A DNA stretch of 38,932 nt from Gemmatimonadota bacterium. Its GTDB lineage: Bacteria; Gemmatimonadota; Gemmatimonadetes; Palauibacterales; Palauibacteraceae. This document shows, piece by piece, positions 1 through 38,932 of this stretch (position 1 is its first letter; each line of letters begins with the position of its first letter). The stretch spans positions 1-38,932 of the forward strand of contig JAJDWE010000053.1 in NCBI GenBank assembly GCA_022825725.1. The letters are read 5' to 3'. The notes beneath the pieces are model-generated. The model was not told where the DNA came from and made no database searches. It saw nothing but the letters and a program-made list of their open reading frames with translations. A program made the position numbers and the translations under genes.

Positions 1-117
1 GGCATCTCGCGCCGGATGGTACGTTCCTCCGCCGCGGCGCGCCATCGCGGGCGGCGCGTCGCCCCCGCCCGCGCGGACGGGGCCGAATTCCGGGACCCGG
101 AGCCGGCGAGGAGGTTC

Positions 118-1665
118 ATGGCACACGACCGTTCGGAGGACAGATCCGGGACGCGCTCGCGCGGCCAGCGCATCGGACTGTGGCTCGGACCGCTCCTCTT
201 CCTGCTGGTGCTGCTGCTCGACCTCGAGCCCGGGCGGCCGGAGGTCACCCGCATGGCGGCGGTGGCGGTCCTCATGGCCACATGGTGGATCACCGACGCG
301 ATTCCGCTCTTCGCGACCGCGCTTCTCCCGCTTCTCCTGTTCCCGCTCCTCGGGATCGAACGGACCGCGGAGACGGCACCTCACTATTTCAACAGCACGA
401 TCGTTCTCTTCCTCGGCGGTTTCATGATCGCGCTCACGATGGAGAAGTGGGACGTACACCGGCGGATCGCCCTCTGGGTCATCCGGGCGGTGGGCGGCGG
501 TCCCGCCCGCATCGTGCTCGGCTTCATGCTCGCGGCGGCCTTCCTCTCCATGTGGATCTCGAACACGGCGACCGCGATCATGATGGTCCCGGTCGGACTC
601 GCCGTCATCCTGCGCATGGAAGAGCAGTTCGGTCAGAGCCGCACGCGCGCCTTCTCCGTGTCGATCATGCTCGGCATCGCGTACGCCTGCTCCGCCGGCG
701 GGATCGCGACGCTCGTCGGCACGCCGCCGAACCTCTCCCTCCAGCGGATCTTCGCGATCACCTTCCCGGACGCCCCGCACATCGCCTTCGGGGTGTGGTT
801 CGTCATGGCGCTGCCGATCGCGGCGCTCATGCTGGTCTTCGCGTGGATACTCATCACCCGGGTCTTCTTCCGCGTGCCGGAGGAGGTGACCGTCGATCGC
901 GATGTCGTGGAGTCCGAGATGCGGAAGCTCGGCTCCGTCGCCTTCGAGGAGCGGGCGATCCTCGCGGTCTTCGCCTCGACGGCGCTGCTGTGGGTCTTCC
1001 GCGCACCGATCGAGATCGGCCGGGTCACGATCCCGGGCTGGTCCTCGCTCCTGCCCTACGGTCACCTGATCGACGACGGGACCGTCGCGATCACGATGGC
1101 CTGTATCCTCTTTCTCGTCCCCACGAGGTCGCCGGGCGCAAGGTCCGCCACCGTCATGGGACCGGACGTGGTGCGGCGGCTTCCGTGGAACATCGTGCTG
1201 CTGTTCGGGGGAGGCTTCGCACTCGCGCACGGCTTCCAGGCCACGGGGCTGGCGCGGTTCGTGGGAGAGGGGTTCAGCGGGCTGTCGACGGTGCCGCCGT
1301 TCGTTCTGATCCTCGTCATCTGTCTCGCGATGACGTTCCTCACCGAACTCACCTCGAACACGGCGACGACGGAGATGGTGCTCCCGATCTTCGCGGCGGT
1401 CGCCGTCGCGACCGGCGTTCACCCGCTCCTGCTGATGGTCCCGGCGACGCTCTCCGCCTCGTGCGCCTTCATGATGCCGGTGGCGACGCCGCCCAACGCC
1501 GTGGTGTTCGGGAGCAACCGCGTGAGGATCGCGGAGATGGCGCGGGCGGGACTCTTCCTCAACCTCATCGGCGCCGTCGTGATCACGCTGATCTTCCGAG
1601 CCATCGGGCCGCTCCTGTTCGGGATCGAACCGGGCGTCCTCCCCGACTGGGCGGTGACCCCCTAG
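118..1665 (+). CDS. SLC13/DASS-family sodium-coupled anion (dicarboxylate) transporter
   Basis: Inner-membrane carrier of the divalent anion:Na+ symporter family, which imports di- or tricarboxylates, or sulfate or phosphate in some members. The 515-residue protein is almost entirely hydrophobic helices. It carries two SNTAT motifs, one in the first half (followed by AIMMVP) and one in the second (LTSNTATTEM). In the family these form the two sodium and substrate sites of the inverted repeats. GTPPNL in the first half and a matching ATPPNA in the second strengthen the assignment. I chose the ATG at 118 because a GAGGAGG ribosome site sits just before it; the frame is open further upstream but gives an Arg-rich, non-membrane leader. 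Substrate cannot be told from sequence. It converges on the lipoprotein gene at 1753-2643, with a strong hairpin between them. Confidence 0.9.
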   Translation: MAHDRSEDRSGTRSRGQRIGLWLGPLLFLLVLLLDLEPGRPEVTRMAAVAVLMATWWITDAIPLFATALLPLLLFPLLGIERTAETAPHYFNSTIVLFLGGFMIALTMEKWDVHRRIALWVIRAVGGGPARIVLGFMLAAAFLSMWISNTATAIMMVPVGLAVILRMEEQFGQSRTRAFSVSIMLGIAYACSAGGIATLVGTPPNLSLQRIFAITFPDAPHIAFGVWFVMALPIAALMLVFAWILITRVFFRVPEEVTVDRDVVESEMRKLGSVAFEERAILAVFASTALLWVFRAPIEIGRVTIPGWSSLLPYGHLIDDGTVAITMACILFLVPTRSPGARSATVMGPDVVRRLPWNIVLLFGGGFALAHGFQATGLARFVGEGFSGLSTVPPFVLILVICLAMTFLTELTSNTATTEMVLPIFAAVAVATGVHPLLLMVPATLSASCAFMMPVATPPNAVVFGSNRVRIAEMARAGLFLNLIGAVVITLIFRAIGPLLFGIEPGVLPDWAVTP

Positions 1666-1705
1666 CCAGTCCGCGGAGCCCCCGGAGGGGGCCGGAGAGT
1701 AGGGA

Positions 1706-1743
1706 TGCCGGTCGGGTCGCCCGCCGAGACGACCCGACCGGTA
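1706..1743. terminator. Convergent-gene hairpin, candidate bidirectional terminator
   Basis: A perfect 12-bp inverted repeat (CCGGTCGGGTCG at 1708-1719 and its complement at 1730-1741) surrounds a 10-base loop. A G-T wobble and a T-A pair extend the stem. It lies between the stop codons of two converging genes. No T-tract follows on either side, so intrinsic termination is likely but unproven. Confidence 0.55.
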
Positions 1744-1752
1744 CGAAGTCTG

Positions 1753-2643
1753 CTACATGCCCTGGTGGGCGCCCATCAGGAACCAGTGCAGCATCAGGCT
1801 CCCGTCCTCGCCGCGCGAATACAGCGCCGCGTAGTGCCCCGCGCCCCCGTCCTCGGTGCCGTAGGTGCCGATGCCCACCGCGTGCCCCTCGTCGAGGTCG
1901 TGCGCGGACCAGGTCGACATGCCGCTGAACATGACGCCCGCGTCGAACAGCGCCTGCAGCCCCTCCTCGACGGCCGCGCGACCCTCCCGGGCCCGCTCGC
2001 CGGGCAGCATGGCGACGGCGTCCTCGGTGAACGTGTTCGCGACCATGGAGGCGTGCCCCATGTTGTAGTGCGTGACGAAGTAGTCGCTGCTCTCCTGGAC
2101 GAGATCGCCGCCCATCCCCTCCGGCATGTCCATCATCGCGCCGGCCGACATGGTTTGGTCGGGCGTGTCGAGATTCGCCACCATGCCCTTCAGCGCCCAC
2201 TCGCCGTCCACGTTCTCGGCCACTCCGATGTAGTAGCCGGAATTGCGCGCGTCCCCGCCGGTCAGCACGTAGTGTCCGCGCGCCACGACCTGGTCGCCGA
2301 ACCCCATCGCGGCGCCGGGGTGGATCGCGATCTCCGAACTCCCCGCGTCCATCCGCGACTGGAGGCCTTCTCCGATCGCTTCCCTTCCGTAGAGCATGGC
2401 CCCCGAGCTGCCCCAGAGGACGCCGTCCTCGACGAACTTGCTCGCGACCATGCTGCCGTGACCCATGTTGTAGTGGGTCTGCCAGTAGTCCGTGATCGTC
2501 GCCATCGCCGCATCGGCGTCGACCATGGCGGGGGCGTCGTCCATCGCCTCCGTCATCTCCTCCGTCGCGGCCTCTTCCATCTCCGCCCCGCCGCAGGCGA
2601 TGCTCAGAGCCAGGGCAAGGGGAGCCAGGGTGCGGATGCGCAT
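1753..2643 (-). CDS. Lipoprotein with two tandem SnoaL-like (DUF4440-type) domains
   Basis: A 296-residue protein with a lipoprotein signal (MRIRTLAPLALALSIAC, Cys17) and an acidic, Met/Ala-rich linker up to about residue 48. Two homologous NTF2-fold-like units follow. The first begins near residue 53 with THYNMGHGSMVASKF, and the second near 189 with THYNMGHASMVANTF. Each continues with an E-D-x-V strand and a GREAIGEGLQ or GRAAVEEGLQ helix, the usual layout of SnoaL-like/DUF4440 proteins, which normally have one unit. Function is unknown; such folds bind small molecules or act as isomerases or ketosteroid-type enzymes. The ATG at 2643 has an AAGGAGG site; a longer upstream reading would put the signal peptide inside the protein. 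Probably periplasmic or outer-membrane anchored. Confidence 0.8.
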   Translation of the reverse strand: MRIRTLAPLALALSIACGGAEMEEAATEEMTEAMDDAPAMVDADAAMATITDYWQTHYNMGHGSMVASKFVEDGVLWGSSGAMLYGREAIGEGLQSRMDAGSSEIAIHPGAAMGFGDQVVARGHYVLTGGDARNSGYYIGVAENVDGEWALKGMVANLDTPDQTMSAGAMMDMPEGMGGDLVQESSDYFVTHYNMGHASMVANTFTEDAVAMLPGERAREGRAAVEEGLQALFDAGVMFSGMSTWSAHDLDEGHAVGIGTYGTEDGGAGHYAALYSRGEDGSLMLHWFLMGAHQGM

Positions 2644-2718
2644 TCGAGTACCTCCTTGAAAATAGGACGTCGCGCCCTCCGCACGCGTGCCTTTCACCGC
2701 GGGGACGGTCGACGAGAC

Positions 2719-2755
2719 AAGGCGTAACTGGTGGAACGCTACGCCTTACAAGGCG
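2719..2755. promoter_or_regulatory. Inverted and direct repeats in a divergent intergenic region
   Basis: AAGGCGTA at 2719-2726 is repeated as its exact complement TACGCCTT at 2740-2747. The octamer ACAAGGCG occurs directly at 2717-2724 and 2748-2755. The cluster lies between the divergent starts at 2643 (-) and 2879 (+), where an operator would sit. No clear -35/-10 pair was found beside it, so this is only a candidate binding site. Confidence 0.3.
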
Positions 2756-2878
2756 GATCCGTCAATGCGGATGGACCGGCGGCGTTGGCCCGCCATTCCG
2801 CCCCCGCTTACGTTGGGCGCCCGGGTCGACGGCCGTCGCGACCCGTCCACGCCATCTCAGAACCGGGAAGCCAACCGC

Positions 2879-5404
2879 ATGGTCCAGATCGCACGCAGCA
2901 CACGCCCTCTCGTCCTCATCCTGTCGCTCTCGCTCCTCATCGTGGCCACGGGCTGCATCCGGCCCTTCGCCCGGCCGACTCCCGGCCCGTCCGCCTCGGG
3001 CGAAAGCGGGCCCGTCGCCCGAGGCGGCGGCGGGGGTGACGACGACGGGCCGGAGCCCTATGCCGAAGTCGTCACGGAGGAAGCGGTCACGGACTCCGGG
3101 ATGGTCCACGTCCACCGGGTGGACGACAAATGGCTGTTCGAGATTCCGAACGAGATTCTGGGGCGCGAGATCCTGCTCGTGAGCCGGCTGGCGTCGGTTC
3201 CCGAGGGGATGGGCTACGGCGGCCAGAAGGCGAATACGCAGGTTATTCGCTGGGAGAAGAACGGGTCCGAGGACGAGCGGATCTTCCTCCGCGTCGTGAG
3301 ACACACGAACGTGGCGGACGAGGCCCTACCGGTGGCGCGGGCCGTGCGGGGCGCGAACTTCGAGCCGATTCTGCGGGCCTTCGACATCGAGGCGCTGAAC
3401 GACGATTCGACGAGCGTCGTCATCGACGCCACGCCGCTGTTCGAATCCGACATCCCCATGTTCGGGCTGAGCCAGTCCCGCCGCGAGGCGTACCGGGTGC
3501 GCTCGCTGGATTCGAACCGCACCTACGTCGACTGGATCAAGAGCTTCCCCCGCAACGTCGAGGTGCGGCACGTCCTCACCTACAACGCGCAGACGCCTCC
3601 GTCGAACGCGAGCACGAACTCGATCTCGATGGAGATGAACCAGTCGATGGTCCTGCTCCCGGACGAACCGATGCAGCCGCGGCTGCACGACGAGCGCGTC
3701 GGGTACTTCAACGTGGATCAGGTGGACTACGGCCTCAGCGACCAGAAGGTCGTCACGCGGACCTACATCACGCGCTGGCGGCTGGAGCCGAGCGACACCG
3801 CGGCCTTCCGGCGCGGCGAACTCGTCGACCCGGTCAAACCCATCATCTACTACCTCGACCCGGCGACGCCGGAGAAGTGGCGGCCCTACCTGATTCAGGG
3901 GATCGAGGACTGGCAGGAGGCGTTCGAGGCGGCGGGGTTCAGCAACGCGATCCAGGGGCGCATGCCCCCCTCCTTCGAGGAGGACCCGGAGTTCAGCCCG
4001 GAGGACGTGCGCTACTCCGTGATCCGCTGGCTCCCTTCACAGGTGCAGAACGCCTCCGGGCCGCACGTCCACGACCCGCGCACGGGCGAGATCCTCGAGA
4101 GCGACATCCAGTGGTATCACAACGTCGCCAACCTGCTCCGGAACTGGTATCTGATTCAGACCGGGGCCGTGAATCCGGCGGCGCGCCGCGCCCTCTTTGA
4201 AGACGAGGTCATGGGCGAGCTGATCCGCTTCGTCGCCGCGCACGAGGTCGGCCACACGATCGGGCTCCCGCACAATATGAAATCGAGTTCCGGCTTCTCG
4301 GTGGACTCGCTGCGGGCGCCGGGATTCGTGTGCCGCAACGGGGTCGCCCCGTCGATCATGGACTATGCGCGCTTCAACTACGTCGCGCAGCCCGAGGATG
4401 AGGGCGCGTGTACGGATCCGCGGGTCGGTCCGTACGACCTCTTCTCGGTCAACTGGGGTTACCGGCCGATCCTGGGCGAGGACACGGACGGGGAGCGCGC
4501 CACGCTCGACGCCTGGATTCGCGAGGTGGAGGACGATCCGGTCTACCATTTCGGCGACGGCAACCCGATCGATCCGACCTCCCAGACGGAGGCGATCGGC
4601 TCCGACGCGATGGAGGCGAGCGACCTCGGCATCGAGAACCTGAAGCGGATCCTGCCCAACCTGGTCGAGTGGAGCAGCGACGGCCGCGAGGGAGAGAACT
4701 ACGAGGAGCTGGCGGAACTCTACAACAACCTCATCGGCCAGTGGAGCCGGTACATGGGCCACGTCGCGACCGTGGTCGGCGGCGTGACGCGCACGCGGAA
4801 GCGCATCGGGCAGGAGGGCGCGGTGTACGAGTTCGTGGACGAAGCCACGCAGCGGCGCGCCATGGACTTCTTCGCGCGGCAGGCCTTCGACCCGCCCACG
4901 TGGATGGTCGACGAGGACATCCTCTCGAAGATCGAGAACCCGTCGACCGTGGACCGCTTGCGGGGCATCCAGGTGCGGGTCGTGAACCTGATCCTCGACC
5001 CGGGCCGCATGCAGCGGCTGATCGAGGCGGAAGCGCGCAACGGGGACGACCACTACAGCCTGGGCGAGATGTTCGAGGACCTGCGCGCTTCGATCTGGGG
5101 AGAGCTGGACACCGGCGCGTCGATCGGGGTCTACCGGCGCAACCTCCAGCGCGGGCACCTGGAGCGGCTCGAGTACCTGATGACGCAGGAACTCACGATC
5201 CCGTTCTTCTTCTTCGGCGGCCTCTCCGACTTCTTCACCTCGGTGGACGTGTCCCAGTCGGACATCCGCGCCTTCGTGCGGGGCGAACTCCACGGGCTTC
5301 AGGACGCGATCGAACGCGCCCTCCGGCAGCGGCTCGACCGCACGACGGACCTGCACCTGCGCGACGCCCTGGCCCGGATCGACGACATCCTCGACCCCGA
5401 CTGA
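2879..5404 (+). CDS. Large zinc-dependent metalloprotease lipoprotein (DUF5117/DUF4953 type)
   Basis: An 841-residue exported protein. Residues 1-26 form a lipoprotein signal (LLIVATGC, Cys26), then comes a Pro/Ser/Gly-rich linker. The catalytic signature HEVGHTIGLPH spans about residues 455-465: HExxH plus a third His, the gluzincin/metzincin-like HExxHxxGxxH arrangement. Downstream, PSIMDYARFNY resembles a Met-turn region. The N-terminal part (EKNGSEDERIFLRVVR) and the C-terminal helical region match the general build of the DUF5117-DUF4953 zinc-protease family common in Bacteroidota and Gemmatimonadota. It probably degrades extracellular or periplasmic proteins; the substrate is unknown. 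I chose the ATG at 2879 because the signal peptide begins there, although its ribosome site is weak. The frame is open upstream to 2687 without a signal sequence. Confidence 0.88.
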   Translation: MVQIARSTRPLVLILSLSLLIVATGCIRPFARPTPGPSASGESGPVARGGGGGDDDGPEPYAEVVTEEAVTDSGMVHVHRVDDKWLFEIPNEILGREILLVSRLASVPEGMGYGGQKANTQVIRWEKNGSEDERIFLRVVRHTNVADEALPVARAVRGANFEPILRAFDIEALNDDSTSVVIDATPLFESDIPMFGLSQSRREAYRVRSLDSNRTYVDWIKSFPRNVEVRHVLTYNAQTPPSNASTNSISMEMNQSMVLLPDEPMQPRLHDERVGYFNVDQVDYGLSDQKVVTRTYITRWRLEPSDTAAFRRGELVDPVKPIIYYLDPATPEKWRPYLIQGIEDWQEAFEAAGFSNAIQGRMPPSFEEDPEFSPEDVRYSVIRWLPSQVQNASGPHVHDPRTGEILESDIQWYHNVANLLRNWYLIQTGAVNPAARRALFEDEVMGELIRFVAAHEVGHTIGLPHNMKSSSGFSVDSLRAPGFVCRNGVAPSIMDYARFNYVAQPEDEGACTDPRVGPYDLFSVNWGYRPILGEDTDGERATLDAWIREVEDDPVYHFGDGNPIDPTSQTEAIGSDAMEASDLGIENLKRILPNLVEWSSDGREGENYEELAELYNNLIGQWSRYMGHVATVVGGVTRTRKRIGQEGAVYEFVDEATQRRAMDFFARQAFDPPTWMVDEDILSKIENPSTVDRLRGIQVRVVNLILDPGRMQRLIEAEARNGDDHYSLGEMFEDLRASIWGELDTGASIGVYRRNLQRGHLERLEYLMTQELTIPFFFFGGLSDFFTSVDVSQSDIRAFVRGELHGLQDAIERALRQRLDRTTDLHLRDALARIDDILDPD

Positions 5405-5451
5405 GGCGGCGGAGGACGCGGATCGGGGGCCGCCTGAAACGGGCCCCAAAT

Positions 5452-5483
5452 GAAGAGGGCCGGGTACGCTCCCGGCCCTCTTC
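5452..5483. terminator. Bidirectional terminator hairpin between convergent genes
   Basis: A perfect 13-bp stem (GAAGAGGGCCGGG at 5452-5464 with its complement at 5471-5483) and a 6-base loop lie between the stop of the metalloprotease (5404) and the stop of hsp20 (5522). Short TCTT and AA stretches at the stem ends are the only pyrimidine-rich tails, so the terminator is probable but not textbook. Confidence 0.6.
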
Positions 5484-5521
5484 GCTTGAGCGGCGCCCGC
5501 GCCCGGAAGACGCTGCGCAGA

Positions 5522-5953
5522 CTACTTCGTGCGGCCTACGGCGACGCGGTGCGGCTTCGCCTCCGGTGACTTCGGCAACTCCACCGTGAGCACGCCGGCG
5601 TCGAGGTGCGCCTCGACATCCTCGCCGCGAATGGAGGCCGGGAGCGAGAAGCTGCGCGTGAACCGCTCGTTGCGCCGCTCGCGCACGTGGTACGTGCGGC
5701 CCTTCTCCTCTTCCTCTTCCGAACGCGCCCCCGAGATCGTGAGCACGCCGCGATCCACGGTCACGTCGATCTCGGCCTCCATGAATCCCGGCAGCTCCAG
5801 CTCCAGGCCGTAGCCCTCCTCGGTCTCGTACAGATCCGCGGCCGCCACGGAACGGCTCGAGCGATCGAGATCCAGCAGTCCGTTGAACAGCCGGTCGAAG
5901 TCGAAGTCCCCCCGGCGACGGCTCGGCGCGCGGTGAATGATGGTCGGTAGCAT
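5522..5953 (-). CDS. Small heat shock protein, Hsp20/alpha-crystallin family
   Basis: A 143-residue ATP-independent holdase chaperone of the cytoplasm, which binds unfolding proteins and hands them to DnaK/ClpB. The alpha-crystallin domain runs from about residue 37 (ADLYETEEGYGLELELPGF) to about 130. It ends in the diagnostic GVLTVELPK strand, and the C-terminal tail has a short V-x-V motif like the I-x-I anchor used in oligomers. Length is normal for class A bacterial members. I chose the ATG at 5953 because of its GGAGGAG site seven bases upstream; the frame stays open to 6115, but that part lacks family similarity. The ribosome site is the 3' arm of a perfect hairpin, which suggests translational heat control. 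No CIRCE operator is visible. Confidence 0.93.
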   Translation of the reverse strand: MLPTIIHRAPSRRRGDFDFDRLFNGLLDLDRSSRSVAAADLYETEEGYGLELELPGFMEAEIDVTVDRGVLTISGARSEEEEEKGRTYHVRERRNERFTRSFSLPASIRGEDVEAHLDAGVLTVELPKSPEAKPHRVAVGRTK

Positions 5954-6003
5954 GACGATACTCCTCCGTGTCTGTGGAACAATCTTCGGCACTGGAGGAG
6001 TAC
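5951..6003 (-). promoter_or_regulatory. SD-sequestering hairpin upstream of hsp20, candidate RNA thermometer
   Basis: In the minus-strand transcript, TACTCCTCC (6002 to 5994) is the exact complement of GGAGGAGTA (5967 to 5959), which contains the hsp20 Shine-Dalgarno. A G-U pair extends the stem to 10 bp. Beyond a bulged A, GTG and CAC add three more pairs toward the loop. The arms are 26 bases apart and the start codon follows five bases after the 3' arm. Masking of the SD of a small heat shock gene is the hallmark of ROSE-type and other RNA thermometers. The thermometer role is inferred; the base pairing is seen. Confidence 0.6.
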
Positions 6004-6171
6004 TGCAACCGCCGTGCCCGAACCCGGGTTCCGATCCCGCGGCGGTCGCTGCCATCGGTGCAGACGGGGATCGCGGGGACTGACCGTCCCGACGGAGTTT
6101 GCTCGGAGCCCCCACCGGAGCTACGCCAAATTGGCAGCCGGCCGATGGGCGTTATTGTCGGAGAGTGTCTG

Positions 6172-6732
6172 TCAGGGCCTCAGTCCGAGGAGCGAGGGGA
6201 GGGCGCGGCCGAACCATTGTCCGATCGAGGTCACCGGTACGGAAACGCCCACCGCGGTGGACGCCTGGGGGGCATCCGAGCCCGGCCCGGCGCCGGCGTC
6301 GCCTCCTCCGACCCCCGCCGCGGCGGCCGCGAGGGCCGCGGTGCCCGCCACGATTCCGGCGCCGAGCAGCACGCTCTTCGTCGTCGAGAATTCGCGCACC
6401 TCGATGCTCACGAGACCGTCCCGGGCCACGCTCAGGGTGTCGTACTGCACGACATCGCGGAACATGCCGACCGTGTGCCGCGTGCTCGCTTCGAACCGGA
6501 TCGAATCTCCCACGCTGATGATCTTCCCCTCGATCGCGACCGTCCCGGGAGGCGCGTTGGGATTGGTGACCGCCGACTGGAGCGGCACGCGCATTCGCGC
6601 CACGGCGCCGACGGGCGCCTCTTCTGTGAGCCGGTAGGAGTAGCAGCCCGGGACCGCGAGCACGACGCACAGGAGGGCAACGAGCCGGCGCCGCCGCGCG
6701 CGGCCGGCCGGCGGAGATTCAGAATGCGACAT
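6172..6732 (-). CDS. Lipoprotein of unknown function, last gene of the susC operon
   Basis: 186 residues. An Arg-rich N-terminus (GRARRRRLVALL) and hydrophobic core lead to a lipobox-like AVPGC, so the protein is probably a lipoprotein; mature residues begin CYSYRLTEE. A beta-rich segment follows (VAIEGKIISVGDSIRFEAST, then SIEVREFSTTKSV). After that comes a glycine/alanine-rich hydrophobic stretch near residues 120-140 that could insert in a membrane, and a Gly/Ser-rich tail. I do not recognise the family. The start overlaps the end of the preceding gene by 14 bases, and both follow susC-susD on the same strand, so it is probably translated from that transcript. An accessory role at the outer membrane is inferred only from position. 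Confidence 0.7.
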   Translation of the reverse strand: MSHSESPPAGRARRRRLVALLCVVLAVPGCYSYRLTEEAPVGAVARMRVPLQSAVTNPNAPPGTVAIEGKIISVGDSIRFEASTRHTVGMFRDVVQYDTLSVARDGLVSIEVREFSTTKSVLLGAGIVAGTAALAAAAAGVGGGDAGAGPGSDAPQASTAVGVSVPVTSIGQWFGRALPSLLGLRP

Positions 6733-7189
6733 CGAGGTCTCGCGTCAGAAGCTGGTTGAAGGAATAGACGAAGTGCCAGGGTTCGCCTGGAAAGATCCCG
6801 CCGGCTTCGTCCACGAGGCCCCGGTCGTCCACATTCACGATGACCTGAACCGAAAGCGTATCCCCGTCCACCGACTCCGCCTGGACGAACCACCGCCGGT
6901 CGATGGAGATATTCATCGCTCGCTGGAAGGGGATCTCGTGAACGACGGTATCGGCCCGGACCACCTGCACCCGCGTCACGCCGAACTCGTTGAGGCCGGC
7001 CACGAACTGCGTGGAGTAGATCGCCCGGACCCGCGTGCCCGCCTCGCCCCGCATCGCGAAATGGATGTTCTCGGGCGTCGGGTCATCGAGAATCGCCGAG
7101 CAGCCGCCGAGAGTGACGGCCGCCAGCAGGAGCGGCAGACCCAAAAGGGGGAAGGCGGCCGGGGACGGCCGCCTTCCCCGCGGTGTCAA
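6719..7189 (-). CDS. Putative lipoprotein directly downstream of susD (TTG start)
   Basis: About 156 residues, of no family I recognise. No ATG or GTG is available near the signal sequence. The best start is a TTG at 7189 whose last two bases form the first two of the susD stop codon (TTGA). It gives an Arg-containing n-region (MTPRGRRPSP), a hydrophobic core (LLGLPLLLAAVTLGGC) and a good lipobox, LGGC. The mature part is beta-rich (RVRAIYSTQFVAGLNEFGVTRV, IDRRWFVQAESV). It might assist the SusCD-like pair, but that rests on synteny alone. Codons 4-14 of this gene form one strand of a 14-bp terminator-like hairpin, so its expression may be attenuated relative to susD. The start is uncertain. 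Confidence 0.65.
   Translation of the reverse strand: MTPRGRRPSPAAFPLLGLPLLLAAVTLGGCSAILDDPTPENIHFAMRGEAGTRVRAIYSTQFVAGLNEFGVTRVQVVRADTVVHEIPFQRAMNISIDRRWFVQAESVDGDTLSVQVIVNVDDRGLVDEAGGIFPGEPWHFVYSFNQLLTRDLDVAF
7143..7179 (-). terminator. 14-bp hairpin plus T4 just after susD: terminator or attenuator
   Basis: On the minus strand a perfect 14-bp stem (GGGGAAGGCGGCCG at 7179-7166 and its complement at 7161-7148) closes a 4-base loop. C and then TTTT (7146-7143) follow directly. It begins seven bases past the susD stop codon, the position and form of an intrinsic terminator, yet it lies inside the reading frame of the next gene. Partial termination could set the susCD-to-lipoprotein ratio. Confidence 0.6.
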
Positions 7190-8517
7190 CCTCCGCAACC
7201 GAGGCCGTTCAGGTGGCAGTTCGCCCGCAGCTCGATGATCGAGATCGGGAGCATCGTACCCGGCTGCGACAACGCGGCCGAGGCACCCTGCCACTGGGGA
7301 TCCGTGAGTCCCCACCGGTACATGTCCGCCAGGCGCAGGCCCTGCAGCAGCACGTTCACCCGGCGCGTGTGCTGGAGCATCTCCATTTCGGAGATCTGGC
7401 CGGAGTACGGCGTGACGCCGTCCAGCGCGCGGATGTGATTGATGTGCATGGCGAAACCGTTGGAATCCCCGCCCGCCAGCGCGTTCTCGGCCAGAATCAG
7501 GTGCATCATCCGGGCGGAGGTCAACGTCAGGGGCGGATAGACTCCGCCCTTGTCGAGGTAGCTGCCGCCCTTCCACTGATTCAGCCACTTGATGACCGCC
7601 GGGTCGTCGACGCCATCGATGGGATCCTTGAGCGCGATCCCGTTGATGTCGTTCTGGTCGTCCACCGTGGCGATCGAGAGGTCGATCTGGTTCTCCTTGC
7701 GGTCGTTGACCCACGACGCCATCGAGTTGGTGCGGCTGGCGCTCGAGAACGTCAGGTTGTGCGTCCAGTCCGCCTGGACGCTCGCGAGCACCGCGGCGGC
7801 GTCCGCGCCCGCGTCGGCCGAAGACACCAGCCCGCTCCCGGATGGCGACGGGTTGATCGCGTCCCATATCGCGCGGGACTGCCTGGCGCGGGCGCGAAGA
7901 GCCCTGGCCCGGGTCGCCATGTCCATGTCTCCCACCTCGTTGAAGCCGGACATGGCCGAGGAGAACCTGTCGATCGCACCGTCCAGCACCGAAGACATGT
8001 TGCCCGGTCCGATCGGAGGTCCGCTCTCCGTCTTGTCCGAGAACGCGAAGTCCTCCTGGATCTCTCCGATCACCATGTAGATGATGCCGGAGTACATGTA
8101 CGCCCGAGCCAGGTCGGTCTTGATCGAGTTGGACGGGTTGTTGCCGTGATGCTCCTGGAGGATTTCGATGGCTTCATCGCTCATCCACCGAGCCTGTCCC
8201 ATGGCCGGGAACGGGCCATCGATGAACTCGTTCAGCGGATCATCCACGAATCCGAGGTCGAGCGAGAGCCAGGCATCCCTGGAGCCGATCCAGCGCATCT
8301 CGTCGGACGCGACCAGGTACGGCTGCCAGGACTGGGATACGGAAGACGCCACGAGCGTGAGCGTTCCGTTCACGACGGCGGACGCCGCCGCCTCCTGGCG
8401 GACATCCTCTTCGACCAGGTCGTTAGGGTTGTTGACGTCCAGCAGGTCGCCGCATCCGAGCGCGAAAACGGCCAGAAGAGGCGTGGCCAAACAGGCCTTG
8501 AGATATCGATTCTTCAT
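7186..8517 (-). CDS. RagB/SusD-family nutrient-uptake outer-membrane lipoprotein
   Basis: A 443-residue surface lipoprotein that caps a SusC-type TonB-dependent channel and captures the substrate (glycan or peptide) for import. The N-terminus is a lipoprotein signal (MKNRYLKACLATPLLAVFALGC, Cys22) followed by GDLLDVNNPNDLVEEDV, the typical mature start of the Gemmatimonadota/Bacteroidota SusD group. Alpha-helical TPR-like segments follow (ARAYMYSGIIYMVIGEI, MHLILAENALAGGDSNGFAMHINHIRA). The protein is somewhat shorter than the roughly 500-600 residues of Bacteroides SusD. It starts 21 bases after the corrected susC stop, so the two are one operon. The next gene's start overlaps its stop. Substrate unknown. 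Confidence 0.88.
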   Translation of the reverse strand: MKNRYLKACLATPLLAVFALGCGDLLDVNNPNDLVEEDVRQEAAASAVVNGTLTLVASSVSQSWQPYLVASDEMRWIGSRDAWLSLDLGFVDDPLNEFIDGPFPAMGQARWMSDEAIEILQEHHGNNPSNSIKTDLARAYMYSGIIYMVIGEIQEDFAFSDKTESGPPIGPGNMSSVLDGAIDRFSSAMSGFNEVGDMDMATRARALRARARQSRAIWDAINPSPSGSGLVSSADAGADAAAVLASVQADWTHNLTFSSASRTNSMASWVNDRKENQIDLSIATVDDQNDINGIALKDPIDGVDDPAVIKWLNQWKGGSYLDKGGVYPPLTLTSARMMHLILAENALAGGDSNGFAMHINHIRALDGVTPYSGQISEMEMLQHTRRVNVLLQGLRLADMYRWGLTDPQWQGASAALSQPGTMLPISIIELRANCHLNGLGCGG

Positions 8518-8538
8518 GGTTTTCCTCGCTTGGATGAT

Positions 8539-11500
8539 CTAGAGAGTGAGCCGCACGGACATCGTGAAGCGCCGCGGGATCGGAATGCCCCACCCTTCCG
8601 TCGAATTCAGGAAGTTGCAGTTGAGGCCGCCGTTGCAGCGCCCGAGGACGTTGCCCTCCGGGGTCCATGCCCGGGTAATCGCCCAGCATGAAGAGCATCA
8701 GGTTGCGCACGCCCATGTTCACCGTCGCGGCCGAAAAGCCCCAGCGCTCGATGACCCCCGCCGGCACGCGGTAGCTGAGCGACAACTCGCGCCAGTGGAT
8801 CGAATCGGCGTCGTAGATCCCGTTCATGCCGCTCATCGGCGAGAGACCCTCGACCTCGTGGGCCCAGGCGATCGCCGCATCAAGCCGCTCGTCCGCCGAG
8901 GAGCCCGGGTTCAGCATCGTGGAGTACAGCTCCGCCGAGCGCGGCGTGTTGCGCCCGATGAAGTTGTTGGCGCGCCGGAACATGCCCGAGAGATCCTGCA
9001 CCTGGTGGCCGAACTTGTACTCCATGAGCGTCGTCAGCTGGAAGTTCCCCAGGAACGCAAGGTCGAAGCCGAAGGAGCCCGCGTAGTCCGGGGTCGGGTT
9101 GCCGAGGTGCGTGTCGAGCAGTCCCGTCCCGCAGTTGTGCGACGCCAGCCCGCCGTTGGGCATCCCGAAGTCCTCGTTGCCGACCGCAAGCGGCTTGAAG
9201 CTGTTGGGGTTGCGCGGCTGACTGAAGTACGCGAGCGCCTGATCGCGCGTCGGGACGACGCAGGTGCCGTCGACCGGATCGAGGATGTTCAGCGGGATCG
9301 CCACATCGGCGACCTTTGCACCGAAGAAGGCGCCCGGCGTGAAGCCCTCGACCAGGTAGTTGCGGTAGCGCGGGTAGCTGCCGCCGGTCTTGAGCGGAGG
9401 CGCGCCCCCCATGTCCGAGATCTCCTCGGAGAGGAAGGCCGTGTTCGCGAAGACGTTGAGCGAGATGTCCCGCGCCTGGATCAGGTTGCCGCGGACCCCG
9501 AACTCGATTCCGGAGGCGAGCACTTCGCCGATGTTGTCGAGCTGGGTCTGCGTGAATCCGCCCGTGACCGGGAACTGCCGCGCCACCATGGCGTCGGTGA
9601 CCGTGCGATCCCACCAGGTCGCCTCGACCGACCACCGGTCGTTGAAGAGACCCAGGTCGATCCCGAACTCCAACTCCGTGGACACCTCGGGCTTCAACTG
9701 TTCGTTGCCGAGATTCGACGGCTGGACGCCGGGACCCACCTCGGTGCCCAGCGACGAGAACGTCGTGAACTTGTCGAAGGCGCCCGGCTGCAGGCCTGAC
9801 GTTCCGTAGGCACCCTTGATCCGCATCGAAGAGAAGACCTCGCTGTCCCACTGTTCGCTCGGGACGATCGCGAAGTTGGCCTTGGGGTAGAAGGCGGTGT
9901 TGAAGGCCTCACCGAATGCCGAGTTGGCATCCCAGCGCCCCCCCACCGTGACGAAGAGCCAGTTGTCGTATCCGGTCTGGTTCTGCACGTAGCCGCCGAT
10001 CTGCGTCACGCGCAGCCAGTTCTCGAACGAGGATTCGGAACCCAGCGCCGAAAGCGTCTCCAGGCCGGGGCCGGGGAAGTCGCGTCCGCTCCCGCCCGCC
10101 GACTGCGCCTGCCGCAGGAATCCCTGGCCACCGAAGAGCAGCGTGTTCTCGATCCGGTCGGTGCTGAAGACGTAGGACCCCTTGATGTCGGCCGTGATCT
10201 CCCGGCTGCGATTCTCGTTGACGTTCCGGCTCCCGTCCGGGGTCGAGCCCGAGAAGCCGTCCACGTTCCACCGATAGGGCCGGAAGCTGACCGCGTCGTC
10301 GGACGTGAAGTCGATGCCGAAGGTCCCGTTGAGGTTGAACGCTTCGTTGGGCGAGAAGTCGAGGTTTGCGGACCCCGCGAAGTGCTGCGAGTTCACGAAG
10401 TTCAGCTGGTAGGCGTTCTCGCGCAGCGTGGCGAACGCCGGCTGGCCGTACTGGTTGATCTGTCCGAGCTCCGGGTCGTTGTTGGCGAGCCGAAGCTGCG
10501 ACATGAGCGCCGATGAGAACACGCCGTAGATGTTGTTGGAGTTATCGGGCGTGTGGTGCTCCATGTCCGAATAGAGCGTCGTCACGCCGATGCGCAGATC
10601 GCTGCTCGGGATCAGCGTGAAGTTGGTGTGGATCGATGCGCGGCGGTTGGTGTCGTTCTCGGGGTCGATCCCCTCCACCGGGTCGAAGTTCCGCGACGCG
10701 TCGTACGGGCCGTCCTCGGTGGCGAGGCGCCCGGAGGCGAAGTACTGGAACACGCTCGTTCCACCCTGGAGGGATCCGGAGTACGTCTGGCCGAATCCGG
10801 TCGTGAGCAGATCGGGAATCAGGTCGCGCTCGACCGGGGTCCAGGGCGACACGGACTCTCCCCAGCGGTTCGACATCAGGTTGACGGCGTCCGCCAGCCG
10901 CTGAGCGTCTCCGTCTCCCGTGCATCCGGGACTCGCGCAGGCCCGGCCGGCGAAGTCGGCGACCGGCAGGATGCGATTCGTCGGCACGGAGATCCCGGTC
11001 AGGTCGGCACGAAGCGTGAAGCGCGGCGTGCCGATGTTGCCCCGCTTCGTGAAGATCTGGATCACGCCGTTCGAAGCCTCCGTCCCGTACAGCGTCGCGG
11101 CCGCGGCGCCCTTCAGGATCTCGACGCGCTCGATGGACTCGGGCGGAATGTCGTCGAGGCGGGAGGGGCTTCCCTGCCCGTTGAAGCTCTGCACCGCCGA
11201 GCGGTCCACGCGGATTCCGTCAACGTAGATGATCGGTTCGTTCAGCTGCGACAGCGACGCCGACCCGCGGATGCGGATTCGGGCGCCTTCGCCGGTGTAG
11301 CCCGAGGAGGGCAGCGCCACCACGCCGGGTTCGCGGCCCGCGATGAGCTGACTGAAGTCGGAGATCGGCGCGTTCTCGAGCTCCGCCGCGTCCAGTGTCG
11401 CGATCGTGTGGCCGAGCCGGCGTTTCTCGGTCGCGACGCCGGTCCCCGTCACGACGATCTCGTCCATCTGGACCGCGGTGACAATGAGGGCGAAGTCGAC

Positions 11501-11812
11501 CGTCTGCGTCTCGCCGGCGGCGACGGTCACGGTCTCGGAGGCCTGGCGGTAGCCCACCAGGCGGACCGTAAGCGTCTGCTCCCCGGCGGGTACGTTGAGC
11601 AGTACGAAGTCTCCGCTGGCGTTCGTGAAGGTTCCGATACCGGTGCCTTCGATGAACACCTGCACGGACGACAGCGGTCGGAGGGAGCCCTCTTCCGTCA
11701 CCTGGCCCGCGATGCTGCCCGCACCCTGGCCGCTCAGGCCCGGTGCGAGGCAGGCGAGCGCGAAAGCGGCGGCTCCCCATGCTCCGATGGTTCGACAAGC
11801 GATGCCTTTCAT
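8539..11812 (-). CDS. SusC/RagA-family TonB-linked outer-membrane receptor (frameshifted near 3' end)
   Basis: The outer-membrane beta-barrel partner of the SusD-like lipoprotein, importing substrate with TonB energy. A signal peptide covers about residues 1-28. A carboxypeptidase-regulatory-like beta-sandwich follows (SIAGQVTEEGSLRPLSSVQVFIEG), then the region IVVTGTGVATEKRRLGHTIA and the plug domain (IIYVDGIRVD, ERVEILKGAAAATLYGTEASNGVI). The rest is the barrel. The frame as written leaves the barrel after DYPGMDP, in a run of four G at 8660-8663, and runs on to 8423 through unrelated Pro/Arg-rich residues over the susD start. Removing one base restores PEGNVLGRCNGGLNC and a proper C-terminus, RRFTMSVRLTL, with a stop at 8539-8541. 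The coordinates given are for the restored frame. This could be an assembly error or a real mutation. No SD precedes the ATG. Confidence 0.88.
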
Positions 11813-11826
11813 GCGACGTTCGAAGA

Positions 11827-11855
11827 TTTATACATCCACACACAATCGTGGTAAA
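11827..11855 (-). promoter_or_regulatory. Predicted sigma70-type promoter for the susC operon
   Basis: On the minus strand, TTTACC (11855-11850), a 17-base spacer and TATAAA (11832-11827) precede the susC ATG by 14 bases. Transcription would start about seven bases before the start codon, leaving no room for a ribosome site, and none is seen. Confidence 0.5.
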
Positions 11856-11889
11856 GGGGGTGGCCGGGAAAGCGGGGGCGCGCGGCACG

Positions 11890-14800
11890 CTAGAAGCGGA
11901 CGCGGACCCCGATTTGAGCCCGCCGCGTGTCGCCGAAGCCGCTCCGGATCGTGCCATCGAAGTTGAACAGTAGTCCGGTCTGCGCGGTGTCGAGGAAGTT
12001 GTCGGCGCCGGTCAGATTGAAGACCTCCAGAATCGGCTCGAGCGTGCGTCCGCCCCCGACGTCGAACGTCTTCGAGAGTCGCAGATCCCATGTGAAGAAA
12101 TCGTTCTCCCGCCGGAGCGTGTTGCGTCTGAGGACCGAGCCATCGGCGCACACGCGGTCCCCCGGGGCTCCCGCGCGCTGGCCCGCGGGGGCCGCGAGGG
12201 GATTCGCCGGGGTCGGGCCGCAACTCTCCGACATCGGCGATGCGGAGAGGTATCGGAAGACGTGGTTGAGGACGACCCCGCGCCCGAGATCGAAGAGCGC
12301 GAAACCGGTCAGCTGGTGCCGCCGGTCCCGGATCGACCAGTTGTATTCGGGCTCCAAATCGGTTGCGGTCGCATAGAAGAAGTTGAACGGGTCCCGCTCG
12401 TTATCGTCGTCCGACCTGTCGAATCCCAGCGTGTAGTTCGCGTCGAAACTCAGCCTCCCGCCGAGCGCGGCGTCCCCGCGCAGTCCGAGCGTGATCGCGT
12501 TGTAGCGGGAGCGGGCGCTGCTCTCCGTCACGGTGACCGTCCCCAGCGCGCTGGCCCCCTCGGCGAAGGGCGCGCCGAGTTCCGCCGCGTTCCGGTCCAC
12601 GAAGCGGAACAGGTTGTCCGTGCGGGCGTGCTGCAGCGAAAGCGTCACCGCCGCGTTCTCGCTCAGCGCCTGCTCCAGGGCGACGTTGAAGGACCAGGTC
12701 CGCGGCAGTTCGAGGTTGCGGTCCGCGATGTTCACGCCGGGCTGGAAGGGCGGCGTGCCCGGCGGAGGCGGCGTCAGGAACTCCCCGATCTGCGGGGGCG
12801 GCGGCAGGAAGGTCGCGTCGCTGGCCGCGAACTGCGTGCCCTGGAAGGCGCCGTTCGTCGTCCGGTGCTGCGCGAACACCAGCATCGGGATCCGCGAGAA
12901 GTAGGATCCGGCGTTGAGGCGGACGAGGGTGCGCCCATCATCCCCTGGATCCCAGGCGAGCCCGAAGCGCGGCTGGAAGTTGTCGAGGTCGTCCGGAATC
13001 GTCCCATCCGACGGGAAACCCGAGGTCCCGATCCATGGTCCGTAGAAGGTGTCCCCGGGCTCGATGAACATCCCCGGGTGCCACGACCCTTCCCAGCGCA
13101 CGCCGAGGTTCAGCGTGAGATTGTCGCGCGGGCGCCACGTGTCCTGGATGAAGATCCCGAGTTCGTGCATCGAGAAGTCCTGCAGCCCCAGCTGGTCGGC
13201 CGGGGTGTTCCCCAGCGTGAGGGCCTGCAGGTAGAGGAGCACGGGGCCGGTGATCGCGGTTCCGGGCGGACAGACGCCTTCCGCGCTGTCGGAACCGTCG
13301 GAGCAGGTGACGTACCGGTTCCCCTGCGTGACGAAGTTCATGAATCCGTCGACGGAGGAGAACTTGTAGAGCCCGTTCGCGAAGCCGATGAACTGCTGGC
13401 CGACCCCCGTCCGGTTGTACTCGACGCCGACCTTGACCAGGTGGTCCCCCGCGAGGAAGGAGAGGTTGTCGACGAGCTGGACGCGGGTGTCGTAGCCCGG
13501 ATCGATGGGGAGGAAGAAGGGCATCCCGATGCGGAACCCGTCCGCGAAGTCCATCGCGATGTCCGGGAAGGGACGGCCGCCGATCGCGGCGAAGGCCGGC
13601 TGCGGCGGCGGGGCGGAGCCCGGAAGGAGGGGTCCGTCGTAGCCCCGGGGCCGATCCTCGCGCGCGTACTGGAAGCGGAACTCGTTGGAGACCGTGTTGG
13701 AGAGCTGCGACCTGAGGCTCGCGTTGATCGCGTGGGAGAAGTCCTCCTCCAGGCCGTTGGCGCTGAGACCCCAGGAATCCACGTCGAAGGTCCCGTTCAC
13801 CTGCTGGGACCAGGTGTAGTTGTATTTGAAGGACGCCTGGTGGCGGTCGCTGAGGTGGAAATCGAGCTTCGCGACGAGCGCGCGGTTGTCGTCGGTGCGG
13901 CGGATGGGGCCGAACTCATCGTCGAACCGGCCGGGCCACTGCGCCTGAAGGAAGTTCTCCAGCTTCTCGAGTTCGGACCGGTTCACGACGTTGCGCGTGA
14001 ACTGCTTCGTCTCGTTCGCCTGCTGCTGGTCGTAGGCGACGAAGAAGAACGCCTTGTCGCGCACGATCGGGCCGCCGAAGGTGAAGCCGAACTGGCCGCG
14101 TCCGAACTCGGGCTTTCCGCCCCCGCGCTCGCTCGGGTACGCCGTGGAGATCGCGTCCCACTGGCCGAAGTAGTGCGCGGAGCCCGCGAACTCGTTCGTG
14201 CCCGACTTCGTGATGACGTTCACGAAGCCGCCCGCGGAGCGCCCGAACTCCGCCGACGCCCCCTGGTTCACGACGACGATTTCCTCGATCGCGTCCTGGT
14301 TGAAGGTGAAGGCGGGCCGCTGGCCGCCACGCTGCTCGCCGAAGAAGGGGTTGTTGAAGTCGGCTCCGTCCACGGAAACGTTGTTGAAGATCCCCCGCTG
14401 TCCTCCGATGTTGAGGACTTCGCCGTCCGGACCCTGCGACACGGACACGCCCGGCGTGAGGAGCGTGTAGTCGAGGAAGTTGCGGCCGTTGTTGGGCAGG
14501 TTGTCGACGACCTCCTCGGCGAGCCGGTGGGAACTCGACGAGTCCTCGGTGTCGACGAGCGGCGTCCGGTCCGCCGTCACGGTGATCTCGGCCACCGCGA
14601 CGGGCCTGAATTCGAGTACGAGGTCGACGATCTCTCCGACCCGGAGTACGAGCCCCTCCGTACGCTCGTCGCCGAACTGGCCCACGGCCCGGGCGGTGAC
14701 GTCGTAAACCCCCAGCGGGAGGAGCGTCCGCACGAACGCCCCGTTGGAGCCCGTCACAACGGTCGTGGCAAAGCCGGTCGCGCGGTGCTCCATGATCACG

Positions 14801-14970
14801 GCGGCGCCGGCGACGGGCGCTCCCACGGGATCGCGGACGACGCCGCGGATGACGCCGGTGGTCGCCTGGGCCTGCGCGGCCGCGTCCGCCGCGGCGGCGC
14901 AGCAAAGCGCGAGCACGGCGAACAGAAGGGTGGACCCGCGTCGGGAGACCGGAACCCGGCATGGCCGCAT
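11890..14970 (-). CDS. TonB-dependent receptor with N-terminal carboxypeptidase-regulatory-like domain (Oar-like)
   Basis: A 1026-residue outer-membrane protein. A signal peptide of about 34 residues (LLFAVLALCCAAAADAAAQA) leads to a CarboxypepD-regulatory-like beta-sandwich (GVIRGVVRDPVGAPVAGAAV, about residues 40-125). The plug domain follows (NNGRNFLDYTLLTPGVSV, FNNVSVDGADFNNPFFGEQR, FGRSAGGFVNVITKSGTNEF). The large barrel ends in a terminal aromatic strand, AQIGVRVRF, ideal for outer-membrane insertion. This is the Oar/TonB-receptor architecture with no SusD partner beside it, so it may take up a different substrate from the SusCD-like pair. The start at 14970 is supported by AAGGAG seven bases upstream. 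The tRNA gene lies just upstream on the same strand, so co-transcription is possible. Confidence 0.88.
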   Translation of the reverse strand: MRPCRVPVSRRGSTLLFAVLALCCAAAADAAAQAQATTGVIRGVVRDPVGAPVAGAAVIMEHRATGFATTVVTGSNGAFVRTLLPLGVYDVTARAVGQFGDERTEGLVLRVGEIVDLVLEFRPVAVAEITVTADRTPLVDTEDSSSSHRLAEEVVDNLPNNGRNFLDYTLLTPGVSVSQGPDGEVLNIGGQRGIFNNVSVDGADFNNPFFGEQRGGQRPAFTFNQDAIEEIVVVNQGASAEFGRSAGGFVNVITKSGTNEFAGSAHYFGQWDAISTAYPSERGGGKPEFGRGQFGFTFGGPIVRDKAFFFVAYDQQQANETKQFTRNVVNRSELEKLENFLQAQWPGRFDDEFGPIRRTDDNRALVAKLDFHLSDRHQASFKYNYTWSQQVNGTFDVDSWGLSANGLEEDFSHAINASLRSQLSNTVSNEFRFQYAREDRPRGYDGPLLPGSAPPPQPAFAAIGGRPFPDIAMDFADGFRIGMPFFLPIDPGYDTRVQLVDNLSFLAGDHLVKVGVEYNRTGVGQQFIGFANGLYKFSSVDGFMNFVTQGNRYVTCSDGSDSAEGVCPPGTAITGPVLLYLQALTLGNTPADQLGLQDFSMHELGIFIQDTWRPRDNLTLNLGVRWEGSWHPGMFIEPGDTFYGPWIGTSGFPSDGTIPDDLDNFQPRFGLAWDPGDDGRTLVRLNAGSYFSRIPMLVFAQHRTTNGAFQGTQFAASDATFLPPPPQIGEFLTPPPPGTPPFQPGVNIADRNLELPRTWSFNVALEQALSENAAVTLSLQHARTDNLFRFVDRNAAELGAPFAEGASALGTVTVTESSARSRYNAITLGLRGDAALGGRLSFDANYTLGFDRSDDDNERDPFNFFYATATDLEPEYNWSIRDRRHQLTGFALFDLGRGVVLNHVFRYLSASPMSESCGPTPANPLAAPAGQRAGAPGDRVCADGSVLRRNTLRRENDFFTWDLRLSKTFDVGGGRTLEPILEVFNLTGADNFLDTAQTGLLFNFDGTIRSGFGDTRRAQIGVRVRF

Positions 14971-15029
14971 GGACGACTCCTTGCTTCCTCGTGGTGGAAC
15001 TGCGCGTAGGGACTCGGGGATTCTGAAGA

Positions 15030-15103
15030 TGGGCCCGGCAGGATTCGAACCTGCGACCTTGGGATTATGAGTCCCCTGCTCTAACCAGCTGAGCTACGGG
15101 CCC
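15030..15103 (-). tRNA. tRNA with CAU anticodon (Met or lysidine-modified Ile2)
   Basis: A 74-base cloverleaf with a perfect 7-bp acceptor stem (GGGCCCG/CGGGCCC) and discriminator A. The D-arm is AGCTCAGCTGGTTAGAGC, the anticodon loop is CTCATAA (anticodon at 15067-15069), and the T-arm is GCAGG-TTCGAAT-CCTGC. One G-A mismatch closes the anticodon stem. CCA is not encoded. CAU occurs in elongator Met, initiator Met and Ile2 tRNAs. The paired acceptor end argues against initiator, but I cannot separate Met from Ile2. Confidence 0.95.
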
Positions 15104-15116
15104 GGACGGAGCGTGA

Positions 15117-15145
15117 AACGTACGCGCCGCGACGCCTCGCACCAA
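15117..15145 (-). promoter_or_regulatory. Possible promoter for the tRNA gene
   Basis: TTGGTG (15145-15140), a 17-base spacer and TACGTT (15122-15117) on the minus strand end 13 bases before the mature tRNA. The spacing is good but both hexamers match consensus only in part. Confidence 0.3.
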
Positions 15146-15189
15146 CGTCCCGGCGGCCGCCGCGGGGTGGCCGCGCGTCCGCGGCGCCA

Positions 15190-16251
15190 TCACGGTGCGA
15201 CGTCGACCCCGACCTCGGGACCATCCCGCTCGATCACCTCTCCGATCACGGCGGAGGCGTAGCCCGCAGCGGCGAGCGCGGCCGATGCGGACGACGCGTC
15301 GTCCGCGGGGACGGCCGCCAGCAGCCCGCCCGATGTCTGCGGGTCGAGGAGGAGGGTCCGCCGGTCTTCGGCGACCGCGTCATCCCACCGCACCTGCGAC
15401 GCGTAGGCGTCCCGGTTCCGGGTCGTGCCGCCCGGGACGCACCCCTCCCCGGCGAGGCGCAGCGCTCCGGGGAGGAGTTTCGGCGCCGAAGCGCGGATCC
15501 GGGCGCTCGCATCCGAGGCGCGGCACATCTCGAGCAGGTGGCCGAGGAGCCCGAAGCCGGTGACGTCGGTGGCCGCGTGAACGTCGAAGCCGGAAAGGAC
15601 GGCCGCCGCCTCGCGGTTGAGTTGTCGCATGGAATCGACGGCGACGCGGAGGTCGGCGAGGTCCGTCACGCCGCGCTTGATCCCCGTCGTGACGACGCCC
15701 GTTCCGAGCGCCTTGCCGAGCACGAGCGCATCCCCCGGCCGCGCGCCGCCCTTCCTCCACAGGCGGTCGGGATCGCCGAGTCCGATGGCCACGAGTCCGA
15801 ACTTCGGCTCCGCGTCGTCGATCGAGTGTCCCCCCGCGACGGCGATGCCGGCCGCGCGGCACACTTCCCCCGCGCCGCGGAGGATCGCGCCCACGATCTC
15901 GTCGGAGAGCGTTCCGGCGGGAACCGCGAGGATGTTGAGCGCGAAGATGGGGCGGGCCCGCATCGCGTAGAGATCGCCGAGCGCGTTCGCGGCCGCGATG
16001 GCGCCGAAGTCCTCCGGATCGTCGACGAGCGGAGTGAAGAAGTCGAGGCTCGCGACGATGGCTTCCCCGTCGTCGAGCAGATACACCGCGGCGTCGTCCG
16101 GACCATCGAGTCCCACGAGGAGCCGGTCATCGGGAACGTGCGGAACGTGCTGCAGGATGCGGCCCAGATCCTCCGGGCCGAGCTTGCACGCTCAGCCGGC
16201 TCCGTGAGAGTACTGGGTCAGGCGGGCCGCTTCGGCCGAGGGCGAGTTCAT
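15190..16251 (-). CDS. selD: Selenide, water dikinase, predicted selenocysteine-containing (UGA at codon 20)
   Basis: Makes selenophosphate from selenide and ATP, the selenium donor for selenocysteine tRNA and selenouridine. Reading from the ATG at 16251 gives MNSPSAEAARLTQYSHGAG, then UGA (16194-16192), then ACKLGPEDLGR. It continues in frame into an unmistakable SelD core (DDAAVYLLDDGEA, SLDFFTPLVDDPEDFG, AGGHSIDDAEPKFGL, VTGFGLLGHLLEM). In other SelD proteins the motif is SHGAGCGCK, with catalytic Cys17 and Lys20 in E. coli. Here UGA replaces exactly that Cys while the second Cys (22) and the Lys (23) remain. With a SECIS-like hairpin right after it, the UGA should be decoded as Sec, giving 353 residues. 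A start after the UGA (16116) would lack the catalytic loop. The gene is 43 bases downstream of batC. No selA, selB or selC is in the window. Confidence 0.92.
16146..16190 (-). promoter_or_regulatory. Candidate bacterial SECIS element in selD
   Basis: Starting two bases after the UGA, CGTGC (16190-16186) pairs with GCACG (16150-16146). Inside that stem, CGGCCC (16180-16175) pairs with GGGCCG (16165-16160) around a nine-base loop beginning GG. A stem-loop just 3' of the UGA with G at the start of the apical loop is what SelB recognises in bacterial selenoprotein mRNAs. The structure was folded by eye. Confidence 0.6.
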
Positions 16252-16294
16252 GGCGACCGAAGCTATGGCGACGCGAGGCGTCTCGCAGGGATTC

Positions 16295-17005
16295 CTACCA
16301 GTTCCGCTCCACGACGGGATCCTGGAAACGGTTGCGGCCCATCACACGGTCGCGAATCGCCGCTTCCGCGTCCCCCGCCTGTTCGAGAAGCGCCGCCGCC
16401 TGTTCGGGCGAGAGCATCTCCATCTCGCCGGAGCCCGCGGCCGCGGCGGCGCCGGCGCCGGCCCCCTGTGGAGACTGTCCCTGCCCGCCCTGCTGCTCAT
16501 CGCCGCCGCTCTCTCCCTCCTCCTCCAGCCAGCGCTCGACGAGTTCGAGGTTCCAGCGCGCGTCCTCATCGTCCACGCGACGGCGGAGGACCTCGCGGAA
16601 GGCTTCGCGCGCCGCCTGGAGGGCGTTCCGACGCGCCGAGGGGTCGCTCTGGGCGAAACGGCCGTCGAGGGCCGTGCTGAGTCCGAGGTTGTAGAAGGCG
16701 CTCTCGCGCACCTCGTCCCGCTCGCTGCCGATCGAGAGTTCGAGGGGGGCCTGCGCCTCCGCGACCTGTCCGTCGTGGAGGAGGGCCGTCCCGTAGTTGT
16801 AGTGGTCGATGGGGCGGTCGGAGGAAGCGGCTCGCTCCCGGTAGCGTGCGACGGCCTCGGATTCGGACGCCTGCGGTTCCCCGGCGCCGGCCTGGCCGGC
16901 CGCCTGACCCGGCGCGGCCTGCGGCCCGCCCCCGGCGAACGCCGCGAGCGAGGCGGCCGCGGCCGCGAGCCCGAACATCGCAACCCTCCGCGTCGATTCA
17001 ACCAC
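16295..17005 (-). CDS. batC: BatC-like TPR protein, last gene of the moxR-bat cluster
   Basis: About 236 residues with an N-terminal hydrophobic, signal-like segment (MFGLAAAAASLAAFAGG). A TPR-type helical region follows (DHYNYGTALLHDGQVAEAQ, ESAFYNLGLSTAL, REAFREVLRRRVDDEDARWNLELVERWL), then a Gly/Gln/Ala-rich stretch and an acidic-amphipathic tail (LSPEQAAALLEQAGDAEAAIR). This is the layout of BatC from Bacteroides aerotolerance loci. The GTG at 17005 overlaps the batB stop and gives an Arg-Arg n-region. The ATG at 16978 has a better ribosome site (GGAGG) but no basic residues before the hydrophobic core. The start is therefore undecided between the two. Likely an envelope protein helping the BatA/BatB complex; biochemical role unknown in the family. 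Confidence 0.8.
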   Translation of the reverse strand: MVESTRRVAMFGLAAAAASLAAFAGGGPQAAPGQAAGQAGAGEPQASESEAVARYRERAASSDRPIDHYNYGTALLHDGQVAEAQAPLELSIGSERDEVRESAFYNLGLSTALDGRFAQSDPSARRNALQAAREAFREVLRRRVDDEDARWNLELVERWLEEEGESGGDEQQGGQGQSPQGAGAGAAAAAGSGEMEMLSPEQAAALLEQAGDAEAAIRDRVMGRNRFQDPVVERNW

Positions 17006-17987
17006 GTGGCAACAGGAACCCTTCTCCCCAGAGGCTGACGAAGGCGAGCAGAAGCAACGCCGCTACGGCCGCGTCGTCCGTCGACGTCAGGGGTTCCCGG
17101 CCGCCCTGCGCCAGTTCCCGCTCGATCGCGTCGATCCCGTCCGAACCGTCAACATAGCGGCCGCCGGTGCCGAGAGACATCTGCCTCAGCGACGCGGCGT
17201 TCAACCGCGTGATGACGGGGCTCCCGTCCGGCCCCTGCAGCACCGAGGCGCCGCCCCGCCGCCGCGCGGCCATCGTCGGGTCCAGCGACGCCTCCCGCGT
17301 CAGGGGAATCTGCCCGCCGAGTTCGCTCCCGATCCCCACGGCGTGGATGACGATCCCCGCGTCCCGGGCCCGCCCGATCGCCTCACCGAGGGGCGCGCCG
17401 GCCGTTTCCTCGCCGTCGGAGAAGACCACGATCGACTTGCGGGCGCCCTCCTCTCCGCCGGCGAGCAGATCGATCGCCTGCGTGAGGCCGGAAGCGAGCG
17501 AGGATCCGCCGAGTCCCACCGCCGCGGGGCGCACGCCCTCCGCCAGCATCTCGATCGCGCTCATGTCCGTCGTCAGCGGCGAAAGCACGTACGCGCGGCC
17601 CGCGAAGTAGACGACGCCCATCCGACCCTCCGTGCGCGTCGCGAGGTGGGCGGCCAGTTGCCGCTGCACTTCCAGCCGGCTCGGCTCGACATCGCCCGCC
17701 AGCATCGAGTTCGACGCGTCGAGCACCAGGATCGTCTCCGCTCCCCCTTCGTCGAGACGCCGGGCCTCCGTCCCGCCCGACCCGGAGGCGAGCGCGAGCG
17801 CGACGACGCCCGCCCCGAGCAGGGCCAGTCGAAGCGGGGGAAGGACGTGGACCGGCAGCCTCACGTAGCGCTCGAGCAGCGACGTTTCGGCGAGCTTTTC
17901 GCGGTCGGCGCTCGACCGCCGCGAGGCGAGCAGCCTGAGACCGATGGCCAGCGCTCCGAGCAGGAGGGCGACGGGGAGCGGGGCCAC
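16998..17987 (-). CDS. batB: BatB-like von Willebrand factor A membrane protein
   Basis: 329 residues. Two N-terminal membrane helices (about 3-20 and 50-68) flank a basic loop. A VWA domain follows with the metal-ion-dependent adhesion site DASNS at residues 90-94 and the later FSDGEETAG. A C-terminal helix follows (AAVAALLLLAFVSLW). The MIDAS implies divalent-metal-dependent binding of a protein partner. In moxR-bat loci BatA and BatB form a membrane complex thought to protect or assemble envelope proteins, with MoxR as the AAA+ motor. The GTG start at 17987 is two bases after the batA stop, so the genes are translationally linked. The exact start is weakly supported by ribosome-site sequence. 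Confidence 0.87.
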   Translation of the reverse strand: MAPLPVALLLGALAIGLRLLASRRSSADREKLAETSLLERYVRLPVHVLPPLRLALLGAGVVALALASGSGGTEARRLDEGGAETILVLDASNSMLAGDVEPSRLEVQRQLAAHLATRTEGRMGVVYFAGRAYVLSPLTTDMSAIEMLAEGVRPAAVGLGGSSLASGLTQAIDLLAGGEEGARKSIVVFSDGEETAGAPLGEAIGRARDAGIVIHAVGIGSELGGQIPLTREASLDPTMAARRRGGASVLQGPDGSPVITRLNAASLRQMSLGTGGRYVDGSDGIDAIERELAQGGREPLTSTDDAAVAALLLLAFVSLWGEGFLLPRG

Positions 17988-17989
17988 CG

Positions 17990-18976
17990 TCAGGTCCAGA
18001 CCCGGCGGGATCGTGTCGCCGCCAACAGGAGTTCAAGCATGACGAGCGCGAGCGCCGCGATGAGAAGCTGCCGGCGCATCCCGACCCGCTCCTCCGTCCG
18101 CACTTCCTTGATCGGAGTGGTCTCGAGTTCGTTGATCCGTTCGTAGATCCGCGTGAGTCCCTCGGGATCGGTCGCGCGGAAGTAGATGCCGCCCGTTTGG
18201 GTCGCCATGCGGTCGAGGAGTTCGTCGTTCACGTGGACGCGGATATTCGCGTACTGGTATCCGAAGGCGGTCCGGGCCACGGGCACGGGGGCGACCCCGT
18301 CGCGGCCGACGCCGATCGTGTAGACGCGGATGCCGAGGGAGGCGGCCGCGGCCGTCGCCTCTTCCGGCGAAATGCCGCCGCTGTTGTTGTCTCCGTCGGT
18401 GAGCAGCACGACGATGCGCGATTCCGGCTCCAGGTCGCGGAGCCGGTTCGCCGCCGTGGCGAGCGCGACGCCGATGGCCGTCCCGTCCCGGAGCTGTCCC
18501 GCCTCGAGCCGCTCCACCGCGCTCTCCACGACCGCGTGGTCCAGCGTCCCCGGGACCATCGTGAGCGCCTCTCCGGCGAAGGAGACGAGGCCGATCCAGT
18601 CCGACTCCCTTCCCTCCACGAAGCGGATGACCTCCCGCTTCGCGACTTCGATACGGTTGTCGGGCCGGAAATCCTCCGCCAGCATCGAGCTCGAGATGTC
18701 GACGGCCAGCATGATCGCCACGCCCTCGCGCTCCGATTCCACGCGCTCCCATACCCGCACGGGGTTGACGAGGGTGATGATGACGAGGCCGAGGGCGAGC
18801 GAGCGAAGGGCGGCCGGGAGCCACCACCAGAACCGTCCCCGGCCCCGGGACACGGTGAGACGGGCGATGTCCGGATACGGGAGACGGATCCTGCCCGAGC
18901 TCATCAGCGCCCACCCCAGCGGCAGCAGCGCCAGCAGGAGGAGGAACGGCCAACCGGGGAGCGCGAACTCGCTCAT
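17990..18976 (-). CDS. batA: BatA-like von Willebrand factor A membrane protein
   Basis: 328 residues. Helix 1 is at about 5-25 and helix 2 at about 53-72. Next comes a VWA domain with DISSS (D93, S95, S97) as the DxSxS metal site and LTDGDNNSG further on. The C-terminal helix is LLIAALALVMLELLLAA. This order matches BatA in the BatA-BatB pair. The ATG at 18976 has a GGAGG site and overlaps the upstream stop as ATGA, so I prefer it over the open frame that continues upstream. Probably displays the VWA domain on the periplasmic face with BatB. The precise process is unknown for the family. Confidence 0.88.
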   Translation of the reverse strand: MSEFALPGWPFLLLLALLPLGWALMSSGRIRLPYPDIARLTVSRGRGRFWWWLPAALRSLALGLVIITLVNPVRVWERVESEREGVAIMLAVDISSSMLAEDFRPDNRIEVAKREVIRFVEGRESDWIGLVSFAGEALTMVPGTLDHAVVESAVERLEAGQLRDGTAIGVALATAANRLRDLEPESRIVVLLTDGDNNSGGISPEEATAAAASLGIRVYTIGVGRDGVAPVPVARTAFGYQYANIRVHVNDELLDRMATQTGGIYFRATDPEGLTRIYERINELETTPIKEVRTEERVGMRRQLLIAALALVMLELLLAATRSRRVWT

Positions 18977-19947
18977 GCGCCGCCTCCGTTTCCGCTCGGG
19001 CCGGCTTCGGCTTCGGCGGCGTCCGGCGCGCCGGACCCATCGGCCGGGGGCGAATCCGCCATGTCCGCGCGCACGAACGCCTCGCCGAGGTCCAGGTCCC
19101 CGAGCGGACCTTCCCACTCCGTACGCATGCGCGCGAAACGGGCCAGAATCGAGTGGCGGAGAGCCGCGACGAGCCCGGAATCGGAACCCCCGAGTCCGAG
19201 GAGTTCCTTCGAGGGCGCCCATCCGCGCGTCACATCCGCATAACGCCTAAGCGTGTCCTCGTAGCCATCGTAGAACCGGTCGCCGCTCACGTCCTGTCCG
19301 ACCCACCGCTCGCGGAGGCGCGCGAGTTCGCGGAGCGCGAGGTCGCCGGGGCCGAGGGGGACTTCGGCGGCGGCCGCGGCGGCGCGGCGGCGACCCCAGG
19401 TCCACCAGGCGAGTCCGGCGAGCGCCGCAGCGAGCAGGAGCAGCCACCAGGGCAGCGCCCGCAGACTCAGCAGGGGCCGGGCGTCCCTCAACTCGAGCGG
19501 ATCTTCCGCGGCCGGAAGCACGCTCACGACGGGGACCGGCGGGGGCTGCAGCCGACGGACCACGCCCCCCGCGGCCGCGAGTTCCACCTCCACCGGCGGG
19601 ATGACGAGCGTATCCGCGCGCCACGCGCGCAGCGGGTACTCCGCTTCCCAGCGCCGACCCTCCTCGACGGACCGGATCTGCACGGGTCCCGTCTGCTCGA
19701 TCGACTCCGGCCCGTCGATGAGCGCGGGGAAACGGATCTCCCCGGATCTCTCCTGCCCGACGATGAGCCGGACCGTGAACTCCTCGCCGACCCGGACGGA
19801 CGGCGGGAGGACCGTCGCCTCCAGGTCGACCGCGGACTGCGCGGCCAGACCCGGGACGAACCCCGCTCCCGGGACGAATCCCGGCCCCAGGCCGAATCCC
19901 AGCCCCAGGCCGAGGGCAATCCGGACCATCCCCCGGGATCGCCTCAC
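18973..19947 (-). CDS. BatD-like protein: signal peptide, beta-sandwich, single helix, cytoplasmic tail
   Basis: 324 residues when started at the GTG at 19947, which has GGCGGAGG five bases upstream and overlaps the DUF58 stop as GTGA. That start gives MRRSRGMVRIALGLGLGFGL, a good signal peptide ending near AAQS. Residues about 38-145 form a beta-sandwich (VDLEATVLPPSVRVGEEFTV, the BatD/oxygen-tolerance type). One helix follows at about 166-184 (LPWWLLLLAAALAGLAWWTW), then a cytoplasmic helical tail (LALRELARLRERWV, YEDTLRRYADVTRGW) and an acidic Ala/Gly-rich end. It is much shorter than classical BatD (about 600 residues). The tail resembles DUF4381-like proteins, so it may be a reduced or hybrid form. 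Confidence 0.75.
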   Translation of the reverse strand: MRRSRGMVRIALGLGLGFGLGPGFVPGAGFVPGLAAQSAVDLEATVLPPSVRVGEEFTVRLIVGQERSGEIRFPALIDGPESIEQTGPVQIRSVEEGRRWEAEYPLRAWRADTLVIPPVEVELAAAGGVVRRLQPPPVPVVSVLPAAEDPLELRDARPLLSLRALPWWLLLLAAALAGLAWWTWGRRRAAAAAAEVPLGPGDLALRELARLRERWVGQDVSGDRFYDGYEDTLRRYADVTRGWAPSKELLGLGGSDSGLVAALRHSILARFARMRTEWEGPLGDLDLGEAFVRADMADSPPADGSGAPDAAEAEAGPSGNGGGA

Positions 19948-20872
19948 CGAAGCCTCCGCCGGCCGCGGGCCGCGAAGAAGCCGGAGAGCCGGGACTCGTA
20001 CGGGGTGTCGGTGCGCAGCCGCATGAGGTCCACATGGCAGTGCGCGCACAGCCGTTCCAGCGCCCGCGCTCCCGTCGTCGCGTGCTCCATGAGCCGCTGC
20101 CGAAGCGCCGCGTCTCCGAGGTCGACCACGGCGCGGTCCCCCGTTTCGGGGTCCACGACTTCCACCCAGCCCGATGCGGGGATCGTCGTTTCCGCGGGGT
20201 CATCGATCGCGAGCGCGACGACGTCATGGCGCCCCGAGAGCCCCAGCAGCGGCCGGGCCAGGTTCCCGGCGCCCACGAAATCCGAGATCACGAACACGAG
20301 CGAGCGGACGGTCAGCATGCGCGCCGCGGTGACGAGCGCGAGGTCGAGATCCGTCCCCCTCCCCTCCGGCTGGACGGAAACCAGTTCATGGAGGAGGCGG
20401 AGGTTGCGGTTGCGCCCCCGTGCGGGCCGCGCGTAGCGCTCGATCCGGTCGGAGAAGAGGAGCATGCCCACGGGGTCTCCCGCACGCATCGCCGCGAGGG
20501 CCAGGGTGCTCGCCACCTCCGCGACGAGGTCGCGCTTCAGCGCCTTCCGCGTGCCGAACTCGTTCGAGGCGGAGACATCGACGACGAGGAGGACGGCGAG
20601 TTCCCGTTCCTCCACGAAACGCTTCACGTACGGGCGGCGCATGCGGGCGGTCACCTTCCAGTCGATCGCCTGGAATGGGTCGCCTGGCTGATACTCGCGC
20701 ACTTCGGAGAACTCGATGCCGTGTCCGCGGAAGAGCGACGGGTAAGGTCCGAGAGCCGGGTTGTCCATGAACCGCCGGCTCTTTAACTCCAGCCGCCGAA
20801 CCTCTTTCGACGCGGCGTCGGAGTCGGCCGTCGGCGCCGGCCGTCGCGGGCGCCACAGGAAGTCGGGCAGCC

Positions 20873-20876
<4 letters not shown>
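19944..20876 (-). CDS. DUF58 domain-containing protein of the moxR cluster
   Basis: 310 residues, soluble, with the diagnostic DUF58 motif REYQPGDPFQAIDWKVTARM at about 80-99, followed by a VWA-like fold (LLVVDVSASNEFGTRKALKRD). DUF58 proteins are nearly always encoded beside moxR and probably interact with the MoxR ATPase or the Bat proteins. No enzyme activity is known. The GTG start at 20876 overlaps the moxR stop (GTGA). A conserved-looking CAHCHVD motif near the C-terminus is worth noting as a possible metal site, but I have no family evidence for it. Confidence 0.88.
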
Positions 20877-21895
<1,019 letters not shown>

Positions 21896-21944
21896 GCGCC
21901 TTCTCGCTGTCGCGGTGATGGTCGGTTTGCCAGCCGCCCGATGT

Positions 21945-22685
21945 TCACTCCAGAACCGCCCCGGAGCAAGCGGGGCCCGCCGCGCGTTTGAGCGCCGCCC
22001 GCTCCTTCGGAGACAACTCACGGGTCGCTCCCGCTGCCAGAGCGCCCAGCCGAATCGGACCGAACGAGGTCCTGCGCAACCTCAGCAGCGTGACGCCTAG
22101 CGAGGCGAGCATGCGTCGAATCTCCCGGTTTCTTCCTTCCGCGAGGACGATCTCGACGGTGGGCGACGACGTGTGCGGAGGCGTTATCCAGCGTGCGCGG
22201 CGGGCTCGCGCGGGTCCGTCTTCGAGCGCCACCCCGGCCCGCAGCCGATCCGGGAGCCCGGCCGCCACGGGCCCGCGCAATGTCGCGTGGTAGACCCGCT
22301 CGATTCCGGTCCGGGGGTGGAGGAGCCGGTGTACGACGTCCCCTTCGTTCGAGAGGAGGAGGAGACCCTCGCTCATAAAATCCAGGCGCCCGACGTGAGG
22401 CAGATGGCGGACCTCGGCGGGGAGCAGGTCGTAGATGATCGGACGCCCCCGGGGGTCATGCCGCGTGCACGTGTACCCCGGCGGCTTGTTGAGCGCCAGC
22501 CAGAGCGCCGGCTTCGGGCGGATGCGGCGGCGGTCCACTTCGACGCGTGCGGAATCCGGGTCCACCGTGGTCCCGAGCTTCGTCACGACCTCGCCGTTCA
22601 CGCGGACGCGGCCGCTGACGATGAGATCCTCGCTCCCGCGGCGGGAAGCCACCCCTGCCCTCGCAAGATATTTCTGCAGTCGCAT
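21945..22685 (-). CDS. Pseudouridine synthase, RsuA/RluB/E/F family
   Basis: 246 residues. An S4 RNA-binding domain (MRLQKYLARAGVASRRGSEDL) occupies about residues 1-60. The catalytic domain has LNKPPGYTCTRHDPRGRP and the GRLD motif with catalytic Asp102. It then has the family ending IVLAEGRNREIRRMLASLG. It isomerises a specific uridine in rRNA. By context (immediately downstream of scpA-scpB, as is common for rluB) the 23S rRNA RluB type is likely, but the target site cannot be read from the sequence. The ATG at 22685 starts exactly at the S4 domain; its ribosome site is weak. It follows scpB by 22 bases. Confidence 0.9.
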   Translation of the reverse strand: MRLQKYLARAGVASRRGSEDLIVSGRVRVNGEVVTKLGTTVDPDSARVEVDRRRIRPKPALWLALNKPPGYTCTRHDPRGRPIIYDLLPAEVRHLPHVGRLDFMSEGLLLLSNEGDVVHRLLHPRTGIERVYHATLRGPVAAGLPDRLRAGVALEDGPARARRARWITPPHTSSPTVEIVLAEGRNREIRRMLASLGVTLLRLRRTSFGPIRLGALAAGATRELSPKERAALKRAAGPACSGAVLE

Positions 22686-22707
22686 GAGCCGTCGGCACCC
22701 GGTGTGG

Positions 22708-23289
22708 CTAGCTCTCGGCGGGTTCTTCCGGCGGCGGCGCGCCATCGGTGAACGCCTCCGAGTCGGTACGCACGAGCGCCACGGACAGCTCCTCCGGCGC
22801 CGGGAGATCATCCAGCGACTGCAGGGCGAAGTGATCCAGAAAACGGGCTGTCGTCCCGTAGAGGAGCGGCCGCCCGAGCCCCTCCCCCCGCCCCGTGACT
22901 TCGATCAGTTCCCAGTCCTGGAGCGTTCGCAGCACCGAGGTGGACGCCACGCCCCGGATCTCCTCGACCTCGATCCGGCCGATGGGCTGCCGGTACGCGA
23001 TGATCGCGAGCGTCTCGAGCGCGGCCCGGGAAAGCGTCGGAGGCCGGGGCACCGACTCGAACCGCTCGAGGTACGGCACGAATTCCGGACGCGTGAGGAT
23101 CTGGAATCCGTCCCCCAGCTGGTAGACCTGGAAGGCCCGTCCGTCCGTGTCGTAGTGCTCGCGCAACGCGGCGAGCGCCTCCCGGACGCGCCGGACGTCG
23201 AGCGCGTCGTCCGCCCGGGCGAGTTCGCGGGCGGTGAGCGGCGTCTGACTCGCGAACAGTGCGGCTTCCACGATCTGCTCGGGACTCAC
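22708..23289 (-). CDS. scpB: Segregation and condensation protein B
   Basis: 193 residues. It is the winged-helix subunit of the SMC-ScpAB condensin that compacts and segregates the chromosome. Two winged-helix units are visible: residues about 1-80 (SPEQIVEAALFASQTPLTARELA) and about 88-165, with the conserved LSRAALETLAIIAYRQPI and EIRGVASTSVLRTLQDWELIEVTGRGEGLGRPLLYGTT segments. An acidic Pro-rich tail follows. The GTG start overlaps the scpA stop as GTGA, so the two partners are translationally coupled. Length is normal. Confidence 0.95.
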   Translation of the reverse strand: MSPEQIVEAALFASQTPLTARELARADDALDVRRVREALAALREHYDTDGRAFQVYQLGDGFQILTRPEFVPYLERFESVPRPPTLSRAALETLAIIAYRQPIGRIEVEEIRGVASTSVLRTLQDWELIEVTGRGEGLGRPLLYGTTARFLDHFALQSLDDLPAPEELSVALVRTDSEAFTDGAPPPEEPAES

Positions 23290-24062
23290 GCCGTTCCCTC
23301 TCCCCCGTTATCCCGCGAGCGGGGTCCGAACAGCCAGATCGCCCCGAATCGCTTCACCTGCTCGAGCCTCAGGAGCTGCTGTCTGGCGAGTTCCAGACAG
23401 GCGAGCAGCGCCGCGACGACGTGCTGCCGCTCCCGCCACGAATCGAACAGCCGGTTGAACGGCACCCGGCGGCTCTCGCCCAGCAGACGTCGGATGACGA
23501 CGATCTTGTCCTCGACCGGGACGATGCGAATGGGGGCGACGTGCGTCGTCACGGGATCCGCGGCCCGGATATCGCCGAGCACCGCCAGGAAGTCGCCGAG
23601 CGTCGTCGCGAGTTCGACGTCCTCGGCCTCGCGCGGAGGTCGTGGAGGCAGAAAGCCCTTCGACATGTGTCGCCGCCGCTCCAGTTCGGCCGCGCCCAGA
23701 GTCCGCGCAACCTCCTGAAACAGCTCGTACTCCAGGAGACGCCGCACGAGTTCGGCCCGGGGATCGTCTTCCCATTCCGTGTCGCTGCGCCCCGGCAGCA
23801 GGAGTTGCGCCTTGATGTGGACCAGGGTCGCGGCGAGTTCCAGAAACTCCCCGGCGCGATCGAGCTCCAGGCGGTCGAGGCCCTCGGTGAGGGCTTCCTG
23901 GAACTGCCGGGTGATGGTGGAGATCGGGATATCGAAGATGTCGATGTCCTGCGACCGGATGAGGTGCAGGAGAAGATCCAGGGGACCCCGAAACCGGTCG
24001 AGCTCCACGACGAACGGCTGCGCCGCCCGCTGGCTTGGAAGTCGGTTGCGAACCGCCGTCAA
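23286..24062 (-). CDS. scpA: Segregation and condensation protein A
   Basis: 258 residues from a TTG start. It is the kleisin subunit bridging the SMC heads. The N-terminal domain (VVELDRFRGPLDLLLHLIRSQDIDIFDIPIS) and LAATLVHIKAQLLLP are textbook ScpA. The C-terminal winged helix with FNRLFDSWRERQHVVAALLACLEL completes the kleisin. The TTG at 24062 has a GGGAGG site four bases upstream and gives normal family length. An ATG at 24137 would add about 25 unconserved residues and no good ribosome site. The start is therefore likely but not certain. The gene is divergent from rpsT. Confidence 0.92.
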   Translation of the reverse strand: MTAVRNRLPSQRAAQPFVVELDRFRGPLDLLLHLIRSQDIDIFDIPISTITRQFQEALTEGLDRLELDRAGEFLELAATLVHIKAQLLLPGRSDTEWEDDPRAELVRRLLEYELFQEVARTLGAAELERRRHMSKGFLPPRPPREAEDVELATTLGDFLAVLGDIRAADPVTTHVAPIRIVPVEDKIVVIRRLLGESRRVPFNRLFDSWRERQHVVAALLACLELARQQLLRLEQVKRFGAIWLFGPRSRDNGGEGTA

Positions 24063-24185
24063 GAAACCTCCCTGCACGCTCGGGCCGGCGGAAACCGAGG
24101 ATCGCCGACCGGTCCGTGCCCAATGTAGCACGGGCATACGCGCGGCGCGTACCCCCGACACACGCGTTCCGCCGGACATTCCGAG

Positions 24186-24214
24186 TTGGAGGTATCGGGC
24201 AAGTCTCGTATGTT
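24186..24214 (+). promoter_or_regulatory. Predicted promoter for rpsT
   Basis: TTGGAG (24186-24191), a 17-base spacer and TATGTT (24209-24214) lie 40 bases before the rpsT ATG. The predicted leader of about 34 bases contains an A-rich stretch and AAGGAA as ribosome site. Confidence 0.5.
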
Positions 24215-24254
24215 CCCGCGTTGATTTTCGGACGGATGAAAAAAAAGGAATCGA

Positions 24255-24509
24255 ATGCCGAATAACGAGAGTCAGAAGAAGCGGCTGCGCCAGTCGCGCG
24301 CGCGGAGACTCCGGAACCGCCGGGTGCGGTCCGAGATCCGGACGAGGACCAAGCACCTCCTCGCGACGAAGTCGCCGGACGAGGCTACGCCGGCGCTGTC
24401 CGAACTGTACCGCATTCTCGACAGAGCGACCCGCCGAAACGTCATCAAGGCGAACACCGCGGCCCGCCATAAGGCGCGAGCGGCGCGGCACGTCAACAGC
24501 CTGGGTTAG
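24255..24509 (+). CDS. rpsT: 30S ribosomal protein S20 (bS20)
   Basis: 84 residues, extremely basic (KKRLRQSRARRLRNRRVRSEIRTRTK), with the C-terminal IKANTAARHKARAARHVNSL that marks bS20. It is a primary binder of 16S rRNA that helps fold the 5' domain and helix 44. The ribosome site AAGGAA is well placed before the ATG. It is a single-gene unit with its own promoter, as is usual. Its TAG stop shares bases with the TAA of the convergent pyrC, so the two transcripts must overlap at their ends. Confidence 0.97.
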   Translation: MPNNESQKKRLRQSRARRLRNRRVRSEIRTRTKHLLATKSPDEATPALSELYRILDRATRRNVIKANTAARHKARAARHVNSLG

Positions 24510-25822
24510 TCCGGGCCCGCGGATTCGTCGCGGTAGCGGGTTTCGCCGCCGACGATCGTGCGCTTCACGCGTCCCGTCACCTCCCAACCGCCGAACGGCG
24601 TGTTCCGGCTCTTCGAGCGGAAGCTCGCGGGGTCGACCGTCCACTCCTCATCCGGATCGAAGAGGACGAGATCCGCTCGACTGCCGGGGCGCAGCGTGCC
24701 GCCTTCGATCCCCATCAGCCGGGCCGGCGCCGTGGACATCCGCTCGACGAGATCGAAAAGCGGGAGATCCCCCGGCTTCACGAGTTCGCCGATGCACACG
24801 GCGAGCGCGGTCTCGAGACCGACGATGCCGAACGGCGCATCGTCGAACTCGCGTTCCTTCTCCTCGTAGTGGTGCGGCGCGTGGTCCGTAGCCACGCACT
24901 CCAGCACGCCGTCGATGAGCCCCTGCCGCACCGCCAGGCGGTCGGCCGCGGACCGGAGCGGCGGGTTCATCTTGGCCTCCGTCCGGTAGCCGCGCACCGC
25001 CTCTTCGGTCAGCGCCATGTGGTGCGGTGAAGCCTCGCCGCTCACCCGCACGCCGCGTTCGCGCGCGACGCGAATCAGTTCGACCGCTTCGCGGGTCGAG
25101 ACGTGCTGAACGTGTACGTGCCCGCCCGTGAGTTCCGCGAGATAGATGTCCCGCGCGACGACCGTGGCCTCCGAGGCGTTCGGGATCCCGCGCAGGCCGA
25201 GCGCGGTGGCCACGGCGCTTTCGTTCATCACCCCTCCGGCCGAGAGCGCCATGTCCTCCGCATGCTGAAGAACGGGGATCCCGAAGGACTGCGTGTACTC
25301 GAGCAGGCGCCGCATGAGCGCCGGATCGTGGATCGGGTGTCCGTCATCGGTGACCGCGACCGCGCCCGCCTCGACGAGGCCGCCGATTTCGGTCATCTGC
25401 TCGCCGGCGAGGCCGAGCGAGGCGGCGGCAACGGGGCTCACGCGCGCCCCGCCCTCCCCCTTCCGGGCCCAGCGCCGCGCCTCTTCCCGCACGAAGCCGA
25501 CCGCGGCGGGGTCGTCGAGCGGCGGATCCGTGTTCGGCATCGCCCAGATCGTCGTGAAGCCGCCCGCCGCCGCGGACTGCGCGCCCGTGCGGATCGTCTC
25601 CTTGTGCTCGGCGCCCGGTTCCCTCAGGTGGACGTGCACGTCGATCAGCCCCGGCGCGACGACGAGTCCCTCCGCCTCGATCCGGGGGATGCCCTCCGGC
25701 CCCGCCACACCCTGTTCGACCGCTTCGACCCGTCCATCCCGCACGAGGACATCGCGCACCTCGTCCAGCCCCGAGGACGGATCGATCACCCGGCCGCCGG
25801 TGAGAAGGAGCGACCCGCTCAC
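24506..25822 (-). CDS. pyrC: Dihydroorotase (class I type)
   Basis: 438 residues. It is a cytoplasmic zinc amidohydrolase that cyclises carbamoyl-aspartate to dihydroorotate, the third step of de novo pyrimidine synthesis. The metal-binding HxH is at residues 63 and 65 ([10 protein letters not shown]). The MPNTDPP motif, [17 protein letters not shown] and the ATDHAPHH loop are all present. It ends with the amidohydrolase beta-domain ([12 protein letters not shown]). The GTG start at 25822 overlaps the pyrB stop (GTGA) and begins exactly at the expected N-terminal strand. It is part of a pyrR-pyrB-pyrC operon, the order found in many bacteria where PyrB and PyrC associate. Confidence 0.94.
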
Positions 25823-26793
25823 CGTGCCGCCGCCTTGGCGTCTTCGGCCAGCTCCGGGCGTCCGCCCGCGAGCAGATAGAGGACGGCCATCCGCACGGCG
25901 ACCCCGTTCGTCACCTGAGGAAGGATCACCGAGCGCGGACCGTCCGCCACATCGGAATCGATCTCGACGCCCCGATTCATGGGCCCGGGGTGGAGGACGA
26001 TCATCTCGTCGCCGGCGCGGCCGAGGCGCTCGGAACTCACGCCGAACACGCGGTTGTACTCGCGCAGCGAGGGGACGTAGCCGCCCTCCATCCGCTCCAG
26101 CTGAAGCCGCAGCACGTAAAGGACGTCGCACCACTCGATCGCCTCCTCGATCGAGTCCAGCCGCTGCACGCCCAGCTCCTCGATCCCGGCCGGGATCAGG
26201 GTACGCGGCCCGCAGACGGCGACGTCGGCCCCGCACTTCAGGAGGCCCCAGATGTTCGAGCGCGCGACCCGCGAGTGCAGGATGTCGCCGACGATGCAGA
26301 CGCGCCGGCCCGCGATGGCCCCGAACCGGTCTCGGATCGTCAACAGGTCGAGGAGGGCCTGCGTGGGATGCTCGTGCTGGCCATCGCCGGCGTTGATCAC
26401 GTTGGAGGGAATCCGGTCCGCGAGGAACTTCGCCGCCCCGGACGATCCGTGCCGAACGACGACCATGTGAATCCTCATCGCCTCGAGGTTGCGCGCCGTG
26501 TCGACGAGCGTCTCGCCCTTCTGCACCGAGGAGCCCGCGGAGGAGATGTTCACCGTATCGGCCGAGAGCCGCTTCTCCGCGAACTCGAAGCTGATGCGGG
26601 TCCGGGTCGAGGGTTCGAGGAAGAGGTTGACGATGGTCTGCCCGCGGAGGACCGGCACCTTCTTGATCTTGCGCTCGCTGATCTCCTTGAAGGGCTCCGC
26701 GGTGTCGAGAATCGCCTCGATCTGGTCCCCCGTGAGGGCTTCGAGTCCGATGAGGTCCTTTCCGAACCCGGATTCCCGGCCCTGGGCGGTCAT
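25819..26793 (-). CDS. pyrB: Aspartate carbamoyltransferase catalytic subunit
   Basis: 324 residues. It condenses carbamoyl phosphate with aspartate, the committed pyrimidine step. The carbamoyl-phosphate signature [13 protein letters not shown] is at about 58-70. [11 protein letters not shown] and the C-terminal region with [11 protein letters not shown] and [15 protein letters not shown] are typical. The length, above the roughly 310 of the E. coli catalytic chain, is within range. No pyrI is nearby. The ATG at 26793 overlaps the pyrR stop as ATGA, so pyrR-pyrB-pyrC are translationally chained. Confidence 0.95.
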
Positions 26794-27452
26794 GCTCCCG
26801 CCTCCGGAGCGGTGGGGAGGGCGACGATGTCGACGCCCCAGGCGCCGTCCGTGTCCGCGACGCGCACCGCCACGTCCTGGTTGGGGCCGACTTCGATCAC
26901 GCGGCCGACGTAGTCGGGCTGGATCGGGAGCTGGCGCCCCCCGCGATCCACGAGCACGCAGAGCTGGATCCGGCGCGCCCGCCCGAAGTCCGACAGCTCC
27001 CGGAGCGCGGCCCGGATCGTTCGCCCGGTGTGGAGCACGTCGTCGACGATGACGATGTGCGCGTCTTCGATCGACTCCGGGATGCGGGTCGTCCCGACGA
27101 GAGGGAGCGCGCCGACCTGCCCGAAATCGTCGCGATAGAGCGTGATGTCGAGCGAACCGATGGGGACGGGGCCGCGCGTCGGCTCGAGGTGGCGGCCGAT
27201 CTCGGCCGCGATCGAATCGCCGCGGCGGTGGATGCCGATGAGGATGAGGCGGGCGTCGGGCTCGATCGCCCGGTCAAGCTGCGCGGAAAGCTCGGCAAGG
27301 AGCCCTCGGGCAGCGGCCTCGTCGAGGACGTTGTGCGTCAGTGTCGTCTCGGCTTCGCTCGATCCGTCGCGGGCAACTCGGCGCAGGCAGCCATGGCTGC
27401 CTGGAGGCCCCCGGTCGGGCGGGAGTATAGATCGCGCCCCTGCCGCGATCAA
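26790..27452 (-). CDS. pyrR: PyrR bifunctional regulator / uracil phosphoribosyltransferase (start uncertain)
   Basis: A phosphoribosyltransferase-fold protein that in other bacteria binds pyr mRNA with UMP to attenuate the operon and has some UPRTase activity. The core starts at about [17 protein letters not shown] and includes [29 protein letters not shown] and the PRPP loop [18 protein letters not shown]. Family length (about 180) predicts a start near 27341. The only ATG, GTG or TTG in frame is at 27452, but that codon lies in the -35 of a strong predicted promoter. The best-placed codon is a CTG at 27341-27339, which overlaps the stop of a short upstream ORF (CTGA). A sequencing indel linking the two frames is the alternative. 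Coordinates show the full open frame. Confidence 0.85.
27338..27394 (-). CDS. Possible 18-codon leader ORF upstream of pyrR
   Basis: An ATG at 27394, in the middle of a perfect palindrome, opens [18 protein letters not shown] and ends at a TGA (27340-27338) that overlaps the CTG at which PyrR homology suggests its start. It would be a leader peptide coupling translation to pyrR, or the true 5' end of pyrR if one base is missing in the sequence. The ribosome site (AGG nearby) is weak. Confidence 0.35.
   Translation of the reverse strand: MAACAELPATDRAKPRRH
27384..27403. repeat. Perfect 20-bp palindrome in the pyrR leader
   Basis: CAGGCAGCCATGGCTGCCTG is self-complementary over all 20 bases. 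In RNA it would form an 8-bp stem with a CATG loop that presents or hides the leader-ORF start codon. It lies 20 bases past the predicted -10, within the transcribed leader. It could be a DNA operator or an RNA control hairpin. Confidence 0.6.
27424..27452 (-). promoter_or_regulatory. Predicted sigma70-type promoter for the pyr operon
   Basis: TTGATC (27452-27447), a 17-base spacer and TATACT (27429-27424) on the minus strand: five of six matches at -10, four of six at -35, ideal spacing. Transcription would begin near 27417. Confidence 0.65.
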
Positions 27453-27500
27453 CGTCGCTCCGCCCTCCTCTCCCTGCGTCGACCCGCGCGTCGACCTGCG

Positions 27501-27530
27501 TTGACCCTCGCGAGATCGCTCCGGTAGGTT
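27501..27530 (+). promoter_or_regulatory. Predicted promoter for the NhaC-type gene
   Basis: TTGACC (27501-27506), an 18-base spacer and TAGGTT (27525-27530) end only five bases before the ATG at 27536. The transcript would start at or next to the start codon. Confidence 0.45.
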
Positions 27531-27535
27531 CGGGC

Positions 27536-29500
27536 ATGCGCATACGATCCGACGTCTTCCGGCGCGCCGGACGGTGGCTTCCGGCGACGGCGCTCGCCCT
27601 GGCCGCCTCGCTCCCCGCCACCGCCCTTGCGCAGGACAGCCCCTCGCTCACCGTGGAGGGGCCCGCCGTCGTCCTCACGGATGTGCCCTTCTCTCTCACG
27701 CTCCATACGGAGGACGGGGAGAACGCCCGCTATCGCGTGAGATCCGCCTCGGGACGCGAACTCGCCGCCGGGGATCTGCCTGTCCGCTCCGAGACCTCCG
27801 TCAGCGGGCTGCGGGCCGCGAAGGGGGACCTCCCGCTCTCCGTGGAGATGACCTCGGATCAGGGATCGGCGAGTGCAAGCGTGGATCCGCCGCAATTCCC
27901 GGGCTGGATCAGCCTCCTGCCGCCGATCATCGCCATCGCCCTCGCGCTCATCTTCCGCCACGTCGTCGTGTCGCTCTTCTTCGGAATCTGGCTGGGCGGA
28001 TTCTTCATCGCCGGCCTCGACCCGCTCGCCGGGCTGGGCCGCACCGTGGACACGTTCATCGTCCCTTCCCTCGCCGACACCGACAACGCCTCGATCCTCA
28101 TGTTCTCCGCGCTGCTGAGCGCCATGGTGGGGGTGATCTCGCGCTCCGGGGGCACGCGCGGGATCGTCGAAGCCCTGCGGCCGCTGGCCACCACGCCGCG
28201 CCGCGCGCAACTCGCCACCTTCTTCGCGGGCGTGGGCATCTTCTTCGACGACTACGCGAACACGCTCATCGTCGGAAACACCTTCCGCCCCGTCACGGAC
28301 AAGCTGAAGGTGTCGCGGGAGAAGCTGGCCTATCTCGTGGATTCGACGGCCGCCCCCGTCGTCACGATCGCCTTCGTGTCGACGTGGGTCGGATTCGAGA
28401 TCTCGCTGATCCGCGACGGACTCCGGATCGCCGCCGAGCAGACCGCCGACCCCGCGCTGGCCGGGGCGCTCGCCTCCGCGAGTCCCTTCACGGTCTTCCT
28501 CAGCAGCATCCCGTACCTCTTCTACCCCGTCCTCGCCCTGGTCATGGTCGCGGCGGTGATCGCCTCGCAGCGGGATTTCGGCCCCATGCACGGCGCGGAG
28601 GTGAGGGCACGCACCGGCGGCGGCGTCTTCCGGCCGGGGTCGCAGCTGATGGTGAACTCCGAGGAGACGGGACTCGATGCGCCCGAGGGCGTGCCTCTGC
28701 GCTGGTACAATGCGGCGATCCCCGTGCTGACGGTGGTCCTGACGGTCCTTTTCGGGCTGTATTTCGACGGCGCAAGCGAGGTGGGCCGCGGCGCCTCGCT
28801 CTGGGACACGTTCGGCGCGGCGGACCCGTTCAAGGCGATCCTGTGGGGTTCGCTTGCCGGCTGCCTGGTCGCGATCGGGCTGGCCGTGACGCAGCGCATC
28901 CTGACGCTGAGCCAGGCGCTCGACGGCTGGCTCGCCGGCATCCGGGCGATGACGATGGGGTTCGTCATCCTCACCCTCGCGTGGTCGCTCGGCGAGGTCA
29001 CGAGTCAGCTCGCGACGGCGCCGTACCTGACCCAGATCCTCGAAGGCAACCTCGCGCCGGAACTCGTCCCCGTCATCACCTTCGTGACGGCCGCGATCGT
29101 CAGCTTCTGCACCGGCACCTCGTGGGCCACGATGACCATCCTGCTCCCGCTCGTGGTCCCGCTCATCGTCGCCCTCGGCGGCGCCACCGGCTTCGAGGCC
29201 GGAGGCGGCGAGCTGCTCGTGAGTTCGATCAGTTCGGTCCTCGCCGGGTCGATCTTCGGGGACCACTGCTCGCCCATCTCCGACACGACCGTGCTCAGTT
29301 CGATGGCGTCGGCGTGCGACCACATGGACCACGTGCGGACGCAACTTCCCTACGCGCTCGTCGTCGCGGTGGCCGCGATGCTCTTCGGCCATGTGGGGAC
29401 GTCTTACGGACTGTCGCCCTGGATCGCCCACCTGCTGGGGATCGGCACGGTCATCGTCGTGCTGCGCTTCGTCGGAAGGCCCGTTCCCGCGGGAAGCTGA
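27536..29500 (+). CDS. NhaC-family Na+/H+ antiporter with secreted N-terminal domain
   Basis: 654 residues. An N-terminal signal-type segment (ATALALAASLPATALAQ, cleavage near residue 33) is followed by about 88 extracytoplasmic, beta-rich residues (LTVEGPAVVLTDVPFSLTLH), then from about residue 122 an NhaC-type membrane domain. That domain has the family motif GIFFDDYANTLIVGNTFRPVTDKL, the segment TAAPVVTIAFVSTWVGFE, the tract FCTGTSWATMTILLPLVVPL and GDHCSPISDTTVLSSMAS. It exchanges Na+ for H+, or amino-acid-like substrates in some relatives. Classical NhaC proteins (about 450-520 residues) lack the secreted extension. The ATG at 27536 has no ribosome site and sits at the predicted transcription start, so the mRNA may be leaderless. 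Confidence 0.88.
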   Translation: MRIRSDVFRRAGRWLPATALALAASLPATALAQDSPSLTVEGPAVVLTDVPFSLTLHTEDGENARYRVRSASGRELAAGDLPVRSETSVSGLRAAKGDLPLSVEMTSDQGSASASVDPPQFPGWISLLPPIIAIALALIFRHVVVSLFFGIWLGGFFIAGLDPLAGLGRTVDTFIVPSLADTDNASILMFSALLSAMVGVISRSGGTRGIVEALRPLATTPRRAQLATFFAGVGIFFDDYANTLIVGNTFRPVTDKLKVSREKLAYLVDSTAAPVVTIAFVSTWVGFEISLIRDGLRIAAEQTADPALAGALASASPFTVFLSSIPYLFYPVLALVMVAAVIASQRDFGPMHGAEVRARTGGGVFRPGSQLMVNSEETGLDAPEGVPLRWYNAAIPVLTVVLTVLFGLYFDGASEVGRGASLWDTFGAADPFKAILWGSLAGCLVAIGLAVTQRILTLSQALDGWLAGIRAMTMGFVILTLAWSLGEVTSQLATAPYLTQILEGNLAPELVPVITFVTAAIVSFCTGTSWATMTILLPLVVPLIVALGGATGFEAGGGELLVSSISSVLAGSIFGDHCSPISDTTVLSSMASACDHMDHVRTQLPYALVVAVAAMLFGHVGTSYGLSPWIAHLLGIGTVIVVLRFVGRPVPAGS

Positions 29501-29598
29501 CGGCCCCGCCGTCGGGTGCACACGCGATGTCATCTCCCGGGGGCCGGCGGGCAACGGCCTCTCGGGGTGCGGCGGGTGGCCGCCGTGACGCGGATTTC

Positions 29599-29627
29599 GT
29601 GACACGCGATTGAGAATCCATTATCAT
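29599..29627 (+). promoter_or_regulatory. Promoter of the merC-domain/fur unit with embedded Fur-like operator
   Basis: GTGACA (29599-29604), a 17-base spacer and TATCAT (29622-29627) form the promoter. Between and over them lies TGAGAATCCATTATCA (29611-29626), an imperfect palindrome (six of eight pairs) close to Fur-box half-sites but with an even, two-base centre rather than the usual single base. It is AT-rich in a GC-rich region and precedes a gene for a Fur-family repressor two positions downstream. Autoregulation is therefore likely. Confidence 0.6.
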
Positions 29628-29636
29628 CTGGCCCTG

Positions 29637-30092
29637 ATGAAAAACTCTCTCGCAACTCTCGCAACGGCCCCGTCCAGGGTCCCGTCGGATACGTCTCTGG
29701 CTTCCGGATCGCGCGTGGTGGCGTGCGCTGCGGCATGGTGTGGCGTGCATTGTGCGCTCACGCCGTTTCTCGTCGCGGCGGCACCCGCGCTCGCGCTCTC
29801 CGAAGGCCTCGAGCGAGCGGTTTGGGCCGGGACCTTCGTCCTCGGCGCGGTCATGCTCGTCCTGGGCCCGGCCCGCAGGAACGCGGCGGTGATGCTCATC
29901 TTCCTGGGGGGGACCGCGCTCTGGGCGGCCTCCCTCGCCGGCTGGCTCGAGCCGCTGCCCGAGACCGCGACGTCGACCGCCGGCAGCCTGGTCCTCGCAG
30001 GCGCGCTTTTTCAGGGCGCCCGCATCTGCCAGTCCCGCGCGGGCGCGTGCGCGGTCTGTGACGAAGAGGAGTCCACGGATCAACGAGGCTGA
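29637..30092 (+). CDS. MerC-domain small membrane protein
   Basis: 151 residues. Four hydrophobic segments follow a short polar N-terminus. The first contains CGVHCALTPFLVAAAP (Cys35, His38, Cys39), the cysteine motif of the MerC domain, which in mercury operons takes up Hg(II). In many genomes stand-alone MerC-domain proteins sit beside Fur/Zur-type regulators and probably move another metal. The C-terminal tail has CQSRAGACAVC, further possible metal ligands. I start at the ATG at 29637, three bases or so after the predicted transcription start. A TTG at 29610 lies inside the operator and is unlikely. A Fur-family gene follows 44 bases downstream. There is no merA or merR nearby, so mercury resistance is not implied. 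Confidence 0.8.
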   Translation: MKNSLATLATAPSRVPSDTSLASGSRVVACAAAWCGVHCALTPFLVAAAPALALSEGLERAVWAGTFVLGAVMLVLGPARRNAAVMLIFLGGTALWAASLAGWLEPLPETATSTAGSLVLAGALFQGARICQSRAGACAVCDEEESTDQRG

Positions 30093-30136
30093 CGCCGACC
30101 GCCCCCTCCGGTCCCTCCGGTCCGGGTAGGCTGCCA

Positions 30137-30505
30137 ATGCAACGAGACACCCGCCAACGCAGGGCGATTCGGGACGTGTTCATGAGCGTCGCGCGCCCCC
30201 TCACGCCGGATGAGGTCCTCGAACACGGCCGGCGGATCGTGCCGTCGCTCGGGATCGCGACCGTCTACCGGAATGTGAAGGCCCTCGTCGCCGAGGGGTG
30301 GTTGTCGGAAGTCAAGCTTCCGGGCGGCGGGCTTCGGTACGAGTTGGCCGGGGGTCCGCATCACCACCACTTCCTCTGCCGCACCTGCGATCAGGCGTTC
30401 GATGTGGACCTGTGTCCGGATGAAATCGAAGAGATGGCGCCCGCGCACTTCCAGGTCGAGAGCCACGAACTCGTCCTCTTCGGCCGCTGCGAGGAGTGCG
30501 TGTGA
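30137..30505 (+). CDS. Fur-family metal-responsive transcriptional regulator
   Basis: 122 residues. The winged-helix DNA-binding domain (RQRRAIRDVF, PLTPDEVLEHGRRIVPSLGIATVYRNVKALVAEGWL) is followed by a dimerisation domain with HHHHF (His75-78). The structural zinc site is formed by CRTC (81-84) and CEEC (118-121). It is a repressor activated by Fe, Zn, Mn or peroxide depending on subtype. The short length, the two CxxC motifs and the MerC-type neighbour fit Zur-like proteins best, but the sequence alone does not settle it. It is preceded by GGTAGG. The likely target includes its own operon through the palindrome at 29611-29626. Confidence 0.88.
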   Translation: MQRDTRQRRAIRDVFMSVARPLTPDEVLEHGRRIVPSLGIATVYRNVKALVAEGWLSEVKLPGGGLRYELAGGPHHHHFLCRTCDQAFDVDLCPDEIEEMAPAHFQVESHELVLFGRCEECV

Positions 30506-30542
30506 CCGGCCTTCCGAACCGCTCCGCCGACCTGAGGTCCGG

Positions 30543-31010
30543 CTAGCGCCGCCGGCGGAAGAAGTCCCGCAGGAGATGCGCGGATTCCTCGGCGAGCACG
30601 CCGGACACGAGTTCCACTCGATGGTTCAGCCGAGGGTCGCAGACCAGGTTTTCGATCGAGCCACACATCCCCGCCTTGGGATCCGCGGCTCCGAACACGA
30701 CTGTGCGGACGCGCGCCAGGACCGCGGCGCCGGCGCACATCGCGCACGGTTCGAGGGTGGCGTACAGGGTGTGTCCCTCCAGCCGCCAGTCGCCGAGGCG
30801 GGCGGCGGCGGCGCGCAACGCCAGAACCTCCGCGTGTGCCGTAGGGTCGGAGTCGGCGCGCGTCCGGTTGTGCGCCTCCGCAACGACCTCGCCCTCCGCA
30901 TCGAGGACGAGCGCGGCGACGGGCACCTCCCCCCTCTCCCCGCCGAGGGCCGCGAGTTCGAGCGCCCGCCTCATCGGCGCTTCGTGCTCCGCCGGCCACG
31001 TCCGGTTCAC
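30543..31010 (-). CDS. tadA: tRNA-specific adenosine deaminase
   Basis: 155 residues. It deaminates A34 to inosine in tRNA-Arg(ACG), allowing one tRNA to read three codons; usually essential. The zinc/catalytic HAE is at 59-61 and PCAMC at 88-92, followed by AGAAVLARVRTVVFGAADPKAG, the usual deaminase strand-helix. The C-terminal LLRDFFRRRR is typical of TadA. The GTG start overlaps the gltX stop (GTGA), so it is translated as the second gene of a gltX-tadA unit. Confidence 0.94.
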   Translation of the reverse strand: MNRTWPAEHEAPMRRALELAALGGERGEVPVAALVLDAEGEVVAEAHNRTRADSDPTAHAEVLALRAAAARLGDWRLEGHTLYATLEPCAMCAGAAVLARVRTVVFGAADPKAGMCGSIENLVCDPRLNHRVELVSGVLAEESAHLLRDFFRRRR

Positions 31011-32482
31011 GCCGTGGCCATCCGCGCGTCGAGGGTACGGGCCGCGGCGAGAAGCCGCGCCCGCGTCCGCTCCCGTCCCATCGCTTCGAGCACCTCGAAG
31101 ATGCCGGGACTCACACCCTGACCCATGAGCGCGACGCGGAGGGGATTGATGACCCGCCCCGCGCCGACCTCGAGTTCCGCCGCGAGGCCCCGCACCTCGG
31201 ATTCCAGCGTCTGTACGTCGCGGAACGCGGCCTCCCCGGCGAGACGCTCCGCGAGGCGCCGGAGGTGGAGTGCCGCCTCCTCCGGCCGCTTCCAGAAACG
31301 CTTCACCGCATCTTCGTCGTAGCGGATGGTCGCAGCGAAGAAGGGAGAGACCTGCCGCGCGAGCGCGGAGAGCGTCCGGGGGCGTCCCTTCACGAGATCG
31401 ATGATTCGCGTCAGGCGCTCCGGCGAGGAGTCGAGTCCGGGGTGGGTCTCGGAAAGGTCCTGCCCCCCCTCCCGCGCCTCCCGGCCGAGAATCTCGACGA
31501 CGGCGCCGGCCAGGTGGGCCGCCGGAGCGTCGGCGATGTGGCGCCCGTTCAGCCAGCCGAGCTTCTCGAGGTCGAACACCGCGCTCTTCTTCAGCACGCG
31601 CCCGATCGAAAACGCCTCGATCAGTCCTCCGGCGTCGAACACCTCCCGGTCGTCTCCCGGAGACCAGCCGAGGAGCGCGAGGAAGTTCACCATCCCGCCG
31701 GGCAGGTAGCCCTCGCCGCGGTAGGCGAGGACGGACATCGCGCCGTGGCGCTTGGAGAGTCGCTTGCCGTCCGAACCGAGGATCAGCGGCACGTGGCCGA
31801 AGACGGGGAGCGGCCGGCGGAGGGCGCGATAGAGGAGGATCTGCTTCGGCGTGTTCGAGAGGTGGTCATCGCCGCGGATCACATGGGTCATCCCCGCCTC
31901 GGCGTCATCGGAGACGACAGCGAGATTGTAGACGGGCGTCCCGTCGGAACGGAGGATGATGAAGTCGTCGATCGACCCGGCCGGAAACGACATCGTCCCG
32001 TGGATCATGTCCTCCCACTCGATCGCCTCCTCCGGCGCTCGAACCCGGACGGCGAACGGCTCCCCCGCAGCGGCACGTGCGTCCGAGACGGCGGGGTCCA
32101 GCCGCCCGCAGCGGCCGTCGTACCCGTATCCCGTCCCGGCCCGCTTCGCCTCCTCGCGCCGCGCGGCGAGTTCCTCCGCAGTGCAGAAACACCGGTAGGC
32201 GGCGCCCTGATCCAGCAGTTGCAGAGCATCGCGCCGGTGGCGCTCGACGCCATCCGCCTGAAACACGGGACCTTCGTCCACCTCCAGACCCAGCCATGCG
32301 AGTCCGTCCAGGATGGCCTGCGTGTGTTCGGGGCGGGAACGCGCCCGGTCCGTATCCTCCACGCGCAGGAGGAACTTCCCGCCCGTGCGGCGGGCGTACA
32401 GCCAGTTGAACAACGCCGTGCGCGCGCCGCCTACGTGCAGGAAACCGGTAGGGCTGGGGGCGAACCTCACCCGGACCGTCAT
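31007..32482 (-). CDS. gltX: Glutamate-tRNA ligase
   Basis: 491 residues. It charges tRNA-Glu (and perhaps tRNA-Gln, to be amidated later). The class I HIGH-type motif is in APSPTGFLHVGGARTALF (about 8-25), the KMSKS-type motif is KRLSKRHG, and RVEDTDRARS is conserved. The zinc-like cluster CFC...Y...C (in YRCFCTAEEL and GYDGRCGRL) matches the E. coli enzyme's zinc site. An anticodon-binding helical domain completes the C-terminus. The ATG at 32482 is chosen for a GAGGAG site and exact family start; the open frame upstream adds 14 unrelated residues. The gene is divergent from the thiolase gene. Confidence 0.96.
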   Translation of the reverse strand: MTVRVRFAPSPTGFLHVGGARTALFNWLYARRTGGKFLLRVEDTDRARSRPEHTQAILDGLAWLGLEVDEGPVFQADGVERHRRDALQLLDQGAAYRCFCTAEELAARREEAKRAGTGYGYDGRCGRLDPAVSDARAAAGEPFAVRVRAPEEAIEWEDMIHGTMSFPAGSIDDFIILRSDGTPVYNLAVVSDDAEAGMTHVIRGDDHLSNTPKQILLYRALRRPLPVFGHVPLILGSDGKRLSKRHGAMSVLAYRGEGYLPGGMVNFLALLGWSPGDDREVFDAGGLIEAFSIGRVLKKSAVFDLEKLGWLNGRHIADAPAAHLAGAVVEILGREAREGGQDLSETHPGLDSSPERLTRIIDLVKGRPRTLSALARQVSPFFAATIRYDEDAVKRFWKRPEEAALHLRRLAERLAGEAAFRDVQTLESEVRGLAAELEVGAGRVINPLRVALMGQGVSPGIFEVLEAMGRERTRARLLAAARTLDARMATA

Positions 32483-32545
32483 GAACGCTCCTCTTCCGTC
32501 GGGGAACCGTCTTCCGTGTTCCATCTTGGATGGACGGCCGATAGG

Positions 32546-33844
32546 ATGCCACGCATGAGCCCCGGATCCGCCTTCGTCCTCCCCGGTCTCCGCAGTCCGT
32601 TTGCGAAGATCGACCGCGAACTTTCGCGCCTCGACGGTCTGGCGCTGTCCGCCCCGGTCATCCAGCAGACGGTGGCGGGAGACGGGGGTCCGGGCCGCGA
32701 GAACGCGGGGCGGATCGATCTCTTCCTGTGGGGCGCGGTCATCCCCTCGCTCACGGTGAGCAACTGGGGCCGCGAGGTCTGGTTTGACGCGGGTCTCGAG
32801 GCGCGCGTCCCGGCCCAGGGCATCGTCCAGGCGTGCGCCACCTCCATCGCCGCCGCGACCCTCGGCGCGGGCCAGGTGGCCGCGGGGCGGGCGGACCTCG
32901 TCCTCTGCGGCGGCGTGGAATCAACGAGTCACACGCAGATCGGACTCTCGCCGGGACTCAGCCGGACGATCCGGCGCATGGGGAGCGCGGGCAGCCCGCC
33001 GCGCATGGTGCGGACGCTGGCGGGGATTCGCCCCCGCGACCTCCGGATCTCGGCGCCGGCGGTGAAGGAGCGAACGACGGGGAAGACGATGGGAGGGCAC
33101 GCCGAGGAGATGGCCCGCGAATGGGACATCTCGCGCGAGGCCCAGGACCGCTTTGCGCTCGCGAGTCACGAGGGCGCCACCCGGGATGAGGGCGCCTTCT
33201 TCCGGCGGCTCCTCGTCACGCCCGGGACCTTCCCCGTCGACCGCGACACCCTGCCGCGCGCCGGGACATCGATGGAGAAGCTCGCCGGCCTTCGCCCCGC
33301 CTTCTCCCGCTCCGGGGGGACGCTCACGGCGGGCAACTCCACGCCCCTGACGGACGGAGCCGCGGCGTGCTGGGTCGCGTCCGAGGCGGGACTCTCCTCG
33401 CTTCCCGATTCCCTGCCGCGGGCGCGCCTCCTCGACTGGCGGCAGGCCGCCATCGATCCGGACCGCGAGGGTCTCCTCATCGCCCCGGCCATCGCGATCG
33501 CCGAACTGCTGCATCGCCACGGACTCACGCTCGAGGACATCGGGCTGTGGGAGTTCCACGAGGCGTTCGCGGCGCAGGTCCTGTGCACGATCGCGGCCCT
33601 CGAGGACCCGAGGTGGCTCGCCGCCCGCTCCTCCGTGAAGGACGGCCTCGGCGCGTTCCCGCACGACCGGATCAACCCCAACGGCGGGAGCGTCGCGCTC
33701 GGACACCCGTTCGGCGCCACCGGCGCGCGCATCCTCTCCCAGACGGTGATCGAACTCGCCGAACGGCCGGCCGGGACGCGGGCGATCGTCAGCGTGTGCG
33801 CCGCCGGCGGCCTCGGCCACGTGGCGCTCCTGGAGGCCGTCTAG
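32546..33844 (+). CDS. Acetyl-CoA C-acyltransferase, FadI-like thiolase
   Basis: 432 residues. It cleaves 3-ketoacyl-CoA with CoA (beta-oxidation) or the reverse. The nucleophile is Cys97 in QACATSIAA, and NSTPLTDGAAA is present. The catalytic HEAFAAQ, GGSVALGHPFGATGARI and CAAGGLGH close the active site. ACATS and CAAGGLG (rather than CASG and CIGGG) are shared with FadI of the FadIJ trifunctional complex. No fadJ/fadB neighbour is visible. The start could also be the ATG at 32555; neither has a strong ribosome site. The stop TAG overlaps the convergent ctaA stop by four bases. Confidence 0.9.
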   Translation: MPRMSPGSAFVLPGLRSPFAKIDRELSRLDGLALSAPVIQQTVAGDGGPGRENAGRIDLFLWGAVIPSLTVSNWGREVWFDAGLEARVPAQGIVQACATSIAAATLGAGQVAAGRADLVLCGGVESTSHTQIGLSPGLSRTIRRMGSAGSPPRMVRTLAGIRPRDLRISAPAVKERTTGKTMGGHAEEMAREWDISREAQDRFALASHEGATRDEGAFFRRLLVTPGTFPVDRDTLPRAGTSMEKLAGLRPAFSRSGGTLTAGNSTPLTDGAAACWVASEAGLSSLPDSLPRARLLDWRQAAIDPDREGLLIAPAIAIAELLHRHGLTLEDIGLWEFHEAFAAQVLCTIAALEDPRWLAARSSVKDGLGAFPHDRINPNGGSVALGHPFGATGARILSQTVIELAERPAGTRAIVSVCAAGGLGHVALLEAV

Positions 33845-34929
33845 CGGCGGAGTGGCCGGCGGCGGAGTTCGAAGGTCAGGCCCAGGAGCGCGGTGAAGAG
33901 GACGAGCGCGTTCGCCTGGTGCAGCGCGGCCAGCGGGATGGGGACGAAGAGCAGCAGCGTCGCGACCCCCAGCGCCGCCTGCGCCCACGCGGTCGCGAAG
34001 CCCGCATGCGCCCACGTCCTCGCCGGGGCCGGTGCGCGCCTCGCGCAGACCCACCAGAGCGCCGTCACGCCCGCGAGCAGGAGCACGGCGAGGATGCGGT
34101 GGTTGAACTGCGCCGTCGTCCGGTCCTCGAAGGGGTTCAGCCACCAGGGAGACGCCCCGAAGAGGTCCGGGGGGATCCAGCCATCCCCCATCCTCGGGAA
34201 CGTGTTGTAGACGAGTCCCGCGTCCAGACCGGCCACGAACCCGCCCGAGAGCAGGGTGAGCGCGGCGAGGCCGAGGATCACGGCGGACCCGCGTGGGAGG
34301 CCGGCCGAGACGCGGGGGAGGCCGGCGCCCCACGCGGCCCCCGGCTCCCCGCCGTCCGCCGCGGGGCGCAGGAGCGAGAGCGCGGTCCAGAGCGTGAGGG
34401 CGTAGACGAGCACGGCCAGCGCGAGGTGCGCGGTCAGGCGGTAGGGACTCACGCGGGGAATGTCGACGAGCCCGCTCTGCACCATCCACCAGCCGAGCAG
34501 CCCCTGGGCGCCGCCCAGCGCGAGAAGGAGCAGGAGGCGCGGGATGAGCGACCGCGGGATCATCCGGCGGAGGAGGAACACCGCGAACGGTATGATGAAG
34601 ACGATTCCGATCACGCGCCCGAGAAGCCGGTGCGCGTATTCGAACCAGAAGATGCGCTTGAACTCGGCCAGCGACATCCCGCGGTTCACGAGCCGGTACT
34701 CCGGAGAGTCGCGATAGGCGGAGAACTCGCGCTCCCACCCCTCGGCGCTCATCGGGGGAACGACGCCGCTCACCGGCTCCCAGTCGACCATCGAAAGGCC
34801 CGATCCGGTCAGGCGCGTCACGCCTCCCACGACGAGCGTCGCCGCGACGAGGGCGCAGCCGACCAGGAGCCAGGCCGCGATGATCCGTGCGTGGCGTCGC
34901 GGCATGCTCTGAAGCGAAGGCGATGGCAT
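33841..34929 (-). CDS. ctaA: Heme A synthase (Cox15/CtaA family)
   Basis: 362 residues, with about eight membrane helices in two four-helix halves. It oxidises heme O to heme A for aa3-type cytochrome oxidases. The four heme-binding histidines are evident: EYAHRLLGR and LTAHLALA in the first half, FNHRILAV and LHQANALV in the second. The extended loop after helix 1 (TRLTGSGLSMVDWEPVSGVVPP) is the alpha-proteobacterial/mitochondrial Cox15 type rather than the Bacillus CtaA type with its Cys pair. I chose the ATG at 34929; a second ATG at 34905 is possible, as neither has a clear ribosome site. It implies an aerobic electron chain. Confidence 0.93.
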   Translation of the reverse strand: MPSPSLQSMPRRHARIIAAWLLVGCALVAATLVVGGVTRLTGSGLSMVDWEPVSGVVPPMSAEGWEREFSAYRDSPEYRLVNRGMSLAEFKRIFWFEYAHRLLGRVIGIVFIIPFAVFLLRRMIPRSLIPRLLLLLALGGAQGLLGWWMVQSGLVDIPRVSPYRLTAHLALAVLVYALTLWTALSLLRPAADGGEPGAAWGAGLPRVSAGLPRGSAVILGLAALTLLSGGFVAGLDAGLVYNTFPRMGDGWIPPDLFGASPWWLNPFEDRTTAQFNHRILAVLLLAGVTALWWVCARRAPAPARTWAHAGFATAWAQAALGVATLLLFVPIPLAALHQANALVLFTALLGLTFELRRRPLRR

Positions 34930-35041
34930 GAGGGGTTCCGGGGTGCGTTTGCGCCGGTTTCGTGACCCGTGCGAACTTCGGTCCCTCCCGGAGTCGCCGG
35001 GGCGCGGAAGATAGACGGGGACGGTGGAGAGGCCAAGCGCG

Positions 35042-36808
35042 ATGTCGGACTCCGGACGACGCGGCAGATCACGGATTTCGCTGTTCGCCGTGAAGCGGCT
35101 GGCCCCCCGGTTGCGGGCCCACCGGCCGGCTCTCGCCGGCGCCGGGGTCTGCCTCCTCCTGAGCACGGCCATCGGGCTCGCCTTCCCTCTGATCGTCCGT
35201 TACCTGATGGACGCCGCCTTCGGCAACGGCGACGCCGCGCTCCTCGGCACGATCGCGCTCGGGCTGCTCGGACTCTTCGTGCTCCAGGGCGTATTCAACT
35301 TCGGCGAGACGTACTGGCTGGGGGCGACGGGCGAGCGGGTCGTGACGCAGTTGCGCGACGAACTCTTCTCCAAACTCGTCGCGCTCTCCCCCGGTTTCCA
35401 CGCGGGCCGAACGAGCGGCGAACTCACCTCGCGGCTCGCCTCCGACTGCTCGACGCTGCAGCAGATCATGGGGCACCAGATCGCCGAACTCGTGCGGCAG
35501 GGGCTCTTTCTCGTCGGTGCCGCGATCCTCCTCACGCTGCTTCACTGGCAGCTGATGCTGACGACGCTGACGGTCGCCCCCGTGGTCGTACTCGCCGGCT
35601 TCGCGCTCGGGCGCCTTCTGCGGCGCCGGAGCACCGAGGTGCAGGACCGGCTCGCCGCGGCGCACGCGGTCGCGGACGAGGCCTTCGGCCAGATCGAGGT
35701 CGTACAGGGATTCGTGCGCGAGGAATGGGAGCGGGAGCGGTACCGCGCCGGGATCGGCACGGCGCTCGATGCGGCGCTCTCGCGGGCGGTGGTGCGCGCG
35801 CTCCTCTTCGGCATCCTCACGGTCGTCGCCTTCGGCGGCATCGTCGTCGTGCTGTGGCAGGGCGGACGGCTCGTGCTGGCGGCGCAGATCACGGCGGGAC
35901 AGCTCGTGTCGTTCCTCCTCTACGCCTTTTCCGTCGCGGCGGCGATCATGGCGCTCGCGTCGCTGTGGGGCTCGTACCAGGAGGCGCAGGGCGCCGCGCG
36001 GCGAGTCTTCGATCTTCTCGACCGCGAGAGCGAGATCGTGGACCCGGAGGCCCCGGAATCGATCGCGGGAGATGGACCGCCGGAGATCGCCTTCGAGGGC
36101 GTCTCGTTCCGCTACGGCGAGGGCGAACCGTGGGCGCTGGAGGGGATCGGGGCGACGATCGCGCCCGGAGAAGTCGTCGCGCTCGTGGGCCCGAGCGGCG
36201 CCGGGAAGACGACCTTCGCGTCACTTATCCCCCGCTTCTGGGACGTGACCGAAGGAAGGGTGTCCGTGCGCGGGATCGACGTCCGGGCCTCCGGCGTCGC
36301 GGAGCTGAGATCGCGGATCGGCATCGTGCCGCAGGACCACCCGCTCTTCGCCGGCACGATCGGGGAGAACATCGCGTACGGGCGGCCGGACGCGGACCGT
36401 CCGGCGATCGAGGCGGCGGCAGAAGCGGCGCACGCGCGCGAGTTCATCGAGCGGCTGCCGGACGGCTACGACACGCGGGTCGGCGAGCGCGGCGTCCGGC
36501 TCTCCGGCGGACAGCGTCAGCGGATCGCGATCGCCCGCGTCCTCCTCAAGGGACCCGAAATTCTCATCCTGGACGAGGCGACGAGCGGCCTCGACGCCGA
36601 GAGCGAGGCGCTGGTCGAGGAGGCGCTGCAGCACGCCTCCACGGGACGGACGACCGTCATCATCGCCCACCGCCTGCGCACGGTGCGGCGCGCCGACCGG
36701 CTCTTCGTCCTGGATCGGGGACGCCTCGTCGACAGCGGCCCGCACGACGCGCTGATCGCTCGCTGCGAACTCTACGCCCGCCTCTACGAGGGCCAGCAAC
36801 TCGCCTAG
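35042..36808 (+). CDS. ABC transporter half-molecule: permease fused to ATPase (ABCB/MsbA-like)
   Basis: 588 residues. An N-terminal six-helix exporter domain (about 25-320) is followed by a nucleotide-binding domain. Walker A is GPSGAGKTT near 383-391, the signature LSGGQRQRIAIAR begins near 487, Walker B is ILILDEATSGLD and the H-loop is IIAHRLRTV. It works as a homodimer exporting lipids, peptides or drugs; the substrate cannot be read. The ATG at 35042 has GGAGAGG nine bases upstream and is preferred over a GTG at 35024. It is divergent from ctaA and its TAG overlaps the convergent TlpA-like stop. Confidence 0.92.
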   Translation: MSDSGRRGRSRISLFAVKRLAPRLRAHRPALAGAGVCLLLSTAIGLAFPLIVRYLMDAAFGNGDAALLGTIALGLLGLFVLQGVFNFGETYWLGATGERVVTQLRDELFSKLVALSPGFHAGRTSGELTSRLASDCSTLQQIMGHQIAELVRQGLFLVGAAILLTLLHWQLMLTTLTVAPVVVLAGFALGRLLRRRSTEVQDRLAAAHAVADEAFGQIEVVQGFVREEWERERYRAGIGTALDAALSRAVVRALLFGILTVVAFGGIVVVLWQGGRLVLAAQITAGQLVSFLLYAFSVAAAIMALASLWGSYQEAQGAARRVFDLLDRESEIVDPEAPESIAGDGPPEIAFEGVSFRYGEGEPWALEGIGATIAPGEVVALVGPSGAGKTTFASLIPRFWDVTEGRVSVRGIDVRASGVAELRSRIGIVPQDHPLFAGTIGENIAYGRPDADRPAIEAAAEAAHAREFIERLPDGYDTRVGERGVRLSGGQRQRIAIARVLLKGPEILILDEATSGLDAESEALVEEALQHASTGRTTVIIAHRLRTVRRADRLFVLDRGRLVDSGPHDALIARCELYARLYEGQQLA

Positions 36809-37353
36809 CGGAGGAGGGCTTCGATCTCCGCCGTGAGGGATGCCGCGGTCTGCGGACCAAGGAGTTCCTTCCGGATCCATCCCTCCTGGTCCACGATCAC
36901 CGTGGTCGGGAAGCCCACGGCACCGAAGGTCCCGACCGCGTCATCCATCCCCATCATCCAGTTCGGGTATTCGACGCCGAACTCCTCGAGGAAGGCATGG
37001 ATCTCGTCAACGTCGCCGGAATCGACGGCGAGTCCGAGCATGACCACGGGACGGCCGTCGTAGATGCGGGCCAACTCGACGAGTTCCGGCAGCTCGTCGC
37101 GGCACGGGAGGCACCAGGTGCCCCACAGGTTCGCCACGACGACGTTGCCCCGCAGGTCGGGGAAGCTCGCCTCGCCGCCCTCCAGGGTGCGGAAGATTTC
37201 CTCGGGCGCCGGTTTCGCGCCCGAGGGCACCGCGTCCGTGTAGCTCACCGCAGCGCCGCTATCCGCCGCTCCTCCGTCCGCCGCGTCGCCGCCCGGGCCG
37301 CACCCGTAGCCGGCCAGCGCGAGGAGGGCGACGGCGCCCCGCCCGGTCAGCAT
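36805..37353 (-). CDS. TlpA/ResA-like thioredoxin-fold lipoprotein
   Basis: 182 residues. An N-terminal signal with a Cys18 lipobox-like ALAGYGC (Tyr at -2 is unusual) leads through an Ala/Gly-rich linker to a thioredoxin fold with WCLPC (Cys81, Cys84). The later cis-Pro region is GFPTTVIVD. Such periplasmic reductants supply electrons for cytochrome c maturation or oxidase assembly. The neighbour pair ctaA/ABC transporter is in keeping with that but does not prove it. The ATG at 37353 overlaps the upstream amidohydrolase stop by seven bases, with GGCGGG before it. Confidence 0.88.
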   Translation of the reverse strand: MLTGRGAVALLALAGYGCGPGGDAADGGAADSGAAVSYTDAVPSGAKPAPEEIFRTLEGGEASFPDLRGNVVVANLWGTWCLPCRDELPELVELARIYDGRPVVMLGLAVDSGDVDEIHAFLEEFGVEYPNWMMGMDDAVGTFGAVGFPTTVIVDQEGWIRKELLGPQTAASLTAEIEALLR

Positions 37354-38932
37354 CCCGCCGCCTCGTCGGCGTTCGATTCCCCGCCGGCACCCGGCGTCAG
37401 GACCACGCCGGGAAGCGCCCATGTCAGCTCGCCCTCGTCGACGACGAAGGTGCCGGCCACGAGCACGAAATCGACGCCCGACGGATACTGGTGCGGCTCG
37501 AAGAAGGTCGCGTGGTCCTGGAGTTCGTCGAGGTCGAGCACCGCGATGTCCGCGACGAGCCCCTCCCGTATGAGACCGCGGTTCCGGATCCCCATGAGCT
37601 GCGCGGGAAGCGACGTCATCGAACGCACCGCGCTCTCCACCGACAGCACGTCCAGGTCCATCGCATACCTCTTGATCTTTCGCGGGAAGGTGCCGTAGAA
37701 GCGGGCGTGCACGGGTCCGTCGTCCGGGAGCGCGATCCCGGCGTCGGAGGCCGTCACGAGCCACGGATGGGCCGAGAACTCCTCGACATCGATCTCGGAG
37801 AGGGAGAAGCCGCGCAGGCGGGCGCCGCCGGGACGCGTGCGGTACCCTTCGAGTTGCAGGCGGATCGCCACGTCCACGGGGAACGCGTTCCACTCCGCCG
37901 CAAGCTCCGCCACCGTCTTTCCCACCAGCGTCTCGTCGGGATGATCCATGACGACGAGGTTCTCCGGCCCGCCGCGGCGTCCGATCTCGTGGGCGATGTC
38001 GAGCCGCACTTCTTCGCTCCGCAGGGGATCGCCAAGCGCTTCCGTGAGCCGCGAAGCGTAATCGACCGCCTCCCGGCTGCGCGGGCCGCCGCCGAATCCG
38101 GCTCCGGGGAAGATCCACCGGGGGAGGAGTACCGTGTTTCCGTCGCTTCCCGTCGTGTTGTACGGGTACTGGTCCGCCCAGATCGGCACGCCGCGCGCCC
38201 GGGCCCGCTCGATCAGGTCCACGAGCGCCCGCCCCGCTCCCCAGAAATCCGAGCCGCGGGCCTTGATGTGCGTCGCCACCGTCGTCACGCCCGTGCGTTC
38301 CGCGACCTCGATGTTCTCGATGACCGTCTCGATCATCGTCGGCGGCCCCGGATCGTCCTGGCTCGGCCAGAACCACATCGGCGTCATCCCGGAACTGCGC
38401 TCGTGCACGATGTAGAGACCGCCCCCGCGGCCCGCCGCCTCGACGAGAGGGAAGAGTTCGGAGGTCTCGCTCCAGATCCCCGGGAAGTACTCGAGGCCGG
38501 CACTGAGGCCGTAGGCCCCCTCAGCCATCCCCTGCTCCACGAGTGCCGTCATGCGTTCGACTTCGGCGGGCGTCGAGGGGCGCATGACGTCGTCGCCGAG
38601 CGCCATCGCGCGGATCGTGTTGTGCCCGACCATGAGCGCCGCGTTGGGGCCGTGGCCGCGCGACTCCAGCCGCGCCCGCTGACCGGCGATGGGCCATGGG
38701 GAGCGGCCGTCCTGGTTCACCACGACGGTCGTCACGCCCTGGCTTACGAGATTCGGCGCGGCCCGGCGGCGCGCGCCCTCGCTCCCGGCACCTCCCGCCT
38801 CGTCGAGTCCCTGGTCCGCGTGCGAATGAATGTCGATGAATCCGGGGACGACGTAGCGGCCGTCAAGTTCGATCACGCGGCCGGCCGTGGCGTCGGCGAG
38901 GTCCCCGACCCGGACGATGCGTCCGTCGCGGA
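37347..38932 (-). CDS. N-acyl-D-amino-acid deacylase (D-aminoacylase) family amidohydrolase, 5' end outside the window
   Basis: At least 527 residues; the gene runs off the window edge. It is a zinc amidohydrolase of the D-aminoacylase group, hydrolysing N-acyl-D-amino acids. The metal site is FIDIHSHAD. THIKARGSDFWG, DQYPYNTTGSDGN and VTASDAGIALPDDG follow the family's fold, and the C-terminus is the usual beta-domain return (GLVADIAVLDLDE). Upstream of the GTG at 38876 the frame continues as RDGRIVRVGDLADATAGR, the standard N-terminal beta-domain, so the true start lies beyond 38932. It could recycle D-amino acids from peptidoglycan or peptides. It shares a transcript with the TlpA-like gene. 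Confidence 0.9.
   Translation of the reverse strand, partial: RDGRIVRVGDLADATAGRVIELDGRYVVPGFIDIHSHADQGLDEAGGAGSEGARRRAAPNLVSQGVTTVVVNQDGRSPWPIAGQRARLESRGHGPNAALMVGHNTIRAMALGDDVMRPSTPAEVERMTALVEQGMAEGAYGLSAGLEYFPGIWSETSELFPLVEAAGRGGGLYIVHERSSGMTPMWFWPSQDDPGPPTMIETVIENIEVAERTGVTTVATHIKARGSDFWGAGRALVDLIERARARGVPIWADQYPYNTTGSDGNTVLLPRWIFPGAGFGGGPRSREAVDYASRLTEALGDPLRSEEVRLDIAHEIGRRGGPENLVVMDHPDETLVGKTVAELAAEWNAFPVDVAIRLQLEGYRTRPGGARLRGFSLSEIDVEEFSAHPWLVTASDAGIALPDDGPVHARFYGTFPRKIKRYAMDLDVLSVESAVRSMTSLPAQLMGIRNRGLIREGLVADIAVLDLDELQDHATFFEPHQYPSGVDFVLVAGTFVVDEGELTWALPGVVLTPGAGGESNADEAAGC

Follow-up and report, generated by a model that had tools for sequence, protein, structure and literature searches.

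Does the UGA that interrupts the selD reading frame at this locus specify selenocysteine (Sec), or does it mark a damaged, differently decoded or shortened gene? The locus lies in a Gemmatimonadota genome, on a stretch of 38,932 nucleotides (the window) that makes up all of contig C2 of a 3.49 Mb draft assembly (84 contigs, 97.7% complete). Translation of the minus strand between positions 15190 and 16251 with TGA read as U gave MNSPSAEAARLTQYSHGAG-U-ACKLGPEDL..., a protein of 353 residues ending at the terminal TGA (Table 1). The protein matched the curated NCBIfam SelD model TIGR00476 over residues 10-318 (378.5 bits, cut-off 125) as well as NF002098 (376.4 bits, cut-off 299), and both AIR-synthase domains, AIRS and AIRS_C, were present. 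Residues 7-349 were similar to the structure sequence 3u0o (chain A), a SelD of the E. coli type that we take to be the E. coli protein itself. In this alignment, LTQYSHGAG-U-ACKL faced LTQYSHGAGC-GCKI. Because the UGA is thereby set opposite the Cys of 3u0o, it occupies the catalytic-Cys place, as the preliminary description had proposed from the frame SHGAG-UGA-ACKL. Cys at this site of SelD is the catalytic residue, and the conserved Lys three residues past the Cys or Sec has a functional role. Position 20 and K23 were invariant across 12 aligned SelD and SelD-fusion sequences (U written as C), the motif here being G-U-ACK. A search of plasmid records returned 167 matches, all below 60% identity. 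A tRNA with a cat anticodon, called tRNA-Met, was located at 15030-15103 on the minus strand, about 90 bases downstream of selD; upstream, at 16998-22021 (minus strand), genes for a MoxR-type AAA ATPase, a DUF58 protein and two VWA proteins are clustered.

Table 1 Coordinates of selD, its predicted recoding elements and the other UGA-containing genes of the genome
Feature	Position	Strand	Details and basis
selD coding sequence	16251..15190	minus	353 codons + stop; in-frame UGA is codon 20
Sec-UGA codon (predicted)	16194-16192	minus	opposite Cys of SHGAGC in 3u0o alignment
selD terminating TGA	15192-15190	minus	translation; complete relatives align to residues 341-353
bSECIS hairpin (predicted), CGGCCCGGA-GGA-UCUGGGCCG	16180-16160	minus	9 bp; fold, model constraints, synonymous control, genus pairs
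Weaker outer stem (predicted)	16143..16193	minus	GAGCGUGC (16193-16186) with GCACGUUC (16150-16143); 8 bp; fold
FdhA locus	L147:4192-6921 (own genome, C17); TGA at L147:5293		in-frame UGA and GGUCU-loop hairpin
AhpC/TSA UGA genes (candidates)	L187 = C31:44847-45245; L188 = C39:1184-1627; L189 = C9:40701-41096		

Under translation table 11, the open reading frame in the selD frame spans 15190..16116 and encodes 308 residues from a GTG start. Since it begins only at GTG 16116, ordinary annotation would drop the active-site loop of SelD, a loss that the preliminary description had anticipated. The existence of this frame also admits the reading that translation truly starts at GTG 16116, yielding a SelD of 308 residues without the selenium-binding loop and with another role. 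Against this stands the conservation, across the family, of the part that precedes residue 46, with an MNxPxxE-type start (M or V first), RLTQYSHGAG and ACKLGPEDL; if the protein were truncated, selection would have no hold on such an N-terminal part, and we consider a downstream start very improbable. One relative (L034) encoded a SelD without the first eight residues.

It had been supposed from the window that this lineage decodes Sec, with selA, selB and selC as the genes to look for, and all three were present in the same genome. selB was found on C4 (163050-164909; 368.1 bits, cut-off 242.25), about 5 kb from a tRNA-Sec (selC) with the anticodon tca (C4:157673-157764; 79.4 bits, gathering threshold 47), and selA on C59 (34017-35345; 502.1 bits, cut-off 267.9). 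No match to TIGR03167, the model for SelU (YbbB) that would indicate a selenouridine user, was found in this 97.7% complete draft. The alpha subunit of formate dehydrogenase (FdhA; C17:10905-12908; 720.1 bits, cut-off 666.25) contained a single internal TGA in the context CSRA-U-HAPTVAG, which by comparison with E. coli FdhF is presumably the expected Sec position. A hairpin with a canonical GGUCU loop, GGUCGCC-GGUCU-GGCGGCC, followed with a spacing of 18 from the UGA. By its sequence, FdhA is a likely second selenoprotein of this genome. A raw scan for TGA-joined pairs of open reading frames near selA, selB, selC and fdhA gave mostly noise, and FdhA alone was kept. Three of the 13 AhpC/TSA-family matches held one TGA each, two of them in the context RG-x-W-U-PYC and one in RTRG-U-T, and are candidate peroxiredoxin-like selenoproteins. 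Their hairpins had a GGA loop at a spacing of 21 in one case and a GGU loop at a spacing of 20 in another; that of L189, the third gene, reached only -7.0 kcal/mol and misses the limit of -7.5 kcal/mol given below. As FdhA and three AhpC/TSA genes also hold an in-frame TGA, SelD is probably not the sole selenoprotein here. These genes bear on the possibility that UGA has been given another meaning, or that a tRNA other than tRNA-Sec reads through it (inserting Trp or Gly, for example), so that it does not encode Sec. Any sense meaning of TGA would indeed keep the selD frame open, but SelD itself terminates at TGA, and the tRNA with the tca anticodon exceeds the gathering threshold for tRNA-Sec. 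Moreover, the internal TGAs fall at the Cys/Sec position of SelD, at the presumed Sec position of FdhA and three residues ahead of a Cys (UPYC) in two AhpC/TSA genes. Reassignment is accordingly most unlikely.

The codon was conserved among relatives. In the family to which the genome belongs (f1; 35 genomes, own included), 27 carried a SelD with exactly one internal TGA, and reading its position in each locus placed it at this same codon in all 27. Among the other eight genomes, three gave no SelD match, three gave fragments or weak hits, and in two members of the genus, G029 (locus L047) and G033 (L046), the only full-length match was a fusion form, with no match to a UGA-containing SelD. 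This form has the SelD domain in common with our protein and differs from it by an N-terminal, NADH dehydrogenase-like oxidoreductase domain (TIGR03169) and by a Cys at the site (GGCAAK); the two fusions scored 402 and 408 bits, under the 700-bit cut-off of TIGR04369. Both genomes keep selB and tRNA-Sec beside the Cys fusion. Fusions of this kind with Cys are described in the accessible text of PMC4561486. Across the family, selB scored over the cut-off in 33 of 35 genomes, G029 and G033 included; the exceptions were G003 (93.6 bits) and G009 (228.2 bits, with the match at a contig edge). tRNA-Sec passed in G003, G029 and G033 and failed in G009 (38.5 bits). The UGA-containing SelD of G009 (L044) has Ser for the second conserved Cys (ASK for ACK) and Arg for the His of SHGAG. 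The SelD locus of G003 recurs letter for letter inside a named locus, the metagenome-assembled genome 'Gemmatimonadetes bacterium isolate Site_B29', and this identity establishes Gemmatimonadota as the phylum; the family may be Palauibacteraceae, which is no more than a guess.

In the phylum, 285 of 395 genomes had a SelD match (E at most 1e-30). Among the 150 matches listed, internal TGAs (one or two per match) were present in 140 and absent from 10, the position of the codon having been checked solely in the fetched loci. Fifteen lower-scoring genomes were divided into seven with TGA and eight without, and the set of named loci (n = 80) comprised 15 with TGA, 49 with TGC or TGT and 16 with no readable motif. 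The ten loci without TGA among the matches listed (L168-L177) encoded Cys at the SelD site, so that alignment of relatives, as suggested beforehand, recovered TGA or Cys codons there. A TGA is one base away from TGC and TGT, and with Cys orthologues in the phylum the UGA could in principle be a nonsense mutation or a sequencing error in a Cys gene. Such an accident is hard to reconcile with what was seen: 26 further genomes of the family have the same TGA, 140 of the 150 phylum matches listed contain an internal one, the frame is open and conserved on either side of the UGA, and the genome has the Sec machinery. We give this reading a negligible probability. We had expected the Cys-SelD genomes to have lost Sec decoding. 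This was ruled out for the ten among the matches listed, where selB scored over the cut-off in 9/10 and tRNA-Sec was found in 10/10; in the tenth, G147, the selB match starts at a contig edge and reaches 208.7 bits. Judged by gene content, Cys-SelD in these ten genomes goes with retained Sec decoding. Of the 22 genomes covered by this selB search, 20 scored over the cut-off, G147 and G036 being the failures. G036 (L154), a 99% complete genome from another family, has a UGA-containing SelD and a tRNA-Sec of 77.8 bits, and its best selB match of 171.6 bits stays below the cut-off; the only explanations at hand are that the draft is incomplete at this gene or that its selB has diverged. Five UGA loci from f4, f9 and f10 (L191, L196, L198, L199 and L202) carry a variant motif, RCAG-U-A-[AS]-K, in which a Cys precedes the Sec and none follows directly.

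A hairpin was predicted whose GGA loop (16171-16169) has a spacing of 20 nt from the UGA, with an energy of -15.7 kcal/mol. We applied the bacterial SECIS (bSECIS) constraints as stated in the accessible text of the review PMC13188914: a loop of 3-9 nt, an upper stem of 4-16 bp, G at the first two loop positions, a spacing of 16-37 nt and an energy of at most -7.5 kcal/mol. The selD hairpin lies within all of these published limits. The inner stem can alternatively be drawn as CGGCCC/GGGCCG, with 6 bp and a 9-nt loop, GGAGGAUCU. Two stems had been described at the outset; the inner stem with its GG-starting loop was found again, and the outer stem, although predicted in the window, was not conserved in relatives, being absent from the fold of L032, for example. 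Since some relatives lack it, the inner hairpin alone is likely to matter. An Rfam scan of the window at gathering thresholds matched the neighbouring tRNA only. The GGA loop is not peculiar to SelD in this genome, as one AhpC/TSA gene has it too.

The window is GC-rich, and 108 of its 748 other TGA trinucleotides (both strands) passed the limit of -7.5 kcal/mol, so the hairpin by itself is modest evidence; it was equalled or beaten at 5 of the 748. In 1000 synonymous recodings of the gene, its energy was matched or beaten by 1 for nucleotides +1 to +45 and by 14 for +7 to +36. The same control applied to the 27 family loci gave p < 0.1 for the near region in 23 and for the distal region in none, with most of these loci being close relatives and hence not independent; the remaining four, all outside the genus, had near-hairpin p values of 0.12-0.21. 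All nine pairs were present in 15/15 UGA loci of the genus, own included. They included the divergent member L033, in which a C-G pair was replaced by U-A, with both sides changed, and a G.U pair by A-U; at the changed pairs its protein differs as well, with one P and one G each replaced by S.

Three hairpin structures were compared between UGA and Cys loci, designated A (loop at +18), B (loop at +21) and distal (loop at +33); L182 (ambiguous bases) and the Cys locus L172 (missed by the motif) are excluded from the counts. In nine phylum TGC loci, the pairs formed numbered 2-5 of 6 for the distal structure, 3-5 of 9 for B and 4-7 of 9 for A. By comparison, distal pairs numbered 5-6 of 6 in all 27 UGA loci read from f3, f5, f6 and f8, B pairs numbered 9/9 in the 15 genus loci, and A pairs numbered 9/9 in 7/7 f2 loci and 7-8/9 in 12 loci from other genera of f1. 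The ranges of UGA and Cys loci hardly meet for the distal and B structures; they touch at 7/9 for A, which makes the A hairpin less certain in the other f1 genera. In the named set, single loci among the 49 with Cys reached up to 8/9 B, 7/9 A and 5/6 distal pairs, and the Cys locus L169 was a partial exception in the phylum set, keeping 5/6 distal pairs. Against synonymous recoding, p < 0.1 was obtained at the distal position in 12 of 15 named-set UGA loci; among the 49 named-set Cys loci it was obtained for the distal region in 2 and the near region in 9, and among the nine phylum Cys loci for the near region in L174 only and the distal region in L169 only. The f3 UGA loci held 6/6 distal pairs in 8/8 loci, yet p < 0.1 in only 3/8. 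Collectively, these comparisons indicated that the selD hairpin is kept by selection and mostly lost in Cys orthologues, with L169 departing from this in part. Such a loss is predicted for a SECIS element, but not for a constraint on the encoded protein.

The hairpin thus compared was not placed alike throughout the phylum. A near hairpin (loop at +21 or +18) was found in the family of the genome, f1, and in a second family of its order, f2; a distal hairpin resembling the E. coli-like GCAGGUNCUGC, with its loop at +33, was found in f3, f5, f6, f8 and most UGA loci sampled from other phyla. In f4, f9, f10 and f11, the distal helix was not formed by the UGA loci (1-4/6 pairs). Raw pair counts, taken without a null model, gave partial A structures in three f4 loci (6, 7 and 8 of 9) and in f10 (7/9), only 5/9 in f9, and partial B structures (7/9) in two f11 loci; six Cys loci from f4 and f7 (L190, L193, L194, L195, L197 and L200) had 3-6/9 A pairs. 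We had considered the near hairpin unique to f1 and f2 and the distal form ancestral, an idea dropped after the partial near hairpins of f4, f10 and f11 were seen. Because f4, f9, f10 and f11 lack the distal helix and have near hairpins in part, we no longer maintain that there was one shift, nor which way it went. Both structures were predicted for L059 (FCB group) and L084 (Neomarinimicrobiota), with non-significant near p values of 0.22 and 0.14. That the SECIS of one and the same gene sits at two alternative positions within the phylum, near (about +18 to +23) or distal (+33), is a tentative proposal that we hold to be rather less probable than its opposite; the near-position set comprises the genus, f1 and f2, with weaker evidence for f4, f10 and f11. 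If true, one SelB would read both GGA and GGU loops, and the recoding signal would have moved by about 14 nt in descent, or one of two ancestral hairpins would have been lost. The GGA signal of selD could also set the translational priority of SelD relative to other selenoproteins under selenium scarcity.

Like known Sec-containing SelD (SPS2; selenide, water dikinase), the locus has a UGA for the catalytic residue in the N-terminal loop, the conserved Lys three residues on, the AIRS domains and a bSECIS downstream. Nothing essential differs, although the loop is GGA, without the U of the common GGU, and the spacing is 20 nt, as against about 32 nt for the UGA loci read from four further families of the phylum and from most other phyla sampled. 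Cys-SelD of the E. coli type (3u0o) has the same fold family and the motif SHGAGC-x-CK, but Cys replaces Sec and a SECIS hairpin is not expected. Sec-containing SelD is already established, and the core finding is textbook knowledge, ordinary in kind. In their accessible texts, PMC1794560 reports that the bacterial selenoproteins of widest occurrence are FdhA and SelD, PMC13188914 ranks SelD second among selenoproteins, and PMC12013277 surveys 83,103 Sec-utilising organisms. A shallow search of openly accessible papers found none describing Sec use in Gemmatimonadota: 'gemmatimonad' is absent from the main texts of PMC4561486, PMC13188914, PMC12013277 and PMC5029168, and the single instance of 'selen' in the Palauibacterales paper PMC10469786 is part of the name of an author. 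We claim no priority, because large surveys such as PMC12013277, as far as its accessible text tells, may well include such genomes.

Taken together, the gene, the codon and its conservation, the hairpin, selA, selB and selC, and the other UGA-containing genes were all observed, and they argue that the product of the locus is a selenophosphate synthetase with selenocysteine in it, a reading to which we assign a probability of about 97% from genome data. We infer the events in the cell as follows. A ribosome would reach the UGA at codon 20, where SelB carrying Sec-tRNA-Sec would bind the hairpin that begins 11 nt past the UGA, and Sec would be inserted without termination. The selenol of SelD would then act as the catalytic residue, a role established for the SelD family, handling selenide as ATP is hydrolysed and selenophosphate is formed; with this selenophosphate, SelA would make more Sec-tRNA. 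As SelD makes the selenophosphate for Sec-tRNA, it would need its own product for its own synthesis, in a positive loop.

Gene callers will truncate SelD proteins of this kind, and the active site will be lost with the missing part. Since SelD orthologues with Sec and with Cys, mostly having and lacking the hairpin respectively, can be paired within the phylum, the evolution of SECIS elements is testable there. For the organisms themselves, the genomes indicate that members of the largely uncultured phylum Gemmatimonadota decode UGA as selenocysteine.
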